Positions 1 to 64,000 of a stretch of 64,000 nt of DNA are shown one piece after another; position 1 is the first letter of the stretch; each line of letters opens with the position of its first letter. The position numbers and the translations under genes were made by a program. The notes beneath the pieces were generated by a model. That model was not told the origin of the DNA. It was given only the letters and a program-made list of their open reading frames with translations, and made no database searches. This DNA comes from an uncultured Candidatus Binatia bacterium (GTDB taxonomy: Bacteria; Desulfobacterota; Binatia; UBA9968; JAJDTQ01), in assembly GCA_958295985.1 (NCBI GenBank), contig OY282432.1, positions 3,815,001 through 3,879,000 of the forward strand, written 5' to 3'.

Positions 1-2180
1 CGAGCGTGTACCTCCGCCAAAGCGTCGTGCAGGGACTTTCCATACCCCAACGCCTCGTGGATCGGTGCGTTGAAACCGTACAGCACACGAAGCTTGAATT
101 GGTATGGGCATTCGAAGAAGTACTTGAGATTGGAAAAAGAAAACACTACGTTGGTGATGCTGGATCGTGGAGTGGGCGGCAAACGCTTGCGCCCGGAGTA
201 ATCAGGAGGACGGCGTTTCACGTGCTTCGATACGAGAACGTCTTCCCAGAATTCGGACGACTTCACATACCGATTGTTCTTCCCTGCAACAGGCGCCCAC
301 GTCAGATGGAGAAACTTTTGACTTCTGGTCAGGGCTACGTAGAACAGTCGGCGTTCATCCTCCACGGTCCCCTCGAAACGAGGCTGACCCTTGACTCCGT
401 TTCGAGGGATCAGGTGCCAAACGTTTTTCCCTCCGATCTTTGGAGCTGGGAATCGGTTGCGGAGTAGTGCAGGTACGAACACCACAGGCCACTGCATGCC
501 CTTGGCTTGATGCACCGTCATGATCTTTACTGCATCCGGATTCGCATACTGGTTATCCTGCCAACCCTCCGGATAGGCATCTTCAGCCCGATGGTGGAGG
601 AAGTTCGCAAACGCTTCATATTTCTCTACAGGTTTCGAGTGATAGTGAATGGTCTCGAAGTCCGTAATGATCTGGCTGAATTTCCCAAGATTATAGAGGA
701 CGATTTCGCCTCGGTTGCCCGGAATCCGTTCCTCACGAACACCGGACTTTTCAAGGAAGTTGATAAACACCCGTTGAATGGAGTATTGCCCCCAACGTTT
801 CTGGTCCGGGTCGGTCAGCGCAGCCTTGGCCGTTACGAGATCCTGGATAGCGGCGGACAGTTCATCGGGCTCGACACCCAGACCTGCCTCGGTCCAGGCA
901 TCCTCCACGTCATCTTCATCGACATCGTCACGGCCACCAATGAAGTAGAAGAGTTGCCTAGCTGCTTCCGCCTCCGCCGTTCCAAAGAGATTGTTCATCC
1001 CGGTCACAACGAACGGCACCCCGGCAGCGCGGAGTGTCTCGGTGATCGGCTCAGCATTGGTTCGGACGCTACGGAGAAGAACCGCCATGTCGGACCAGGA
1101 AAGACCGCGTTCTTCTCCGCTCTCCCGGAAGGCAACTCCCCGTAAAGTCCGAGCGGTTTCTGCAATGTGGCATGCCTCTTCTTCAGGCGTTTTGAACGAG
1201 AGCGCAACGATGTCTCCGGACTCATATTTCTGAGCGCCCGTCGGCTTCATCGCTTTGGGAAGGCGTTTCGTATTCTTTTCGATGAACGGGCGCGCTGTCC
1301 TGACGATCCCTTCGCTCGATCGGAAATTCTCCTCAAGTGGGATCGGTTTTACCGAAGGGTAGCGATCGGCAAACGTCAATATGTTCTCGACATCGCTGCC
1401 GCGCCACTGGTAGATGGTCTGGTCGTCGTCCCCGACCACGCAGATGCGCGCGCCGAGTTCATGGAGAGACCAGACGATGGCCTCCTGCACGGGGTTTACA
1501 TCCTGATATTCGTCAACGATGACGTACTTGATGCGTTCGGCCAATCGCTCGCGGAGGCCTCTCTCGTTGGTCAGGACATCGACCGCGACTTCGAGAATCG
1601 AGGAATAGTCGAGATAGCTCCGCTTGTCCAGGAGATCACGATATGTATCCAGTCCTTCAAAGACGGAGCAGTTGGCGAGATTGGCGTCATCAAGCTCAGC
1701 TTCACGGAGGATCGAAAGAGCCGAGATGAAGCGATCCGTATCCATATATCGGCGGAGGGTTTTTCCGTTGAGGTCCGTAGAAGTGGTCAAACCGCTCTGC
1801 TTGCTATGACGATCGACACATAGCGCCTGCTGGACCTCATTCAGCACTTCATACTTGAGATACTTTGGCACCTCGCTTTTGATTAGATCCAGAGCAAATG
1901 CATGGATGGTGCCGATGAACATTTCCGCGACGCCGTTGAACTCTCCCAGTTTTTCTTTGATGCGGGTGACGATCCGCTCTTTGAGCTCCGCGGCCGCCTT
2001 GTCGGTGAACGTGAAGGCAACGATGTTGGCTGGCACGAGGTGATCTACACCTTTCGGGTCCAGCAAATGCACCACGCGGCGGGCTACGACCTCCGTCTTC
2101 CCGGATCCCGCGCATGCTATGAGCTGGAGGTTGTCGCCACTGTGCCGGATGGCTTTCCGTTGAGATGGGGTAAGTTGCAT
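1..2180 (-). CDS. UvrD/Rep-family DNA helicase with C-terminal RecB-like nuclease domain (3' end outside window)
   Basis: Reading back from an ATG at 2180, the frame stays open to the window edge, giving about 726 residues without the C-terminus. Superfamily 1 helicase motifs appear in order: motif I ACAGSGKTEVV near residue 21, a FTFTDKAA segment (Ia), motif II VIVDEYQDVNP followed by GDDDQTIYQWRG, motif V MTVHQAKGMQWP and motif VI VALTRSQ. Near the truncated end the pattern YFFECPYQFKLR with GKSLHDAL resembles the start of the PD-(D/E)xK domain fused to AddB/RecB/Cas4-like helicase-nucleases. Such proteins unwind and process DNA ends in repair or defence; the exact role here is not determinable. 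The start is the first ATG before motif I; the upstream Shine-Dalgarno sequence is weak. The nuclease catalytic residues lie beyond the window. Confidence 0.88.
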   Translation of the reverse strand, partial: MQLTPSQRKAIRHSGDNLQLIACAGSGKTEVVARRVVHLLDPKGVDHLVPANIVAFTFTDKAAAELKERIVTRIKEKLGEFNGVAEMFIGTIHAFALDLIKSEVPKYLKYEVLNEVQQALCVDRHSKQSGLTTSTDLNGKTLRRYMDTDRFISALSILREAELDDANLANCSVFEGLDTYRDLLDKRSYLDYSSILEVAVDVLTNERGLRERLAERIKYVIVDEYQDVNPVQEAIVWSLHELGARICVVGDDDQTIYQWRGSDVENILTFADRYPSVKPIPLEENFRSSEGIVRTARPFIEKNTKRLPKAMKPTGAQKYESGDIVALSFKTPEEEACHIAETARTLRGVAFRESGEERGLSWSDMAVLLRSVRTNAEPITETLRAAGVPFVVTGMNNLFGTAEAEAARQLFYFIGGRDDVDEDDVEDAWTEAGLGVEPDELSAAIQDLVTAKAALTDPDQKRWGQYSIQRVFINFLEKSGVREERIPGNRGEIVLYNLGKFSQIITDFETIHYHSKPVEKYEAFANFLHHRAEDAYPEGWQDNQYANPDAVKIMTVHQAKGMQWPVVFVPALLRNRFPAPKIGGKNVWHLIPRNGVKGQPRFEGTVEDERRLFYVALTRSQKFLHLTWAPVAGKNNRYVKSSEFWEDVLVSKHVKRRPPDYSGRKRLPPTPRSSITNVVFSFSNLKYFFECPYQFKLRVLYGFNAPIHEALGYGKSLHDALAEVHA

Positions 2181-2545
2181 TTGCCTTTGTCCCTATCGGC
2201 TGAACCCGATTCGGCCGCGCGCTCCGCACTCTGTATGGGAGTCGGATTGCTGATTGCACTGACCCGGCCTCGATACCGGATCGCGCGGATCAGCATAGGC
2301 GCGCGGGTTGAATCAATATATGAGAATTCCGGTTACCGGCCAACCCTTCCCCCGACCGGCCGTCCCCGGCCTCTTGGCGCGCCTGCCGCCACACCGACAA
2401 CTCACCGTGTTGCCTCACTGAGTTCCCGGAACGGAACATCACCAAGCATCGTATTTGCGGGTAAGGCTGATGGTCTTTGGCATGGGCGCCATAGGCGCAT
2501 CCAAGGGGCGTTTTCGTCGTAATTACGGACTCCAGCCGCCCTCCT
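2181..2545. other. Intergenic stretch without recognised gene
   Basis: About 365 bases lie between the start of the helicase gene and the 3' end of the amidohydrolase gene, both on the minus strand. The helicase promoter must lie here, but no convincing -35/-10 pair, repeat, RNA gene or terminator hairpin with a T-tract was seen. Open frames here are short and lack recognisable motifs. Confidence 0.5.
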
Positions 2546-4225
2546 TCACGCCCCGTTTCGCAACAGCTTCCCGGCGCATTCCCCGGTGGGGGCGCCGTCC
2601 TCCAGCGTCACCTGTCCGTTGACGAGAACGGTGCGGATGCCGTCCGCCTGCTGGACCAGCCGGGCCGCGCCGCCGGGGAAGTCGTGCATCAACTCGGGCT
2701 CCCGAGGCGCCACGGTGGCGGGATCGAACACGACCACGTCCGCGGCCATGCCGGGCTGGAGCAGGCCGCGGTCGGTGATGCCGCAGATCTCGGCCTGCAT
2801 GGACGTGAGCTTGCGGACGCCCTCCTCCAGGGTCAGGTCGCCGCGCTCCCTTACGTACTTGGCCAGCAGCAGGGTGCAGTAGCCGAAGCCCGCGTCGATG
2901 GCCACGTGGGCGCCGGCGTCGGACTGCCCCAGCACGGTGTAGGGACTCGACACGATGGTCCCCACGGCGTCGGCGTCCCCGTTGGTGTGCGCGGTCTGGA
3001 AACCCGTCTCCAGGTCTTCCTCCAGGCACAGGTCCAGGAACGCGTCCAGCACGTCCTTTCCCTGGGAGCGGGCGTAGTCCGCCACGTTGCCGCCCTTGAG
3101 ATGCACGTTCTTCTCGCGCGCCGGCTTGACGATGTAGACCAGCTCCCAGCGCTTGTGGAAGGCGGCCGGCTTGGGATCCTCCACCACCTCCCAGCGAAGC
3201 TTTTTCCGCACTTCCGGGTCCTGAAACGCCGCCCGGCGCTCCGCCATGGGACTGAACATGAGCCCGCGCCAGGTGGGGAACTCATCGAACTCCTGGCCGT
3301 CGATGAGGTTGAAGCGGTTGTTGAAGGGCCGGACGTTGGTGTTGGCCCAGGCCTGCGCGCCCCGCTCGAAACCTTCCACGGTGGCGTCGAGCAGCTCGCG
3401 CCACTCGTCGGGCTTGGACCACCGGTGGAGGATGGAGTTCCACACCACCGGACGGCCGGTGCGCAGGGAAAAGTCCGCCAGGGACGCCACTCGCGCCGCG
3501 TTCTGGGACGCCGAGCTCATCTGGATCACCCCCCGCTTCAAGTCCGCGAGCACCTGCCCCAGGGCTTCCAGCTCGTCCCACTCCGCCAGCCGGCTGGGCA
3601 GGGGCGCGCCGTCCTCGCGGAAGTGCCGCTCGTTGCGGTTGGTGGAGAAGCCCAGCAGCCCGGCCTTCAGCGCCTCCCGCAAGAGGGCCTGCATGGCCGC
3701 GACCTCGTCCGCGGTGGCGGCGCGTTTGATGGCGTCGTCCCCCATGACGTACTGGCGCAGCGGACAGTGGCCCACCAGCATGCCGACGTTCAGCGCCGGC
3801 CGCATGGCCTCCACCGCGTTCATGTAGCCGGCCATGTCGGTCCAGCTCCATTCCACCGCGCGCCGCAGCAGCTCGATGTCCATGCCTTCGACGTGGGAGA
3901 AGGTCTGGAGCAGGATGTCGCGGTCCTCGGGCTTGCACGGCGCCAGGCTCAGGCCGCAGTTGCCCGTGACGATGCTGGTAACGCCGTGATAGCACGAGCT
4001 GGTCACCTGCGGGTCCCACAGCAACTGGGCGTCCATGTGGGTGTGGCCGTCGATGAAGCCGGGCGCCGCCACGAGCCCATCGCCGTCCGCCTCGCGATGG
4101 GCGGGGCCGGCCTTGCCGCCCACCTGCCGGAGCGTTCCTCCCTCAATGGCCACGTCCCCGGTGTAACCGGGCTTTCCCGAGCCGTCACAGATGGTCGCGC
4201 CGCGAATCACCATATCGTACGCCAT
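2546..4225 (-). CDS. N-acyl-D-amino-acid deacylase-like amidohydrolase
   Basis: The 559-residue protein belongs to the D-aminoacylase/dihydroorotase-like amidohydrolase superfamily, cytosolic zinc hydrolases that cleave amide or cyclic amide bonds. Visible signatures are the N-terminal beta-sandwich start DMVIRGATICDGSG, the metal-binding HTHMD (His61 and His63), the GNCG cysteine (about residue 90) typical of D-aminoacylases, and the late GQSDAGAH segment carrying the catalytic Asp. The usual metal His after the cysteine is not obvious: VIQMSS stands where many relatives have a His. A GAGGAGG ribosome site lies about 8 nt before the ATG. It follows the TPP enzyme by 21 nt and is probably the last gene of the minus-strand catabolic operon. 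The true substrate is unknown. Confidence 0.85.
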   Translation of the reverse strand: MAYDMVIRGATICDGSGKPGYTGDVAIEGGTLRQVGGKAGPAHREADGDGLVAAPGFIDGHTHMDAQLLWDPQVTSSCYHGVTSIVTGNCGLSLAPCKPEDRDILLQTFSHVEGMDIELLRRAVEWSWTDMAGYMNAVEAMRPALNVGMLVGHCPLRQYVMGDDAIKRAATADEVAAMQALLREALKAGLLGFSTNRNERHFREDGAPLPSRLAEWDELEALGQVLADLKRGVIQMSSASQNAARVASLADFSLRTGRPVVWNSILHRWSKPDEWRELLDATVEGFERGAQAWANTNVRPFNNRFNLIDGQEFDEFPTWRGLMFSPMAERRAAFQDPEVRKKLRWEVVEDPKPAAFHKRWELVYIVKPAREKNVHLKGGNVADYARSQGKDVLDAFLDLCLEEDLETGFQTAHTNGDADAVGTIVSSPYTVLGQSDAGAHVAIDAGFGYCTLLLAKYVRERGDLTLEEGVRKLTSMQAEICGITDRGLLQPGMAADVVVFDPATVAPREPELMHDFPGGAARLVQQADGIRTVLVNGQVTLEDGAPTGECAGKLLRNGA

Positions 4226-4246
4226 GACGAATCCTCCTCACTGTCG

Positions 4247-5986
4247 TTAGATCGCCTGAATGATGACATCCACCAGGGCCGGCTTGCGCTCTTCCTTGAC
4301 CACCGCCAGCGCCCGCCTGACCGCGGGCTGAATGTCCGCGGGATCCTCCACCGGGCCCTCGCTGTACACGCCGAAGGACTTGGCCAAGGTGGCGAAGTCC
4401 ACCGGCGGCGTTTCCATGCGCATGCCGATGCCCTTGTTCTCTACCGGACGGCTGCGCGCCACCGCCACCCGCTCCTGGTGTTCCTCGTCGTTATAGTAGG
4501 TGCGGTTGTTGGTCATGATCATGAGCAGCGGCACGCTGTAGCTGGCCGCGGTCCACAAGGCGCTGTTGGTAAAGAGCAGGTCGCCGTCCCGCTGCAGGTC
4601 GATGCAGACCGTACCGGTGTCCCGAAGTCCCAGGGCCGCGCCCACGGACGCACCGGGAGCATAGCCCAGGCCGCCGCCGCCGTAGCCGCCCAGGAACGCG
4701 TTGGGCTTCTCCCAGGTCCACAACCGCCGCGGCCAGCCGCGAAAGGACCCGGCCACCAGCGTCCAGTCCTCGTCCTTGATGACCTCCCAGATCTCCTGGG
4801 ACATGCGCGGCGGCGAGATCGGGCTTTCGTCCCAGCGCTTCCGTAGCACCGCCTGACTCTCCTCGCGGATCTCCCGGTGACGCCGCTCCAGTGTCCGGCA
4901 GCGGTCCTCCAGCACCGCCTGCGCCGGGCCGCCCCGTCGCCGGACCGCCTCGGTCAGGGCGGGCACGAACACCGAGCTGTCGGCGAGGATGGGCAGGTCC
5001 ACGGGCGACAGCTCCATGTACTCGGTGGACCAGCTCTTGATGGCGAAATCCGCCAGCGTCACGTTGATGATGCGGCAGCCGGGCTGAAACGCGGGCACGG
5101 ACGTCTGGGTCCTGGCGTCGTGCCGGTGCAGCGCGCCGAACAGGTCCATGACGTCCAGACCCAGGATGACGTCGGCCTCGGCCACCAGTTCCTTCTCCCT
5201 GCCGCTGAGGTCCAGGGGATGCGTGTTGGGGAAGTTGTGGCGCGCGCCCCGGTCCACCACCGCCGCTCCCAGGGCTTCCGCCAGTTCCACCAGCGACAAC
5301 ATGGACTGGGGATTCCGGCCCATGTAGTCGGCGATGATCAGCGGGTTCTCGGCGCCGCACAGCCACGCCGCGGCCTCCTCGATGGCGCCCTGCTCGGCCT
5401 GGAGCGGCGCCGGCGGCCGGAAGCGGTCCGGAGCGGGCACGGCCATGGCCTCCGGCAGCCGCGCCTCCTGCAGGTCGAGATCGAAGCACAGATAGACCGG
5501 CCCCTTGGGCTCGGTCATGGCCACCCGGTAGCCCCGCAGGATGGAGTTGGGCAACGCCCCCAGGCTCATGGGCTGGTCGTCCAGCTTGACGATGTCGCGC
5601 ACGAAATTGCCCTGCACCAGCGCGGTGTGGATCCAGTCGATCCAGGGCCTCCTCTTGGTGGTGTCCATGGGCCCGGTGCCCCCCAGCACCAGCACCGGCG
5701 CCTTGTCGCACCAGGCGTTGTAGATGGCCATGGCGGCGTGCTGGAGACCCACCACGTCGTGCACGATGGCGGCCATGGGCTCGCCGGTGGCCTTGGCATA
5801 GCCGTGGGCCACGGACACGGCGATCTCCTCGTGGCAGCACACGATGATCTCCGGGTTCTTGTTGTGGTTATAGTTCACCAGCGAATCGTGGATGCCCCGA
5901 AAGCTCGCCCCCGGGTTGAGAGCCGCGTACTTGATCCCCAGGCTCTTGAGCATGTCGATGATGATATCCGAGCCGTATTCCGCCAT
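4247..5986 (-). CDS. Thiamine pyrophosphate-dependent enzyme, acetolactate synthase/benzoylformate decarboxylase-like
   Basis: A 579-residue TPP enzyme with the three-domain pattern: an N-terminal pyrimidine-binding domain with the conserved catalytic Glu in CCHEEIAVSVAHGYAK, a central domain, and a C-terminal diphosphate-binding domain whose GDG...NN motif reads RDGDLLFTNS to MTNNRTYYND. These enzymes decarboxylate or ligate 2-keto acids; the neighbouring enoyl-CoA hydratase and CoA transferases suggest a role in organic-acid degradation, but the substrate cannot be read off. A GTG start 24 nt upstream is possible, but AGGAG sits directly before the internal ATG at 5986, which is chosen. It is 21 nt upstream of the amidohydrolase gene and separated from the hydratase gene by a spacer with an inverted repeat. 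Confidence 0.87.
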   Translation of the reverse strand: MAEYGSDIIIDMLKSLGIKYAALNPGASFRGIHDSLVNYNHNKNPEIIVCCHEEIAVSVAHGYAKATGEPMAAIVHDVVGLQHAAMAIYNAWCDKAPVLVLGGTGPMDTTKRRPWIDWIHTALVQGNFVRDIVKLDDQPMSLGALPNSILRGYRVAMTEPKGPVYLCFDLDLQEARLPEAMAVPAPDRFRPPAPLQAEQGAIEEAAAWLCGAENPLIIADYMGRNPQSMLSLVELAEALGAAVVDRGARHNFPNTHPLDLSGREKELVAEADVILGLDVMDLFGALHRHDARTQTSVPAFQPGCRIINVTLADFAIKSWSTEYMELSPVDLPILADSSVFVPALTEAVRRRGGPAQAVLEDRCRTLERRHREIREESQAVLRKRWDESPISPPRMSQEIWEVIKDEDWTLVAGSFRGWPRRLWTWEKPNAFLGGYGGGGLGYAPGASVGAALGLRDTGTVCIDLQRDGDLLFTNSALWTAASYSVPLLMIMTNNRTYYNDEEHQERVAVARSRPVENKGIGMRMETPPVDFATLAKSFGVYSEGPVEDPADIQPAVRRALAVVKEERKPALVDVIIQAI

Positions 5987-6025
5987 GTCATCTCCTGTCT
6001 TCGAGGCCACGGTTGCCTGCGCTGT

Positions 6026-6127
6026 CCTTCGATTTCGCTTCGCTGCGCTCGGGACGAACGGTGGCGTGACCCCCCATCTCCATCCGTCCCGAGCGCAGCT
6101 TCGCGTGAGCGGAGCGAAGTCGAAGGG
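6026..6127. repeat. Inverted repeat of a dispersed element
   Basis: The spacer between the hydratase and TPP-enzyme genes carries two oppositely oriented copies of a sequence starting CCTTCGATTTCGCTTCG and running to GGGACGAACGG. The left arm is at about 6026-6061 and the right arm at about 6084-6127. A related single copy lies at 48742-48789. Such palindromic intergenic elements are common in many bacterial genomes (REP-like). The transcript could fold into a long hairpin that would modulate expression between operon genes. Confidence 0.7.
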
Positions 6128-6130
6128 CGG

Positions 6131-6922
6131 TCATTGTCCGCGCCACTGCGGCGCACGCTTCTCCACGAAGGCCCGTGCTCCTTCCTTGATATCCTCGGTG
6201 GTCCTCAGCAGCGCCGACAGGTCGGTCTCCAGGCGCAGGCCGTCGTCCAGCGACATCTCGTAGCCCTCGCGTACCGCCTCCTTGGCGAACACCACGGCCA
6301 CCGGCGCCCTGGCGGCAATGGCCCGGGCGTACTCCTCGGCCGCGGCCATGAGCCCATCCCGCGGCACCACCTTGTTCACCAGGCCGATGCGGCAGGCCTC
6401 CTCGGCGTCGATGACGCTGCCGGTGAGGATCAGCTCCAGCGCCTTGCCGAGTCCCACCACCCGTGACAGACGCTGGGTGCCGCCGCTCCCCGGGATCATG
6501 CCGCGGGAGACCTCCGGAAGGCCCACCCTGGCGCCTTCCACCGCCACCCGGATGTCGCATGCCAGCGCCAGTTCGCAGCCGCCGCCCAGAGCGAAGCCGT
6601 TGATGGCGGCAATCACCGGTTTGTTGAGCCGGGCGATCATCTCGGTGTCGCTGATCTCCATCTTCGCCTGCCGCGCGGCCACCACGCCGACCTGCTCCTG
6701 GGCCGCCTCCTTGAGGTCCCGGCCCGCGGAGAACGACCGCTCCCCCACGCCGGTCAGGATCACCACCCGTACCTCCGGGTCAGCCCGAATGGCCGTGACC
6801 GCGTGGATGAGGTCCTCGCGCATACGCCGGTTGCGCGCGTTCAGCACCTCCGGACGGTTGAGCGTGACGTAGGCGATGCCCTCCTTACGTTCGAACAGGA
6901 TGGCCTGATATTGATGATCCAT
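6131..6922 (-). CDS. Enoyl-CoA hydratase/isomerase (crotonase) family
   Basis: A crotonase-fold protein of 263 residues. The oxyanion-hole signatures are visible in FSAGRDLKE and NGFALGGGCELALACD. Both glutamates used by classical hydratases are present, in LPEVSRGMIPGSGGTQRL and in ALELILTG, so water addition to a 2-enoyl-CoA is likely. Substrate specificity is unknown. The ATG at 6922 is preferred over the one at 6967 because AGAGGAG lies about 11 nt before it and the protein then begins like other family members. It lies 94 nt after the double CoA transferase on the same strand, consistent with processing of a CoA thioester made by that enzyme. Confidence 0.92.
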   Translation of the reverse strand: MDHQYQAILFERKEGIAYVTLNRPEVLNARNRRMREDLIHAVTAIRADPEVRVVILTGVGERSFSAGRDLKEAAQEQVGVVAARQAKMEISDTEMIARLNKPVIAAINGFALGGGCELALACDIRVAVEGARVGLPEVSRGMIPGSGGTQRLSRVVGLGKALELILTGSVIDAEEACRIGLVNKVVPRDGLMAAAEEYARAIAARAPVAVVFAKEAVREGYEMSLDDGLRLETDLSALLRTTEDIKEGARAFVEKRAPQWRGQ

Positions 6923-7016
6923 GTTGCTGCTTGCTCCTCTCCGCGTCGATTCCGTCATCTCGTCCACTGCCCTTCACGCGCCGTTGCCCGCTCTCCCCGC
7001 GCCGGTGGGGCCGGCG

Positions 7017-9434
7017 TCAAAAGGCCCCGGCGGCCTCCAGGCCGCGAATCTCCTCGTCGGACAGTCCGAGCAGTCCGTTCAGGACCGCGTGGGTGTCCTG
7101 ACCCAGCAGGGGGGCGTGCCGGCGTATCTCTCCCGGTGTCTCGGAGAGTTTCATCACGATGCCCGGCAGCGTGAGACGGCCCTGGCGCGGATGCTCGTGC
7201 TCGACGACGGAGCCGCGGCTCCGCAAGTGCGGGTCGGCGACCAGGGTGGCGCCGTCGGACACCATGCCCGCGGTCACGCCATGGGCCTGAAGCGCCTCCA
7301 TGACCTCGCGCGGACTCCGCCGCCGGGTCCACTCCGACACCCGTTCATCCAGGGCCGCGGCGTGGGTCAACCGTCCGTCCAGCGCGGCGAACCGCTCGTC
7401 CCCCAACGCGGCAGGATTCTCCATCGCTTCGCGCAGCCGCTGCCACTCGGCATCGTCCCCCACCGAGATCACACACCACGCGTCGTCGCCCCGGCAGGGG
7501 TAACAGCCGTGGGGGGCGCGCCGGCGGCTGCCGTTTCCCAAAGGCCCGGAAGCGCGTCCATTGACCAACCCGTCCAGCAGCGCCGGCCCGATGAGCGATG
7601 CCGTGACCTCGCCCTGGGCGATGTCGATGAACTGCCCCTCCCCCGTGGCGGCCCGGTGATGCAGCGCCGCCATCAGCACGAAGGCCATGTGAACGGAGAC
7701 GATGTAGTCGGGGTAGGAGGTCTGCGACCCCACGGGCGCGCCGCCGTCGGGATGATTCCACAAATGGGTCATGCCGGAAAACGGCATCAGGCTGGGCCCC
7801 CAGGTCACGTAGTCCTTCCGGGGGCCGGTGGTGCCCAGTCCCTGAAGCCGGATCATGATGAGGTCGGGTTTTACCGCCCTGAGCTCTTCGTAGCCCAGGC
7901 CGAGCCGGTCCATGACTCCGACGCTGAAGTTCTCCACCACCACGTCGCTCATGGCGACGATGCGGCGCGTCACCTCCCTGCCCTCTTCCGACTTGAGGTT
8001 GGCGGTGATCGACAGCTTGTTCCGGTTGTGGTCGGCAAAGGGCAGCGACGCTTCCACGTCCTTGTTCCCCTCGCGGATGCGCCAAGTGTCGGGCCGCGCC
8101 CGGGACTCGATCTTGACTACCTCGGCCCCGAAGTAGGCGAGCTGCATCGTGCCGTAGGGTCCGGCGACCATGTGGGTGAAGTCCGCCACACGGATGCCCG
8201 CCAATGGCAGTCCCCCCGGCGCCGCTCCGTTCCCCGTCGCAGGCGCGGCCCGCGGCACGTGGTTCCACGCCAGGTCCGCCCCATCAAGCAGCTCCCGGTC
8301 ATGCTCTCCCACCGCGGGAGCGTGGTGCCGGAACCGCCAGGACTCGGTCTTGTAGGCCCGTCCCGGAAACTCCATGGGACCGAGCCGCGGGTGCACCGTA
8401 TCGACAACGAAGCCCCGGGACCGGATGTGGCGGTCCCGCACAAACTCGAGCGGCGTGTTCACCGGGGCGCACGGGATGTGGCAGCCTTGCAACTCCTCGT
8501 AGACCTTTTCCTTGGGAAGCTCCGCCAGGACCCCTGAAACCACTCGGTCCACCTCCGCCACGTGGGCGCGGCGATAGACCGGGTCCGCGAACTCGTGGCC
8601 CGTCAGCGCCTCCGGCCGCCCCAGCCAGTCCACGAACCGGTCCCATGCCCCCACCTGGGAATTGGTCACGAAGATGTGCACGAAGCCGTCCCGGCAGCGG
8701 TAGATGGTGCCGGGGGCGGCGAAGCGGTGCTGCGTGCCGTCCCGGCGCGGGTGCACCCCCGTGGAAGCGGAACGCGACACCGTGTTCTCCATGGCCGCGA
8801 GGCAGTCCATCATCGAAACGTCGATGTGCTGCCCCGTGCCGCCCTGCCGCACGTGCCACAGCGCCATGAGGACGGCCAGGGCGGCGTGGGCCGAGCCCAC
8901 CAGGAACGCCTGCGCGCCCGGCGCGTTCACCGGCGGCGACGACGGTTTGCCGCTTGCGTACATAAGCCCGCCCATGGCGAAGGCCACCAGCTCGGACCAG
9001 CGAAACCCGCTGTACGGCCCGGTTTGACCGAATGCCGTGATGGCCGCGTGGACCAGCCCCGGGTTGACCGTCCGCAAATCATCGTATCCCAGCCCCATGC
9101 CCGCCAGGGTCCCAGGTGCGGCGCACTCTACCACCACGTCCGCGGTTCGGGCCAGGCTCCGGACGCGGTCCCGGCCCGCTTCGGTGTCGAGATCCGCGGT
9201 GACGCTCTTCTTGTTGGCGTTGAAGTAGAGGAAGGGAAGGCTTCGGTCGGGTCCCGGCCGGTCGTCCTTGAACGGGGGCTCGCTGCGGGACGGGCAGCCC
9301 CCGGGCGGTTCCACCTTGACCACCTCGGCGCCGAAGTCCGCCAGGAGCTTGCCGCAGTACTGGCCCGCGGCCCCCGCCAGTTCCAGGACCCTCACGCCAT
9401 CCAGCGCTTGTGGTGCGGTTTGCGGCTCCGCCAT
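7017..9434 (-). CDS. Double-domain class III (CaiB/BaiF) CoA transferase
   Basis: At 805 residues this is twice the usual size: two complete class III CoA-transferase units are joined, residues about 10-395 and 408-805. Each half begins with the family pattern (GVRVLELAG...GAEVVKVE and GIRVADFTH...GAEVVKIE). The catalytic Asp position of formyl-CoA transferase is Asp210 (DVSMMD) in the first half but Glu609 (DIAQGE) in the second. Class III enzymes act as intertwined dimers, so the fusion would create a built-in heterodimer. It lies 28 nt after the citrate synthase-like gene. The same two halves occur as separate overlapping genes at 19857-22267. Donor and acceptor acids are unknown. The Shine-Dalgarno sequence is weak. 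Confidence 0.9.
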   Translation of the reverse strand: MAEPQTAPQALDGVRVLELAGAAGQYCGKLLADFGAEVVKVEPPGGCPSRSEPPFKDDRPGPDRSLPFLYFNANKKSVTADLDTEAGRDRVRSLARTADVVVECAAPGTLAGMGLGYDDLRTVNPGLVHAAITAFGQTGPYSGFRWSELVAFAMGGLMYASGKPSSPPVNAPGAQAFLVGSAHAALAVLMALWHVRQGGTGQHIDVSMMDCLAAMENTVSRSASTGVHPRRDGTQHRFAAPGTIYRCRDGFVHIFVTNSQVGAWDRFVDWLGRPEALTGHEFADPVYRRAHVAEVDRVVSGVLAELPKEKVYEELQGCHIPCAPVNTPLEFVRDRHIRSRGFVVDTVHPRLGPMEFPGRAYKTESWRFRHHAPAVGEHDRELLDGADLAWNHVPRAAPATGNGAAPGGLPLAGIRVADFTHMVAGPYGTMQLAYFGAEVVKIESRARPDTWRIREGNKDVEASLPFADHNRNKLSITANLKSEEGREVTRRIVAMSDVVVENFSVGVMDRLGLGYEELRAVKPDLIMIRLQGLGTTGPRKDYVTWGPSLMPFSGMTHLWNHPDGGAPVGSQTSYPDYIVSVHMAFVLMAALHHRAATGEGQFIDIAQGEVTASLIGPALLDGLVNGRASGPLGNGSRRRAPHGCYPCRGDDAWCVISVGDDAEWQRLREAMENPAALGDERFAALDGRLTHAAALDERVSEWTRRRSPREVMEALQAHGVTAGMVSDGATLVADPHLRSRGSVVEHEHPRQGRLTLPGIVMKLSETPGEIRRHAPLLGQDTHAVLNGLLGLSDEEIRGLEAAGAF

Positions 9435-9462
9435 GGGTCCGACCGTTTGGCGCCCCTGCCGA

Positions 9463-10584
9463 TCAGCCGCGCCGGTCCAGCGGCTCGAACTCGAGACCGG
9501 TAGCGCCGACGTACCGGGAGTTGGGCCGGAACAGGCGGTTGTTGTCGATCTGCTCGATGACGTGCGCCGACCAGCCCACGACCCGGCTCATGGCGAAGAT
9601 GGGCGTGTTGAGGCTCACGGGGATCTTCATCATGTGGTAGATGGGCGCGGTGTAGAAATCCACGTTGGGACACAGGTTCTTTTCCCGGCGCATGACCTCC
9701 TCGACGGTGGTGCAGATGTCGCTCAACCGGGTGTCGTCGAGCTGCTTGCCGAGCAGACCCCCCCATTTCCTGGCCACCTCCACGCGCGAGTCCGCGGTCT
9801 TGTAGATGCGGTGGCCGAACCCCATGACGCGCCGCTTCTGCCGCAGGCTCTCCTCCACCCACGCCTCGGCCCGAGCCGGCTCGCCGATCTCCAGGATGAC
9901 GTCCATGGCCTTCTCGTTGGCGCCCCCGTGGAGGGGGCCCTTGAGGGCGGCGATGGCGCCCACCACGGCGCCGTACAGGTCCGACAGCGTGGACGCAATG
10001 ACCCGGGCAGTAAACGTGGAAGCGTTGAACTCGTGCTCCAGGTACAGGACCAGCGTCACCTCCAGCACCCTGGCCTCGAACTCGTCCGGCCGCCGGCCGC
10101 GCAACATGTGGAGAAAGTTCGCCGCGTGGTTGAGCTCGGGGTCCGGCGCCACCACTTCCAGCCCTTGGGAGAGTCTGTGCTGGGCCGCCACCGCCGTGGC
10201 CATACGGGCCAACAGGCGAGCCGCCTTTCTGAGGTTGGCGTCGTGGGAGTTGTCCCCGGCCTCGGGGTCGTAGAGTGCCAGCGTCGATACCGCAGTACGC
10301 AGGGCGTCCATGGGGACCGCATCCGAAGGAAGCCTGTCGAGGCTCTCGATCACGCCCGGCGGGAGCGTCCGGTTGGACCGCAACCCATCGTCGAAGGCTT
10401 TGATCTCGGCCCCGGTGGGAAGCTTGCCGAACAGCACCAGGTAGGCCACTTCTTCGAAGCCCGCCTGCTCGGCCAGGTCGTGCACGTTGTAACCACGGTA
10501 GATCAGCTCACCCTCCGGGCGCACCGAGCAGATGGCCGTTTCACCGGCCACTACCCCTTCCAGCCCGGGCCTTACCTCCGACAT
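9463..10584 (-). CDS. Citrate synthase family protein (citrate or 2-methylcitrate synthase)
   Basis: A 373-residue type II-like citrate synthase that condenses an acyl-CoA with oxaloacetate. The active-site elements are present: His in YLEHEFNAS, the GPLHGGANE segment, GFGHRIYK with its His, and the catalytic Asp in PNVDFYTAPIY. The length fits the short citrate/2-methylcitrate synthase group. Its position inside a cluster of CoA transferases and a hydratase hints that it may be specialised (for example 2-methylcitrate synthase in propionyl-CoA use) rather than the housekeeping TCA enzyme, but the sequence alone does not separate these. The upstream spacer carries a pair of 21-nt direct repeats. 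Confidence 0.9.
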   Translation of the reverse strand: MSEVRPGLEGVVAGETAICSVRPEGELIYRGYNVHDLAEQAGFEEVAYLVLFGKLPTGAEIKAFDDGLRSNRTLPPGVIESLDRLPSDAVPMDALRTAVSTLALYDPEAGDNSHDANLRKAARLLARMATAVAAQHRLSQGLEVVAPDPELNHAANFLHMLRGRRPDEFEARVLEVTLVLYLEHEFNASTFTARVIASTLSDLYGAVVGAIAALKGPLHGGANEKAMDVILEIGEPARAEAWVEESLRQKRRVMGFGHRIYKTADSRVEVARKWGGLLGKQLDDTRLSDICTTVEEVMRREKNLCPNVDFYTAPIYHMMKIPVSLNTPIFAMSRVVGWSAHVIEQIDNNRLFRPNSRYVGATGLEFEPLDRRG

Positions 10585-10626
10585 CGGATGTTTCCTCCAA
10601 CGGCGCCGCGCCGGCGCCCTTGAACT

Positions 10627-10669
10627 CCCCTAGCAAGGGGCTAACGGTCCCCTTGCAAAGGGCTAACGG
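10627..10669. repeat. Pair of 21-nt direct repeats with internal dyads
   Basis: Two copies of CCCCTwGCAArGGGCTAACG(G) start at 10627 and 10649, a spacing of 22 bp or two helical turns. Each copy contains a small dyad (CCCC...GGGG or CCC...GGG around TTGCAA or TAGCAA). They lie 43-85 nt upstream of the citrate synthase start, a fitting place for a regulator-binding site or an RNA hairpin pair in the operon leader. No T-tract follows, so an intrinsic terminator is less likely. Confidence 0.6.
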
Positions 10670-10706
10670 ACAATTACTCCAATAAGGAACGGTGTTCAAC
10701 CGGCGA

Positions 10707-11846
10707 TCAGACGGCCCTGGCCTTGCGCAACTCCCGGATTTCCGCGGCCGAGTAGCCCAGCTCCTTGAGCACGGCGACGGTGTGCTGGCCCACGCGGCAG
10801 ACCCTCCCTCCGGGCTTCCGGGCGCCGGCGAACCAGAACGGCGGGGCGAACTCGACGGCGCCGCTGTCCTTCCGCCGGGCGAGCGTCTTCCGGAAGCGCA
10901 CGTGGGGATCCTCCAGTACCTCCTCGGGCTCGTACACCGGCGCCGCCGAGAGGCCGTATTCGTTCCTGAGAAGCGCCACCCAGTGGTCCCTTGGCCGGGT
11001 CTTGAAATTGCGCCGCATGGCCGCCTTGATGCGGGGCGTCTTTTCCGGGTCGAAGGCCGCGTCAGCATAGCGCGCCAGGTCCAGGGCCTTGCACAACAGA
11101 CCCCACTGCTTCGGTCCCAGGGCGGCCAACGACACGAAGCCTCCATCCGCTGCCTCGTAGGTGTCGTAGCACGCCGCGACGCCGGCCAGGGTGGCGTGCT
11201 CGCGCTTCACCACCGGCCGGGAACGCCGGGGCGGCGGGTCCAGCATCAGGTAACGCGCCACCATGAGCAGGGTCCAGTCGAACATGGAGATGTCGATGTA
11301 GCGCCCCTCCCCTTCTCGCAGGACCGCGATGTAGGCCGCCAGGATCGCGCTCAGGGCCGGGTACCCGCCCCCGGCTACGTCGGCCACCTGGGCCGCTGGC
11401 GGGAGCGGTCTCCGGCCGGCCTCCCGGCCGATGCCGAGCATGCCGCTCAGCGCCAGGAAGTTGATGTCGTGGGCCGAGTACGGAACCGACGGCCCCGTCT
11501 GTCCGAAGCTCGAGATAGAGCAGTAGACGAGCCTGGGGTTCAGTCGCCGGAGCGTCTCGTAGTCCACCCGCAGCCGGCGCGCCACCCCGGGCCTGAAGCC
11601 TTCGAGGACGATGTCCGATGCCCTGGCCAGGCTATGGAGGACCTTGAGGCCCGCGTCCGTCTTGAGGTTCAACGTGATGCTCTTCTTGCCCTGGTTGAGG
11701 AACGGCGCCCCCGAACGCACGGTCCCCGGCTCCTCCACCTTGAGGATCTCCGCGCCCAAAGCCGCCAGCAGCCACGTGCACAGCGTGCCCGGGTACATGT
11801 GGCTCAGGTCCAACACCTTGACGCCGTGCAGAATCGGTTTCGACAT
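10707..11846 (-). CDS. Class III (CaiB/BaiF) CoA transferase, single domain
   Basis: A 379-residue CoA transferase with the family start HGVKVLDLSHMYPGTLC, the GAEILKVEEPG loop, and the catalytic Asp in YIDISMFDWT. It therefore looks catalytically complete, unlike some of the other copies in this window, and is closest in form to alpha-methylacyl-CoA racemase/CoA-transferase relatives. The ATG at 11846 has GGGAGG six nt upstream; a longer open frame upstream to 12278 is not needed. It is the first gene of the minus-strand cluster and is transcribed divergently from the binding-protein gene at 12102, so the shared 255-nt spacer probably holds both promoters. Confidence 0.9.
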   Translation of the reverse strand: MSKPILHGVKVLDLSHMYPGTLCTWLLAALGAEILKVEEPGTVRSGAPFLNQGKKSITLNLKTDAGLKVLHSLARASDIVLEGFRPGVARRLRVDYETLRRLNPRLVYCSISSFGQTGPSVPYSAHDINFLALSGMLGIGREAGRRPLPPAAQVADVAGGGYPALSAILAAYIAVLREGEGRYIDISMFDWTLLMVARYLMLDPPPRRSRPVVKREHATLAGVAACYDTYEAADGGFVSLAALGPKQWGLLCKALDLARYADAAFDPEKTPRIKAAMRRNFKTRPRDHWVALLRNEYGLSAAPVYEPEEVLEDPHVRFRKTLARRKDSGAVEFAPPFWFAGARKPGGRVCRVGQHTVAVLKELGYSAAEIRELRKARAV

Positions 11847-12037
11847 GTTTCCTCCCAAAGATTCGACAGGGTTTGATGGAACCACGGGAGGGAGCGTTCG
11901 ACAAGCAGGCGCCGCCGCACGAACCCGTCGTTCCCGCGCAACCGGGCATGACGGGTTCGCGGTCTCGCGGTTCGGATTCTCCCGGCGGTCGGGTTGTTGA
12001 AAAGGCCCGCCGGCTGGTTTATCGTAGCCCGGTACGA

Positions 12038-12077
12038 GAATCAGAAGAGGGCTCCCGGCAGGAATCAGGAGAGGGCT
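12038..12077. promoter_or_regulatory. 16-nt direct repeat pair in divergent spacer
   Basis: GAATCAGrAGAGGGCT occurs at 12038-12053 and again at 12062-12077 with a 24-nt period. The pair lies just upstream of the Shine-Dalgarno AAGGAG of the binding-protein gene and inside the divergent promoter region. It could be an operator for the two flanking transcription units. This rests only on the repetition and its position; no regulator gene is adjacent. Confidence 0.4.
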
Positions 12078-12101
12078 TTTTGCCCAACAAGGAGAACCAT
12101 C

Positions 12102-13142
12102 ATGTTTCGACGAATGGCATGGATCGGGCTCATTCCGGCGGTGCTGCTGACATGCGGAAGCTTGGCCGGCGCGGCGTCGTTCTACGAAAAGAAAACCGTC
12201 AAGATCGTTTCGGTGCATGCCCCGGGCGGCGGTTACGACACCTACTCCCGTCTCTTCGCGCGTCACATGGGCAAGCACATCCCGGGCAAGCCCAACGTCA
12301 TCGTCGTCAACATCCCCGGCGCCAGCGGCCTTATCGGCACCAACTACGTCTACAACGTAACCAAGCCGGACGGTCTCACGCTCATCCAGCCGAGTTGGGG
12401 CGTGGCCCAGGCGCAGTACCTGGATTTCCCCGGCATCAAATACGACGTCACCAAGATGATCTGGTTGGGGCTGGCCAACAGCGGCCCCATCACCGCGGTG
12501 GTGCGTAAGGGATCACCGATCCAGACCTTGGACCAGTGGCTCGATTCCAAGACCAAACCGCTGATTTTCGGCTGCACGTCGCGCAACAGCCTGACCTGCA
12601 GCATCCCCCTGGCCATGAACGACATCTTCGGCAAGACTTCCGAGATCGTGGCCGGCTACGTGGGGACCGCGCGCATCCGCGCCGCACTGCTGCAGAACGA
12701 GGTGGACGGCCTGACTGGGTGGAGCTGGGATTCGGTGAAATCCACCGGCATGTCCATGCTTGACGATGGCGACGCCAAGATCATGGCGTACATCGGCTAC
12801 AACCGTCACCAGGAATTGGACGACCGGAAGGTGCCGTTCCTGAACGAGCGGATTACCAAGCCCGCGGACGTCGCCTTCATGAAGGTCCTGCTCCTGCCCG
12901 CGGCCATGTTGCGGCCTTGGGCCGTGCCCCCGAAGACACCCAAGGACAGGGTGGAGATTTTGCGAACCGCCTTCGAGGCCACGCTCAAGGACCCCGCGTT
13001 CCTGGTGGACGCCAAGAAGACGCGGCTGGACATCAACCCCAAGAGCGGCAAGTGGTTGACGGAACTCATCGCCAACATGAAGACGCAGATGACGCCGGAG
13101 GTGGTGAGCCGTACGCGGAAGATCATCGGCCTGGACAATTAG
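12102..13142 (+). CDS. Tripartite tricarboxylate transporter-type (TctC/Bug) substrate-binding protein
   Basis: A 346-residue secreted binding protein. The first 24 residues form a signal peptide (Arg-containing start, hydrophobic core, cleavage near AGA/ASF). The mature part begins with KTVKIVSVHAPGGGYDTYSRL and has IPGASGLIGTNYVYN, both typical of Bug/TctC proteins, which bind carboxylates in the periplasm. Start choice: ATG with AAGGAG 8 nt upstream; the longer frame from 11994 has no such site. The TctA and TctB membrane subunits are not in this window, so it is an orphan, as is common for this family. It is followed after 30 nt by a thiolase-like gene, suggesting uptake of a substrate degraded by the downstream enzymes. 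Confidence 0.85.
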   Translation: MFRRMAWIGLIPAVLLTCGSLAGAASFYEKKTVKIVSVHAPGGGYDTYSRLFARHMGKHIPGKPNVIVVNIPGASGLIGTNYVYNVTKPDGLTLIQPSWGVAQAQYLDFPGIKYDVTKMIWLGLANSGPITAVVRKGSPIQTLDQWLDSKTKPLIFGCTSRNSLTCSIPLAMNDIFGKTSEIVAGYVGTARIRAALLQNEVDGLTGWSWDSVKSTGMSMLDDGDAKIMAYIGYNRHQELDDRKVPFLNERITKPADVAFMKVLLLPAAMLRPWAVPPKTPKDRVEILRTAFEATLKDPAFLVDAKKTRLDINPKSGKWLTELIANMKTQMTPEVVSRTRKIIGLDN

Positions 13143-13172
13143 GGTCCTCTCAAGAGGACAAGGAGCGGAGTC

Positions 13173-14327
13173 ATGTCGAATCTCTCGGGCAAATACGCCA
13201 TCGTGGGCGTGGGCGAGACGAAAGTTGGCAAGCGGCCCGAAGCCACCACCAACTCGCTGCATCTGGAGGCGATCCGCGCCTGCCTGGAGGACGCCGGAGT
13301 CGACGCGTCCCAGGTGGACGGGTTCCTCACCAACCAGCCCCTGACCGACGCCCACCGGAGCTACGCGGTGCGCCTGGCGCACATGGCGGGCATCGATCCC
13401 AACTACGCCACCGATCTGGCCCTGGGGGGCGCCACCCCCATCGCCATGATCCAGAACGCGGTGATGGCCATCGAGGCCGGCATGGCCAACTACGTGGTGT
13501 GCGTCCACGCACGGAAACGGGCGACGCCGGATCCCACGCCGGGTTATCCCATTCGCAGCGGCGACGAGCACTGGGAGCAGCCCTGGGGCCATTTCTCCGC
13601 GGTGGCCAACCACGCGTTCGCGGCCACGCGCCACATGCACGAGTTCGGCACCACCAGCGAGGACCTGGGGCAGATCGCGGTGTCCACGCGCAAGCACGCG
13701 TGCATGAACAAGAACGCCACCATGCAGAAGCCCATGTCCATCGAGGACCATCAGGCGTCGCGCATGATCGTGGAGCCGCTGCACCTGTTCGACTGCTCGC
13801 TGGAGTCGGACGGCGGCGCCGCCCTGCTGGTGACCAGCCTGGAGCGGGCCCGGGATCTGCCCACGAAGCCGGTGACGGTGTTGGGCATGGGGCAGCACCA
13901 CCCGCATTCCAGCGTGATGGACGCGCCCACCCTCACCACCCTGGGGAGCCGGAAATCTTCCGAGCTGGCGTACCGCATGGCCGGGCTCGGGCCCAGGGAC
14001 ATGGACTTCGCCCAGATCTACGACTGCTTCACCATCACCACGATGATCACCATCGAGGACTATGGTTTCTGCGGCAAAGGCGAGGGCAAGGATTTCGTCA
14101 AGGACGGCCGCATCGAGGTGGGCGGCGAGATCCCCGTGAACACCCACGGCGGACTGCTCTCCCAGGCCCATCTCGAGGGGATCATGCACGTCACCGAGGG
14201 CGTCAAGCAGTTACGCGGCAACGCGGTGGAGCCGGAGCGGCAGGTGCAGGGTGCCCGGGCGGGCATCATCAGCGGCCACGGCGGCAGCCTGTGCATGCAC
14301 GCATCACTCGTATTGGGGGTACAATGA
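13173..14327 (+). CDS. Thiolase-like protein lacking the nucleophilic Cys (SCPx/Ltp2 type)
   Basis: A 384-residue thiolase-fold protein. The N-terminus (YAIVGVGETKVGKRP) and C-terminal NTHGGLLSQAHLEG with RQVQGARAGI match the lipid-transfer-protein thiolase group. Where true thiolases have the nucleophilic Cys (CASG-like), this protein reads ALGGATPIAM, so Claisen-type acyl transfer through Cys is unlikely. Known Cys-less relatives such as Ltp2 act as retro-aldolases with a DUF35 partner; the next gene encodes exactly such a DUF35 protein and overlaps by 4 nt (ATGA). I infer a two-protein aldolase or acyl-condensing complex acting on a CoA thioester. AAGGAG lies before the ATG. Confidence 0.88.
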   Translation: MSNLSGKYAIVGVGETKVGKRPEATTNSLHLEAIRACLEDAGVDASQVDGFLTNQPLTDAHRSYAVRLAHMAGIDPNYATDLALGGATPIAMIQNAVMAIEAGMANYVVCVHARKRATPDPTPGYPIRSGDEHWEQPWGHFSAVANHAFAATRHMHEFGTTSEDLGQIAVSTRKHACMNKNATMQKPMSIEDHQASRMIVEPLHLFDCSLESDGGAALLVTSLERARDLPTKPVTVLGMGQHHPHSSVMDAPTLTTLGSRKSSELAYRMAGLGPRDMDFAQIYDCFTITTMITIEDYGFCGKGEGKDFVKDGRIEVGGEIPVNTHGGLLSQAHLEGIMHVTEGVKQLRGNAVEPERQVQGARAGIISGHGGSLCMHASLVLGVQ

Positions 14328-14767
14328 GCAAGTCAGAGGCGCATGACAAGCGCGGGCGCGCGGCGCCGCGCAACGAACCGTTTCTCGCGGAGGTGGAGGC
14401 CAGGCCTTTCTGGGACAATCTCAAGGAGCACAAGCTCACGGTGCAGCAGTGCAACTCGTGCCGGGCGTTTTTCAGCTTCCCGCCCCAGGCGCTCTGCGCC
14501 AAGTGTCTCTCATCGGACAACGAATGGGTGCCGGTGAGCGGCAAGGGCACCATCTACTCCTTCGTCACCTATCATCGGGCGTGGCATCCGGCCTACCAGG
14601 ACCAGATCCCCTACAACGTCTCCTTGATCGACCTCAACGAAGGGCCGCGGCTGGTGAGCAACGTCATCGACATCCCGCCGGACGAGGTGAAGGTGGGGAT
14701 GGCGGTGGAGGTGGTGTTCGAAGACCACGACGAGTACACGCTGCCCAAGTTCAAGCCGAGCGCATAG
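14324..14767 (+). CDS. DUF35 OB-fold/zinc-ribbon acyl-CoA-binding partner protein
   Basis: A 147-residue protein with an N-terminal helix (FWDNLKEHKL), a rubredoxin-like zinc ribbon with four cysteines (QQCNSCRAFF and ALCAKCLS) and a C-terminal OB fold (GTIYSFVTYHR...GPRLVSNVI...VGMAVEVVFED). DUF35 proteins bind acyl-CoA and form complexes with thiolase-fold partners. The start codon overlaps the stop of the thiolase-like gene as ATGA, implying translational coupling and a stable complex. No catalytic residues of its own are expected. Confidence 0.92.
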   Translation: MSKSEAHDKRGRAAPRNEPFLAEVEARPFWDNLKEHKLTVQQCNSCRAFFSFPPQALCAKCLSSDNEWVPVSGKGTIYSFVTYHRAWHPAYQDQIPYNVSLIDLNEGPRLVSNVIDIPPDEVKVGMAVEVVFEDHDEYTLPKFKPSA

Positions 14768-14795
14768 GAGCCTGTCCGAGCGCGAGGAGTCGATC

Positions 14796-16160
14796 ATGGC
14801 CTATTCGGCACAAGGGCGCACCAAGGACTTTCCGGTCTTCGACTGCGACAGTCACATCCACGAACCACGGGAGGTCTGGGACGAGTACATACCGGAGAAG
14901 CAGCGGGCGTTCGCCAAGCAGCACTTCTACCGGGACATGGACCGGCTCGTGATGGTCGTGAACGGCCACGTGAGCTACGGCAACCCCAAGACCTACACCT
15001 ATCCGGGACAGGGCTGGCACCCGGGAATGAACAAGAAGATCCTGGGCTCCATCCCGCCCAGCGATCCCCGGTGGGACGAGGAGATCGGCCGCAACGCCAG
15101 CCAGCGCGACCCGAAGGTCCGCTTGAAGGACATGGACGCCTCCGGCATCGACCAGGTGATGGTGTTCCCGTCCACCTTCGTGCGCATGCCGCTGGTGAAG
15201 AATGCCGACGCGGCGCGGATCTGCGCCGCCGCCTACAACGACTGGGTCAACGACTATTGCGCCGCCGACCGCAAGCGGCTCTATCCCTGCGCCGTGCTGC
15301 CGATCCAGGACGTGGACTACGCGGTCCAGGAGCTCCGGCGGGTGGCCAGGCTGGGCTTCAAGTCCGCGGTGGTCCGGCCCGTAATCGTCAACGACCGCTA
15401 CCCCACCTTCCCCGAGTTCGATCCCCTGTGGAAGGAGTTCGAGGAGCTGGGCCTGGCCCTGGGCATGCACACGTTTCCCTCGGGCGGCGAGGCCGTGACC
15501 GAGGCCATGGCGGAACGGATGTCGGCCGGCACCCTGGGCAAGAGCGGCGCCCAGCGCTCGCCGTTCACGGCCCACAACGTGCACGTGTATTCGCCGGGAC
15601 AGTTCGTGGAGAACATCATGCGGAGCATGGGCTCGGTGCAGCCCGGCTCCGAGTCCCTGAGCTTCATCAGCGAGGCCCAGACCTGGACCATGATCGTGCT
15701 GCTCACCGGCTGGCTGGAGAAGTTCCCCCGCCTCAAGGTGGCCATCCTGGAATCCAATTCGAGCTGGCTGCCGCTGATCCTGGAAAAGGCCGAGACCTAC
15801 CTCGACCTCTACCGTTTCGTGCGGGAGCAGGCCAGCCCGCCGCAGAAGGTCTCCGACCCGCGAGAGACGTTCGCCCGGCAGTGCTTCATCGCCTTCGAAA
15901 GTGACGAGGACGTTACCCTCAGGCTCTGGGACATCTTCGAGAACATCGCTCTGTGGTCGTCCGACATGCCGCACCACGACGCCTCCGACACTTGGGAGGC
16001 CGTGGACAACATGACCCGACACGGTGTGCCCCGAGAGGTGCAGGAAAAGCTCCTGGGCGGCAACGCCCGGCGGCTCTACGGCATTGAGCCCGAACTGTTC
16101 GTAACCGAGGCGCCGGCGGAGTACGCGCCGGTCAACATCGTGCCGCGCTACGCCGGGTAG
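14796..16160 (+). CDS. Amidohydrolase 2 (ACMSD-like) family metal-dependent hydrolase/decarboxylase
   Basis: A 454-residue TIM-barrel amidohydrolase. Metal-binding signatures are FDCDSHIHEP (His20 and His22), a central His in LGMHTFPSGG and the C-terminal Asp in LWSSDMPHHD. Family members include 2-amino-3-carboxymuconate semialdehyde decarboxylase, gamma-resorcylate decarboxylase and many uncharacterised proteins often found beside CoA transferases and Tct binding proteins. GAGGAG lies 8 nt before the ATG. It is the last gene of the 12102-16160 operon, 28 nt after the DUF35 gene. The reaction cannot be assigned more precisely. Confidence 0.87.
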   Translation: MAYSAQGRTKDFPVFDCDSHIHEPREVWDEYIPEKQRAFAKQHFYRDMDRLVMVVNGHVSYGNPKTYTYPGQGWHPGMNKKILGSIPPSDPRWDEEIGRNASQRDPKVRLKDMDASGIDQVMVFPSTFVRMPLVKNADAARICAAAYNDWVNDYCAADRKRLYPCAVLPIQDVDYAVQELRRVARLGFKSAVVRPVIVNDRYPTFPEFDPLWKEFEELGLALGMHTFPSGGEAVTEAMAERMSAGTLGKSGAQRSPFTAHNVHVYSPGQFVENIMRSMGSVQPGSESLSFISEAQTWTMIVLLTGWLEKFPRLKVAILESNSSWLPLILEKAETYLDLYRFVREQASPPQKVSDPRETFARQCFIAFESDEDVTLRLWDIFENIALWSSDMPHHDASDTWEAVDNMTRHGVPREVQEKLLGGNARRLYGIEPELFVTEAPAEYAPVNIVPRYAG

Positions 16161-16246
16161 CGGCCGGCGCGGCAGGCGGCCAGGATCTCCGTGACGTCAG
16201 CTTTCCCAAGCCGCTGAAATGGCTACACGTCCAACCTTGCCCTGGA

Positions 16247-16356
16247 CTTTCAATCAGTCGGGGTTTGACTTTTAATCAGTCACGGCTTCACTTTCAATTG
16301 GTCTGACATTTACTTTCAATCAGTCGGGGTTTGACTTTCAATGGGTCGGGGGTCTA
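16247..16356. repeat. Five tandem copies of a 22-bp repeat upstream of DUF4143 ATPase gene
   Basis: Copies start exactly every 22 bp at 16247, 16269, 16291, 16313 and 16335. The shared core is CTTTCAATnnGTC followed by a more variable nine-base tail. Copies 1 and 4 are identical, and copy 2 has one T in place of C in the core. The array ends 35 bp before the ATG of the ATPase gene. A period of two helical turns puts every copy on the same DNA face, as expected for cooperative protein binding (iteron- or operator-like). There are no spacers, so it is not a CRISPR array. Confidence 0.85.
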
Positions 16357-16391
16357 TCCTCTTGGGACCGACCCGTTGGAGCAACCCGACC

Positions 16392-17612
16392 ATGTATCCC
16401 CGTTTCATCTGGAAGCGCGTCAACGAAGCGTTGGCGGATACGAGAGTTGTGCTGGTATCCGGCCCTCGACAGTCCGGCAAGACCACGCTGGTTCGTCAGA
16501 TTGCCGCCGGGGAAATCCCGTTTCTGACCCTCGACGACAAGACCACGCTGGATGCGGCATCCGCAGACCCAGTGGGTTTCATACGCGGGCTCGACAGGGC
16601 CGTGATCGACGAGATCCAGCGGGCGCCTGACCTCCTGTTGGCCATCAAGACATCCGTCGATACGGATCCGCGGCCTGGACGCTTCCTCCTCACTGGCTCC
16701 GCAAACCTCATGACCGTGCCGCGGGTGGCCGACTCGCTCGCCGGCCGAATGGAAGTCGTACGCCTGCTGCCTCTGGCCCAGGCGGAACTGCACGGGAAGC
16801 CGTCTGCCTTCCTGGAGTTGGCCTTCGAAGGTCAGGTGCCCGAGACCTGCGAGGCCGTCGTCGGGCACGAACTCATCAACCGGGTTGTCGCGGGCGGCTA
16901 TCCAGAGGCCCTCGCTCGCTCACGGTGGAACCGCCGGCAGGACTGGTATCTCGACTACATGGAGGCGATCGTCCAGCGGGACGTCCGCGACACCGCTCAA
17001 CTCGAGAAGTTGCCCTTGATGCCCAAATTCCTGCGGGTCCTCGCCCAACACTCCGGACAGCTCGTGAACCATTCCGGTTTCGGCGCGCCATTGGGGATGA
17101 ACCACATCACCACGCGCAAGTACACCGGCGTCTTCGAAAGCCTGTATCTCCTGCGTTCCCTGCAACCCTGGTACAGCAATGCGCTCAAACGGCTTACCAA
17201 GACACCCAAGCTGCATTTTCTCGACTCGGGACTGCTCGCGGCATTGAGGGATGTCTCCCCGAACCGGCTGCAAAAAGACAGGGCCTTGTTGGGACCCTTA
17301 CTGGAAACCTTCGTCCTGGCCGAGCTCCTGAAACTGGCGAGTTGGTCTCAGGACCGGTACGAGTTCTCACATTTCCGCGACAAGGAACGACACGAGGTCG
17401 ATATCGTCATCGAGGACCGCCGCGGACGCGTAGTCGGAATCGAGGTCAAGGCCTCCGCCACCGTTGCCCCCCGAGACTTCGCGGGCATGCGCCGCCTGTC
17501 CGACGCCTGCGGCGACAGATTCGTACTGGGACTGGTCCTCCACGACCACGAGCGAGTCGTACCTTTCGGTGAACGCCTGCTCGCGGCGCCAGTCTCGGCA
17601 CTGTGGTCGTGA
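16392..17612 (+). CDS. AAA ATPase with DUF4143 domain
   Basis: A 406-residue protein with an N-terminal AAA domain (Walker A GPRQSGKTT at residues 24-32; Walker B AVIDEIQRAP; sensor-like FLLTGSAN) and a C-terminal DUF4143 domain containing a PD-(D/E)xK-like core (RHEVDIVIEDRRGRVVGIEVKAS). Proteins of this kind are widespread, often in multiple copies, and their function is unknown; mobile or defence-associated roles have been suggested. The ATG at 16392 is chosen because the protein then begins as in relatives (YPRF) and the frame upstream overlaps the repeat array. A second member lies at 60153-61364. Confidence 0.9.
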   Translation: MYPRFIWKRVNEALADTRVVLVSGPRQSGKTTLVRQIAAGEIPFLTLDDKTTLDAASADPVGFIRGLDRAVIDEIQRAPDLLLAIKTSVDTDPRPGRFLLTGSANLMTVPRVADSLAGRMEVVRLLPLAQAELHGKPSAFLELAFEGQVPETCEAVVGHELINRVVAGGYPEALARSRWNRRQDWYLDYMEAIVQRDVRDTAQLEKLPLMPKFLRVLAQHSGQLVNHSGFGAPLGMNHITTRKYTGVFESLYLLRSLQPWYSNALKRLTKTPKLHFLDSGLLAALRDVSPNRLQKDRALLGPLLETFVLAELLKLASWSQDRYEFSHFRDKERHEVDIVIEDRRGRVVGIEVKASATVAPRDFAGMRRLSDACGDRFVLGLVLHDHERVVPFGERLLAAPVSALWS

Positions 17613-17706
17613 CGGGTAAAGCTGCTCGCGGAAACCACCCCGAACCATCGACGCCCCGGTTTCGGTCGTCGGTGCCATACTCTGTAGATGGAGGCGAACC
17701 ACAGCG

Positions 17707-18141
17707 ATGAAGCTCCAACGGATCAGGTACCAGAACCTTAGTGCGAAACAGCAGGAGATCTACAATTTCCAAAAAATCTCCGGCGTGCTGGCTGACTACG
17801 GTTTCAACTGCATTAAGCTGCACGACGACTGGCAGGGCGCCGATTTTATAGCGTACCACAAGGACGGAGAGCAGGTTCTCAAAGTGCAGCTCAAAGGGCG
17901 TCTGACCATCGCCAAGAAGTACCGGAACAAAGAGTTGAACATGGCTTTTCGGGTCAAAGAAACCTGGTACTTGCTACCTCACGACGAACTCGTCAAAGCC
18001 GTAGGGCAGACAACGCGCTGGCTGCACACCGATTCATGGATTCAAAAAGGCGAGTACCATAGCGGAAAGCCATCGAAAACGTTGCTTGAAAGACTTTCCA
18101 AGTATACGCTCGATTCCGGTCGCACAGATGATTTGTTCTAA
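17707..18141 (+). CDS. Small protein with possible PD-(D/E)xK nuclease-like fold
   Basis: The 144-residue product has no family I can name with certainty. The segment WQGADFIAYHK followed by VLKVQLKGRLTI matches the D...(E/Q)xK spacing of PD-(D/E)xK nuclease-like folds such as those in DUF4365-type proteins. This is only a motif-level resemblance. GGAGG lies about 11 nt before the ATG. Codon use is visibly AT-richer than in the flanking metabolic genes, which suggests recent acquisition. It sits between the DUF4143 ATPase and another unknown gene in the accessory patch. Confidence 0.7.
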   Translation: MKLQRIRYQNLSAKQQEIYNFQKISGVLADYGFNCIKLHDDWQGADFIAYHKDGEQVLKVQLKGRLTIAKKYRNKELNMAFRVKETWYLLPHDELVKAVGQTTRWLHTDSWIQKGEYHSGKPSKTLLERLSKYTLDSGRTDDLF

Positions 18142-18226
18142 CCGTAGAAGGGGGACGTAGATGACGTGTGTATTCCCAGCCGGAGGAACTCAGTTGGGGA
18201 CTGCCACCCGGAAGGAAGCGTGATAA

Positions 18227-18976
18227 ATGTCTATTGCTGAACTGTCGAGAATCGATTGGTTGACAGAGCTGTCCCCAACCACGATGATGAATGGAGAATT
18301 TCCACTCCGCGAACTTCTTAAGGATTCTCTCTATTACCCGTGTTCCGGCGTTGACGGTGACCCTGTCATGCATCTTGCTGGCAACATTGTCAGTTTCGTT
18401 TATGTCGATTGTGGTATTGACCGCAACACGGTCTTGAACAATTTGACAAACACGGGATTTCGCGGCTACGAGCGTCTTGCGATTCGTTCAGTAACTGAAG
18501 GAGAGTTGGCACCGCACGGATTGCCTCCCACGCCAGCCATTGCCGATATAGAGCCGTTTTTTTGTATCTGGTCCGTGTTTGAGCGCCAAGAACGTTTTGA
18601 CGCCGGTTATGGACCGAGCCGGTTTAGTCTTCTCTATATTTGTGCCGATGGAGAAGCTACATTTCGAGCCATCTACCGCACAAACCGAGCCATCTATCGC
18701 ACAAACGCCATAGCGCCAAGAGCCGTCGCTGTCATCCAACCCGGCCTCGACATCACTAGGAATGGTACTGATTTCGAGGACCCAGAAGGGACATTTGCAA
18801 GGTCTGTTTGTGACAATCCAGCCGGGCCGCCTGAAGTCTTGCTTTATGGAGGCTTTGGAAACTGCCAATTCTACCAAGAGCCGTGTTGGCCCGCCTATCA
18901 GACGAATTTGTACTTCTATCCAAAAGACAGACGGGCTGGTGGTTGCGTTGGCATTTGGTCGCGGGACCCTAGGTGA
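18227..18976 (+). CDS. Hypothetical protein, 249 residues
   Basis: I do not recognise a family. The protein has no signal peptide or membrane segment and several scattered cysteines. GGAAGGAAG precedes the ATG. A 21-nt in-frame tandem duplication at 18665-18706 doubles the heptapeptide RAIYRTN, a recent-looking slippage event. Base composition is AT-richer than the window average, like the gene before it. The two may form a short acquired transcription unit (86-nt gap). No function is proposed. Confidence 0.7.
   Translation: MSIAELSRIDWLTELSPTTMMNGEFPLRELLKDSLYYPCSGVDGDPVMHLAGNIVSFVYVDCGIDRNTVLNNLTNTGFRGYERLAIRSVTEGELAPHGLPPTPAIADIEPFFCIWSVFERQERFDAGYGPSRFSLLYICADGEATFRAIYRTNRAIYRTNAIAPRAVAVIQPGLDITRNGTDFEDPEGTFARSVCDNPAGPPEVLLYGGFGNCQFYQEPCWPAYQTNLYFYPKDRRAGGCVGIWSRDPR
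18665..18706 (+). repeat. 21-nt tandem duplication inside hypothetical gene
   Basis: Two adjacent 21-nt units (18665-18685 and 18686-18706), beginning CGAGCCATCTA and differing at one base (C or T), encode the heptapeptide RAIYRTN twice. The frame is preserved, so the duplication inserts seven residues without breaking the protein. Confidence 0.85.
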
Positions 18977-19155
18977 AAACCTGTGAGCAAAGATGTCGGC
19001 GACCACGCCACGCCGGGTAGTGGTGCCGGCGCGGCAGAAGCTCGACGGCTTCTCGGACCGGGTTGGGATGGCGGCTTGGACGGGTTGCGGTCCGGGCGCT
19101 CCATGTGGTCCTGATCGATATTCCGCGTGGGTCCCAGGTCTCGTGCCGAAGCCGT

Positions 19156-19782
19156 CTACGCTCCCGACTCCGGGGCGTCGAACACCGCGGACACGTCGGC
19201 GGAGAAACCTTCGAGCAGCAGGGACGTGGCCGCGGCGCCGCGGGAGAAGACGCCGTGCTCGACGTAGGCATTGCCCCGGAGCACGAGCACCGTGATAGTC
19301 TCGTCCCGGGGGTCCACGATCCAGTACTCGGGAATGCCGCCTTCGGCGTAGTCGGCGCGCTTCTCCACCAGGTCGCGTTGCGGGTCGTCCGGGCTCACCA
19401 CCTCGACCACCAAGTCGGCGCCGAGCCAGTAACGGTCCTGGTAGCGGTGGTCCGAAGAGTCGCGGAGGAGCAGGATGTCGGGTTCACGGAACTTGCCCTC
19501 GCGGATGCGCAGCCGCAACGCGGAGAACATCACGATGCCGCCACGCGGCCGAAGGTAGGCACGAAACAGAACGTGGAGGAACGCGAGGATGGCCTGGTGC
19601 GTGGAGGTGGGTATGGGCAGTTCCTCTACCCTACCGTCCGTGAACTCGATCAGGCGGCGGCTGCGGTCCGTGAGCCATAGGTAGGCGTCGTCGGTCCAGG
19701 CGCCCTGCCGCGGGAGGATGTCGCACAGCAGGGCGTTCAGCGCCTCCTGCGAGTTCGGAGCGTGGTCGGTCATCCGAGTCAT
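19156..19782 (-). CDS. Uma2-family (DUF820) PD-(D/E)xK endonuclease-like protein
   Basis: A 208-residue Uma2/DUF820 protein. The family core is clear: an N-terminal helical segment with IEFTDGRVEELPIP, then REPDILLLRD, then DLVVEVVSPDD with RDLVEKRADYAEGGIPEYWIVDP, corresponding to the D...ExK-type catalytic arrangement. Members are predicted nucleases common in cyanobacteria and many environmental bacteria, often multicopy and of unknown role. The ATG at 19782 is preferred over 19884, which lies 34 codons upstream in sequence lacking family features; AGGATAGG precedes the chosen start. It follows the accessory patch on the opposite strand. Confidence 0.85.
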   Translation of the reverse strand: MTRMTDHAPNSQEALNALLCDILPRQGAWTDDAYLWLTDRSRRLIEFTDGRVEELPIPTSTHQAILAFLHVLFRAYLRPRGGIVMFSALRLRIREGKFREPDILLLRDSSDHRYQDRYWLGADLVVEVVSPDDPQRDLVEKRADYAEGGIPEYWIVDPRDETITVLVLRGNAYVEHGVFSRGAAATSLLLEGFSADVSAVFDAPESGA

Positions 19783-19856
19783 GCGCCTATCCTGACACGT
19801 TGCGGGGGTCTGTCCCATGACCGGCTTTCGGTCCGCCGCCCGGACCGGCTCTGCGC

Positions 19857-21071
19857 CTAATCCAGCACGCCCGCCTCTTTCCACTCTCGGATAGCAGCGT
19901 CGTCGTAGCCCAGCACCTCGCGCATGACCTGCTCGGTGTGCTCGCCCAACGCCGGGGTGAGCGGTATGTCCTCGTCGGGCATGTCCTCGAAGACCAGGCC
20001 GCCCCGGGGCACCTCGAAGGGACCGATGGGAGAGTCGTCATACTTCTGGAAATAGTCCCGGTGCCGGAGTTGCGGGTCCTTCACCAAGTCGGCGCCGTTC
20101 TGCACCACCCCGGCAGCGACCCCGGCCGCTTGCAGGTCATGGGCCGCGTCCTCTGCGGTCCGGGCGGCCATCCACTCGGCCATGAGGGCGTCGAGCGCCT
20201 CCTCGTTGCGGCGCCGCGCGAGGCAACTGGCGAAGCGGCCGTCGTCGGCCAGCTTCTCGTTTCCCATGACGCGGCACAGCCGCCGCCACTGGTCATCGCT
20301 CGTCACCGAGACCACGCACCACCTTTCTTCGCCCTGACAGCGGTAACAGCCATGCGGCGCCGCGGTGGGGCTGCGGTTCCCCTGGGGCTCGGGGTCCACC
20401 CCGTTGATGCTCGATTCCAGGTAGCTGACTCCCAGGGTATAGGCGGTGACCTCGCCCTGGGACACGTCGATGGAGGCGCCCTTGCCGGTGAGGCGCTGCC
20501 GCAGCAGCGCGGCCATCATGATAGTGGGCGCGGAGATGAAGCCGAGATGATCGGGGTAGACACCCTGGCTGCCGATGGGGCGGTCCTGCCCGGGATGGTT
20601 CCACAGATAGGTCATGCCGCTGAAGGCGTTGAGGTTGAAGCCCCAGGTGCCGTACCAGTTCTTGGGTCCGGTCTCGCCGAGCCCCGGCAGCTTCAGGATG
20701 ATGATGTTGGGGTTGACCTTCCGAAGCTCGTCGTCGCCGAGCCCGAGCCGGCCGAGCACCTGCGGCCGGAAGTTCACCAGCACTGCGTTGGACTTGGCTG
20801 CCAGCTCCTTGATGATGCGCTTGCCGGCGTCGTGCTTGATGTTGACGGTGATGGAGCGGATGGCCAGGTTGCACTCGATAAAGCGCGGCGCGGCATCGAC
20901 GTCGTTGTCCTGGCCGTAGTGCCTGAAGGTGTCGAGCCCGCCGGGGGAGGACTCTACCTTGATGACCTCGGCGCCGTACTGCGCCAGCAGCCGGGCGGCA
21001 TACGGGCCGGCGTACCCAGTGGTGAACGCGATGATCCGCACGCCTTCCAGAATCCTGTTGGGACTGGCCAT
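19857..21071 (-). CDS. Class III CoA transferase, second half of a split pair
   Basis: A 404-residue CoA transferase that matches the C-terminal half of the double enzyme at 7017-9434, sharing SGMTYLWNHP, the SQGEVTA active-site region and the PHGCYRCQG segment. The catalytic Asp position holds Glu207, as in the matching half of the fusion. Its ATG overlaps the stop of the preceding CoA-transferase gene by one base (TGATG), so the two chains are translationally coupled and probably form a heterodimer. Third gene of an operon starting with an acyl-CoA dehydrogenase. Confidence 0.9.
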   Translation of the reverse strand: MASPNRILEGVRIIAFTTGYAGPYAARLLAQYGAEVIKVESSPGGLDTFRHYGQDNDVDAAPRFIECNLAIRSITVNIKHDAGKRIIKELAAKSNAVLVNFRPQVLGRLGLGDDELRKVNPNIIILKLPGLGETGPKNWYGTWGFNLNAFSGMTYLWNHPGQDRPIGSQGVYPDHLGFISAPTIMMAALLRQRLTGKGASIDVSQGEVTAYTLGVSYLESSINGVDPEPQGNRSPTAAPHGCYRCQGEERWCVVSVTSDDQWRRLCRVMGNEKLADDGRFASCLARRRNEEALDALMAEWMAARTAEDAAHDLQAAGVAAGVVQNGADLVKDPQLRHRDYFQKYDDSPIGPFEVPRGGLVFEDMPDEDIPLTPALGEHTEQVMREVLGYDDAAIREWKEAGVLD

Positions 21072-22267
21072 CAGATGACTCCCTCCGCCGACAACACGCC
21101 GAGGTCGGCCTCGCTCAACCCGAGATCGCCGCCGAGAACCTCCGCGTTATGCTGGCCCAGCAAGGGAGCGGGCCGGGGGCCGCGGCGCTCGCCGTCGAGC
21201 AGGAAAGGCACGCCCGGCTGGAAGAAGGAACCCAGCACCGGGTGCGATACCGTGCCGAAGAAGCCTCGCTCCACGATATGCGGGTCTTCCATGAAGTCCC
21301 GCGGCGAGTTCACCGGCAGCGCCGGCAAGCCGTGCTTCTGGAGCAGCACGGACAACTCCTCCTTGCCGTATTGGGAGGTGAACGCCGCCACCATGGGGTT
21401 GAGCCAGTCCGCGGCCGCGCGCCGTTTCATGTTGATCCTCAACTCCGGGTCGTCCAGTTCCGGCGGATGCCCCTCCCACATGTCGAGGAAGATGGGCCAG
21501 TGCCGCTGGGTGGCGAAGAACGAGATCCAGCCGTCCTTGCACGGGAACAGGTTGGCCGGGGCCACGTGCTGGTGCTGGCTGCCGGCGCGCTTCATGAGCC
21601 GTCCCTCGGCCGAGTAGGTGAAGGCCACGTGCTCGTGAAGCGCCATGCTGGCCTGCACCGAGGCGTCGATGTGGGCTCCCAGGCCCTTGGCTTCTCGCTG
21701 CCATAGCGCCAGCAGGATGCCGAAGGCGGAGTAGAGACTGGTGTACACGTAGGATTGCCCGCCCGGGGGAACACACGGCGCCATGCCGGGGTCACCGCTG
21801 ATGAACAGCAGGCCGCCCATGCCGTTGGCCACCAGGTCCGGCGCCAGATAGTCGCGGTAGGGACCGTCCTGTCCGAACCCGGAGATGGACGCCAGCACGA
21901 GCCGGGGGCGGCGCGCCACCATCTCACCGTAACCGAGCCCCAGTTCCTCCAGGTAGCCGGGCCGGTGACTGTCGATCACGACATCGGCTTTCCCCACCAG
22001 GTCCAGCAGCATGTTCCGGCCCGTCTCACGCGAAAGATCCAGCGTGATGCCGCGTTTGCCGGAGTTGAAGTAGGCGAACCGGAGGCTGCCCTCACGGTTG
22101 TTCCGGCCTTTGGCAAACGGCGGTTCGGTCCTGAGGTCGTCCCCCGACGGCGGCTCGACCTTGACCACGTCCATGCCGAGGTCCGCCAGCACCTTGCCGC
22201 AGAAGGCGCCCATGGAGGTGCTGAGGTCCAGCACCCTGAAGCCGGAAAGCAGGGACTCTCCGCTCAT
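21071..22267 (-). CDS. Class III CoA transferase, first half of a split pair, catalytic Asp replaced by Ala
   Basis: A 398-residue CoA transferase corresponding to the N-terminal half of the double enzyme. It begins GFRVLDLSTSMGAFCGKVL and keeps the CoA-binding pattern, but the catalytic Asp position is Ala206 (HIDASVQASM where active enzymes have DVSMQD). The start at 22267 overlaps the stop of the acyl-CoA dehydrogenase gene as ATGA. Since the partner carries Glu at the same place, this subunit may be structural or regulatory in a heterodimer. The longer open frame up to 23059 is a shadow of the dehydrogenase gene. Confidence 0.9.
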   Translation of the reverse strand: MSGESLLSGFRVLDLSTSMGAFCGKVLADLGMDVVKVEPPSGDDLRTEPPFAKGRNNREGSLRFAYFNSGKRGITLDLSRETGRNMLLDLVGKADVVIDSHRPGYLEELGLGYGEMVARRPRLVLASISGFGQDGPYRDYLAPDLVANGMGGLLFISGDPGMAPCVPPGGQSYVYTSLYSAFGILLALWQREAKGLGAHIDASVQASMALHEHVAFTYSAEGRLMKRAGSQHQHVAPANLFPCKDGWISFFATQRHWPIFLDMWEGHPPELDDPELRINMKRRAAADWLNPMVAAFTSQYGKEELSVLLQKHGLPALPVNSPRDFMEDPHIVERGFFGTVSHPVLGSFFQPGVPFLLDGERRGPRPAPLLGQHNAEVLGGDLGLSEADLGVLSAEGVI

Positions 22268-23433
22268 TTGTTCTTGGCCCGGGCGCGCAGCAGGTTCTGG
22301 GCCAGACGCCAGCGCAGCACCTCGGTGGCGCCTTCGGTGATGCGGATGCTGCGCAACTGCCGGTACCACCACTCCAGCGGCAGCTCCTTGGTGAGGCCGA
22401 TGCCGCCGTGGACCTGGATGGAACGGTCCACCACGCGGCTGGCCATCTCCGTACACACGCACTTGACCATGTAGGCCAGGTTGCGCACGTCCTCGCCGCG
22501 GTCGTGGCGCCAAGCGCATTCGTAGACCAGGTTGCGCGCCATGTGCAGCTCCATGACCGAGTCGGAGATCATGAACTGGACCGCCTGCCGTTCCGACAGC
22601 GGCTGGCCGAAGGTTGTGCGGATCTGCGAGTAGTCCATCATCATGTCCAGGGCCCGCTCCGCGATGCCGATACAGCGCGCTCCGTGGCCTTTGATACGTC
22701 CCTCCTGGAGCCAACTCTGGGCCAGCCTGAAGCCCTGCCCCACCTCGCCCACGACGTTGCCCGCCGGCACTCGGGCGTTCTCGAAGAGGATCTGGAACGG
22801 CGCGTCCCCCATCATGGTGGGCCAGCGGCGTTCGATGGTGACACCGGGAGTGTCCATGTCCACGAGGAAGCAGGTGATGCCGCCGCGGGCGCGCTTCTCG
22901 GGATCGGTCACCGCCATGACCTGGGCGAAGTCGGAATAGCCGGCGCCGGTGATGAAGCGCTTGGTGCCGTTGATGACCCAGTGGTCGCCGTCCAGCACCG
23001 CCCGGGTCTTCATTCCCGCGGGGTCGCCGCCGGCGTCCGGCTCGGTCTGAGCAAAGCACGCGGTCTTCTCGCCACGGATCACCGGGTAGAGGTAGCGCTC
23101 CTTCTGTTCGTCACTGCACTCGAACAGCACCGCGCGCACTTCCGGGCCGAAGATGGGGTTGTTACGGAAGGGAATGGCAACGCTGCGGGAAATCTCCTCC
23201 TGGATCACGCAGCGCGTCAGAAGGTCGAGATCGGCGCCCCCGTACTCGGCAGGCACGTCCAGCATCCAGAAACCCATGGCCCGGGTCTTCTCCTGAAGCG
23301 GCTTGTACAGTTCCTCGGGCATCTCAAAGCCCTCCGGGCGATAGTCCCGCTCCAGCGGGATCAACTCCCGGTCCACGAAATCGCGCATGGTGTTCTTGAT
23401 GATCTGTATCTCTTCGGGAAGTTCGAAATCCAT
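22264..23433 (-). CDS. Acyl-CoA dehydrogenase
   Basis: A 389-residue flavoprotein of the acyl-CoA dehydrogenase family that oxidises an acyl-CoA to the 2-enoyl form. Visible signatures are FAQTEPDAGGDP, the FAD-contact segment DHWVINGTKRFITGA, and near the C-terminus VHGGIGLTKELPLEWW with RITEGATEV, where the Glu occupies the catalytic-base position of medium-chain enzymes. AAGGAGG precedes the ATG. First gene of the operon continuing with the two split CoA-transferase genes, so acid activation by CoA transfer and oxidation are probably coupled. Confidence 0.95.
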   Translation of the reverse strand: MDFELPEEIQIIKNTMRDFVDRELIPLERDYRPEGFEMPEELYKPLQEKTRAMGFWMLDVPAEYGGADLDLLTRCVIQEEISRSVAIPFRNNPIFGPEVRAVLFECSDEQKERYLYPVIRGEKTACFAQTEPDAGGDPAGMKTRAVLDGDHWVINGTKRFITGAGYSDFAQVMAVTDPEKRARGGITCFLVDMDTPGVTIERRWPTMMGDAPFQILFENARVPAGNVVGEVGQGFRLAQSWLQEGRIKGHGARCIGIAERALDMMMDYSQIRTTFGQPLSERQAVQFMISDSVMELHMARNLVYECAWRHDRGEDVRNLAYMVKCVCTEMASRVVDRSIQVHGGIGLTKELPLEWWYRQLRSIRITEGATEVLRWRLAQNLLRARAKNK

Positions 23434-23685
23434 TCCTTTCCTCCTTGTTCAGTGTCCTGGCGCGCCGCTCCTGACAATGGCTAGTGTGGTGTCCTACGTA
23501 AACGGTGGATAAGACCCGTACCATAGGCCCGACCCTGGTCGAACGTCAAGTCAGACTTGCAAGCCGGAACATCGAGGAGCAGACGTGGCCGAATGGGCTC
23601 AGGGAACGACAGGCCGGGCACGGTCGTTGACAACCCGATGCCCAGTGTTTATGCTTTCGGAAACTCACCCGTGCGAGGCCAGCGT

Positions 23686-24009
23686 ATGCCCATCTATGAG
23701 TATAAGTGTTCGAAATGTGGAGTGTTCGAGACTACCCAGCGGATCACGGACGATCCGCTGAAGAAATGCCCCACCTGCCAGCGAGAAATCCGGAAGCTCA
23801 TCTCCAATACGTCGTTTCAACTCAAGGGAACCGGTTGGTACGTCACCGACTACGGGCGGGGCAAGGGCGCTGACGGAGACAAGCAGGAAAACGCCGCCAA
23901 CGGCGGCAAGGATTCCTCCGATTCCACCGATTCCACCAAGTCCACCAAGACCAAGGGTGCCGAGAAGCAATCATCCGGTGAAAGCACTGCCACCACGGCA
24001 ACGCAGTAG
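23686..24009 (+). CDS. FmdB-family zinc-ribbon regulatory protein
   Basis: A 107-residue protein starting [12 protein letters not shown], with the second pair in KCPTCQ; these four cysteines form the FmdB/CxxC zinc ribbon. Original FmdB proteins were linked to regulation of amidase/formamidase genes, but the family is broad. The last 45 residues are low-complexity Lys/Ser/Thr/Asp-rich, likely disordered. The start at 23686 gives the canonical family N-terminus; GAGG precedes it. It is transcribed divergently from the dehydrogenase operon. Confidence 0.9.
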
Positions 24010-24113
24010 ACGTCCACACGTTTCGGACTGTCCCCGTAGAGCCTCGCGAAGTCCCGAGGCAAGGTTCTCCATTCCACACTCCGGGTCCCCGTGGACTAGG
24101 TAGCAGGTATTCG

Positions 24114-24917
24114 ATGAAGACGAAGCCACTCGGCGGTACGAACGTCCAGGTGCCCGAGATCGGCCTGGGGGTCTGGCAATACCGGGGCGGCGTCGATCCC
24201 CTCCGACACGGCATCGAGTTGGGCGCAAACCTCATCGACACGGCCGAGATGTATCGGACCGAGGACGTGGTGGGCGAGGCCGTTCACGGCATGCGCGAGC
24301 GGGTGTTCATTGCCAGCAAGGTATCCGGTGACCATCTGGGATACGACCAGGTGCTTCGGGCCGCGGATGCCAGCCTCCGGCGGCTGGACGTCGACACCAT
24401 CGACCTTTACCAGATCCACTGGCCGAGCCGCGGCACGCCCATCGAGGAGACCATGAAGGCCATGGAATCCCTGGTGGACTCGGGGCGGGTCCGGTACATC
24501 GGCGTGAGCAACTTCTCCACCAAGGAACTGACCGAGGCACGGGCCGCCATGAACCACCACCCCATCGTGTCGAACCAAGTTCTGTACAACCTCCGGCGAC
24601 GCGAGATCGAGCGGACGCTGATGCCCTACTGCCAGCGCCACGCCGTCACCATCATCGCCTACACCCCGCTGGACAGCGGCAAGCTTGCGGGCGGGCGGGG
24701 CCTGCTTTCGTCGCGGAGCACCAAGCTGCTCCATGAGATCTCCGAACAACACGGCAAGACACCCGCCCAGGTGGCGCTGAACTGGTGCATCTCCCATGAC
24801 AACGTCATCGCCATACCGAAATCCGACAGCGTCTCCCGGACCGCCGAAAACTGCGGCGCATCCGACTGGCGGCTGTCCGTCGAAGAAATGGCCCGCCTGG
24901 ACCAGGCTTTCGCCTGA
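24114..24917 (+). CDS. Aldo/keto reductase
   Basis: A 267-residue TIM-barrel NAD(P)H-dependent oxidoreductase. The catalytic tetrad is visible: Asp and Tyr in NLIDTAEMY, Lys in FIASKVSG and His in LYQIHWPS. The cofactor end SDNVIAIPKS-like segment reads HDNVIAIPKS. Substrates are probably aldehydes or ketones; none can be named. It precedes an aminotransferase and a short-chain dehydrogenase on the same strand, possibly a loose transcription unit. Confidence 0.93.
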   Translation: MKTKPLGGTNVQVPEIGLGVWQYRGGVDPLRHGIELGANLIDTAEMYRTEDVVGEAVHGMRERVFIASKVSGDHLGYDQVLRAADASLRRLDVDTIDLYQIHWPSRGTPIEETMKAMESLVDSGRVRYIGVSNFSTKELTEARAAMNHHPIVSNQVLYNLRRREIERTLMPYCQRHAVTIIAYTPLDSGKLAGGRGLLSSRSTKLLHEISEQHGKTPAQVALNWCISHDNVIAIPKSDSVSRTAENCGASDWRLSVEEMARLDQAFA

Positions 24918-24984
24918 CCGCGTGATGCGGCAGCGTGGGAGAGGTCGGCGGCTTTCGGGTCCCGCTGAGAATTGAGGCTTTTCG

Positions 24985-26364
24985 ATGGATTTTCCCGCAC
25001 TGACCCGGACTGGAGCCCTGGAGTTCTTCTCCGAGTTCGGAAAGACGATCTACAACCCGCAGGGCATCCTGTACTGGACCCGCAAGGCCAAGGCCAAGGC
25101 CCGGATCAACGCCACCGTCGGGTCCGCCCGGGGGCCGGAAGGCGCGGTGTACCCCGAGGCCGGAAGGCGCGAGATCACGCTCTGCGCGCCGCTGATCCAC
25201 TCGTACTTTCAAGGGCTGGAAACCGAGGAGATCTTCCCGTACACGCCGGAGACCGGCACACCGGCTTTCCGCTCGGCATGGAGGAACTGGATCCTGGCGC
25301 GCGCGGGCCAGGAGTCCGAGCGGCTCGGAAGACAACTGCAACAACCGGTCCTCACCCCGGGGATCACAGCCGCCATCAGCATCTGCGCGCGGATGTTCGT
25401 AGACCCGGGCCGGTCCATCATCGTGGCCGACCGGCGCTGGGAGAACTACGACCACGTGCTCGGCAAGAACCTCGATCTTCGCATCGCCGATTTTCCGTTG
25501 TTCGATGACGGCGACCTGAACGTGGATGGCCTGCTTTCCGTCATCCGACGGGTGTGGCTCGAACAGGACACAGCCACGGTGTTGCTCAACTTTCCCAACA
25601 ATCCCACCGGATTCTGTCCCTCCGTCGCGGCCGGACACCGGCTGGTGGAGTCACTGGAACAACTCGCGGAGGGGACCGGGAAGCGGCTGGTGCTGTTGTT
25701 CGACGACGCCTACGAAAGTTACGTCTACGATCCCGCGGCCATGCAGTCGTCACTCTTCTACCTGTGCCGGCCGCGGCCGAATCTTCTCCCGGTGAAGCTG
25801 GACGGGGTGACCAAGGAGCTCCTGTGGTACGGCGCGCGCGCCGGCGCCATCACCCCGGCCTGTCCCGACGAGTGGCTGGACGGGGACGGCACCGGGACCT
25901 TGGCGGCGGAGCTGGACAACAAGTTCGGGGGCGTCAACCGAGGCCTGTTCTCCAGCAGTTCCACGGTGACTCAATCCGTGGCCACCAAGGCCATGGCGCA
26001 GATGGACCGGCTGCTGGACGAACGCCAGAGGACCGTCGATCTGTTGAAACGCCGGTACGAGACCCTGAAAGACGAACTCGGGAAGATCGACACCGAGTTC
26101 GTCACCGTGGAACCGTTTCACGGCGGCTTCTTCTGCTTCGTGAACTTGCGGCCGGAGTCGGGGCTCCGGGCCACGGACGTCGCCAACCACCTGCTCGATG
26201 AGCACGGCGTCGGCACCGTGCCGTTCGAAAGTGACACCATGAACGGGCTCCGGATCGCCTACTGCAGCGTGGACCGCGAGGACCTGCCGGAACTGTGCCG
26301 GAGCCTGGCGCAGACCGTGGAGGAGCAGGCGCGAGCCGGCAGGAGGGCGCATGGGGAGGCTTGA
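24985..26364 (+). CDS. PLP-dependent class I/II aminotransferase
   Basis: A 459-residue fold-type I aminotransferase. Signatures are LNFPNNPTGF (PLP and substrate contact), LLFDDAYESYVYD with the cofactor-ring Asp and Tyr, and the Schiff-base Lys in LDGVTKELLWYGARAG. The C-terminal domain has FHGGFFCFVNL. It resembles aspartate/aromatic aminotransferase relatives; substrate unknown. The 3' end overlaps the next gene (SDR) by 14 nt, indicating co-translation of the pair. Confidence 0.9.
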   Translation: MDFPALTRTGALEFFSEFGKTIYNPQGILYWTRKAKAKARINATVGSARGPEGAVYPEAGRREITLCAPLIHSYFQGLETEEIFPYTPETGTPAFRSAWRNWILARAGQESERLGRQLQQPVLTPGITAAISICARMFVDPGRSIIVADRRWENYDHVLGKNLDLRIADFPLFDDGDLNVDGLLSVIRRVWLEQDTATVLLNFPNNPTGFCPSVAAGHRLVESLEQLAEGTGKRLVLLFDDAYESYVYDPAAMQSSLFYLCRPRPNLLPVKLDGVTKELLWYGARAGAITPACPDEWLDGDGTGTLAAELDNKFGGVNRGLFSSSSTVTQSVATKAMAQMDRLLDERQRTVDLLKRRYETLKDELGKIDTEFVTVEPFHGGFFCFVNLRPESGLRATDVANHLLDEHGVGTVPFESDTMNGLRIAYCSVDREDLPELCRSLAQTVEEQARAGRRAHGEA

Positions 26365-27082
26365 CGGAAGGGTCGCCGTCATCACCGGCGCCAGCCGCGG
26401 CATCGGCCGGGCGGTGGCGCTGGCTTTCGCTCGCGAGGGCGCGACCCTCGCCGTCGTCGGGGTGCGGGACCGGGAAGCCCTCGATGCGGTGGAGGGGGAG
26501 GTCTCGGCGCTGGGAGCCGAATGCATGGCGCGGATGGTGGACGTAGGCCGGCGGCCGGAGGTGGACCGGCTGGTGGCGGAAGTCGAGGAACGCTGGGGGC
26601 GCATCGACGTCCTCGTCAACAACGCGGGCATCCTCCGGATGGCGCGCTTCGAGGACATTACCGAGGAGCAATGGGACGAGACCATGAGGGTCCATCTCAA
26701 GGGCACCTTCAACGGGACCCAGGCCGTCCTGCCCATCATGAAACGGCAACGTTCGGGCAAGATCATCAACCTGATCGGGCCGGCCGCGTTGCGGCCGTCC
26801 AACGGCGTATCGGACTACGCCAGCGCCAAGGGCGGCATCATCACGTTGACCTCCAACGTCGCCAACGAGATGAAGCCCCACAACATCCAGATCAATTGCA
26901 TCTCGCCGGTGGCGGACACGCGGATGACCGACGCCATCGCCGAGTTCCGCGAGCGCGAGGGGATTCCCGGGGCCAGACCGAGTCCGGTGCCGCCCGAGGC
27001 CGTGGCGCCGGCGTTCGTCTTCTTCGCGTCCAGCGACAGCGATTACATTACCGGAGAGGTCCTGGGCTTCAACCGAAGGTGA
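26351..27082 (+). CDS. Short-chain dehydrogenase/reductase
   Basis: A 243-residue classical SDR with the nucleotide-binding TGASRGIGRAVALAF, VNNAGI, and the YASAK catalytic Tyr/Lys motif. The usual catalytic Ser 13 residues before the Tyr is replaced by Gly (NLIGPAAL), so activity may be altered. It overlaps the aminotransferase gene by 14 nt. A perfect 14-bp palindrome (GTGTGCCGGCACAC, 27086-27099) lies just after the stop, but no T-tract follows. Confidence 0.9.
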   Translation: MGRLDGRVAVITGASRGIGRAVALAFAREGATLAVVGVRDREALDAVEGEVSALGAECMARMVDVGRRPEVDRLVAEVEERWGRIDVLVNNAGILRMARFEDITEEQWDETMRVHLKGTFNGTQAVLPIMKRQRSGKIINLIGPAALRPSNGVSDYASAKGGIITLTSNVANEMKPHNIQINCISPVADTRMTDAIAEFREREGIPGARPSPVPPEAVAPAFVFFASSDSDYITGEVLGFNRR

Positions 27083-27208
27083 GCGGTGTGCCGGCACACG
27101 CATGGGTGGGACAAGACACGTGTAGCCGGTAACGCGGCGATGGTTCATAATGGGGGCAGGCCTTTCGTCATCGTCAGGGCATGACGTGACGGGAAACGAG
27201 GTGAACCC

Positions 27209-28192
27209 ATGCTCCGAAAATCAGCGACGGCGTGGCTGGCCGCCGCGGTGCTGGCGGCGGCGACGACGGCCGCGGCTCAGCCCATCGGCTACCAGGCGGT
27301 GCCGCGGGACGCGTTTCCGGTCTTCGACGACCCCGAGATGCTGAGCGCCGCGGAGGCGGAAAAGCAGGAGGTCATCTTCGACCGGGACGTGATCATCGGC
27401 GTGGCCCACAACGGTGCGGCCAAGGCGTACCCCATTACCATCATGGGCGTCCACGAGCTCGGCAACGACACCATCGGAGGGGTGCCCATCGCCGTCTCCT
27501 GGTGACCCTTGTGCCAAACGTCTATCGTGTATAGACGCAAACTCGACGACAAGGTGCTGAGCTTCGGACACGCAGGTATCCTCTACGAGAACTCGTTCAT
27601 CATGTACGACCGGCAAACGGAATCGCTTTGGGTCCACGTAACCGGGGAGGCGGCGTTCGGTCCGCTCAAGGGGAAGCGGCTGGAGTTCATGCCGTCCACC
27701 GTAACGAGCTGGGCGAACTGGAAGGAGAACTATCCCCGTACCCAAGTCCTGCCGGGGTACCGGCGCGGGGGGTTCATGGGGACCTACGTCGGCCCCTTCC
27801 AGAGCGACATCCTCGGACTCGCGGTGGTCGTCAAGCTCAAGGGCAAGCTCTACCCCTACCGGGTGCTCGAGCGGCAGAACGTGGTGAACGACGAGTTCAA
27901 CGGGGCGAACGTGGTGGTGTACTACTCGCCCGGCGATGCAACCGCGACGGCCTGGCGACGGGAACTCGACGACCGTGTGTTGACGTTCGGGCTATCGGAC
28001 CGCAAGGATGGTCAGGGCAACGTGCTGTTGCGCGACAAGGAGACGGGAAGCCTGTGGTCGTGGCTGCGCGGAGAAGCCGAGGAGGGCCCCCTCAAGGGAC
28101 GGAAACTCCGACAGCTCCTGTACAACCCGATCCTGAACGACCGCTTTGTCGCCTTCTATCCGGGCGGGCCGGTGTTCGATATCATGAACTAG
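27209..28192 (+). CDS. DUF3179 family protein, predicted selenoprotein with in-frame TGA as selenocysteine
   Basis: Read through the TGA at 27503-27505, this is one 327-residue exported protein. A signal peptide (residues 1-22) is followed by DUF3179. The family motif around its CxxC reads GGVPIAVSW-TGA-PLCQTSIVYRR, so residue 99 falls on the first Cys of the CPLC motif and becomes U-x-x-C. The downstream part (228 codons) is intact, in the same frame, and carries the rest of the family pattern (VLSFG, MYDRQTESLW, GPLKGKRL, TVTSWANWK). A second copy of that pattern near residues 250-310 reflects an internal duplication, in which UPLC aligns with SPGD. A stem-loop resembling a bacterial SECIS follows the TGA. 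GAGGTGA precedes the ATG. Alternative: a nonsense-mutated pseudogene. The biochemical function of DUF3179 is unknown. Confidence 0.88.
27503..27554 (+). promoter_or_regulatory. Candidate bacterial SECIS element after in-frame TGA
   Basis: Immediately after the TGA the RNA can fold into a two-part hairpin. The apical stem CGTCTAT/ATAGACG (27519-27525 with 27531-27537) is perfect and closes a 5-nt loop CGTGT with G at the second position. An outer stem CCTTGT/ACAAGG (27507-27512 with 27549-27554) is also perfect. Twenty nt separate the TGA from the loop, within the spacing known for bacterial SECIS elements. The stem is built from codons such as TCT, TAT and AGA that are rare in this GC-rich window, suggesting selection on the RNA. 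Confidence 0.8.
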
Positions 28193-28278
28193 TCATAAAC
28201 CAGTGATCCGTACCGGCAGTTCGTCGTTCGCTACATGCTTTGGACGGTGCGGTCGCTTGAGGAGCATGGGACTGCAGG

Positions 28279-29289
28279 ATGCAGGATGAGGTTACTCCAA
28301 GATCCGTGAGTGGGATTGCCGGCTATATTCGAGAAATGCGGGAGCAGAAGGGACTCACCCTGCAACAGGTGGAGGAAGCGACGCGTATTCCGCGCCACTA
28401 CCTCGAGATCCTGGAGGGCGGTGGAGACGACCGTCTCGTTTCGGATCGTCTCTACATGGTGCATTTCCTCCGCAACTATGCCGCATTCCTGGAAGTCGAG
28501 GATGAGACGCTCGCGGCTCGGTTCGTTCGCGAGAACCGCCAACAGGAACCCGCGGAAATCATCCCCGTCCGGGAGCGCCGCTCCCGGAAATCCATCGCCA
28601 TGGCCACGCTGGCCATTTTGCTGATGATCGCGGGCGGCGTCTATGTCTATGACCCGACGCTGGTGGGGATCGTCGGTGGACCGGCAGAGCGAATCGTCGC
28701 GAAATCCACTACCCCTCCAACGCCGCCGGAAGCACCTGTACAACGGCCGACGCCGGTTCCCGATACGCCGCCCGGGGCTGACGACACCGGGAGCTCCGTC
28801 CTGCAACCCGAAGCCAATGAAACGGATCCATCGGAACCCAGGCTGGTGGCGACCCCGCCCGCGCCCGAAGCCGCACCGGACACTCCCACACCACAGGCCG
28901 GGGAACCCGCGGCGGAGACGTCCGATTCCGGTGGACCGCTACAGCAGACACCTGCCGGCAACAGGGATGAAACCGACGGTCCGAACCCCTCGGGAACACC
29001 CGCGGCGGCCACCGTGCCGGCCCTGCCGGCTGCCGACGCTTCGGCGAACTACAGCCTGACCATCACGGCCGACGCGAAGTCATGGCTACGGGTCTGGGTC
29101 GATGACGCACGACCGCAGGACATGCTCCTGGCCCCGGGCGCCACCCGGACCCTGTCCGCGCAGTCCGGTTTCGTCATCACTTTCGGCAACGCCGGCGGCG
29201 TGCGCCTCACGTTGAACGGAGAGGAACTCCCCGTCGCAGGAAGACCCGGACAGGTGGTGCGCGGCTTCAAGCTCCCACCTGAGCCGTAG
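28279..29289 (+). CDS. RodZ-like protein: N-terminal HTH, one membrane segment, DUF4115
   Basis: A 336-residue bitopic membrane protein. Residues about 12-80 form a RodZ-type helix-turn-helix ([31 protein letters not shown]). A single transmembrane segment follows a basic RRSRK stretch ([16 protein letters not shown]). A long Pro/Thr/Ala-rich linker of about 140 residues leads to a C-terminal DUF4115 domain ([17 protein letters not shown]...[12 protein letters not shown]). RodZ proteins link the MreB cytoskeleton to the cell wall machinery. No mre genes are nearby. The threonine aldolase gene starts 10 nt downstream. Confidence 0.85.
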
Positions 29290-29299
29290 GCACACGAAG

Positions 29300-30334
<1,035 letters not shown>

Positions 30335-30369
30335 AGCGGCGGGACGACGTTCCCTCCCCGGACACGAAC

Positions 30370-31479
30370 ATGCCACCCGAAGGGGCACGATACGTCATCA
30401 TAGGCGCGGGGTTCGCCGGCGCCGCCACCGCCTGTCACCTCGCCCTCCAGGGCGTCCGTCAAATCGTGATCGTGGAGCAGGAAGCGGTTGCCGGGTTCCA
30501 TTCCTCGGGCCGGAACGCGGGGTTCATACGCCAGGTCCTGTCCGAGCCCGCGGTGGCGGACTTGGCCGCGCAATCCGCGGAGTTCATTCGCAACCCCCCG
30601 CCCGGGTGGCCCGTCCCGGTCTCCTACAACGCTATCGGCTGTCTGATACTCGGGCGCGGCGAACAGTGGGAGGCCCTGCGGAACGACGCCGAGCTCGCGG
30701 GCCGGCGGGGCCTCGAGGTCGAGTGCTGGTCGCCGGAGAAGACCTTGGCGGCCATGCCGCTCATCGAGGGCGCCTCCCTGGACGGGGCCGTGTGGTGCGC
30801 GTCGGACGGCGTCATCGACGTGAGCGCGCTCTTGTCGGGCTACATCAAGACGGCCCAGAGCCACGGCGCCGTCGTTCGGTACGGCGCGACGGTAGAGGAA
30901 GTGCGGGTACGCAACGGGCGCGTACAGGGCATCGCCACGAGTCGGGGCTCTTTCGAGGCCGACGTGGTCGTCAACGCCGCCGGGCCCTGGGCCGGACCCG
31001 TGGGCATCATGGCCGGGGCGTCACCCATCGCCTTTCATCCACGCCGGCGGCACCTGTTCGTGACCCCGCCGCTGGACTGGGTCAAGCCCGACTGGCCCTT
31101 CGTCCTCAACGTCTCCGACGAGGTCTACTTCCAGCCCAGTTCCGGCGGCCTGATGCTGTGCCCGTGCGACGAGGAAGAGATGCCGCCCGGGGACCCGCCG
31201 ACGGATGCCCGGGCCGTGGAACTCCTGGCGGAGAGGCTGACCGCGGCCTACCCCAACTTTCCCGACGTTCCCATCGGGCGTTACTGGGCCGGACTTCGAA
31301 CGTTCACGGATGACAACCGGTTCGTCATCGGTTGGGATCCCGTGATCGAGGGATTCTTCTGGGTCGCGGGGCTGGCCGGCCACGGCGTCACCACCAGCGC
31401 CGCGGTGGGCTCCCTGGCAGCCCGACTGCTCTTCGGAGCGGACCCGGACCCTAACTTCTCGCCCGCGCGTTTCGGCTGA
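30370..31479 (+). CDS. FAD-dependent oxidoreductase (DAO/glycine-sarcosine oxidase family)
   Basis: A 369-residue flavoprotein. The N-terminus carries the dinucleotide-binding motif YVIIGAGFAGAATACHLA with the ribose-binding Glu in IVEQE, and HSSGRNAGF typical of D-amino-acid oxidase relatives. The C-terminal FAD-contact region is FWVAGLAGHGVTTSAAVG. The ATG at 30370 places the Rossmann motif at residue 8; the longer frame upstream to 30160 overlaps threonine aldolase and is not needed. The substrate is probably a secondary amine or amino acid; a hydrogen-peroxide-forming oxidase or a dehydrogenase are both possible. Confidence 0.9.
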   Translation: MPPEGARYVIIGAGFAGAATACHLALQGVRQIVIVEQEAVAGFHSSGRNAGFIRQVLSEPAVADLAAQSAEFIRNPPPGWPVPVSYNAIGCLILGRGEQWEALRNDAELAGRRGLEVECWSPEKTLAAMPLIEGASLDGAVWCASDGVIDVSALLSGYIKTAQSHGAVVRYGATVEEVRVRNGRVQGIATSRGSFEADVVVNAAGPWAGPVGIMAGASPIAFHPRRRHLFVTPPLDWVKPDWPFVLNVSDEVYFQPSSGGLMLCPCDEEEMPPGDPPTDARAVELLAERLTAAYPNFPDVPIGRYWAGLRTFTDDNRFVIGWDPVIEGFFWVAGLAGHGVTTSAAVGSLAARLLFGADPDPNFSPARFG

Positions 31480-31523
31480 AACGCCGCCCCCTCCCCTGCG
31501 GGCTCTCCGCCCGCGGCCCTCTG

Positions 31524-32111
31524 TCAGCCCGACTCCCGTTTCACCAGGATCTCGTCGATGATGTGATATTCCAGAGCCATGGGGGCGGTCATGAACCGGT
31601 CCCGCTCGGTGTCCCGTTCGATGGCCTTGAGGGTCTGCCCGGTGTGCTTGACCAGGATGTCGTTGAGTTCCTCGCGCACCCGAAGGATCTCCCTGGCGTA
31701 GATGTCGATGTCCGTCGCCGACCCCTGGTAGCCGCCCAGGGGCTGGTGGATCATGACGCGCGCGTGAGGCAACGCAAACCGCTTCCCCGACCGGCCCGCG
31801 GCCAGCAACAGGGCGCCCATGCTGGCTGCCTCGCCGATGCACACCGTGACGACGTCCGCCCGGATGTACTGCATGGTGTCATAGATGGCCAGGCCCGCGG
31901 TCACCGCTCCGCCCGGCGAGTTGATGTACAGGTAGATGTCCCGTTCCGGATCTTCGGACTCAAGGTAGAGAAGCTGGGCGGCGATGGTGTTGGCCACCGG
32001 ATCGTCGATCTCTCCCACCAGGAACACGATGCGGTCCCGCAACATGCGGGAAAAAAGGTCATAAGTCCGCTCGCCGCGGCCGCTCTCCTCCGTTACCATG
32101 GGTACTTCCAT
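31524..32111 (-). CDS. clpP: ATP-dependent Clp protease proteolytic subunit
   Basis: A 195-residue ClpP serine protease with a complete triad: Ser97 in [11 protein letters not shown], His122 in MIHQPLGG and Asp171 in [10 protein letters not shown]; spacing matches E. coli ClpP. It forms the degradative chamber used by ClpA/ClpX-type unfoldases. No tig, clpX or lon gene is adjacent, so this is a solitary copy outside the usual clpP-clpX context. A divergent promoter for the next gene overlaps its upstream region. Confidence 0.96.
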
Positions 32112-32133
32112 GACGCCACCATACCCGTGCGGC

Positions 32134-32163
32134 TTGCCACTTGTCCAGATTTGAAACTACACT
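32134..32163 (+). promoter_or_regulatory. Candidate sigma70-type promoter
   Basis: TTGCCA at 32134-32139 and TACACT at 32158-32163 are separated by 18 bp. They would start transcription about 20 nt before the ATG at 32189, supporting that start codon over the earlier TTG/GTG options. Based on consensus similarity only. Confidence 0.4.
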
Positions 32164-32188
32164 GGTCCGTGGAGGCAACAAACAGACG

Positions 32189-32911
32189 ATGCAAGAAGAA
32201 CATTCACGGAACGCTTTGCCGGAAGCCATGCGCGAGCCGCTCCGGCGCTACGCGGAGACCCTCAAGGAACTTGCCGGGGACAACGCCCGGTCGCTGACGC
32301 TGTTCGGCGCCGTCGCCGCCGGCACCTTCAATCCCCGGTCGCACACGGCGCGGAGTGTCTTCGTGGTGGGCGCCGTGGACCTGGAGATGCTGCGGCGGCT
32401 GGCCCGCCAGGGTCCGCGGCTGGGAAAGGCGCGCATCGCCGCGCCGCTGATCATGACACCGGAATACATCGACGCATCCCTGGATACCTTCCCGCTGGAG
32501 TTCCTCGAGATTGCCCAGCACAGCGTTTGCGTGTTCGGGGAGGACTATTTCCAGGGGCTGTCCCTGCAGGCCGCGGACGTGCGACACCAGTGCGAGCGCG
32601 AGATCAAGACCATCCAACTCGGCATGAGGCAGGCGCTGCTGGCCGCGGCCGGGCGGGACAAGACCCTCACCACGGTGGAGGTGGACGTGGGCGAGCGCCT
32701 GCTGCGATCGCTGCGGGGACTGCTGTGGCTCCACGGGGACACCGAGCCCAGGGCGGCGCTGGACGCGGTGGCGGCCGTCGAGGACGGCATCCAGCGTTCG
32801 TTGCCCGGGGTTCGGAGCGCCGTGGACGACCGCAGCCATCACGGCTGGGAAGAGTTCAAGACCCTCTACGCGGACGTGGACGCCCTGAGGACCCATATCA
32901 ATGCGTGGTAG
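32189..32911 (+). CDS. Nucleotidyltransferase-like protein
   Basis: A 240-residue protein. The region SLTLFGAVAAGTFNPRSHTARSV followed by VGAVDLEMLRR looks like a diverged nucleotidyltransferase fold in which the GS and acidic residues are poorly conserved. The C-terminal half is helical with many Leu/Arg residues. The catalytic acidic pair is not clear, so it may be inactive. GGAGG lies about 13 nt before the ATG. Its end overlaps the start of the TPM gene by 11 nt, linking it to the TPM-LemA unit. Confidence 0.6.
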   Translation: MQEEHSRNALPEAMREPLRRYAETLKELAGDNARSLTLFGAVAAGTFNPRSHTARSVFVVGAVDLEMLRRLARQGPRLGKARIAAPLIMTPEYIDASLDTFPLEFLEIAQHSVCVFGEDYFQGLSLQAADVRHQCEREIKTIQLGMRQALLAAAGRDKTLTTVEVDVGERLLRSLRGLLWLHGDTEPRAALDAVAAVEDGIQRSLPGVRSAVDDRSHHGWEEFKTLYADVDALRTHINAW

Positions 32912-33725
32912 GGGCACCCGTCTCTGGCCCGGGCTGGCGCTCTGGCTGTGCCTCGCCGGAGTGAGCGACGCGGCCGTGACGGTCAGGGATCCGGGAACGT
33001 ACGTGGTGGACACCGCCGGACTCATCGACCCCGCCACGGAACGCAAGATGGAGGGCTGGCTGCGCGAGCTGGAGCGGAAGACCACGGCCCAGGTCAAGGT
33101 CCTGACCGTTCCCACCACGGACGGGGAGGACATCTTCGGTTTCGTGCAGCGCCACGCGGAAGCCTGGAGGCTCGGCCGCAAGGGCAAGGACAACGGCGCC
33201 CTCATCGCCCTGGCCGTCAAGGAGCGAAGGGTGCGGCTCCATACCGGCTACGGCCTGGAGGGGGTGCTGCCCGACTCCTGGGCGGGCACGGCCTCCAGAC
33301 GAGTCGCTACGGATTTCTTCAGAGCGGGGAAATACGCCGAGGGGTTGCTGGCCCTCACCGTCGCCACCGCCAACCGGGTGGCGGACGGGGCGCGCGTGAA
33401 GCTCACCGGTGCGCCGGACTACCGCATCCGCGGCGGGGGCCGGCGCGTAACCGGCGCCGGCATCGGCGGCTCGCTGATGCCGGTGCTGGTGTTGCTGTTC
33501 TTCCTGAGCTCCCTGCGGCGCCGGCGTCATCGCGCGGCCTGGGGCGGGCGAGGCGCGGCATCCGGCTTTCTGATGGGGGCCGTCCTCGGGAGCCTTCTGG
33601 GCGGAGGCGGGCGTTCCTGGGGTGCGGGCGGGGGCGGTCTCGGAGGAGGGTTCGGAGGCGGTTTCGGTGGTTCCTTCGGTGGCGGCGGGGGCTTCGGAGG
33701 CGGAGGCGGAGGAGCCGGGTGGTGA
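32901..33725 (+). CDS. TPM domain (YgcG-type) membrane protein with Gly-rich tail
   Basis: A 274-residue protein with an N-terminal signal peptide (residues 1-24), a TPM domain (YVVDTAGLIDPATERKMEGWL...LHTGYGLEGVLPD), one transmembrane segment (LMPVLVLLFFLSS) followed by a basic stop RRRRHR, and a long Gly-rich C-terminus. TPM proteins commonly occur with LemA, as here, and are thought to act in envelope stress or photosystem repair, but their function in most bacteria is unknown. The Gly-rich tail is normal for the family. Confidence 0.9.
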   Translation: MRGRGTRLWPGLALWLCLAGVSDAAVTVRDPGTYVVDTAGLIDPATERKMEGWLRELERKTTAQVKVLTVPTTDGEDIFGFVQRHAEAWRLGRKGKDNGALIALAVKERRVRLHTGYGLEGVLPDSWAGTASRRVATDFFRAGKYAEGLLALTVATANRVADGARVKLTGAPDYRIRGGGRRVTGAGIGGSLMPVLVLLFFLSSLRRRRHRAAWGGRGAASGFLMGAVLGSLLGGGGRSWGAGGGGLGGGFGGGFGGSFGGGGGFGGGGGGAGW

Positions 33726-33759
33726 TCGTAAATACCCGATACGGGAAGGGAGAAACGGC

Positions 33760-34332
33760 GTGAGCGCATCGAGGATTCTATTGGTGGTGCTGGCGGCGGT
33801 CGTCGGAATGGTCTTGCTGGCCGGCGGCTGTGTCCTCAACGGCTACAACCGGGCCATCACCCTGGACGAAGGGGTGAAGAACCAGTGGGCCCAGGTGGAG
33901 AACCAGCTTCAGCGGCGCTTCGAGCTGATCCCCAACCTGGTGGAAACCGTCAAGGGCGTGGCGAAGCAGGAAGACAAGATCTTCCTCGGGGTAGCCAACG
34001 CGCGAAAAGCCTATTTCCAGGCCGGCACGGTCAATCAGAAGGCTCAGGCCGCCGCCGGCTTCGAGCGCGCGTTGTCCCGGTTGCTGGTGCTGCGGGAGCA
34101 ATATCCGCAACTCAAGTCCAACCAGTCATTCCTCAAGCTCCAGGACCAGCTCGAAGGAACCGAGAACCGTCTGGCGGTGGAGCGAAGACGGTTCAACGAC
34201 CGCGTCACCGGGGTCAACACGTTCGTGCGCAAGCTGCCGGGCCGCTTCTACGCCGACCTTGCGGGGGTGGAGAAGGCGGAGTACTTCAGGGTCGAGGAAG
34301 AGGCCAAGGAGTCACCCAAAGTGAGCTTTTGA
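33760..34332 (+). CDS. LemA family membrane protein
   Basis: A 190-residue protein starting at GTG 33760, with AAGGGAGA before it. One N-terminal transmembrane segment with a Cys that could be lipidated (LLVVLAAVVGMVLLAGGC) is followed by the LemA coiled-coil domain (NQWAQVENQLQRRFELIPNLVETVKG, then AEYFRVEEEAK). The open frame extends upstream into the TPM gene, but GTG 33760 gives the standard N-terminus. Paired with TPM at 32901-33725. Confidence 0.92.
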   Translation: MSASRILLVVLAAVVGMVLLAGGCVLNGYNRAITLDEGVKNQWAQVENQLQRRFELIPNLVETVKGVAKQEDKIFLGVANARKAYFQAGTVNQKAQAAAGFERALSRLLVLREQYPQLKSNQSFLKLQDQLEGTENRLAVERRRFNDRVTGVNTFVRKLPGRFYADLAGVEKAEYFRVEEEAKESPKVSF

Positions 34333-34408
34333 GATTCGCTCGCCGGACGTGACACGGTGGCCGTCGGCGTATGGAAGATGGCGTCGGCAGCCTGTGAGTC
34401 CACTGCGG

Positions 34409-37117
34409 CTACAACGCCTCCACCCGTGCGGCGCAGAACTTGTACTCCGGGATCTTGCCGTAGGGATCCAGCGCCGGGTTGGTCAACAGGTTGACTGCGG
34501 CCTCGGCGAAGCAGAACGGGACGAAAACGCATCCATCGGGGATCGCGCTGTCGGCCCGCGCCTTGATCTCGATTACCCCACGTCGGGTCGATACGCGCAC
34601 CGGCTCCCCCGGCGACACGCCCAGGCGGCGCAGCTCCTTGGGGGACAGGCTGGCCACCGCCTCGGGCTCGAGCTCGTCCAGCACGCCGGCGCGGCGGGTG
34701 ATGGCGCCCGTGTGCCAGTGCTCCAGTTGCCGGCCGGTGGTGAGGATCATGGGGAACGCCTCGTCGGGCTGCTCGTCGGGCGGGATGATGTCCACGGGCA
34801 CCAGCCTGCCCCGTCCGGTGTCCGTGGGAAAGCCGTCGCCGAACACCACGTCGGTACCCGGCAGGTCAGGGCCCGGACACGGATAGGTCACCGAGTCTTC
34901 CCGCTCCAACCGCTCCCAGGTAATGTGGTCGAGAGACGGCATGACGCGCTGCATCTCGGCGAAGACGTCCGCGGGGCTGCCGTAGTTCCAGTCCAGACCC
35001 ATGCGGCGCGCCAACTCCTGGATGATCCACCAGTCCTGCCGGACTCCCTCGGGGGGCTGCAACGCGGCCCGCCCCATCTGTACCTGACGGTTGCTGTTGG
35101 TGACCGTGCCGCTCTTTTCCGGCCATGCCGAGGCCGGCAGCACCACGTCCGCGTGAAACGCCGTCTCGGTCAGGAAGATCTCCTGCACCACCAGATGCTC
35201 GAGCCTCGCCAGGGACTCCCGCGCGTGCTGGAGGTCGGGGTCCGACATGGCCGGGTTCTCGCCCATGATGTACATACCCTTGATCCGCCCGGCGTGCACC
35301 GCGTCCATGATCTCCATCACCGTGAGCCCCTGCCGAGAGTCCAGGGCCGTGTCCCAGGCATCCTCGAAACGCCTGCGCGTCCCGGCTTCTTCCACCGGCT
35401 GGTAGTCGGGGTAGAACATGGGGACGAGTCCGGCGTCGGAGGCTCCCTGCACGTTGTTCTGTCCGCGTAGCGGATGGAGCCCGGTGCCGGGGCGCCCCAC
35501 CTGGCCGGTGACCAACGCCAGGGCGATCAGGCAGCGGGCGTTGTCGGTGCCGTGGACGTGCTGCGAGATGCCCATGCCCCAGAAGATCATGGCCCCCCTG
35601 GCGCCGGCATAGAGACGCGCCGTTGAGCGGATGGTCTCCGCGTCGATGCCACAGATCTTGGACATGGCGTCCGGGGTGAACGCCGCCACGTGCTGCTTCA
35701 GTTCCTCGAAACCCTCGGTGTGGGCGGCCACATACTCGCGGTCGTAGAGATCCTCCCCGACGATGACGTTGAGCATGGCGTTGAGCAGCGCCACGTCCGA
35801 GCCGGGCCTGAACTGGAGCATCCGGGCGGTGTGCCGCCGCAAGGCCTGACCCCGGGGGTCCATCACGATGAGCGTCGCTCCGCGCATGGCCGCCTGCTTG
35901 AAGTAGGTGGCAGCCACCGGATGGTTCTCCGTCGGGTTGGCTCCGATGACGACGATGACGTCCGAGTCCCCGCAGGCGGTGAAGGGCGCGGTTACGGCCG
36001 CGGAGCCGATGCCCTCCATCAGCGCCGCCACGGACGACGCATGGCAAAGCCGGGTGCAATGATCCACGTTGTTGGTGCCGAAGCCCGTACGCACGAGCTT
36101 CTGCACGAGGTAGGCCTCCTCGTTGGAACCCTTCGCCGAGCCGTAAGCCGCCAGAGCGTCGCCGCCGTCCCGGTCCCGTATCCTGCGGAGACCCGCGGCC
36201 GCGGCGTCCAACGCCTCCTCCCAGGTGGCCTCGCGGAAGTGGCTGTAGGGCTTTGCCGGATCGATGTCCGCGGAGGCGTCCTTGGGCGCGTCCTCGCGGC
36301 GTAGCAGCGGCACGGTGAGCCGGTGCGGGTGGCTGACGTAGTCGAAGCCGAACCGGCCCTTGACGCACAGGCGGCGGCGATTGGAGGGCCCATCGCGGCC
36401 CCGGACCGCGACGATGGCGTTGTCCTTGACCTGGTAGTCGATCTGGCAGCCCACGCCGCAATAGGGACACACGCCGGGTACCTCGACGAAGGTCTCGCGC
36501 TTGTCCACGCCCGCGGCATCCACCATCGTCGCCGGGGTCAGGGCGCCGGTGGGACACGCCTGCACGCACTCGCCACAGGCCACGCACGTGCTCTCGCCCA
36601 TGGGGTCATCGAAGTCGAAGACCACCTTGGCGCCGTTGCCGCGGTAGGCCATGCCGATGACGTCGTTCACCTGCACCTCGCGGCAGGCGCGCACGCACAG
36701 GGTGCAGTGAATGCACGCGTCGAGGGCAACTCGCATGGCCGGATGGCTGGTGTCGGGGGCGGGGGCGTCACGGGCCGGGAACCGGCTCGACGTCACCTCC
36801 AGGCGATCGGCCCACTGCCACAGACGCGACCCGGCATCGTGCGCGGCTTCCCGGCCGGGCTGGTCCGCCATCAGCAACTCCAGCACCATCCCGCGCGCGT
36901 TCCGCGCCCGCTCGCTGTCCGTGTTCACCTTCATGCCGGCGGTCGGACGCCGGATGCACGCGGCGGCCAGCACACGCTCTCCCTCCACTTCCACCATGCA
37001 CGCGCGACAGTTACCGTCCGGCCGGTAACCCGGCTGCGGGTCGTAGCACAGGTGCGGGATCACCTTCCCCTGCCGCTCGGCCACCTGCCAGAGGGTCTCA
37101 CCGGCCGCCGCCTCCAC
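34409..37117 (-). CDS. fdhA: Formate dehydrogenase catalytic (alpha) subunit, molybdenum/tungsten type with Cys ligand
   Basis: A 902-residue NAD-linked type formate dehydrogenase subunit. Domains in order: 2Fe-2S ferredoxin domain (Cys24, 37, 40, 54), two 4Fe-4S ferredoxin clusters (CIHCTLCVRAC and CVACGECVQAC), the FdhF-type 4Fe-4S motif CPYCGVGC, and the bis-molybdopterin guanine dinucleotide domain. The metal ligand is Cys358 (HCTRLCHASS), not selenocysteine. The annotated GTG start leaves the ferredoxin domain without its first beta strand. In a different frame just upstream, a GTG overlapping the previous stop begins V-S-V-R-L-I-L, the expected N-terminus, implying a small frameshift near 37118-37135 or a sequencing error. 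Final gene of the Mo/W operon. Confidence 0.92.
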   Translation of the reverse strand: MEAAAGETLWQVAERQGKVIPHLCYDPQPGYRPDGNCRACMVEVEGERVLAAACIRRPTAGMKVNTDSERARNARGMVLELLMADQPGREAAHDAGSRLWQWADRLEVTSSRFPARDAPAPDTSHPAMRVALDACIHCTLCVRACREVQVNDVIGMAYRGNGAKVVFDFDDPMGESTCVACGECVQACPTGALTPATMVDAAGVDKRETFVEVPGVCPYCGVGCQIDYQVKDNAIVAVRGRDGPSNRRRLCVKGRFGFDYVSHPHRLTVPLLRREDAPKDASADIDPAKPYSHFREATWEEALDAAAAGLRRIRDRDGGDALAAYGSAKGSNEEAYLVQKLVRTGFGTNNVDHCTRLCHASSVAALMEGIGSAAVTAPFTACGDSDVIVVIGANPTENHPVAATYFKQAAMRGATLIVMDPRGQALRRHTARMLQFRPGSDVALLNAMLNVIVGEDLYDREYVAAHTEGFEELKQHVAAFTPDAMSKICGIDAETIRSTARLYAGARGAMIFWGMGISQHVHGTDNARCLIALALVTGQVGRPGTGLHPLRGQNNVQGASDAGLVPMFYPDYQPVEEAGTRRRFEDAWDTALDSRQGLTVMEIMDAVHAGRIKGMYIMGENPAMSDPDLQHARESLARLEHLVVQEIFLTETAFHADVVLPASAWPEKSGTVTNSNRQVQMGRAALQPPEGVRQDWWIIQELARRMGLDWNYGSPADVFAEMQRVMPSLDHITWERLEREDSVTYPCPGPDLPGTDVVFGDGFPTDTGRGRLVPVDIIPPDEQPDEAFPMILTTGRQLEHWHTGAITRRAGVLDELEPEAVASLSPKELRRLGVSPGEPVRVSTRRGVIEIKARADSAIPDGCVFVPFCFAEAAVNLLTNPALDPYGKIPEYKFCAARVEAL

Positions 37118-37139
37118 TTCCCGAGGATGAGACGCACAC

Positions 37140-38837
37140 TCACGCCACCTCCTCCCGGAAGTAACGGAACGCGCAGCGTACCGAGTTGGGCGCCGCCTGG
37201 CCGAGGCCGCAGATGGAAGCGTCCGCCATGGCGTCGCCGAGCGCCTCCAACAGCGGCCGGTCCCACGATGTCCGCTGCAGGAGCCCCACGGCCTTCTCCG
37301 TCCCCACCCGGCAAGGGGTGCATTGTCCGCAGCTTTCGTGCTTGAAGAACCGCATCAGGTTCCGCACGACGGCCTTCACGTCGTCCTTGTCACTGAGCAC
37401 CACCACGCCGTGGGAGCCGACGAAACAGCCGTGCGGCTCGAGGGAGCCGAACCGGAGCGGCAGGTCGGCCATGGAGGCCGGCAGCATGCCGCCCGAGGCG
37501 CCGCCGGGGAGGTACGCCTTGAAGCGGTGGCCCGGTCGCATACCGCCGCAATACTCGTCGATCAACTGCCGCGCGGTGATACCGGTGGGGGCGATCTTCA
37601 CGCCCGGCCGCGCCACCCGGCCCGACACCGAATAGGCATGGAGGCCGGCGCCGCCGTTGCGGCCTTGGGCGGTAAACCACTCCGGCCCCTTCTCGACGAC
37701 GTCCCGTATCCAGAAAAGGGTTTCGACGTTCTGCACCAACGTGGGCCGGCCGAACAGGCCGGTCTCCGCGACGTAAGGCGGCCGGTGCCTCGGCAGCCCG
37801 CGCTTGCCCTCGATGCTCTCGATCATGGCCGACTCTTCGCCGCAGATGTAGGCCCCGGCCCCGCGGCGCAGGTGCAACTCCACGTGGGCGTCCAGACCGG
37901 CTTCCCGGAGCCCGGGAAGTTCCCGGGAGAAGACTTCCCGGACCTCGGCGTACTCGTCCCGCAGGTAGATGTAGGCGGCCTCCGCCTCCACCGCCCAGGC
38001 GGCGATCAACAGCCCCTCGAGGAAACGGTGGGGATCGCTCTCCATGAAATAGCGGTCCTTGAAGGTACCGGGCTCGCCCTCGTCCGCGTTCACGGTCATG
38101 AGCCGCGGACCGGGATAACCGCGCACGATCTGCCATTTGCGGCCGGTGGGAAAACCCGCGCCGCCGAGGCCCCGAAGCCCCGACGCCGACACCTTCTCCA
38201 CCACCGCCTCCCGGCTCAGGCCGCCCCCGAGACATGCCTTCAAGAGCGCGTAACCGCCCTCCGCGACGTAGGCGCCGTAGTCCTTGTAGACCGGCACCTC
38301 GGCCTCGACCTCGCCGCGCCGCACCGACTCCGCCACCCGGTCCACCGCGGCCCGGTCCACGGCGCGGCGCCCTACCCTTGCCACCGGCGCGCGGTCGCAG
38401 CCGCCCATGCACGGACCGGGCGTTACCCGAACGCCTTTCCCCAGCGCCTCAGGAAGGTGCTCCAGCAGCCCTTGCGCGCCCATCATCTCACACACCAGCC
38501 CGTCGCACACCCGCACGGTGATGTCCGCGGGCCGAGCCGCGGCTTCCCTGGCCACGTCGAAGTGGGCGTAGAACGTCGCCACCTCGTAGACCTCCGCCAG
38601 GGCCAGACGCATCTCGTCCGCCAGCGCCGTCAGATGGGCCGCGGACAGCTCATGGTACCGGTCCTGGATGCGGTGCAGGTGCTCGATCAGGAGGTCCCGG
38701 CGCCGCGGCCGGTCCCCGAGCAACTCCCGGACCTGCTCCAGCGCGTCCGGGTCGACCTGCCGCCCCCTCGGACGGTTCCGGCCACCGCGGCGCCCGGAGC
38801 CGGGGTGTCTGCGCCGCGGCGGCTGACTGCCTGCCAT
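37140..38837 (-). CDS. fdhB: NuoE-NuoF fusion type subunit (formate dehydrogenase beta, NADH:acceptor oxidoreductase)
   Basis: About 565 residues. The N-terminal part is a NuoE-like thioredoxin-fold domain with 2Fe-2S cysteines in VCDGLVCEMMG and GPCMGGCDRAP. The rest is NuoF-like, with the FMN/NAD segments GLGGAGFPTGRKW and NADEGEPGTFKDR and the 4Fe-4S motif ESCGQCTPCRVG plus a distal Cys. It transfers electrons between NAD(H) and the catalytic subunit. Two ATGs are possible (38855 and 38837); 38837 is preferred for its GGGGGAG/GTGAGG upstream, just after the AOR stop. Its stop overlaps the predicted original start region of fdhA. Confidence 0.9.
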   Translation of the reverse strand: MAGSQPPRRRHPGSGRRGGRNRPRGRQVDPDALEQVRELLGDRPRRRDLLIEHLHRIQDRYHELSAAHLTALADEMRLALAEVYEVATFYAHFDVAREAAARPADITVRVCDGLVCEMMGAQGLLEHLPEALGKGVRVTPGPCMGGCDRAPVARVGRRAVDRAAVDRVAESVRRGEVEAEVPVYKDYGAYVAEGGYALLKACLGGGLSREAVVEKVSASGLRGLGGAGFPTGRKWQIVRGYPGPRLMTVNADEGEPGTFKDRYFMESDPHRFLEGLLIAAWAVEAEAAYIYLRDEYAEVREVFSRELPGLREAGLDAHVELHLRRGAGAYICGEESAMIESIEGKRGLPRHRPPYVAETGLFGRPTLVQNVETLFWIRDVVEKGPEWFTAQGRNGGAGLHAYSVSGRVARPGVKIAPTGITARQLIDEYCGGMRPGHRFKAYLPGGASGGMLPASMADLPLRFGSLEPHGCFVGSHGVVVLSDKDDVKAVVRNLMRFFKHESCGQCTPCRVGTEKAVGLLQRTSWDRPLLEALGDAMADASICGLGQAAPNSVRCAFRYFREEVA

Positions 38838-38841
38838 GTCC

Positions 38842-40650
38842 TCACGCTCCCCCATGGCCGGTGGGCAGACCCAACTCCTTCAGCCTGGCCTCGGGAATGC
38901 GGCCGTTTTCGTCCCATCGTCGGGCGCCGTAGTAATCCCGGATCATCTCCCGGAGTTCCTCACGGGTGAGGCGCGTGCCTTGGGCCGCGCCCGTGGCCAG
39001 GGATTCCGTGAGCACTCGGGACGGGAGCCCGTCATCCTCCGGGCGCCAACCCTCGCGCTGGTTGAACCAGCGCTTGAGCGTATGAATCCGCTCCGCGGCG
39101 CGCCGGAGTTCGTCCCCGGTGTAGTCCCAGCCCGTGACCTTCGCCAGGAGGTCCGCGGCTTCGGCGTAGAAGTCGCTGAAGCAGCGCCGCAGGAACTTGC
39201 ACACGATGAGGGAATCCTGCACCGCAGCATGGTCTTCCGAGGCCGCCACCAGCGCGCCCCGGCCCGGCCCGGACTTCAGACGGTCCACCGCGCCGGAGAA
39301 GTCCGCCTCGTAGGCGCCGGAACGGTTGTGGCACGCGCCCCGGGGGCTCACGGCCAAGCCCAGGGCCATGGTCTTGAGGCTTCGGGGCTCGTATCCGGGC
39401 AGCTCCAGCCCCTTCACCTGCATGGCCCAGTCAAGGGAGCCCCGGCCCAACGCCATCGCCGCGCGTCGAGACCCCTCGGCCAGGAGATTGCCCAAGCCCC
39501 GGCGCTCGGCGATGGCCGGTATGGCCGCGAGCACCGCCTCCGCCGAGCCGAAGCGCAGATCGCCCGCCTCCGGCAGAAGCCCCCGCTCCACGCACTCCAT
39601 GGCCCAAGCCAGGGTGCCTCCGGTGCTGATGCTGTCGAGGCCGTACTCGTCGCACAGCCGGGCGGCTTCCAGCACCACGTCCGGGTCTTCGATGCCGCAC
39701 AACGGCCCCAGTGCGAACAGCGTCTCGTACTCCATGCGCTGCTCGGTCCCGGACAGCGACTTGAACAGCCGTTCGCAACGGATGGTACAGGAAGCGCACC
39801 CGTGCCGGCGGCTGAAGCTGTTCTCGTTCAGGCTCTCGCCGCTTAGACCGTCGGCGGCGCCAAAGGTCGGCTGCTGGAAGTTCCGCGTGGGCAGGGCGCC
39901 GAGCCGGTCGAACACCGCCAGGTTCGCCACCGTGCCGACCTCCCGGTACTTGGCGGTGTGTTCGCCGACGCTCTTCTGCCGCAGGGCCGCGGCCGCGGCT
40001 GCCACCCCCTCGGCGTCCGCTACCGAAACCGGGGCCGCACCGGACAAGGCGATGGCCTTGAGGTTCTTGGACCCCATGACCGCGCCGACGCCGCCGCGTC
40101 CCGCGTGCCGGCCCTCGTTGCTGATGGTGGCGAAACGCACCCGGTTCTCGCCCGCCGTGCTCACCGCAGCCACCCTCACGACGTCGTTACCGAGCTCGGC
40201 ACGGATCAGGGTTTCGGTGTCGGCGGCGCTCCGTCCCCAAAGATGGCGCGCGTCCCGCAGCTCCACCTCACCGTTGCCGATGAACAGACAGGATGGGCCG
40301 GGAGCCCGGCCCGTCACCACCACCGCATCCACGCCCACCGCCTTGAGCTCCAGCGCGAAGAAGCTCGACGAAAGCGAGTCGGCAATGAAACCGGTCAGGG
40401 GCGACTTCGTCACCACCGCGTACTTGGCCGTGGTGGTGAGCCCGGTGCCGGCCAGCGGCGCGCTGGCGAGGATCAACGGATTCTCGGGCGCCAGGGGCTC
40501 CACTCCCGGCGGCGCGAAGTCGTAGAGCAGACTCGTGCCGAGGCCGATGCCCCCGACGAAAGCCCGCAGGCGGCCCTCCCCGGTCTCTTGCCAATGGTGG
40601 CGGCCGGACCCCAGATCCACGTGCAGCAACCTGTTGTGAAACCCGTGCAC
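38842..40650 (-). CDS. aor: Aldehyde:ferredoxin oxidoreductase (tungsten-type AOR)
   Basis: A 602-residue AOR-family enzyme that oxidises aldehydes (or reduces acids) at a bis-molybdopterin tungsten or molybdenum centre with one 4Fe-4S cluster. Signatures: GRGGVGAVMGSKNLKAI, the cluster cysteines CASCTIRC (Cys285, 288, 292) and the distal Cys in DSLIVCKFLRRC. The GTG at 40650 has GGAGG six nt upstream; a GTG at 40656 overlapping the previous stop is an alternative. It lies directly between the MobA-MoaD fusion and the NuoEF-type subunit, so AOR electrons may reach NAD through that subunit, as inferred for AOR-NuoF-like complexes. Confidence 0.93.
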   Translation of the reverse strand: MHGFHNRLLHVDLGSGRHHWQETGEGRLRAFVGGIGLGTSLLYDFAPPGVEPLAPENPLILASAPLAGTGLTTTAKYAVVTKSPLTGFIADSLSSSFFALELKAVGVDAVVVTGRAPGPSCLFIGNGEVELRDARHLWGRSAADTETLIRAELGNDVVRVAAVSTAGENRVRFATISNEGRHAGRGGVGAVMGSKNLKAIALSGAAPVSVADAEGVAAAAAALRQKSVGEHTAKYREVGTVANLAVFDRLGALPTRNFQQPTFGAADGLSGESLNENSFSRRHGCASCTIRCERLFKSLSGTEQRMEYETLFALGPLCGIEDPDVVLEAARLCDEYGLDSISTGGTLAWAMECVERGLLPEAGDLRFGSAEAVLAAIPAIAERRGLGNLLAEGSRRAAMALGRGSLDWAMQVKGLELPGYEPRSLKTMALGLAVSPRGACHNRSGAYEADFSGAVDRLKSGPGRGALVAASEDHAAVQDSLIVCKFLRRCFSDFYAEAADLLAKVTGWDYTGDELRRAAERIHTLKRWFNQREGWRPEDDGLPSRVLTESLATGAAQGTRLTREELREMIRDYYGARRWDENGRIPEARLKELGLPTGHGGA

Positions 40651-40652
40651 CG

Positions 40653-41567
40653 TCACCCTCCGGCATCGCCGGACATGATGAGGAGCCGGTCCCCGGGCGC
40701 CACCGGGCGACTCGTGTCCCGCACGAAGTCGCGCCCGTTGAGGTTGCACACGTGGCCGGCGGTGAGACCGTCCCCTGCCGTGGTGATGACCGGACCCACC
40801 AGCGCCGGAAGCCTGAGAGCCAGCGTCGACAACACCTGCGCCAGTGTCGCCGGGTCGGGCAACTCCACCGAGACGCGGCTGGTCCGCGCCCGCAGCCGGG
40901 CGACGCCGAAGAACTCGACCTCGCAACGGCCGGGCGCCGTATCCATGGGCGTCTCCTGCCAGCGGGCCAGGGCCTCGGCGTAGTCTTCCGGGGTGTTCAT
41001 GTTGAAGAAGCTCGACCCGTCCGGATCGACGGCACGGATTTCCTCCTCCTCCACCTTCAGGGTACGGACCTTGTCGTAGAGGAAGACCGGGCGCAACTCG
41101 CCGCGCTGGAGCTGTTGCTCCAGCAACGGCAACACCGAGCGCCGATACACCGCGTGCAAGGGTTGCAAGCGCCCCTCCCAGTACGGCGCCACCACATCGT
41201 GATCCGTGAGTCGGGAGGTCAGGTAGGAGATCAGGGGGAGACTGAGGAACGGGACGTCGCAGGAGGTCACGAACCCGGCGGCGCCGTTGCAGGCCCTGAG
41301 TCCGTAGCAGATGCCGCCCACCGGGCCCTGATACGCCACCTCGTCGCGCACCAGCGTGACGGGCAGGTCCGGCAGCTCCTGCTCGGGCGCGGCCACCACC
41401 ACGATGTCCGGAAACAGGAGTTCGAGCCTCCGGATCACCTGCACGATCAGGGGCTCTCCGCCGAAGGAAAGCATGGCCTTGGGCCGGCCCATGCGCCGGC
41501 TCCTGCCGCCGGCCAAAACGATGGCCGAGCCAACCTTGTCCCCAACCTTGTCCTTTTCACCGCTCAT
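40653..41567 (-). CDS. MobA-MoaD fusion protein for molybdopterin cofactor biosynthesis
   Basis: A 304-residue two-domain protein. Residues 14-205 are a MobA-type nucleotidyltransferase (AIVLAGGRSRRMGRPKAML, SCDVPFL, NMNTPEDY), which adds GMP to molybdopterin. Residues 214-304 are a MoaD/ThiS ubiquitin-like domain (EVEFFGVARLRART...PGDRLLIMSGD) ending in AGG, the Gly-Gly tail needed for activation and sulfur transfer. GGGAGG precedes the ATG. It leads the AOR and formate dehydrogenase genes; AOR operons often carry a MoaD-like gene, but fusion with MobA is unusual to my knowledge. Confidence 0.88.
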   Translation of the reverse strand: MSGEKDKVGDKVGSAIVLAGGRSRRMGRPKAMLSFGGEPLIVQVIRRLELLFPDIVVVAAPEQELPDLPVTLVRDEVAYQGPVGGICYGLRACNGAAGFVTSCDVPFLSLPLISYLTSRLTDHDVVAPYWEGRLQPLHAVYRRSVLPLLEQQLQRGELRPVFLYDKVRTLKVEEEEIRAVDPDGSSFFNMNTPEDYAEALARWQETPMDTAPGRCEVEFFGVARLRARTSRVSVELPDPATLAQVLSTLALRLPALVGPVITTAGDGLTAGHVCNLNGRDFVRDTSRPVAPGDRLLIMSGDAGG

Positions 41568-41676
41568 TCGCCTCCCGCCCCGAAGCCCGACGAGGACTCG
41601 TGCCCTGCGGGCCTCAACTGAATGATTCCACGACGGTTGCACCAGCACAAGCGGAGACTGCCGGCCAGGGGGTTCG

Positions 41677-42132
41677 TCAGGAGCACAGCCTCAACCGCAA
41701 CTCCCGCAGGGCCTGCCGGAAAAGGTCGGGGTCCTTGGACAGGGCGGTCTTGTACAGGGCGTAGCGTTCGTGGCCGGCCCAGCGGCCCCACTCGGAAAGG
41801 GTCACGGGCACGCCCTCCGCTTCACTGCGCGAGGCCACCGACCCCGGAACCGCGGCAGCCGCCCACTCGCCCGCATCCACCGCCGGACAACGCTCGGCTT
41901 CGACGCCGGCGCGCGCCTCCGTCAGCGCCGCGAGGAACGAGGCGAACACCTCCTTCTCTTCGTCCGTATCCGCCGGGAGATGGCACAGCGCCCGTCGCTC
42001 TTCGAGGGTGAACGCGCGCCAGGTGTTCAACGACACCCGGACCCCCGCCATGTCGAGCTTCATCCTGACGTGGAACGGCACCCGCTCCAGGGCGGGATAG
42101 AAGGCCGCCTCGAAATCGAACCGGTAGAACAT
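41677..42132 (-). CDS. Nitrate reductase-associated (Nitr_red_assoc) family protein
   Basis: A 151-residue protein. The start FYRFDFEAAFYPALERVPFHVRMKLDMAGVRV and following LNTWRAFTLEERRALCHLPADT match the small family found next to assimilatory nitrate reductase genes in other bacteria. Its biochemical role is unknown; it may help insert or handle molybdenum cofactor. It precedes the MobA-MoaD gene by 109 nt on the same strand and is probably the first gene of the Mo/W operon. Confidence 0.8.
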   Translation of the reverse strand: MFYRFDFEAAFYPALERVPFHVRMKLDMAGVRVSLNTWRAFTLEERRALCHLPADTDEEKEVFASFLAALTEARAGVEAERCPAVDAGEWAAAAVPGSVASRSEAEGVPVTLSEWGRWAGHERYALYKTALSKDPDLFRQALRELRLRLCS

Positions 42133-42176
42133 CCACGATCACCGCACGGACGCCGGCGCGCCGCTGGATTTCTGGT

Positions 42177-43367
42177 TCATCTGAACGCCTGCTCCCTGCT
42201 GCCCTTCAGGAAACGTATGCCCCACACCATCAGTATGGAGACCATGAAGTTCCCGAAAGCGATCATGAACGGGATGGTATAGTTGCCGTAGACATCGTGC
42301 AGGAAGCCTCCCAGCCATATCCCCACCGCGCCGCCGAATCCAATGCTCATGGTGAAGTAGCCATAGATGGCGCCGAAGTTACGGCCGAGGAACACGTCGG
42401 CGGAGATGGCCGACAGCACCAGCGCCCTGGACCCCTGACCAAGGCCGTAACAGGCGGCATAGGCATAGAGCAGGATGGGGTAGTCCGTACTGTCGGCCGC
42501 CACCAACGCCAGGATCCCCGCGGAGGAAACCGCCTGGACCAGCGTATACACCATCTGATGGCTCAAGACGTCCGTCAGGTAACCGAAGAAAACCCGCCCG
42601 AAGATGCTGAACACCCCCATGAGGCCCAGCACGGCGGCGGCAAACAACGGCGTGTAGCCGATATCCACCGCGTGCGCCACCTGGTGGTTGGTGATGACCT
42701 GATTGCCCATGCTGGCCACCACGCGCGAGACGAAGAGCAGCCAGAACATGGTGCTGGTCAGCGCCTCCCAGACGGTCCACTCCCCGGCCGCTGCCGCGGA
42801 TGGCTCTCCCGTCTGCCGCGGCGCGGGCTTGTCGCGGGGCATGAGAATGCCCGAGGGCAACACGACGAAGAGGAAGGCCAGGATTCCCATGCCCACGTAG
42901 GCCAGCCGCCAACCCCAGATGTCCATCAGGAACTGGGCCACGGGAAGCAGGGCGGCGATGCCGAGGCCGCCGCCGGCCCAGGCCAGCCCCATGGCCAGGC
43001 CCCGGCGCCGGGTGAACTGCCGCGCGATGATGGCCACGTGGGGCACCATGCCCATGAGGCCGAGACCCAGCGCCGTGACCACGCCGAGCCAGAGGTAGAC
43101 TTGCCACAGCGATGAAACCGTGCTGCTGAACGCCAGTCCCACTGCGAGCAGCAGACCCCCCAGCACCAGGGTCTTGCGCGACCCCCAGCGATCCACCAGG
43201 GAGCCCGCGACGGGCATGGAGAGCCCTTCCACCAGAACCGAGATGGACAATGCCGTGGCGGTGACCCCGCGGGACCATCCGAAGGCCTGGAACAAGGCGA
43301 CATAGAACACCGCGTAGGAGCCCCGGATGCCGCGGTTGAAGCCCATGTGCAGGAAGCCCAGAGCCAC
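42177..43367 (-). CDS. Major facilitator superfamily transporter
   Basis: A 396-residue, twelve-helix MFS permease. Conserved loop features include the inter-domain GSLVDRWGSRK (MFS motif A form) between helices 2 and 3 and a second-half YLTDVLS counterpart. It resembles oxalate/formate antiporter- and monocarboxylate-type MFS proteins often found near CoA-transferase pathways. Annotated from GTG 43367; a strong AGGAGG lies farther upstream before in-frame non-standard codons (about 43409), so the true N-terminus may be some 14 residues longer. Located downstream of the PEP-mutase-fold gene, same strand. Confidence 0.87.
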   Translation of the reverse strand: MALGFLHMGFNRGIRGSYAVFYVALFQAFGWSRGVTATALSISVLVEGLSMPVAGSLVDRWGSRKTLVLGGLLLAVGLAFSSTVSSLWQVYLWLGVVTALGLGLMGMVPHVAIIARQFTRRRGLAMGLAWAGGGLGIAALLPVAQFLMDIWGWRLAYVGMGILAFLFVVLPSGILMPRDKPAPRQTGEPSAAAAGEWTVWEALTSTMFWLLFVSRVVASMGNQVITNHQVAHAVDIGYTPLFAAAVLGLMGVFSIFGRVFFGYLTDVLSHQMVYTLVQAVSSAGILALVAADSTDYPILLYAYAACYGLGQGSRALVLSAISADVFLGRNFGAIYGYFTMSIGFGGAVGIWLGGFLHDVYGNYTIPFMIAFGNFMVSILMVWGIRFLKGSREQAFR

Positions 43368-43485
43368 TTGGCCGATACGCCCGGCTGTGGTGGGTGTTGA
43401 ACCTTGAATGTGGATCTACCTCCTGGTCAGGAATTGGGGCGCGGGTCGTCCGGCCCCTTTGCTCCCACTCGATCGGTGCGTGCAC

Positions 43486-43506
43486 GGGCGGGTTCGAAAC
43501 CCGCCC
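43486..43506. repeat. Perfect 9-bp hairpin, dispersed GGGCGGGTT element
   Basis: GGGCGGGTT and its exact complement AACCCGCCC flank a 3-nt loop. It lies between the MFS and PEP-mutase-fold genes. Its form matches a common intergenic palindrome family in GC-rich genomes. No T-tract follows on either strand, so it is recorded as a repeat rather than a terminator. Confidence 0.6.
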
Positions 43507-43540
43507 CTACGCCCGTCAACACCATTCCGGCGCGCGGGGC

Positions 43541-44398
43541 TTACAGGAACTCTTCGGTCCAGGCGTCGTATTGATCCCGGCCCAGCGCGAGGTTCATCAG
43601 CTCCGGGGAGGCGGCCCGGTCCTTGAGATCGGCGGGCGGGCGCCCCTCCCGCAGGTGTGCGTACGACGCCTGGAGCGCCTGCACCGCCACCTGGAACGGC
43701 ATGTGGCCCTGGAGGGCGATGCGGACGCCGTTGGCGGCGAGGAACTCCCGGTCATGGAGCTCCGGCGGTATGGTGCCCAGCACCACCGGCAAGAGCGTCA
43801 TGGCATGGATGGCGGCAACCTGTTCGCGGGACCGGACTCCGGTGAAGAAGACTCCGTCGGCGCCGGCCTCCTCGCACGCCTTCACGCGCGCCGCCAAGGC
43901 ATCCATCCCCTGGGTCGGGAGCACGCCGGTCCGGCCCAGAACCACGAACTCGCGATCCGATCGCGCCGCCACGGCCGCCCTCACCTTCCCGGCGAACTCC
44001 TCCTCCGAGATGAACTCGTCCCGGTCCTGTCCGAAGCCTCTCGGGAGACGGGTGTCCTCGATGGTAAGCGCCGAGACGCCGGCCGCCTCGAGCTCCGACA
44101 CCGTCCTCATGACGCTCAGGGCATTTCCGTAACCGTGGTCGGCGTCCACCATCAGCGGCAGCCGGCCGGCCCGGGCAATGCGGCGCGCCTGCTCCGCGAA
44201 CTCCGTCAGGGTCAGCACGACGATGTCCGGCGCCCCCAGCACCGTGGCCGAGGCAATGGAGCCCGCCAGCATGCCGATCTCGAAACCGGCCGCCTCGGCG
44301 AGCCGGGCCGACACCGGATCGAATACTGACGCCGGGTACAAGCAACCGGTACCCTGGAGGAATTGGCGGTACTGTCGGCGGCGTTCGGTAAAGGTCAC
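43541..44398 (-). CDS. Isocitrate lyase/PEP mutase superfamily protein, oxaloacetate decarboxylase-like
   Basis: A 285-residue alpha/beta-barrel enzyme. The segment MVDADHGYGNALSVMRTVSELEAAG followed by ALTIEDTRLP is very close to the Pseudomonas oxaloacetate decarboxylase group of the superfamily, and the Mg-binding Asp and Glu are present. The Cys-containing KKCG-type loop of isocitrate and methylisocitrate lyases is absent, fitting decarboxylase rather than lyase action. GAGGAGAG precedes the GTG start at 44398. Other members cleave or form C-C or P-C bonds, so the assignment is moderate. Confidence 0.82.
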   Translation of the reverse strand: MTFTERRRQYRQFLQGTGCLYPASVFDPVSARLAEAAGFEIGMLAGSIASATVLGAPDIVVLTLTEFAEQARRIARAGRLPLMVDADHGYGNALSVMRTVSELEAAGVSALTIEDTRLPRGFGQDRDEFISEEEFAGKVRAAVAARSDREFVVLGRTGVLPTQGMDALAARVKACEEAGADGVFFTGVRSREQVAAIHAMTLLPVVLGTIPPELHDREFLAANGVRIALQGHMPFQVAVQALQASYAHLREGRPPADLKDRAASPELMNLALGRDQYDAWTEEFL

Positions 44399-44490
44399 GG
44401 TCTCTCCTCGAGGCGGCCGGCTTTTCGGTGCTCGGCCGAGGGCCGAACCGAGGACCGGCGGAGTCGCCAACGTATGACTCGGACAGGCTT

Positions 44491-45477
44491 CTAGTAGCTT
44501 GGGTTCAATCGCAGGTAGTCGTAGCGGTCGCCCGACACGACGCGCACCTCTTCGACTCGAACCCCTTTGAGGATGTTGAGCGGCACGCTCACTCCGGGGG
44601 CGCCCAGTGCCCAGACCTTGCGGTACACGTCCGCGAGTCCTTCCACGGCAACGCCACCCACCCCCGCGACGAGGTTGCCCGCCTGCAGTCCGGACCGCGC
44701 CGCCGGACCTCCCCTGGATACACGACGAATCACTACGTGTCCACTCACCTCTTCCATCTGCGCGCCAAGCCACAGCCTGGGCCGGGCGCCGGATCTCCCC
44801 TTCAGGGTGAGGTCCGACAGGATCGGTTTCAGCAGATCGATGGGGACGAACATGTTACCCGGCACGGGTTGGCCGGGAATCGCCTCCGGCACCTGGAGCG
44901 AGCCGATACCCAGCAGGGTGCCGGCCCGGTCGATCAACGCCGCCCCGCCGAACGCGGCGTGATGCGGCGCGGTGAAGATCGCCCGCTCCAGCAGGTATTC
45001 CCAGTAGCCGGCGAACTCCCGGCGCGACACCACGTAGGCGCCCTGCCCTGACGGGCCGTTCCCCGAATAGCTCAGGATCAACACCTCCGCACCGCGGCCC
45101 AGGTCTTCCGACAACCCCAGCGGCAAGGGCCGGGCACCCCCCACCGCGGACCGGGCCCTGAGCAGCCCGAAACCCGTGGCATGATCGTAACCCAGGACCC
45201 TGGCCGGCACCGTCCTTCCGGTCGAGTCGGTGACCTGCACATGCGACGCCTCGAGAATCAGGTAGCCAATGGTCAGGACCAGGCCATTGGAATCGATGAC
45301 GACGCCGCTGCCTTCCCGCAACGGCCCGAGGGAAGCCGCCGTGCGCGCGTCCGCAGGCACCTCCGCCCGCACCTTGACCACGGCCTCAAGGGTCTCGGCG
45401 GTAAACTCCTGGCCCAGGACGCTTGCCGGGTTCGCCAGAACAAGAGCGAGAATGACAAGGAGACCTCTCTTTTTCAC
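44491..45477 (-). CDS. DegP-like trypsin-fold protein with PDZ domain, catalytic residues lost
   Basis: A 328-residue exported protein: signal peptide from GTG 45477 (KKRGLLVILALVLANPASVLG), a trypsin-like domain (GSGVVIDSNGLVLTIGYLILEA to GGAALIDRAGTLLGI) and a C-terminal PDZ domain (WLGAQMEEVSGHVVIRRVSRGGPAARSGLQAGNLV). Active DegP-type proteases have TNxHVV for the catalytic His, an Asp before DLAL and GNSGGPL for Ser. Here those sites read TIGYLI, ATGFGLL and AAFGGAAL, so all three are gone. It is probably a non-proteolytic chaperone or scaffold. GGAGGT lies five nt before the GTG. Confidence 0.82.
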   Translation of the reverse strand: MKKRGLLVILALVLANPASVLGQEFTAETLEAVVKVRAEVPADARTAASLGPLREGSGVVIDSNGLVLTIGYLILEASHVQVTDSTGRTVPARVLGYDHATGFGLLRARSAVGGARPLPLGLSEDLGRGAEVLILSYSGNGPSGQGAYVVSRREFAGYWEYLLERAIFTAPHHAAFGGAALIDRAGTLLGIGSLQVPEAIPGQPVPGNMFVPIDLLKPILSDLTLKGRSGARPRLWLGAQMEEVSGHVVIRRVSRGGPAARSGLQAGNLVAGVGGVAVEGLADVYRKVWALGAPGVSVPLNILKGVRVEEVRVVSGDRYDYLRLNPSY

Positions 45478-45567
45478 AAGACACCTCCAGGCCGAACGAT
45501 ATCGGGTTCGCGGTCCCACCGCGGCCGCAGGGCTCCGGTGGCGTGGACGCCAACCCTTGCCTCCATA

Positions 45568-45596
45568 TTACCGCATTAGGGACACTGCGCTATAGT
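45568..45596 (+). promoter_or_regulatory. Candidate promoter for DUF523/DUF1722 gene
   Basis: TATAGT at 45591-45596 is preceded by TTACCG at 45568-45573 with a 17-bp spacer. The -10 match is good and the -35 weak. It would place the transcript start about 15-20 nt before the downstream gene. Confidence 0.35.
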
Positions 45597-45620
45597 TCAT
45601 CCTGAACGGAAACAAGGCTC

Positions 45621-46526
45621 ATGACGCTGTTCCTCACCAACGAAGAAGTGGAGAAGCCGACTATGGAACGGAGCATTCGGCCCCCCAGGCTCCGTATCGG
45701 CGTGAGCAGTTGTCTCCTGGGTCACTCGGTGCGTTACGACGGCGGCCACAAACGCCACCGGACCGTCACCGATACGCTGTCCCGCTTCTTCGACATCGTC
45801 GCCGTCTGTCCGGAGATGGAGGTGGGAATGGGAGTGCCGCGGGAACCCGTGGACCTCTTCGGGGACCACCGGGCACCCCAGATGCGCGGACAAGATTCCG
45901 GCAGGGACTGGACCGGGGTCATGCAACGGTACGCGCGGCAACGGGCGGCGGAGATGGAGAAGCTGGAGATATCCGGGTTCATCCTCAAGAAGGGTTCCCC
46001 GAGTTGCGGGCCGGACCGCGTCCCCGTTCACGCAGAGCCCGGGAAGACTCGCCACACGGGCAGCGGACTGTTCGCCCGGGCGCTGGCGGACGCCCTGCCG
46101 CTGTTGCCCGTCGAAGCGGAAGACCGGCTTGAGGAGGCGTCTCTGTGCGAGAACTTCGTCGAACGCGTCCACGCGTACCGGGACTGGTGCGCCTGCATCG
46201 ACAAGGGACCGCCGTCGTTGTCAAGGCTGACGGACTTCCATGCAGCCCACAAGCTGACCCTTCTGGCCCACAGCGAGAGGCACCTGCGGCTTCTGGGACG
46301 GCTGTTGGCGGAAGCCGGAAACAACTCGCCGGAGGCCGTGACAACCCGATACGGCAGCGCCTTCATGGAGGCGCTGAAACAGCCGGCCATGAGGAAGACC
46401 AACACCAACGCGCTGCAAGCACATGGCGAGCTTCCCGTCGGGGCGGCTGGACCGAAGGCTGAACCGGGACTGAAGGACGAGCGGGTACTTGGCAGTGCCC
46501 GGGGCGCGCCGTGGACGAAGATATAG
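45621..46526 (+). CDS. DUF523 plus DUF1722 (YbgA-like) protein, C-terminus altered
   Basis: A 301-residue protein. The N-terminal DUF523 domain is well kept (RIGVSSCLLGHSVRYDGGHKR, VCPEMEVGMGVPREPV, KKGSPSCGPDRV). The DUF1722 part starts normally (LTDFHAAHKLTLLAHS and ALKQPAMRKTNTNALQ) but then departs from the family: the expected continuation after LQ (HIxGYFK-like, then VPL) is missing. A +1 frame around 46420 reads HMASFPSGRLDRRL, resembling the expected continuation, so a frameshift in the last 40 codons is likely. Function of the family is unclear (2-thiouracil desulfidase activity is known for DUF523 relatives). Confidence 0.85.
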   Translation: MTLFLTNEEVEKPTMERSIRPPRLRIGVSSCLLGHSVRYDGGHKRHRTVTDTLSRFFDIVAVCPEMEVGMGVPREPVDLFGDHRAPQMRGQDSGRDWTGVMQRYARQRAAEMEKLEISGFILKKGSPSCGPDRVPVHAEPGKTRHTGSGLFARALADALPLLPVEAEDRLEEASLCENFVERVHAYRDWCACIDKGPPSLSRLTDFHAAHKLTLLAHSERHLRLLGRLLAEAGNNSPEAVTTRYGSAFMEALKQPAMRKTNTNALQAHGELPVGAAGPKAEPGLKDERVLGSARGAPWTKI

Positions 46527-46618
46527 TACCCGTGGCGCCGGGTCCCGACGCCGAACCGCACCGCGTCGAAGGCGCGCTCACGGCCCAGGTGGTCCGATAC
46601 CTCGTCCGTCTCGGCTGC

Positions 46619-47446
46619 TCAAGCCGCCCCGGAGGTCAGGATGCCGTACAGGTACAAGTTCAACTCCGGGACGCCCTCCGGAGCATCGGGGGCCACCCGC
46701 TTGCCGAAATCGAACAGGGTGCCGAACTCGGCCGCCTTCAAACCGGTACGTTCCTCGACTGCGGACAGATCGTCGAAACCGGTCAGCCATTTCACGTTCA
46801 GGGCCTTCTGGAACGCGTCGGTGGTGGCCGTGACCCGCGCGTCGCCGGTGGTCCGGTCGATGACGCTCCTGGAGAAAAAATCAAAGGCGATCCTGAAGGA
46901 TCGGACCCGGCCGCGCAGTCCGCGGAGGAAGCCGTAGATCAAGTCCTCGGGCAGGTACATGGTGTTGCCTTCCCAGATAAACAGCATCGGCGCGTCCAGA
47001 TCGAACCGCGCCTCCGCCAGCTTTGCGGGCAGGTCCACCTCGAGATAGTTGCACGGTATGCCCGCGCAGGGTGTCACGCCGCGGCTCTCCAGCACCTGAC
47101 GCTTGAACGCCACCACCGCCGGCTGATCCACGTCGCAGAAACGCACGCCCTCGGTCTCGAACACCAGCGGCCGCATATCGAACCCGGCGCCGAGAATCAC
47201 GATCTGCCGCATCCCGTTGTCGATCTCGCGCCGGATGATGTCATCGAACAGGCAGGAGCGGTACCGGACCAGCTCCATCCCTTCCGGCAGGACCGCGAAC
47301 ACTTGGCGGACCTTCTCCCGGATGCCGTCGTTGACGAACCACTCCGCATAGGGATCGTTGAACAGCGGATGTTCCCGGCCCTTTTCCTGCTCCCGGATAC
47401 CCGCGATGAAGAACGCGGTCGCACCGATTTCATTGATGTCCGACAT
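46619..47446 (-). CDS. Class I SAM-dependent methyltransferase, LCM/TIGR00027 family
   Basis: A 275-residue methyltransferase of the leucine carboxyl methyltransferase-like family, using S-adenosylmethionine. The family pattern RSCLFDDIIRREIDNG and IVILGAGFDMRPL marks the SAM-binding site, followed by CDVDQPAVV and MLFIWEGNTMYL. Many members make polyketide or osmolyte modifications; substrate unknown. GAGGAGG lies 9 nt before the ATG. It stands alone between convergent and divergent neighbours. Confidence 0.9.
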   Translation of the reverse strand: MSDINEIGATAFFIAGIREQEKGREHPLFNDPYAEWFVNDGIREKVRQVFAVLPEGMELVRYRSCLFDDIIRREIDNGMRQIVILGAGFDMRPLVFETEGVRFCDVDQPAVVAFKRQVLESRGVTPCAGIPCNYLEVDLPAKLAEARFDLDAPMLFIWEGNTMYLPEDLIYGFLRGLRGRVRSFRIAFDFFSRSVIDRTTGDARVTATTDAFQKALNVKWLTGFDDLSAVEERTGLKAAEFGTLFDFGKRVAPDAPEGVPELNLYLYGILTSGAA

Positions 47447-47582
47447 GGAGAGCCCTCCTCACCCGTGAGGATAGACAGAAATTTCGTTTGTGCAACCGCC
47501 CGTCATCTCCACACTTACGCAACGACCTATCCCACGTTGAGCGTCACCACCGAAGTTGCGGGTTCTCGGCTCGCTCCGAACC

Positions 47583-48839
47583 TCACATCGGCGGACGGCT
47601 GTTCTCACCGTAACCCGTAAGTTCCACGTAACCCTGCCCGACGTGCTCCCCGTTCCTGGACTCCACCCGAACCGACCCTTCCCAATAGAAAAGGTTCGGA
47701 ATCAGCGCGCTTCGGTTTTCCTGATCTGCAAGCTTGGGGAGGATGACCGGGTGGATGCCGGCGGCGGGGATGTCCAGGGTCCATCCGGCGGGATAGACAG
47801 CGCCGGTGGCGGGACTGGTCCATTCGCTGGTGACATTCAACTTCCATTCATCGGGCCGCAGGTAGCGGACGGCGCCCGCGGGGTCCACCAGGGTGGCGCC
47901 AGCGTGGTAAGTGCCGCCAGCCGTGGTGCGGAGCAGATACAGCATGACCTCGTGGCCATCATCCAACTGCAAGCTGAACCAGTCCCAACCGCTGGTGTCC
48001 TCACCGAGCTGGTTGGAGCCGAATTCTTTGTCCATCCAGCTCACGCCGCTGACTGCCAGATCCCTTCCGTCCAGGCTCACCGTACCCGCGGTGGCCATGC
48101 GGGTGAAGCTGTAGTAGTGGCTGGCCTCGGTGGCGCCCTCCCCCTTCCGGCTCAGGCCGCCGGGGCCTTGGAACACCACGGGCTTGAGGGGGCGGGTGGA
48201 AAGGATGAAGCCGAAGGACTTGCCGGCGTCGCCCATGGTGAAGTCGAAGCCGTCGCCGTTCCAGTGGAGCTCCCACGGCTCCGGCGTTCCCGGAGGACCG
48301 ACGCTCCAGGCAAGCCGGGTATCCGGATGGCGGCCGAAGCCGGCCAGGAGCGGGGCCGCCCGCACCACCAACTCGCTGAAACGGTGGCGGCCGGTGTCCA
48401 GGTCCGTCAGGGCGGCGTGGCCCATGATGATATCCTTGGCGGCCCAGGCGGAGCCGGACGGCGGCGCGTCTTGCGACACGCCGATCCTGAAAAACGTGAA
48501 CTGGTAACCGAAACGCCGCACCGGCTCTTCAACCGTGCGCAGGTGGCCGGTGAAGTACCACCACTCGGTCTTGTAGCCCTCCCGCGCCCAGTGGTCCCGG
48601 GGAAACGACCAGACATAGCCGGGTTGAGCCGGAATCCAGGCGTAGACCGCCGGGCCGGTCCACGGAATGATCCCGAACGGCGCGAGGATGCAGGCGGCCA
48701 GACCGATCCGGCGGAGACCATATCCCAATTGCGAGATTGCGCCCTTCGACTTCGCTCGGTTGCGCCTCGCTACGCTCAGGACGAACGGGAAAAGGAAGAC
48801 GCGACGGCGCCCGATACCGCTCCGTTCAGGCATCCGCAT
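47583..48839 (-). CDS. AttH/CrtC-like lipocalin-fold secreted hydrolase
   Basis: About 418 residues. The body matches the AttH/CrtC family (FPRDHWAREGYKTEWWYFTGHL, then YQFTFFR, AALTDLDTGRHRF, GVSWMDKEFGSNQLGEDTSGWDWFSLQL). Such proteins accompany AttEFG ABC transporters; their enzymatic role is unproven. The start overlaps the end of the permease gene. A copy of the dispersed CCTTCGACTTCGCTC-type repeat lies inside the first 35 codons, upstream of a hydrophobic signal segment (RRIGLAACILAPFGIIPW), so the native start may be downstream of the repeat or the insertion lengthened the N-terminus. Confidence 0.85.
   Translation of the reverse strand: MRMPERSGIGRRRVFLFPFVLSVARRNRAKSKGAISQLGYGLRRIGLAACILAPFGIIPWTGPAVYAWIPAQPGYVWSFPRDHWAREGYKTEWWYFTGHLRTVEEPVRRFGYQFTFFRIGVSQDAPPSGSAWAAKDIIMGHAALTDLDTGRHRFSELVVRAAPLLAGFGRHPDTRLAWSVGPPGTPEPWELHWNGDGFDFTMGDAGKSFGFILSTRPLKPVVFQGPGGLSRKGEGATEASHYYSFTRMATAGTVSLDGRDLAVSGVSWMDKEFGSNQLGEDTSGWDWFSLQLDDGHEVMLYLLRTTAGGTYHAGATLVDPAGAVRYLRPDEWKLNVTSEWTSPATGAVYPAGWTLDIPAAGIHPVILPKLADQENRSALIPNLFYWEGSVRVESRNGEHVGQGYVELTGYGENSRPPM
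48742..48789. repeat. Dispersed repeat copy inside coding sequence
   Basis: CCCTTCGACTTCGCTCGG and the following sequence ending GGACGAACGGG are related to the inverted repeat at 6026-6127. Here the element lies within the N-terminal codons of the AttH-like gene, without its inverted partner. Confidence 0.65.
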
Positions 48840-51357
48840 GACACAACTCTTTGGCCGGCGTCCGGCTCGCCTTGAACGCCGGGTAGAGGCTTGCCAGCAC
48901 CGCCGCGCACACGATGGCAAGCGCTTCCCCGGCGAGCGGCAGCCACGGCCAGGTCCACTCGATGCTCCAGCCGAAGTAGCTCTTCTGGATGACGAAGATC
49001 AGGATCACGCCGAGGCCGATGCCGCCGGTGAAGCCCAGCGCCAGGCCCAGAAACGCCATGGCGGTCCCCTTGCTCACGAACAGCAGGAACACCTGCCTGC
49101 GGAAGGCGCCCAGGGTGCGGTACAGGGCGATCTCGCTCGCCTTCTCCTGAGCCACCACCAACAGCGTCAGGGTGATGGCGCAGGCCGCGATGATCAGGCT
49201 CATGACCTGGAGAATCCGGGTCACCGCAAAGGTCTGATCGAAGATGTGGAGCACGTCGTCCTTCAACCGCCGGTTGCTGCGGACCCTCAGGGAGCCTCGT
49301 GGGTGCCGGCTCTCGATACCGGCCGCCACCGCTTCCGCATCGGCGCCGGACCTCAGGTGAAGCGCGATGCTGGTGAGAGGTCCGGCCCCGAGGTTTTCCG
49401 CCATGAGGCCGAGGTCCATGGTGACCGAGCCTCCCTCCGTGTAGTCGCGGTAGATCCCCGACACCGGCAACCGCACCGTTCCCTCCGGGCCTTCGATCTC
49501 AACCCCGTCCCCCACCGAAAGGGACGCGCTCCGGGACAACGGCTCGCCGATGAGGACGCCGCGGTCCCGGAGCGCGCGCCCCACGGCATCGTCGCCCGAA
49601 AGGAGCGCCAGACGCCGCTGTTCCGCGGAACGGCGCAGGTCCACGCCCACCACTGCCACGCGCCGGCCGCCCACGCGCAGGAACAGACGGCGCAGAGGAT
49701 CGACGCCTTTCACCTGAGGCCCGCTCGCAAGCCGCTCCACCAGTCGCGGGCTCAGAGCCGCGCCCGGCCCGGGCCGTGCCCCGACCGCTGCGCTCACGTA
49801 GACATCGGCGCGCAGCGAGCGGTCCACCCAGCGCACCAGGGTTTCGCGAAAGCTCTCCACCAGCAGGGTAATGCCCACCAGCAGGCACACGGCCATGGCC
49901 AGGGACGATACCGAGAACGAGGTGTTGGCCAGGGTCGCCCCGAGGCTCCGAACGCCATACCGGAAACCAAAGTCCGGGACCCGGACCCGCCCGGTCAAGC
50001 GCTGTACCAGCCAGGGGGCGAGCAACGGCAGGCACAGCAACATGGCGGTGGAAAGGACGAATCCCGACGGCCGCCAGCGCCAACCCCCGAGCCAGTACCA
50101 CGCCACCGTCCCGGCCACCAGCACGAGACCGAGACGGAAGAGATTACGGGCGCCGGCGTTTCCGGCAGCCTGTGCCGGCAAGTTATCCAGCAGTGTCCGC
50201 GTGTCCCTGCGCCACACGTCGAGGGCCGGCAGCAGCGTCCCGCTCAGGGCTCCCCCCAGACCGGCGAAGACCGCCAGCACCAGGGTGCCGCCGGACACTT
50301 CCAGCGACTCGATCTCCCGGAGCATGTAGATATTGGTCAGGGTGGAACTCACGGCGTCCAGGTTCCAGATGGCCGTCCAGTAGCCCGCGAAGATGCCGAT
50401 GACCACTCCCATGACCCCGAGCAACGCCGCCTCGCCCAGGATGAGAGCCAGCACCTGAGCCGGGGTGGCGCCCAGGGACCGCAGCACCCCGAACTCCCTT
50501 CGCTGCCACACCAGGCAGGCGCGCATGCTGCTGAACACGAGGAACGTGCCCACAAGCAAGCTGACGAGGCTCAGCGCGGTGAGGTTCAACCGGAAGGCGC
50601 CGAGAAGCTGCTGTGCCTGCCCGGTTCGTTCCGACGGCGTTACCGCGTCCACGCGGCCGCGGAGTCCGTCTTCGATGCGGGTCGCCAGCGCCGCGAGATC
50701 GGTCCCCTCGGCGGCCTTGACGCCGATGCGATGCAGTGTCCCGACGCCGCCCAACAGGGACTGGGCTTCGGCGATGTCCATCACCAGGGCCCGGCGGCTG
50801 CCCGAGGCGCCCCATCGCTGGAAGTCGATGAACGCCCCGACCCGGAGCGCACGCACATGGGGGCCGTCACGGACCTCGAACCGGTCCCCCACCTTCCAAC
50901 CCATGGCCGTCGCCAGTTCCGGGCTGACCGCCACCCAACCACGCCGGCGCACCGCTACGCCGGCCTCCGCTCCCGGCGCGAGTCCGGAACGCGCCTTCCG
51001 GAAATCCTGGGCGGGTGCGAGCAGATCGATCCCCAGCAACCGCACGAACGTGTCCGGCCGTCCCTCCATCGGCACCGTGGTCTCGAAGACGGGCCAGGCC
51101 GCGGCCACCCCCGGGGTGCCCCGGACACGTGGGTAAACCGGGTCCGGCAGGCGCCCGCCCTTGCCGGTGACGACGATGTCGGCGGGGCCGCCGATGGCGC
51201 GGACCCCGGCGGCGAACGAAGCGACGGCGCTCTGGTTGAGGATGCGGATGCTGATGACCGAGGCCACCCCCAGGGCCACGCCAAGGACGGTCAGACCGTA
51301 CAGCACCGGGTTGGTGCGCCAGTGCGCGGATACGGTCCGGTAGAAGTAGCGTAGCAT
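48826..51357 (-). CDS. FtsX-like ABC transporter permease (AttFG-type double permease)
   Basis: An 843-residue membrane protein with the FtsX/MacB arrangement duplicated: an N-terminal transmembrane helix and large periplasmic domain, three helices (about residues 260-400), then four more helices, a second periplasmic domain and a final FtsX block. The start PVLYGLTVLGVALGVASVISI and C-terminal VTRILQVMSLIIAACAITLTLLVV are typical. It pairs with the ATPase encoded 10 nt upstream and the AttH-like protein downstream, whose start overlaps its end. Likely exports a lipid or lipoprotein-like substrate; unknown. Confidence 0.92.
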   Translation of the reverse strand: MLRYFYRTVSAHWRTNPVLYGLTVLGVALGVASVISIRILNQSAVASFAAGVRAIGGPADIVVTGKGGRLPDPVYPRVRGTPGVAAAWPVFETTVPMEGRPDTFVRLLGIDLLAPAQDFRKARSGLAPGAEAGVAVRRRGWVAVSPELATAMGWKVGDRFEVRDGPHVRALRVGAFIDFQRWGASGSRRALVMDIAEAQSLLGGVGTLHRIGVKAAEGTDLAALATRIEDGLRGRVDAVTPSERTGQAQQLLGAFRLNLTALSLVSLLVGTFLVFSSMRACLVWQRREFGVLRSLGATPAQVLALILGEAALLGVMGVVIGIFAGYWTAIWNLDAVSSTLTNIYMLREIESLEVSGGTLVLAVFAGLGGALSGTLLPALDVWRRDTRTLLDNLPAQAAGNAGARNLFRLGLVLVAGTVAWYWLGGWRWRPSGFVLSTAMLLCLPLLAPWLVQRLTGRVRVPDFGFRYGVRSLGATLANTSFSVSSLAMAVCLLVGITLLVESFRETLVRWVDRSLRADVYVSAAVGARPGPGAALSPRLVERLASGPQVKGVDPLRRLFLRVGGRRVAVVGVDLRRSAEQRRLALLSGDDAVGRALRDRGVLIGEPLSRSASLSVGDGVEIEGPEGTVRLPVSGIYRDYTEGGSVTMDLGLMAENLGAGPLTSIALHLRSGADAEAVAAGIESRHPRGSLRVRSNRRLKDDVLHIFDQTFAVTRILQVMSLIIAACAITLTLLVVAQEKASEIALYRTLGAFRRQVFLLFVSKGTAMAFLGLALGFTGGIGLGVILIFVIQKSYFGWSIEWTWPWLPLAGEALAIVCAAVLASLYPAFKASRTPAKELCHADA

Positions 51358-51366
51358 TGGCGGGGC

Positions 51367-52065
51367 TTACGTCGTGCTGCCGGATTCCGGGTCCAGCATC
51401 CCGCTGTGGAGCCGCAGGATGCCATCGGCCATGGCCGCCAGCTCACGACTGTGGGTAGCATAGACCAGCGTCGCCCCCTCCTCCGACACCATTTGCAGCA
51501 TGAGTTCCATCACCATCTGGCCGCTGGCGTCATCCAGACTGCCGGTGGGCTCGTCCGCCAGCAACAGGCGCGGCCGCCGCAGCAACGCCCGGCAGATGGC
51601 CACCCTTTGCATCTCGCCGCCGCTGAGCCCGGCCACCGGATCATCGGCTCGGTCCGCCAGGCCCACCCGCTCCAGCAGCGCCGTTACCCGCTCGCGGAAG
51701 GAACGCGCCCGGGCGCCGGCGATGAGCTCCGGCAGGGCCACGTTGTCCCGCACCGTCAGGTGGGGAAGGAGGTGGAAAAGCTGAAAGACGAATCCGATGT
51801 CGCGCCGGCGGAGCCGGGTGCGGCCGGTCTCGCTGAGACCCGCAAGAGGCGTGCCGTGCACCGCCACCGACCCGTGGGTGGGCACGTCGATGCCGGCCGC
51901 GAGGTGCAGCAGCGTGGACTTGCCGCTGCCGCTGCGGCCGACGATGGACGCGGTCGTGCCCGGGGCGATCTCGAAGGAGACGTCGCGCAGAGCGTAGCGC
52001 TGCACCGAGCCTGCCCCGTCGTACACCTTGGACACCTTGGCGAACGTAAGCGCGGCCTGTTCCAT
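51367..52065 (-). CDS. ABC transporter ATP-binding protein, LolD/MacB type
   Basis: A 232-residue ATPase with Walker A GRSGSGKSTLL, Q-loop FVFQLFHLLP, signature LSGGEMQRV, Walker B LLLADEPTGSLDD and H-loop YATHSREL. The LSGGEMQR/ADEPTG combination and short length are typical for partners of FtsX-like permeases. First gene of the three-gene AttEFGH-like operon on the minus strand. Confidence 0.96.
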   Translation of the reverse strand: MEQAALTFAKVSKVYDGAGSVQRYALRDVSFEIAPGTTASIVGRSGSGKSTLLHLAAGIDVPTHGSVAVHGTPLAGLSETGRTRLRRRDIGFVFQLFHLLPHLTVRDNVALPELIAGARARSFRERVTALLERVGLADRADDPVAGLSGGEMQRVAICRALLRRPRLLLADEPTGSLDDASGQMVMELMLQMVSEEGATLVYATHSRELAAMADGILRLHSGMLDPESGSTT

Positions 52066-52229
52066 TCACGCTTGGACTGCCGGAAAGGCGCGAGTTATCG
52101 GGGACCCGTTAACCTCTCTCTACACAGTGGACTCTTGCTTACTCGGAAAGGTTCTTGGTTCCGGCTTTACATTCGGTTCCGTTGGCGATGGCGAACGGTC
52201 AGCGCTCACCCAATTCGATCATCGAATTC

Positions 52230-52601
52230 CTACAGCCTGACAGGGCGGGAATGGGAAGCCAGGATTTGCTGGCGTTGTTTCCGTTCCGATGGCTCCCGGG
52301 GCCAACCGAGGACGTTCGCGTGTCGCGGTGGGTCGTCATCGTGTTCGACCCGAAGACCGGCCTCTTGCACGGCCGACTCATCGAACTCTCCCCAACCATG
52401 GAGTTTCAACGCGGTAGGATGTTTCTTCACAACCTCGTCGCCTAGATTGCGGATCTGATCACGGACAAGACCATCGACACGAAAGACTGAAAGCTCAAGC
52501 GACTTGTTCGGCTCGAACAACTTGGGCTTTACGATTGAGTCGGTTAGACGGCCGCTCTCCACCGCGAACCTGGCAAGCAAACCCACAGCCCTGACGGTCA
52601 T
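52230..52601 (-). CDS. Hypothetical protein, third gene of unknown cassette
   Basis: A 123-residue protein. Features include LSVFRVDGLVRDQIRNLGDEV, LKLHGWGEF and the central HDDDPPRHANVLGWP followed by a basic tail. I recall this pattern from conserved hypothetical proteins in genomic islands but no function. The start overlaps the previous gene as ATGA, so it is translationally coupled. No signal peptide or membrane segment. Confidence 0.7.
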   Translation of the reverse strand: MTVRAVGLLARFAVESGRLTDSIVKPKLFEPNKSLELSVFRVDGLVRDQIRNLGDEVVKKHPTALKLHGWGEFDESAVQEAGLRVEHDDDPPRHANVLGWPREPSERKQRQQILASHSRPVRL

Positions 52602-53254
52602 TCGGCTTGAGAACTCCGCAGCCGTTCAAAGCAGCAGCGCACGAATTGCGGCAACTTCCCGGTCCACGACTCGCTACCGTTCAATCGAGCACCCCGGAAC
52701 ATTCCTGAAAATGCGATTTCCCCGGAAGGACCAACGCTTACCGTGACCATCACGTCCTGGGCGATAACCCAATCGAAATCCACCTCGCCGTGCGGCGTGG
52801 CGGCGACATCGGGCCGGGCGATGTAGCCCGGGAACCCGTCTATCAGTTGCTGCGCAATATCGACCGTCCCCGGGGCAAGCGCAAGCGCGCCTTCCCCGTC
52901 CCAGTTCTCGGCGCCAGCGTGCTTCAAAAGAGCGTAAACTTCCTGCTTGAGTGACTCTCCGTCCGCATCCGAGTGTCTATCGCTCCCCACGTTGGAAGTC
53001 GTCGTCGGAGGAACTTCCCAGATCCGACTGAGGTTATCGTGAGGTATGAATTCGTCCCGCTTCGACAAGAAGTCAATTTCTTCCAGCCGTTGTAGCTGAG
53101 TCAATAAGATACTTCGCAATAGCGACCTGATCCCTGAAATACCCGTAGGCTCCTCGTGCTCCATGAGTTCGGGAGACGTGACGGGCACAGAGGGAGACAA
53201 CGGTACCCCAGTGGGGCTACAGACAGGATTCGGTGGCCTCTCTTGCAATGCCAT
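52598..53254 (-). CDS. Hypothetical protein, second gene of unknown cassette
   Basis: A 218-residue protein. The first 90 residues are Pro/Ser-rich and variable. The C-terminal half carries a conserved-looking core: AENWDGEGALALAPGTV, AATPHGEVDFDWVI and FSGMFRGARLNGSE, a pattern I associate with uncharacterised island proteins. The ATG at 53254 has AAGGAG eight nt upstream and lies just after the stop of the first cassette gene. Possible role as an immunity or antitoxin-like partner is speculation. Confidence 0.72.
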   Translation of the reverse strand: MALQERPPNPVCSPTGVPLSPSVPVTSPELMEHEEPTGISGIRSLLRSILLTQLQRLEEIDFLSKRDEFIPHDNLSRIWEVPPTTTSNVGSDRHSDADGESLKQEVYALLKHAGAENWDGEGALALAPGTVDIAQQLIDGFPGYIARPDVAATPHGEVDFDWVIAQDVMVTVSVGPSGEIAFSGMFRGARLNGSESWTGKLPQFVRCCFERLRSSQAE

Positions 53255-53255
53255 G

Positions 53256-53885
53256 TCATTCACTCCTTGCACTGTCGGCGATTCGCTGGTGTAACGCCAA
53301 GACGTACGCCCTGAAGTCTCCGATATGGTTCATCTTCATCTCTAACCGATCATTGGGTTTGACTTCCTGATGGCCGTTTACCGCGATGTACAAGTTTTCG
53401 CCGCTAGAATTCGCCTCCGGCTCGATGCGAACGTCGTAAAGCACTTCGTCCTTTCTGAAGCGCACCCCTGCACGGGTGTCAATGGGTGGTGCGCCGACAA
53501 GGTCGGCTATCCGGGGGTCGAACATCCGCGAGCAGAAGCTGACGCCCTTCATGCCGCAATACTGCTGATTAAAGACAGTATCGCAGTTCATCCCGACGCC
53601 GGAAACACGAACGGCTCCTCGCGCTGGCTCAATCACCTCTGCAATGATCTTGGCCGAGTCAACGACTGCCTGTGGCAGGATGTCGGTATTCTGACATATC
53701 AAATCAATTCGGCCTGGCGTAACATTGAAACGGTATAGGCCCGATGAATAACTAAACCGGCCAATCGGTCCCGCCTTCAGTTGATCTGTATCCAGATGAC
53801 TGTCGAACAGCGCGCGTTCATCGAACATTGCGAGCGGGAACTCCCCACCGACGAACACCAAGCTGCTCATGTACGTCTGTGCCAT
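53256..53885 (-). CDS. Hypothetical protein, first gene of unknown cassette
   Basis: A 209-residue protein with no family I can name. It contains SSGLYRFNVTPGRIDLICQN, several conserved-looking aromatic residues, and VLYDVRIEPEANSSGENLYIAVNGHQ in the C-terminal third. No signal peptide or membrane segment. GCAGGAG precedes the ATG. It is the promoter-proximal gene of three tightly packed genes with AT-richer composition than the neighbours, suggesting a horizontally acquired unit. Confidence 0.72.
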   Translation of the reverse strand: MAQTYMSSLVFVGGEFPLAMFDERALFDSHLDTDQLKAGPIGRFSYSSGLYRFNVTPGRIDLICQNTDILPQAVVDSAKIIAEVIEPARGAVRVSGVGMNCDTVFNQQYCGMKGVSFCSRMFDPRIADLVGAPPIDTRAGVRFRKDEVLYDVRIEPEANSSGENLYIAVNGHQEVKPNDRLEMKMNHIGDFRAYVLALHQRIADSARSE

Positions 53886-54084
53886 CTACACGGACTCCTG
53901 CTGCATCTCCAGCGACACGGTAAATGTGTGCGCCTGCAACGAATATGATGGGATTCTCGTAGCGAAGTCAAGAGTTTGGGGCCGCGGCTGGGCGGACACA
54001 TGGACACATCTCCGCAACGACCGGTGGGCCGGTGCTCGGCGCGCCTCCGACGCAAGGTCGGAAGCGCCGGGGCAGGCCAGACCG

Positions 54085-54981
54085 TCACCCTGTGCCAAGG
54101 ACATGGCGCAACCCCTCTGCCAGCGACCGGTGGCGAAACGCGTACCCGGACGCCAGCAGGTTGTCCGGCTTCACCCGAGTGCTTGCCAGGAGCAACGCAT
54201 CCGCCATCTCGCCGAACATCAGCCGGGCCACGAAACCGGGAACCGGGAACACGGCAGGACGCCGTAGCACGCGGCCCAGGACGGCGGTGAACTCGCGGTT
54301 GGTCACGGGCGCCGGCGCCGCCATGTTCACCGGCCCGGAAGCGGTTTCCGTGGCCAGCAGGTGACCCAAGGCGGCCGCGGTGTCGTCCAGGGTGACCCAG
54401 CTCATGTACTGCCGGCCATTGCCCACGACGCCGCCGACCCCGAGCCTGAAGGGCGTCAGCATCTTGGCCAGAGCGCCGCCAGCCCTGCTGAGCACGACAC
54501 CCAGTCGCGCGTGGACCACGCGAATGCCCTTGGCTTCCGCCGCTTCGGTGGCCGCCTCCCACTCGCGGCACACCTCGGAAAGGAAGCCGGAGCCTGCCGG
54601 ACTTTGCTCCGTGAGTTCCTCATCGCCGCGGTCGCCGTAGAATCCGATGGCTGACGCGGACACCAGCACCCGAGGCGGCCGCTCCAGGGCCGCCAGGGTC
54701 CTGGCCAGCAACAGCGTCCCGCGCACACGGCTTTCCCTGATGCGGCGTTTCTTCTCGGCGTTCCAGCGCCCGGAAGCGATGTTCTCGCCGGCCAGGTGAA
54801 CGACGCCATCGAACCCTTCCAGGGCTTCCGCTTCAAGCGTGCCTGCGTCCGGATCCCATGGGACGTCGCCGGACCCCGGAGCCGACCGCACCAGACGCAC
54901 GACCTCATGTCCATCGGTCGTCAGCAACGGGACCAGGGCGCTGCCTACCAGTCCCGACGCTCCGGTCACCAGTATCTTCAT
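54085..54981 (-). CDS. TIGR01777 family epimerase/SDR-like protein (YfcH-like)
   Basis: A 298-residue extended-SDR protein. It starts MKILVTGASGLVGSALVPLL (Rossmann motif) and contains VVHLAGENIASGRWNAEKKRRI, SASAIGFYGDRGDEELTE with the YG... motif, and RLGVVLSRAGGALAKML. Length and motifs are typical for TIGR01777 proteins, which act on unknown nucleotide sugars or related substrates and are linked to cell division in some bacteria. AGGAGG lies 7 nt before the ATG at 54981. The longer frame to 56301 is a shadow of trpB. Confidence 0.92.
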   Translation of the reverse strand: MKILVTGASGLVGSALVPLLTTDGHEVVRLVRSAPGSGDVPWDPDAGTLEAEALEGFDGVVHLAGENIASGRWNAEKKRRIRESRVRGTLLLARTLAALERPPRVLVSASAIGFYGDRGDEELTEQSPAGSGFLSEVCREWEAATEAAEAKGIRVVHARLGVVLSRAGGALAKMLTPFRLGVGGVVGNGRQYMSWVTLDDTAAALGHLLATETASGPVNMAAPAPVTNREFTAVLGRVLRRPAVFPVPGFVARLMFGEMADALLLASTRVKPDNLLASGYAFRHRSLAEGLRHVLGTG

Positions 54982-55131
54982 TCGGGCCTCCTTTCCCAGA
55001 CGCCGGTCCGAGTATGCAAGAATCCACTCCGTGGTCCGTTTCATCATAGCACCTCCGAGCCGTTTACCGAGACCGCGACAACAGAGCGGAGGGAGCACGG
55101 TGCGTAGCAAGGGGGCGGGACCAGCGCCTGT

Positions 55132-55159
55132 TTGACTTACCTGCCAAGTGCTCTTAAAT
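55132..55159 (+). promoter_or_regulatory. Candidate promoter for trpB-trpA
   Basis: TTGACT at 55132-55137 and TTAAAT at 55154-55159 are spaced by 16 bp. Transcription would begin about 45 nt before the trpB ATG at 55213. The -35 box matches the consensus at five of six positions and the -10 at four of six. Confidence 0.45.
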
Positions 55160-55212
55160 CTTTCGTCAGTGGGGCTCTGGAACGGCAGCCCCTGCGTGTC
55201 CGTACCTGGACC

Positions 55213-56460
55213 ATGCTCGATAGTCTGCTGAAAAACGTGGAACAGCGCACCGGCTATTTCGGCGCCTACGGCGGCGCCTTTACGCCGGAGATCCTGCGCA
55301 CGACCCTGGACGAGTTGATCGCGGCCTTCGAAGATGCGCGCAAGGACCCGTCGTTTTGGGAAGAGTTCCGGGCGGTGATGCAGTCCTACTCGTGCCGGCC
55401 CACCCCCATGACCTACCTCGGGAATCTGAGCGAAACCCTCGGTGGCCCGGGGATATACATGAAGCGGGAGGATCTCAACCAGACCGGCTCGCACAAGATC
55501 AACAACGTCATGGGCCAGGGCCTGCTGGTGGCGCGCATGGGCAAGAAGCGCGTCATCGCCGAGACCGGCGCCGGGCAACACGGCGTCGCCACCGCCACCA
55601 TGGCCGCCCGGCTGGGACTCGCGTGCACCATCTACATGGGCGCCGTAGACGTGGAGCGGCAACGCCCCAACGTGTTCTGGATGGAGCAGCTCGGGGCGGA
55701 AGTGGTTTCGGTGGAAGACGGCTCCGCCACCCTGAAGGACGCCATCAACCAGTGCCTGCGGGACTGGGCCTTCTCCATGGACGACACCCACTACGTCCTG
55801 GGAACCGCGTGCGGGCCGCACCCGTTTCCGCAGATCGTCGCGTATTTCCAGCAGGTCATCGGGCAGGAATGCCGCGAGCAGATGATCGCCGCCACGGGCC
55901 GTCTGCCGGACCGCGTCTATTGCTGCGTCGGCGGCGGCTCCAACGCCACCGGCACCTTCCTGGGCTTTCTCGATGACGCCGGCGTGGAACTCGTGGGGAT
56001 GGAGGCCGGCGGCGAAGGGCTCGACTCGGGCCGGCACGCCGCCCGCCTGGCAGGCTCCGACGGCAGTCCCGGGGTGGCGCAGGGCTACAAGACCTACTTT
56101 CTCCAGGACCACGAAGGCCAGATGCGCCATACCCATTCCGTGGCCGCCGGGCTTGACTACATCGGGGTGAGCCCGATCCTGGCCTGCCTGCGGGAGAGCG
56201 GACGGGTCCGGTTCGAGGCGGCGACCGACGACGAGGTCCTGGAGGCGCTTCAGACGCTGCTGCGCCGCGAAGGCATCGTCGCCGCGCTGGAAAGCGCCCA
56301 TGCCGTGGCCGGCGCCATCCGCGAGGCGCCGCGCATGGGCCGGGACCAGACCGTCCTGATCACCCTGTCCGGCCGGGGCGACAAGGACATCTTCACCATC
56401 GCCGAGGCGTTGAACGACCCCGGCTGGCAGCGGTTCCTGCTGCGGAAAGCCGGGCGTTGA
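55213..56460 (+). CDS. trpB: Tryptophan synthase beta chain
   Basis: A 415-residue PLP enzyme converting indole and serine to tryptophan. The start YFGAYGGAFTPEIL is typical, the PLP Lys is Lys95 in TGSHKINN, and the phosphate-binding GGGSNATG is present with TGAGQHGVATA. The ATG at 55213 gives the canonical N-terminus; the TTG at 55132 is part of the promoter region. Its stop overlaps the TTG start of trpA. No other trp genes are nearby. Confidence 0.96.
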   Translation: MLDSLLKNVEQRTGYFGAYGGAFTPEILRTTLDELIAAFEDARKDPSFWEEFRAVMQSYSCRPTPMTYLGNLSETLGGPGIYMKREDLNQTGSHKINNVMGQGLLVARMGKKRVIAETGAGQHGVATATMAARLGLACTIYMGAVDVERQRPNVFWMEQLGAEVVSVEDGSATLKDAINQCLRDWAFSMDDTHYVLGTACGPHPFPQIVAYFQQVIGQECREQMIAATGRLPDRVYCCVGGGSNATGTFLGFLDDAGVELVGMEAGGEGLDSGRHAARLAGSDGSPGVAQGYKTYFLQDHEGQMRHTHSVAAGLDYIGVSPILACLRESGRVRFEAATDDEVLEALQTLLRREGIVAALESAHAVAGAIREAPRMGRDQTVLITLSGRGDKDIFTIAEALNDPGWQRFLLRKAGR

Positions 56461-57233
56461 ATCTCCGGACCTACATAGAGAGCCGTCTCGGCTCGCGAAA
56501 GATCCTGCTGATGACCCACGTCATCGTGGGTTATCCGTCGCTTGACGTGAACCGGCGGATGCTGGAACAGATGGAGCGCGCGGACGTGGACCTGGTGGAG
56601 TTGCAGATGCCCTTCAGCGAGCCCATTGCCGACGGACCGGTCTTCGCCCGGGCCAATCAGGAAGCCCTCAAGCAGGGCCTTTCCACGGACCAGTACTTCG
56701 ACTTCATGGCGCGGGCCACCGGGCGGTTCGGTTTCCCTCACCTGATGATGGGGTACTACAACACCGTGTTCCGGCTCACCCATCGCGCCTTCTGCGAGCG
56801 ACTGAGCCGGTCGGGAGGCGCGGGGTTCATCATCCCCGACCTTCCCATCGAGGAGTATCACGACCTCTTTCCGCTGAGCGAGACGCACGGGTTGGCGCCC
56901 ATCGCGCTGTTCACGCCCACCAACTCCGATGCGCGCCTGGCCGAGATCGGGCGTCGCGGCCGGGGGTTCGTCTACGGCGTGGCGCGACGCGGCGTCACCG
57001 GCAAGCCCACGGACTTGAAGGCCGGCATCGACGCGCTGGCGGCGCGCTACCGGGCGGCCACGGAACTGCCCCTGGCCCTGGGCTTCGGCATCGCCGGCGG
57101 CAGCGATTTGCGGCAGCTCCACGGAAGCTGCGAGGTCGCCGTGGTGGGCTCGGCGTTGCTGGAACATTGGGAGAGCGGCGGCGAAGGAACATATGCGGAT
57201 TTTCTCCAGGAGCTTCAGCAGGCGCGCTTCTGA
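56457..57233 (+). CDS. trpA: Tryptophan synthase alpha chain
   Basis: A 258-residue TIM-barrel protein that makes indole from indole-glycerol phosphate. Catalytic residues are visible in VDLVELQMPFSEPIADGPV (Glu and Asp), and phosphate binding in LGFGIAGGSDL. The usual PFSDPLADGP reads PFSEPIADGP. The start is TTG overlapping the trpB stop (TTGA), giving translational coupling with the beta subunit, as expected for the alpha-beta complex. The quinone reductase gene follows after 29 nt. Confidence 0.93.
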   Translation: MNLRTYIESRLGSRKILLMTHVIVGYPSLDVNRRMLEQMERADVDLVELQMPFSEPIADGPVFARANQEALKQGLSTDQYFDFMARATGRFGFPHLMMGYYNTVFRLTHRAFCERLSRSGGAGFIIPDLPIEEYHDLFPLSETHGLAPIALFTPTNSDARLAEIGRRGRGFVYGVARRGVTGKPTDLKAGIDALAARYRAATELPLALGFGIAGGSDLRQLHGSCEVAVVGSALLEHWESGGEGTYADFLQELQQARF

Positions 57234-57262
57234 GTCGCAACCCCGCACGGGACAGCGAAGCC

Positions 57263-58219
57263 ATGAAAGCGATCTTCATCCCCGAGACCGGCGGACCGGA
57301 AGTCCTGACCTACGGCGACATGCCCGCGCCGGAGATCGGCGCCGGCGACCTGCTGGTGCGCGTGAGGGCGGCGGCGCTCAACCGCCGGGACCTGTTCGCC
57401 CGCGAGGGGAGCCATGGCGTCAAGCCGCCGCTGCCCCACGTCCCGGGCCTGGAAGTGGCGGGCGAGGTGGTGGAGACAGGATCGGAGACCGCCGGTTTCA
57501 AGGCCGGCGACCGCGTCCTGGGGCGCTGCCGGGGCGGCGGCTACGCCGAGTTGGCGCGGATGGAAGCCGCAGACGCCTACGTTTTCCCGGGCTGGATGTC
57601 GTTCGAGGAAGCCGCGTGCATCGCCGTGCCCTTCGGCACCGCCTGGCGCATGCTGGTGCGCCGGGCCGCGCTGAAGTCGGGCGAGGACTTGTTGGTGATG
57701 GCGGCCGGCAGCGGCATCGGCAGCGGCGCCATCCAGCTCGGCAAGCTGTTGGGCGCGCGGGTGATTACCACCGCGGGAGCGCAATGGAAGCTCGACAAGG
57801 CCGCGGAGCTCGGCGCCGACGCGGGCATCAACTACAAGGAAACCCCGGAATTCGGCCAAAAGGTTAAGGAGCTCACCGGCGGTGAGGGCGTCCACGTCGT
57901 CTTCGAGCACGTGGGCGCGCCGGTGTGGCGCGAGTGCTTCGCCAGCCTCCGGCGGGGCGGCCGCTTCATCAACTCCGGGGTCACCGCCGGCCACCGCGTG
58001 GAGCTTCACCTGGGCCAGCTCTGGACCCGTGAGCTCACCCTCATGGGCACCACCATGCGACCGCGTGAGGACATGCCCGAGGTCATGAAGCTGGTCCGCG
58101 AGCGCAAGCTGCACGGCGTGGTGTCCGAGGTGCTGCCGCTACGCGAAGCCGGGCGCGCCCACGAGCTCATGGAGCAAAGCGAGTTCTTCGGCAAGCTCGT
58201 GCTGGTTCCCGGGCAGTAG
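57263..58219 (+). CDS. Zinc-independent MDR-family oxidoreductase (NADPH:quinone reductase-like)
   Basis: A 318-residue medium-chain dehydrogenase/reductase. The N-terminal part matches quinone reductase/zeta-crystallin relatives (GPEVLTYGDMPAPEIGAGDLLVRV, LNRRDLFAREG, HVPGLEVAGEV). The nucleotide-binding motif is VMAAGSGIGSGAIQLGKLLGARV. No structural or catalytic zinc Cys cluster is seen. The ATG at 57263 is chosen as the family start. It follows trpA closely but has no obvious pathway link. Confidence 0.9.
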   Translation: MKAIFIPETGGPEVLTYGDMPAPEIGAGDLLVRVRAAALNRRDLFAREGSHGVKPPLPHVPGLEVAGEVVETGSETAGFKAGDRVLGRCRGGGYAELARMEAADAYVFPGWMSFEEAACIAVPFGTAWRMLVRRAALKSGEDLLVMAAGSGIGSGAIQLGKLLGARVITTAGAQWKLDKAAELGADAGINYKETPEFGQKVKELTGGEGVHVVFEHVGAPVWRECFASLRRGGRFINSGVTAGHRVELHLGQLWTRELTLMGTTMRPREDMPEVMKLVRERKLHGVVSEVLPLREAGRAHELMEQSEFFGKLVLVPGQ

Positions 58220-58241
58220 CAACCCCGCCAACGCCCGAACC

Positions 58242-58349
58242 GTCATTCCGGCGAAAACCGGAATCCAGAGAAGGGGCCGGTCTGGACCGAACTTTTCATG
58301 TGGTCCACAAAGGGCCATGGTGATTCCGGTTTGACCCGGAATCCAGGGA
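58242..58349. repeat. Pair of CATTCCGG...CCGGAATCCAG palindromic repeats
   Basis: Two copies of a short palindrome (CATTCCGGCGAAAACCGGAA... at 58242-58268 and a related ATTCCGGTTTGACCCGGAATCC at 58322-58346) lie between the quinone reductase and ketopantoate reductase-like genes. This is a widespread intergenic hairpin family in proteobacterial genomes. No role is inferred beyond possible mRNA hairpins. Confidence 0.6.
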
Positions 58350-58438
58350 GAGGGATTGGGTGCCCATGGCAGGCACCGGTCAATGGGCTGCGGATTTTGC
58401 GAGGGTCGGGGCATTCGGCCAAGGCTTGGCTTGAGATC

Positions 58439-59386
58439 ATGCGGTTCGGAATCATGGGGACCGGCGGAGTCGGAGGTTACTTCGGGGGCCTGCTGGCGCG
58501 CGCCGGCATGCCGGTATGCTTCATCGCCAGAGGGCGCCATCTCCAGGCCTTGAAGGAACACGGTCTGACCGTGGATTCCGTGGAGTCCGGCAGGTTCAAT
58601 GTCCAGGACGCGCTGTTCACGGACGATCCGGCCGAGGCCGGACCGTGCGACGTCATCCTCTACTGCGTCAAGACCCCTTCCAACGACGCAACCATACCCT
58701 CCATGCGGCCGATGATGGGCTCCGACTCGGTGGTCATCTCGCTCCAGAACGGTGTTGACAACGGCGAGTTGCTGACCCGCGAGTACGGTGAAGACCGGGT
58801 CATGGAGGGCGCCGCCTACGTCTTCAGCGCCATCACCGCGCCGGGGAGAATCCATCAGACCGGCGGGCCGCGCCGGATCGTGTTCGGGCGCCTCGGCGGC
58901 GGGTCCAGCGCAAGGGGTGAGGAAATCGTGGACGCAATGCAACGCGGTGGGGTCACTGCGCACCTCTCCACGGACATCCGTATCGAGCTGTGGAACAAGC
59001 TCATCCTGATCTGCGCGGTGGGCGGGATGACCGCGCTGACGCGGCGACCTCTCGGCGAAATCCTCGGTTATGACGGGACCGCGCGCATGGCCCGGGAGGT
59101 GATGCGGGAAGTCTATCAACTGGCCCTGGCCATGGGGATTCCGCTGGAACCGGATGCCGACGGCGCCAACTACCGCTTCATGTCGCAACAGCACCCCTCC
59201 AGCAAGGGGAGCATGTGCCATGACCTGGAGGCCGGACGGCGTCTCGAGATCGACTCGCTGTGCGGTTACGCGTCGCGCATGGGCCGGGTCCACGGCGTGG
59301 CCACGCCGCTCAACGACTACCTCTACGACACGCTCAAGCTGGAGGACCTGCAGGCAGCACGCCGGTTCGAGGAACGAACATCGTGA
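58439..59386 (+). CDS. 2-dehydropantoate 2-reductase (ApbA/PanE) family
   Basis: A 315-residue NADPH-dependent reductase of the ketopantoate reductase family. The N-terminus has the Rossmann motif MRFGIMGTGGVGGYFGGLLA; SLQNGVDN and ELWNKLILICAVGGMTALTRRPLG carry the catalytic Lys region; QHPSSKGSMCHDLEAGRRLEID matches the C-terminal signature with the substrate Ser. Many paralogs act on other 2-keto acids, so panE is not assigned. Its stop overlaps the GTG start of the hydrolase gene by 4 nt. Confidence 0.9.
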   Translation: MRFGIMGTGGVGGYFGGLLARAGMPVCFIARGRHLQALKEHGLTVDSVESGRFNVQDALFTDDPAEAGPCDVILYCVKTPSNDATIPSMRPMMGSDSVVISLQNGVDNGELLTREYGEDRVMEGAAYVFSAITAPGRIHQTGGPRRIVFGRLGGGSSARGEEIVDAMQRGGVTAHLSTDIRIELWNKLILICAVGGMTALTRRPLGEILGYDGTARMAREVMREVYQLALAMGIPLEPDADGANYRFMSQQHPSSKGSMCHDLEAGRRLEIDSLCGYASRMGRVHGVATPLNDYLYDTLKLEDLQAARRFEERTS

Positions 59387-60105
59387 CCACCCTCCAGCAA
59401 CGCACCGAAAAGATCGCCGTGGACCGGGGCATGCAGGTGTCCGCGGTCGTTGCGGAACCGGCGAACGACAGGGCCGGTGAAACCGACGTCATCGTGCTCG
59501 CCCACGGCGCCGGCGCGGACATGAACCACCCGTTCATGACCTTCTTCCACGAGTCGCTGGCCCGGGCGGGCTGGCTCTCGGTGAAGTTCAACTTCCCCTA
59601 CAAGGAACAGGGACGGAAGGCGCCCGACCCTGCAGCACGGCTGGAAGACGCCTTCGAACGGGTGCTGGACCACGTGCGCGCGACCCTCCGGCCGGCGCCG
59701 GGACGGCTCTTTGCCGGCGGCAAGTCCATGGGCGGCCGCATAGCCGCCAACGTGGCCGCCAAGGAGGCGGCCGGGACAGAACCGAGCCTGGCGGGACTCG
59801 TCTTCCTCGGCTACCCGCTGCACGCGCCCAAGCGCCACGACAGGCTCCGGGCCGACAACCTCATGAAGATCACCGCACCCATGCTGTTCGTGGAGGGCAC
59901 CCACGACCCCTTCTGCCGGCTGGACCTGCTGGCCGAGGTATTGGAGCGGGTCAAGGCCCCGACCCAAACTCACCTCGTCGAGGGCGGCAACCACGACTTC
60001 CGCGTCCCGAAGCGCCTGGGGCGCGAGCCCGAGGCCATCTGGCAGGAAGTGGTGGAAACCATCGGCCGGTGGCGCACGGGCCGGAAGCCCATCACTCCGC
60101 GCTGA
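59383..60105 (+). CDS. Alpha/beta hydrolase, KANL3/TEX30-like (dienelactone hydrolase-related)
   Basis: A 240-residue alpha/beta hydrolase. The nucleophile elbow is GGKSMGGRIAA (Ser in GxSxG), the acid is in VEGTHDPFC and the base His in EGGNHDF. LAHGAGADMNHPFM near the N-terminus marks the oxyanion region. The GTG start at 59383 overlaps the preceding stop (GTGA), indicating translational coupling to the ketopantoate reductase-like gene. Confidence 0.88.
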   Translation: MTTLQQRTEKIAVDRGMQVSAVVAEPANDRAGETDVIVLAHGAGADMNHPFMTFFHESLARAGWLSVKFNFPYKEQGRKAPDPAARLEDAFERVLDHVRATLRPAPGRLFAGGKSMGGRIAANVAAKEAAGTEPSLAGLVFLGYPLHAPKRHDRLRADNLMKITAPMLFVEGTHDPFCRLDLLAEVLERVKAPTQTHLVEGGNHDFRVPKRLGREPEAIWQEVVETIGRWRTGRKPITPR

Positions 60106-60117
60106 CAAGCCATCGCG

Positions 60118-60150
60118 TTGTAAATTAAAAGGGAATCTTTTATTTTGCAC
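60118..60150. promoter_or_regulatory. 33-bp palindrome directly before DUF4143 ATPase gene
   Basis: TGyAAAwTAAAAG on the left and its inverted counterpart CTTTTAwTTTrCA on the right flank a 5-7 bp centre. The palindrome ends 2 nt before the ATG at 60153. In DNA it would suit a dimeric repressor; in RNA the stem would trap the start region, so either transcriptional or translational control is possible. The very AT-rich sequence stands out in this GC-rich region. Confidence 0.6.
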
Positions 60151-60152
60151 TC

Positions 60153-61364
60153 ATGATTCCCCGACGCGCTTTCCTGGCCGTACAACGGGCACTCGGCCGG
60201 CAGGCCACGGTGGCGATTCTCGGGCCGCGCCAAATCGGCAAAACAACACTCGCGCACGAAATCGCCGGCGACCTCGATGCGCTCTATCTCGACCTCGAGT
60301 CGAGGAGAGACCGCGCGAGACTCGCCGAACCTACCTTGTTCCTCGGATCGCACGAGGACCGTCTGGTCATTCTCGATGAGATTCACCGCGTACCCGAGTT
60401 GTTCCAGGAACTCCGCGGCATCATCGACCAGGGACGGCGCGCCGGCAGGCGCAACGGTCGTTTCCTCGTGCTGGGCTCCGCTTCGATGGACCTGATGCGT
60501 CAGTCGGGCGAGAGCCTCGCGGGGCGCATCGAATATGTGGAGTTGCATGCACTGGACGTTCTGGAAGCCGCGCGAGATGCCGCGTCAGCCGATCTCCTCT
60601 GGCTTCGGGGAGGTTTCCCGGACAGTCTGCTGGCGAGCACGGACGAGGACAGTTTCGCGTATCGCCGGAACCTCATACGCACCTACCTGGAACGCGACGT
60701 GCCGCAGTTCGGGTTCCGTATCGCCGCCGAGAGGTTGGAGAGGTTCTGGACGATGCTCGCGCATGGTCAAGGCGCCTTGCTGAACGCGTCTACGCTGGCC
60801 GCCAGCCTCTCCGTAAGCGCCCCGACCGTGACGGCCTATGTCGACCTGCTGGCGGACCTGCTGCTGGTGCGGCGGCTGACACCGTGGCGCGCCAACGTCC
60901 GCAAGCGCCTGGTCAAGTCGCCGAAGGTCTACGTGCGCGACAGCGGCTTGGTCCATACCCTGCTCGGGATCGAGGACCTCCATCAACTGGCCGGCCACCC
61001 GATCGCGGGCGCAAGCTGGGAGGGATTCGTGATCGAGAACCTGCTGGCCGCGGCGCCGCCGCTTACTCAGGCGGGCTTCTATCGCACCGCTCGAGGCGCT
61101 GAAGTCGATTTGGTGCTGCAACTGCCCGGCGCCAATGGGCTCTGGGCCATCGAGATCAAACGCACCGCGGCGCCGGCGCCGACCAGGGGATTCTACAGCG
61201 CGTTGGAAGACCTGGAGCCCGGCAGGTCGTTCATCGTCCATGCCGGAGAAGGTCGCTACCCTATCGCTCACGGCATCGAAGCCATCGGACTTCGGGACTT
61301 GGCCGCGGCGCTGCTCCCGGCCGGCGGGACTTCCGGGAAGCTCTCTATGGAGGACGATGGATGA
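60153..61364 (+). CDS. AAA ATPase with DUF4143 domain (second copy)
   Basis: A 403-residue protein with Walker A GPRQIGKTT (residues 24-32), Walker B LVILDEIHRVP, sensor FLVLGSAS and a DUF4143 domain containing a PD-(D/E)xK-like region (RGAEVDLVLQLPGANGLWAIEIKRT). It is homologous to the ATPase at 16392-17612 but divergent, so they are not recent duplicates. Each copy has a different upstream repeat structure. Function of the family is not established. Confidence 0.9.
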   Translation: MIPRRAFLAVQRALGRQATVAILGPRQIGKTTLAHEIAGDLDALYLDLESRRDRARLAEPTLFLGSHEDRLVILDEIHRVPELFQELRGIIDQGRRAGRRNGRFLVLGSASMDLMRQSGESLAGRIEYVELHALDVLEAARDAASADLLWLRGGFPDSLLASTDEDSFAYRRNLIRTYLERDVPQFGFRIAAERLERFWTMLAHGQGALLNASTLAASLSVSAPTVTAYVDLLADLLLVRRLTPWRANVRKRLVKSPKVYVRDSGLVHTLLGIEDLHQLAGHPIAGASWEGFVIENLLAAAPPLTQAGFYRTARGAEVDLVLQLPGANGLWAIEIKRTAAPAPTRGFYSALEDLEPGRSFIVHAGEGRYPIAHGIEAIGLRDLAAALLPAGGTSGKLSMEDDG

Positions 61365-61412
61365 GCCCCGAACCCACCCTGCTCCAGGACTCACCCCGCG
61401 ATACTTTCCTGA

Positions 61413-62006
61413 CTACTGCGCGGGCTCCTTGCGGCGGGCGGTGGTGGTGACCACCGGCTCCATCGGCACGTCGCTGTGGGGTCCACGGTTGCCGGTTGGC
61501 ACGCCGGCGATCTTGTCCACCACGTCCATGCCCTCGACTACCCGGGCGAACACCGCGTAGCCGAAGTCCCGGGTGCCGTGGTCCAGGAACGCGTTGTCCT
61601 TGAGGTTGATGAAGAACTGGGAGGTGGCGCTGTTGATGTCCGAGGTGCGCGCCATGGACAGCGTACCGCGGGAGTTCTTGACGCCGTTGTCGGCCTCGTT
61701 CTTGATGGGCGCCTGGGTCTGCTTCTGGTTCATGTCCGCGGTGAAGCCGCCGCCCTGGATCACGAAACCCGGAATGACCCGATGGAAGATGGTGCCGTCA
61801 AAGAATCCGGCATCGACGTAAGCGAGAAAGTTCTTCGCCGTGACCGGGGCTTCCTCGGACATGAGTTCGATCGTGATGTCGCCCATTGACGTGGAAAAAA
61901 TCACCACAGGCCTGTCTCCTCCCTCTGCTGTTGGACCGAACGCCGCGGCGCTCAGGAAAAAAAGGATTGCTACAAGGCACTTGCGTGCCGCGTCCTGTTG
62001 TCTCAA
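61413..62006 (-). CDS. Exported cyclophilin-type peptidyl-prolyl cis-trans isomerase
   Basis: A 197-residue protein with an N-terminal signal peptide ([14 protein letters not shown]) and a cyclophilin domain: [45 protein letters not shown] and [20 protein letters not shown] with the catalytic Arg and Phe residues. It would assist proline isomerisation in the periplasm. Convergent with the DUF4143 gene and directly downstream of the histidinol-phosphatase gene. Confidence 0.94.
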
Positions 62007-62033
62007 GAAGTACCTCCTGACGTGAGTTTCAGT

Positions 62034-62861
62034 CTATGCCTCTCCCGAGGCGTGCGGTTCCGCCACGATGCGATCGAGTATCCAGTCCACGACCCGAGGC
62101 TTGCCCAGTATGACGTCGAAACGGCGTTCGCGCAGTCCTTTCCCGGCCCGTTGGGAGCATACGTAACGGCCGCCGGCCTCTTCCATCAACACCTTGCTGG
62201 CCATGGTGTCCCATAGCCGGAGATCGAAGTCCACCATGGCGCCGACGGAACCGTCCAGGGCCAGGGCGTGGCCGAAGCAGTCGGTGTAGGTCCGCACCCC
62301 AGGGTGAGCCTGCATCAGCCTGTTGAACACGTTGGTGCGGCCGGCGCTGACGAACTGTTGCCGGTCGCCGATGCCGATGATCTCCTTCTCCAGGGCGTCG
62401 CCGTCGGGAAGGTCCTCCAGGGTCACGGACCGGCCGTTGCAGCGGGTCCCCAACCCCCTGGCGGCACTGTAGGTCCGGTCCAGGCCGGGCAGGTCGATGA
62501 TCCCGAGGATCGGGTCTTCGCCGTGAAGCAGGGCCAGCAGCGTGCCGTAAAGGGGAACGCCGTGCCGGAAGCTCTTGGTGCCGTCAATCGGATCGATGAC
62601 CCAGGTCAGGGCGTGGCCGCTGCCGGCTTCCGGCAACTCCTCGCCGATGATGCGATGCATCGGAAAGCGCGACGCCAGCAGGGTGCGAGCCTTCTCCTCC
62701 ACCGCGATGTCCACGTCGGTCACGAAGCTCCCGTCGGCCTTGGTGCGATGGGTGAACCCGGTCTCCAGCGCGGCCTCGATCAGCGCACGGGTCTGCCGAA
62801 CGACATCGCAGGCCTCGGACAGCATCTCCCGCAATTCCGCTGCCACCGGCACGCCGTTCAC
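62034..62861 (-). CDS. Inositol monophosphatase family, histidinol-phosphatase (HisN)-like
   Basis: A 275-residue Mg-dependent phosphatase. Metal-binding residues are in GEELPEAG (Glu), the family signature WVIDPIDGTKSFRHGVPLYGTL, and LWDTMASKVLMEEAGG. The DPIDGTKSF-x-x-GVP form is typical of histidinol-phosphatase HisN rather than inositol phosphatases. The GTG start at 62861 overlaps the stop of a tiny upstream frame as GTGA. Confidence 0.87.
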   Translation of the reverse strand: MNGVPVAAELREMLSEACDVVRQTRALIEAALETGFTHRTKADGSFVTDVDIAVEEKARTLLASRFPMHRIIGEELPEAGSGHALTWVIDPIDGTKSFRHGVPLYGTLLALLHGEDPILGIIDLPGLDRTYSAARGLGTRCNGRSVTLEDLPDGDALEKEIIGIGDRQQFVSAGRTNVFNRLMQAHPGVRTYTDCFGHALALDGSVGAMVDFDLRLWDTMASKVLMEEAGGRYVCSQRAGKGLRERRFDVILGKPRVVDWILDRIVAEPHASGEA

Positions 62862-62956
62862 GGGATACCCTGCTCTTTGCTCGGGGCCTCGGCCGCCCGG
62901 GTGACATCCTCGCTGTCCATCGCAGCCTCTTGGCCGATGGCCTCCTCGCTGCCCAT
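62858..62956 (-). CDS. Possible small leader ORF coupled to the phosphatase gene
   Basis: A 32-codon frame (or 20 codons from an internal ATG at 62920 preceded by AAGAGG) ends exactly at the phosphatase GTG start, giving a 4-nt GTGA overlap. The peptide is acidic and has no family features. It may be only a leader that couples translation, or chance. Confidence 0.3.
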   Translation of the reverse strand: MGSEEAIGQEAAMDSEDVTRAAEAPSKEQGIP

Positions 62957-63090
62957 CGGCGGAGTATACACGTTGCCATGGATACAGGGAAACAAGGCAT
63001 GAGGCCGGACAGGGCAAGGTGGACGGGCGCAGATGCGGCTGTTAGGGTACGCATGGTCATTCGTCGGCACTCGGACGTTGGAGGGGTTTC

Positions 63091-63849
63091 ATGGACCATG
63101 CCATCTTTGCCATGACCGTGGGCATCGCGGAGAACTGGCGCCATTCGGGCATCATGCCGTGCATCCGCAGCGACGCGGAACGGGACGAGCCGGTACCCTA
63201 CATCATCTGGTGCATCGAGACTCCCGACGGGCCGGTGGTGGTGGATACCGCCTACCATCCGGACTACGTCACCGCGGAGTGGGCCCAGGGGAATCAGTTC
63301 AGGGAACCGTCCCAACTGCTGGGCGAGTTGGGCGTGCGCCCGGAGGACGTGGCCACCGTCATCGTGACCCACTTTCACGTGGACCACTTCACCGGCTTCG
63401 ATTTCTTCCCCAAGGCAAAGTTCGTCATCCAGAAGGACGAGTACGATTTCTGGACCGGCCCGATGATGCGCTTCGACTACCTGAACAAGCTGGTCCGGCC
63501 CAAGGTGCGCCCGGCGCTGCAACGGCTGGTGGACGACGACCGGGTCACCCTGGTGGACGGAGACCACGAGCTGGTTCCCGGTGTGGAGCTGCTGAAGGCC
63601 GGCGGCCACACCCCGGGCTCCCAGATGGTGGCGGTGGAGACGGTCCGGGGCAAGGCCGTGCTGTGCGGCGACATCGCCTACACCTACCGGAACCTCCGCG
63701 AGCGCCTCCCGGTGGGCTGGTACTTCAACCTGCCGGACTCGGTGCTGGCCCTGGACCGGGCGCTTGAGACGGCGTCGCACCCGGAGCTGTCGTTTCCCAA
63801 CCACGACCCCGAGCTGATGCAGGGGAAGCGGGTGATCCGGGTGGCCTAG
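63091..63849 (+). CDS. MBL-fold hydrolase, N-acyl homoserine lactonase-like
   Basis: A 252-residue metallo-beta-lactamase-fold protein. The metal motif THFHVDHFTG (HxHxDH), the following GGHTPGSQ His and VLCGDIAYTY Asp mark a dinuclear zinc site, and the final His is in SFPNHDPEL. The general layout resembles AHL lactonases (AiiA-type), but many MBL proteins share it, so the substrate is uncertain. GGAGGGG lies six nt before the ATG. Divergent from the phosphatase gene. Confidence 0.9.
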   Translation: MDHAIFAMTVGIAENWRHSGIMPCIRSDAERDEPVPYIIWCIETPDGPVVVDTAYHPDYVTAEWAQGNQFREPSQLLGELGVRPEDVATVIVTHFHVDHFTGFDFFPKAKFVIQKDEYDFWTGPMMRFDYLNKLVRPKVRPALQRLVDDDRVTLVDGDHELVPGVELLKAGGHTPGSQMVAVETVRGKAVLCGDIAYTYRNLRERLPVGWYFNLPDSVLALDRALETASHPELSFPNHDPELMQGKRVIRVA

Positions 63850-64000
63850 TGTGGCGCCCCGAACCCACACCAGGCGGTCGAGCCGCACCGGCGTCATCCC
63901 GGATACTCACGGCTTGGGGCGAGCCGAGGCTCTGGAAGCTGCGGGGGTCGGAACTTGCGTTCTGACGGCCGCCTTGCCGGGCATTCACGTCACGGACCTC

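Follow-up and report, generated by a model that had tools for sequence, protein, structure and literature searches.

The DUF3179 Gene and Its Reading Frame

The window, the 64,000-nucleotide stretch of DNA analyzed here, derives from the 4.29 Mb genome of a sponge-associated Binatia bacterium and contains a gene of the DUF3179 family (Table 1). The gene starts with ATG, directly preceded by a ribosome-binding-like AGGTG, ends with TAG (28190–28192), and is read in one frame with one internal TGA, which in the translation stands between AVSW and PLCQTSIVY. An earlier note on this DNA had described a DUF3179 frame open on both sides of a single TGA; the coordinates and the codon are as described there, and the Pfam match to DUF3179 (PF11376; E 3.9e-71, 240 bits against a gathering cut-off of 27) crosses the TGA. 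A general change of the genetic code, which the same note had dismissed, is excluded because TGA is an ordinary stop elsewhere in the window: in addition to the two stops named in the note (14325–14327 and 56458–56460), five of six neighboring genes that were checked end in TGA. A scan of the window for further frames with a TGA followed by a hairpin yielded 11 candidates, and a redox-type motif at the TGA occurs in the DUF3179 gene only.

Table 1. Features of the DUF3179 locus (positions in the window)
Feature	Position	Strand	Remarks
DUF3179 selenoprotein gene (predicted)	27209–28192	+	327 residues, Sec at residue 99; range includes the TAG stop
Probable N-terminal signal peptide, MLRKSATAWLAAAVLAAATTAAAQ	27209–27280	+	Reading by eye; N-terminus of low confidence in the AlphaFold2 model
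First beta domain, residues about 55–181	27371–27751	+	Carries Sec99; predicted fold Rieske-like
Predicted selenocysteine codon (in-frame TGA), residue 99	27503–27505	+	First position of U-P-L-C; TGA/Cys column
TGC of second, possibly resolving Cys, residue 102	27512–27514	+	Last position of U-P-L-C; Thr in many homologs
SECIS-like hairpin, CGUCUAU-CGUGU-AUAGACG	27519–27537	+	7-bp stem with covariation; no such stem in Cys homologs
Second beta domain, residues about 200–320	27806–28168	+	Internal duplicate of the first domain; S-P-G-D in place of U-P-L-C

Selenocysteine Machinery of the Genome

The earlier note had proposed a search of the genome for selA, selB, selC (tRNA-Sec), and selD, and all four are present. 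The selA, selB, and selD genes are consecutive at G000:C1:763053-767101 (starts at 763053, 764231, and 766175; profile scores of 505, 376, and 377 bits, respectively), and tRNA-Sec, with a TCA anticodon, is located at C1:3492205 (73 bits). The selD gene of this genome (L020) contains, close to its start, an in-frame TGA, as do many selD genes in the wider sample, and SelD itself is therefore predicted to be a selenoprotein.

Across the class, 46 of the 148 genomes searched contain DUF3179. The TGA form is carried by 23 genomes of the class and, by a count from the tables, 22 of these have a good selA. The exception is G138, in which selA, selB, selD, and tRNA-Sec were all looked for and none was found, despite the presence of a TGA copy. 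In G136, another member of its genus, a distance of only about 3.3 kb separates selA from tRNA-Sec on one contig; a single contig missing from the G138 assembly could thus account for the absence of these genes. G138 is rated 100% complete, and its TGA-bearing DUF3179 gene (L051, G138:C192) is accompanied by the hairpin.

Conservation of Column 99 and Selection Downstream of the TGA

The earlier note had placed the TGA at the first Cys of the CPLC motif of the family, and the alignment of homologs bears this out. Of 46 distinct homologs, 27 are encoded with TGA at column 99 and 19 with a Cys codon, and intact relatives have only Sec or Cys at this position. The only other residue is Tyr, which occurs in a visibly broken copy with further stops (L060); with that exception, none of the findings that the note had named as telling against selenocysteine (absence of the Sec machinery, a read error, other residues at this position) was encountered. 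Among the Cys, Sec, and His columns of the alignment, residue 99 alone is invariant. The second Cys of the motif (residue 102) is replaced by Thr in many relatives, which leaves the first position as the only one that the family requires.

Each of the nine available genomes in the genus, including that of the window, has the TGA copy with its frame intact, which indicates that the TGA within the DUF3179 frame is not due to chance. Beyond the genus, the same TGA recurs in further families belonging to this order and class, as well as in SAR324 genomes. Codon comparison on the 3′ side of the TGA gave dN/dS values of 0.07–0.18 within the genus and 0.15–0.22 against two of three SAR324 relatives, the third comparison being saturated. 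These low values indicate constraint at the protein level downstream of the TGA.

A pseudogene or sequencing error, in which a nonsense mutation or a miscalled TGC or TGT would leave only a short peptide, has in its favor that TGA differs from TGC/TGT by one base and that the assembly is of the metagenome type. Conservation across independent assemblies in practice refutes this explanation, whose probability is negligible: the TGA recurs throughout the genus, elsewhere in the order and class, and in SAR324; the dN/dS values for the segment downstream of it (0.07–0.22) are low; and the hairpin that follows covaries.

The SAR324 genes (L030, L031, L032) are the nearest relatives outside the genus, being 67–69% identical and having the same TGA and hairpin, and transfer of the DUF3179 gene between SAR324 and the lineage of the window is possible. 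A very divergent DUF3179-like protein (L075, G108:C355) has a TGA in an AVC context (U-A-V-C), which suggests a further Sec subgroup. The maximum-likelihood tree requires four Sec/Cys changes (bootstrap range 3–4); its well-supported branches are compatible with one origin.

SECIS-Like Hairpin

Bacterial SECIS elements are stem-loops that lie just after the UGA and have a small apical loop containing G (PMC1088965). The earlier note had combined the Sec frame with a SECIS-like hairpin, and a hairpin that agrees with this description in its position and in its apical-loop G is located in the gene (Table 1): it begins 13 nt after the TGA, and G occupies the second position of the loop (CGUGU).

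In 17 distinct Sec sequences, 92.4% of the cells in the stem alignment are paired and 15 cells are changed on both sides, with such changes affecting four of the seven stem pairs. None of 500 shuffles reaches the observed paired fraction, number of doubly changed cells, or covariation score, and sliding the stem by 1–3 bases leaves at most 48% of cells paired. All 17 sequences of this hairpin type have CGUG in the loop, and one C-A mismatch is present in the stem in 9 of the 17 aligned Sec relatives. The full stem is absent from the 19 distinct Cys-form sequences compared (18 with Cys, and the broken copy with Tyr). The I-V-Y codons also constrain this stretch, yet the paired changes are not explained by the codons.

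Taken alone, the hairpin is only mildly unusual and constitutes weak evidence, because a perfect 7-bp hairpin is found at the equivalent position after 10 of the 1539 TGA triplets in the window and because the stability of the 51-nt segment that follows the TGA does not exceed that of shuffled sequences (z −0.23); in several members of the genus, another pairing gives the minimum-energy fold. The comparative evidence, which consists of covariation among the aligned sequences, argues strongly for the hairpin. The hairpin is not shared by Sec members at a greater distance (UTLC, UPLT, and UAVC types), which may use another stem.

Decoding of the TGA as Trp or Cys, via a code change or plain read-through without Sec, would be consistent with a frame that is kept past the TGA regardless of the residue inserted. 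A code change is rejected by the use of TGA as the normal stop of neighboring genes, column 99 in the relatives holds Cys and not Trp, the Sec system of the genome is complete, and the hairpin is SECIS-like and lost in Cys forms; this explanation is accordingly very improbable. Selenocysteine at the TGA, as the earlier note had proposed, is strongly supported by the Sec machinery, the Sec/Cys-only column, the constraint past the TGA, and the covarying hairpin. On this sequence evidence, the product of the gene is almost certainly a selenoprotein, with Sec at the in-frame TGA, and belongs to the known DUF3179 family.

Domain Architecture and Predicted Fold

The two halves of the protein align with each other in hhalign (probability 99.9, E 2e-31). 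The DUF3179 subfamily of the window is a tandem internal duplication (27371–28168) in which the Sec/Cys motif is confined to the first copy. The AlphaFold2 models are confident (pLDDT of 89 for the whole protein and 93 for domain 1 alone). When the models were compared using VIA-align, all 50 matches listed were of the Rieske type, both for the whole protein (best Z of 8.7 over 98 residues) and for domain 1 alone (best Z of 8.1), and Rieske-fold chains are the only matches listed for either copy of the domain. These Z values are middling, and the Foldseek E-values of the predicted models for the same Rieske chains exceed 0.08. The region of fold resemblance covers 27284–27772, where the cluster ligands are absent.

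The likeness to Rieske ferredoxins and NirD is at the level of the predicted fold only. Whereas those proteins have a [2Fe-2S] ligand motif, no conserved C-x-H … C-x-x-H motif of this kind is present in the DUF3179 alignment, and hhalign against Rieske domains, including those of the genome itself, gave a probability below 1% and hence no detectable sequence kinship. Because the profile comparison with the Rieske domains of the genome found nothing, the resemblance is one of predicted folds. Among solved structures, searched by sequence, no homolog of the DUF3179 protein was detected, and no joint mention of DUF3179 and Rieske proteins was found in the literature searched. A placement of UPLC at the Rieske cluster loop, made by eye, was dropped, as the ranges given by the aligner do not support it.

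A tentative model, to which somewhat less than an even chance is assigned, is that DUF3179 represents a derived Rieske-like fold that may have lost its iron–sulfur ligands and may now serve in thiol/selenol redox chemistry through one essential Cys/Sec; in the subfamily of the window, the domain would be tandem-duplicated, with the first copy alone active. An unlikely alternative is that Sec is inserted into a protein whose main role is electron transfer by a bound metal or cofactor in a derived Rieske-like domain, with Sec99 as a ligand, and not thiol/selenol catalysis. Such a carrier would fit the Rieske-fold chains listed for both models and the Cys/Thr variability of residue 102, as might be seen in a non-resolving residue, but the Rieske ligands are missing, residue 99 is the sole invariant Cys/Sec/His column, kinship with Rieske domains is undetected by hhalign, and the structural scores are modest.

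Proposed Function of the DUF3179 Selenoprotein

The product is most likely a thiol/selenol redox protein, probably exported, with Sec99 as the nucleophile. By analogy with established bacterial Sec biology, SelB carrying Sec-tRNA(Sec) would bind the hairpin and insert Sec at codon 99. The signal peptide, recognized by eye, points with moderate confidence to export of the product, which would then act, at a similar level of confidence, as a thiol/selenol oxidoreductase in which Sec99 provides the nucleophile. Cys102 could form a selenenylsulfide with Sec99 but would be dispensable in the family, since many relatives have Thr there. The gene neighbors give no functional hint, either in the genus (an SDR, an aminotransferase, a RodZ-like protein, and a GntG-type aldolase) or in SAR324 (flagellar-type genes and others), and in the literature searched, where three papers mention DUF3179, no activity of the family was found.

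Relation to Known DUF3179 Proteins

The earlier note knew of no described selenoprotein in this family and regarded the locus as the most likely undescribed system in the window. The first statement is wrong and the claim of novelty fails with it: both PMC9312934 and PMC13188914 include DUF3179 (PF11376, UxxC/T) in their tables of selenoproteins, and the former credits it to Zhang and Gladyshev (2007), from an Olavius algarvensis symbiont. The DUF3179 selenoprotein records named in these two reviews are MBW1804167.1 and MDJ0986319.1. Since the family has counted among the selenoproteins for years, the gene adds a good example to a known kind and does not represent a new system.

The tabulated selenoprotein belongs to the same Pfam family, and its reported UxxC/T motif matches the UPLC of the window and the UPLT of relatives. 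As far as the descriptions in these reviews allow comparison, the tabulated protein comes from another host lineage, whereas the relatives found here are named Candidatus Binatia, and the subfamily of the window differs in having a second, internally duplicated domain. The Cys forms from the same class (CPLC/CPLT) belong to the same family but have a Cys codon in place of the TGA in column 99 and no SECIS-like hairpin there. The family is also annotated in haloarchaea, including haloarchaeal plasmid records, a likeness at the level of the family.

Significance

The results settle the annotation of a gene that standard gene callers would split or truncate at the TGA. They extend a poorly studied selenoprotein family to the Binatia and SAR324 lineages and make available for DUF3179 a clean Sec/Cys series together with a covarying SECIS. 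The UPLC, UPLT, CPLC, and CPLT series constitutes a set of natural variants for finding the activity of DUF3179.

Follow-up and report, generated by a model that had tools for sequence, protein, structure and literature searches.

At positions 27209..28192 (+) of the window, by which we mean the whole stretch of 64,000 nucleotides of Candidatus Binatia DNA analysed here, lies a gene for a DUF3179 protein (PF11376) of 327 residues with a predicted selenocysteine at residue 99. The PF11376 profile matches the gene product with 240.3 bits (cut-off 27, E 3.9e-71), and in a search of the genome this match runs on across one TGA, codon 99 of the gene (27503..27505, +). In the alignment of homologues this codon, in the context VSW-U-PLC, sits at the family cysteine of the motif W-C-P-L-C, the window version being W-U-P-L-C, which fits UxxC/T. 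The N-terminus of the product resembles a signal peptide by eye. The protein contains two DUF3179 repeats, the second half (residues 196-327, window 27794-28189) repeating the first with 34% identity over 104 columns; the Sec/Cys motif has been lost from the second repeat and UxxC is present in the first only. In 8 of the 33 rows aligned, the second Cys of UxxC gives way to Thr, Ala or Ser. An AlphaFold2 model of the two repeats (pLDDT 93, pTM 0.88) places U99 at the end of strand 92-99, with the next strand formed by residues 104-109. The model hints at a tandem Rieske-like fold, in that the 50 matches listed by VIA-align, judged by their titles, seem to be Rieske-type or Rieske-like proteins (best Z 8.7, 92-97 residues, mainly 208-319); this match falls in the second repeat and does not imply a function. 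Foldseek returned no match at E <= 0.001 (best E 0.019), and no relative was found among solved structures by sequence (best E 0.67).

DUF3179 with the motif UxxC/T is listed as a known selenoprotein family (PMC9312934, PMC13188914), the first of these sources crediting the DUF3179 selenoprotein to a study of Olavius algarvensis symbionts. The window gene shares with the listed proteins the Pfam family PF11376 and the position of selenocysteine as the first residue of UxxC, and differs from them in its hosts, which as sampled here include SAR324 and the Candidatus Binatia genus of the window. We take the gene as a new member of this listed family, and its hairpin, described below, as an unusually well-supported case of a signal that is ordinary in kind. 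The review text on the family in these two sources contains no SECIS analysis for DUF3179; screening for SECIS elements has been applied to Sargasso Sea data (PMC1088965).

Since the open reading frame is formally split at 27505, the TGA could also be a true stop, left by a pseudogene, a frameshift or an assembly error, and the hairpin that follows it a coincidence in GC-rich DNA; by chance, 14 of the 1539 TGA triplets in the window are followed by a 7-bp hairpin that satisfies the model used here. The homologues argue against this reading. Relatives of the window protein were found at 11 genome_contigs loci, in 46 of 193 relatives, in 24 of 52 SAR324-group genomes and in 45 of 395 genomes sampled from the phylum of the window. 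For 121 of 122 loci it was possible to place the Sec/Cys site, with TGA in 68, a Cys codon in 52 and TAT in one (L070). TGA thus stands at the family Cys position in more than half of the placed loci, including members of SAR324 and other members of the phylum, and is kept in 9 of 9 genus-mate copies. Protein conservation goes on past the TGA, and the hairpin covaries in the same register among homologues, as described below. Conservation of the TGA within an otherwise intact frame largely refutes the true-stop reading, which we consider very improbable. The genetic code is not changed either, as TGA is the ordinary stop of the neighbouring SDR-like gene 26351-27082 (gene type assigned by eye).

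For the comparisons that follow, L070 (TAT), L103 (site not covered) and L072 (too short) were dropped and identical 48-nt rows were merged, which reduced the 68 TGA loci to 50 rows and the 52 Cys loci to 48 rows. Weaker places, some of them with TGA, were kept outside the set (for example G542:C12, G402, G285, G250 and G513), as were 27 records of plasmid relatives, mostly haloarchaeal by name and all below 60% identity; two of the haloarchaeal plasmid matches (H7 and H11) carry the database name 'DUF3179 domain-containing (seleno)protein'. Some genomes combine both forms of the gene: SAR324 genome G199 has four TGA copies and one Cys copy (L084, L104, L131, L132, L134), and G009 (L050, L065, L066, L073) likewise has TGA and Cys copies. 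In L124 (G454) two in-frame TGA codons are listed within the DUF3179 match.

The genome that carries the window (G000) encodes what would be needed to read UGA as selenocysteine. It contains a tRNA-Sec with anticodon TCA (73.1 bits, gathering score 47) together with selB (376 bits, cut-off 242), selA (580, cut-off 268) and selD (377, cut-off 125), and selA, selB and selD lie next to each other (L018/L011/L020, G000:C1:762822-767101). The selD gene has an in-frame TGA of its own (AGUAAK) followed by a hairpin, and in this combination resembles the DUF3179 gene; it differs in its loop (GGTCC, with G first, on a stem of 7 bp) and in its longer spacing of 32 nt. Presence of selB does not separate the two classes of genomes: among those searched, 39 of the 43 that carry TGA copies and 34 of the 37 with Cys copies only had a match above the cut-off. 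In four TGA genomes (G009, G010, G031 and G204) no selB match over the cut-off was found, and one of these, G010 (L051), is given as 100% complete. Hairpins can also stimulate readthrough of a stop codon, and the UGA might accordingly be decoded by a near-cognate or a suppressor tRNA instead of by tRNA-Sec. With the full sel machinery and tRNA-Sec encoded in the genome, and with the site being a conserved Cys in relatives that lack the TGA, decoding of this kind seems to us scarcely credible.

The candidate element itself is an apical stem-loop at 27519..27537 (+), in which CGTCTAT (27519-27525) and ATAGACG (27531-27537) form seven perfect pairs around the loop CGTGT (27526..27530, +), five nucleotides with G at position 2 and the presumed contact of SelB. 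The spacing between the TGA and the loop is 20 nt (27506-27525). All this agrees with the initial annotation, both in the sequence and in an RNAfold prediction for 27503-27560, which at -11.6 kcal/mol returns exactly the apical stem and a second, outer stem of 6 bp (27507..27554, +; CCTTGT 27507-27512 with ACAAGG 27549-27554). The outer stem had been taken as additional support for the hairpin. Although it is present in the window sequence, all six of its pairs are found in only 3 of 14 relatives (close relatives and SAR324), and for this reason we regard it as accidental, probably not part of the element and lending it no support.

The hairpin conforms to what is described for bacterial SECIS (bSECIS) elements, which in a 2026 model have a loop of 3-9 nt with G among its first two nucleotides, a stem of 4-16 bp and a UGA-to-loop spacing of 16-37 nt (PMC13188914). 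Like these, the window element lies directly 3' of an in-frame UGA and within the coding region, and its loop length, stem length, G at loop position 2 and spacing are all within the model. According to the same source the loop is mostly of the form N1 G[G/U] N N2 with pairing of N1 and N2; the window loop differs from most elements in this respect, as C stands opposite U (by eye), a point against the assignment, the model giving this pair for the majority of elements and not for every one. A search with Rfam returned no family at the gathering threshold in the window, and for the segment, with E values up to 10 allowed, there was a single match, to an unrelated family. The window holds 15 other candidates in which a TGA is followed by a hairpin of at least 6 pairs, with open frames on both sides; the one at 22266 (-) was rejected, since its TGA terminates an ORF which by eye looks acyl-CoA-dehydrogenase-like.

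How unusual the hairpin is depends on the part that is considered. The 58-nt segment 27503-27560 as a whole is not particularly stable (z -0.43), with 64 of 200 dinucleotide shuffles and 2074 of 3000 synonymous versions folding as well, so that by comparison with shuffled and synonymous controls its folding energy is ordinary, an outcome that the initial annotation had named as speaking against its claim and that applies to this long segment but not to the apical hairpin. The apical hairpin, however, is unusual: among 20,000 synonymous versions drawn with local codon usage only 48 had a model hairpin with at least 7 Watson-Crick pairs that obeyed the loop and spacing rules. By exact count, the probability of a perfect 7-bp stem in this register, given the protein sequence TSIVYRR and local codon usage, is 0.0012, and the energy of the 25-nt core (-6.9 kcal/mol) was reached by 69 of 3000 synonymous versions. 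The codons in the stem are likewise atypical, as had been pointed out from the sequence: TCT occurs once in the 2256 codons of seven window genes, namely in the stem, AGA is 1 of the 21 Arg codons and TAT 3 of the 14 Tyr codons of the DUF3179 gene, whose GC3 is 0.86.

The ordinary energy of the 58-nt segment would be in keeping with a situation in which selenocysteine is inserted at codon 99 but the hairpin is a mere by-product of protein and codon constraints, SelB making use of something else. Whether the RNA structure, and not only the protein, has been selected can best be judged from the homologues, where rows with and without TGA offer a paired control. No gaps were needed to align the 50 TGA rows. 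With the 7-bp register held fixed, 82.0% of their cells are paired, as compared to a mean of 65.3 in shuffled alignments, a value reached by none of 500 shuffles. Changes on both sides of a pair occur in 62 cells as against 23.1 after shuffling, and the covariation score is 0.409 as against 0.149 (0/500). When the 3' side is slid out of register, pairing falls to 28-45%. The number of pairs changed on both sides, one of the five measures, was unexceptional (65/500). In the 48 Cys rows, by contrast, the same register pairs only 39.3% of the cells, which is about the shuffle mean (433 of 500 shuffles were as high), and a perfect 7/7 stem is present in 20 of the 50 TGA rows but in none of the 48 Cys rows even though the protein motif is alike, these counts not being independent events because the rows are related.

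A search for hairpins that was free of the register and allowed one interruption gives a similar picture, as it places the start of the loop 19-22 nt after the TGA in 48 of 50 TGA rows compared to 14 of 48 Cys rows; the loop is CGTGT in 33 of the 50 distinct TGA rows and GGTCT in nine. In L068 and L069, same-class homologues that read UTLC instead of UPLC, a good hairpin is lacking at the usual place, and the model finds in them a candidate of no more than 4 bp. These two may possibly use another kind of SECIS. Two further results would sit well with the by-product reading, namely that strong hairpins were found by the free search in some Cys homologues (L056, L087, L135 and L095) and that RNAalifold, run on all 50 TGA rows, yielded no consensus structure. 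The latter probably reflects the presence of rows with shifted, bulged or other hairpins.

Codon choice in the stem points in the same direction as the covariation. Where the window gene and the SAR324 gene L075 (69% identity) share a residue in codons 104-110, their codons agree in 6 of 6 cases as compared to 94 of 184 elsewhere (one-sided p 0.02), and for L076 (69% identity) the corresponding values are 6 of 7 and 75 of 182 (one-sided p 0.025). Both rare stem codons, TCT and AGA, recur in two SAR324 homologues with a protein identity of 69%. Four Cys pairs showed no such synonymous excess at codons 104-110; some TGA pairs were non-significant as well, with p up to 0.26 among close relatives and up to 0.17 among others. 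Conservation of these rare codons between Binatia and SAR324, together with the absence of the perfect stem from all Cys rows, makes the by-product reading very unlikely. Selection on the RNA structure itself, as claimed in the initial annotation, is strongly supported by these alignments, because covariation is seen across the TGA homologues and is at the level of shuffled controls in the Cys homologues, even though RNAalifold alone was negative.

Taken together, the findings lead us to see in the hairpin, with a probability of about 0.93, a bacterial SECIS element which causes the UGA of the DUF3179 gene to be read as selenocysteine; binding of SelB and incorporation at codon 99 are what the sequences would predict. 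We envisage that at a ribosome which has reached the UGA at 27503-27505, SelB-GTP carrying Sec-tRNA-Sec would be bound to the CGUGU loop on the 7-bp stem 20 nt downstream, that SelB would then deliver selenocysteine to yield a probably exported DUF3179 protein with the motif U-P-L-C, and that in the absence of the hairpin signal release factor would end translation at the UGA.

But how would a protein accommodate a recoding signal in its own coding sequence? Placing a SECIS element within a coding sequence can bring mutations into the encoded protein (PMC11431864). As the stem lies within the coding sequence, codons 105 and 109 would have to be near reverse complements of each other. In the window gene codon 105 is TCT (Ser105, 27521..27523, +), the reverse complement of AGA (Arg109, 27533..27535, +), with which it pairs in the 3' half of the stem; these two codons together form the centre of the stem. 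Full complementarity of these two codons, with GU allowed, is found in 23 of 50 TGA rows and in 0 of 48 Cys rows, and it is achieved with rather different residues: besides TCT/AGA (Ser/Arg) there are GTT/AAC (Val/Asn), GGA/TCC (Gly/Ser), GGC/GCC (Gly/Ala), GGT/ACC (Gly/Thr), GCC/GGC (Ala/Gly), GCG/CGC (Ala/Arg) and others. A search of open literature with a limited set of terms brought up no description of this coupling.

The change of the family Asp to Arg at residue 109 had been ascribed to selection on the RNA, and this remark fits a wider pattern across the TGA rows. None of the 20 TGA rows with Asp or Glu at 109 has a perfect stem as opposed to 20 of the 30 rows with other residues, and Asp or Glu at this position is less common in TGA rows (20 of 50) than in Cys rows (29 of 48). 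The former result follows from residue 105, which is Gly, Ala or Ser in 48 of the 50 TGA rows; codons for these three amino acids are unable to pair with those of Asp or Glu at the middle base. The 20 rows with Asp or Glu also set these genes apart from the bSECIS pattern, in that their stem is never perfect. Then again, 8 of the 48 Cys rows have Arg at 109 too, so that the residue alone is not diagnostic, and the second repeat, which lacks a TGA, reads WRRELDD at the matching place. Arg109 may therefore have been chosen at the level of the protein, with selection on the RNA acting merely on the choice of Ser, Tyr and Arg codons, and we regard this as a serious alternative whose odds nevertheless fall somewhat short of even in view of the pairing constraint between residues 105 and 109. 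We lean slightly towards the reading in which the SECIS stem has repeatedly steered the evolution of the protein, codons 105 and 109 covarying as reverse complements and Asp being lost where a perfect stem is needed. The RNA constraint would then be the cause of the amino acid changes at two residues near the selenocysteine, a step that we infer from the pattern of residues. Lineages would comply either by using rare codons and changed residues, or by retaining the Asp at the price of a single mismatch or bulge.

The distribution of selenocysteine in the family has itself changed several times. On a tree of 119 sequences the Sec label requires 6 changes, of which at least 5 are forced by well-supported branches. 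The gene of the window genus is 67-69% identical to SAR324 genes (L075-L077, L083) and at most 47% identical to genes from its own order, and in the tree it is nested among SAR324 sequences, far from most sequences of the same order. Nesting within SAR324 and distance from its own order suggest that the gene has been transferred horizontally between the window genus and SAR324 lineages.

Our work provides a paired control, within one family with and without TGA, which shows how a recoding signal places limits on codons and amino acids together. On the practical side, the DUF3179 SECIS elements gathered here could serve as a seed for mending gene calls that are split in genomes of Binatia and SAR324. 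With its many Sec and Cys homologues, a nearly fixed spacing and several changes between Sec and Cys, the DUF3179 family lends itself well to use as a natural test case, and these properties should make measurable what it costs a protein to carry a SECIS element inside its own coding sequence.
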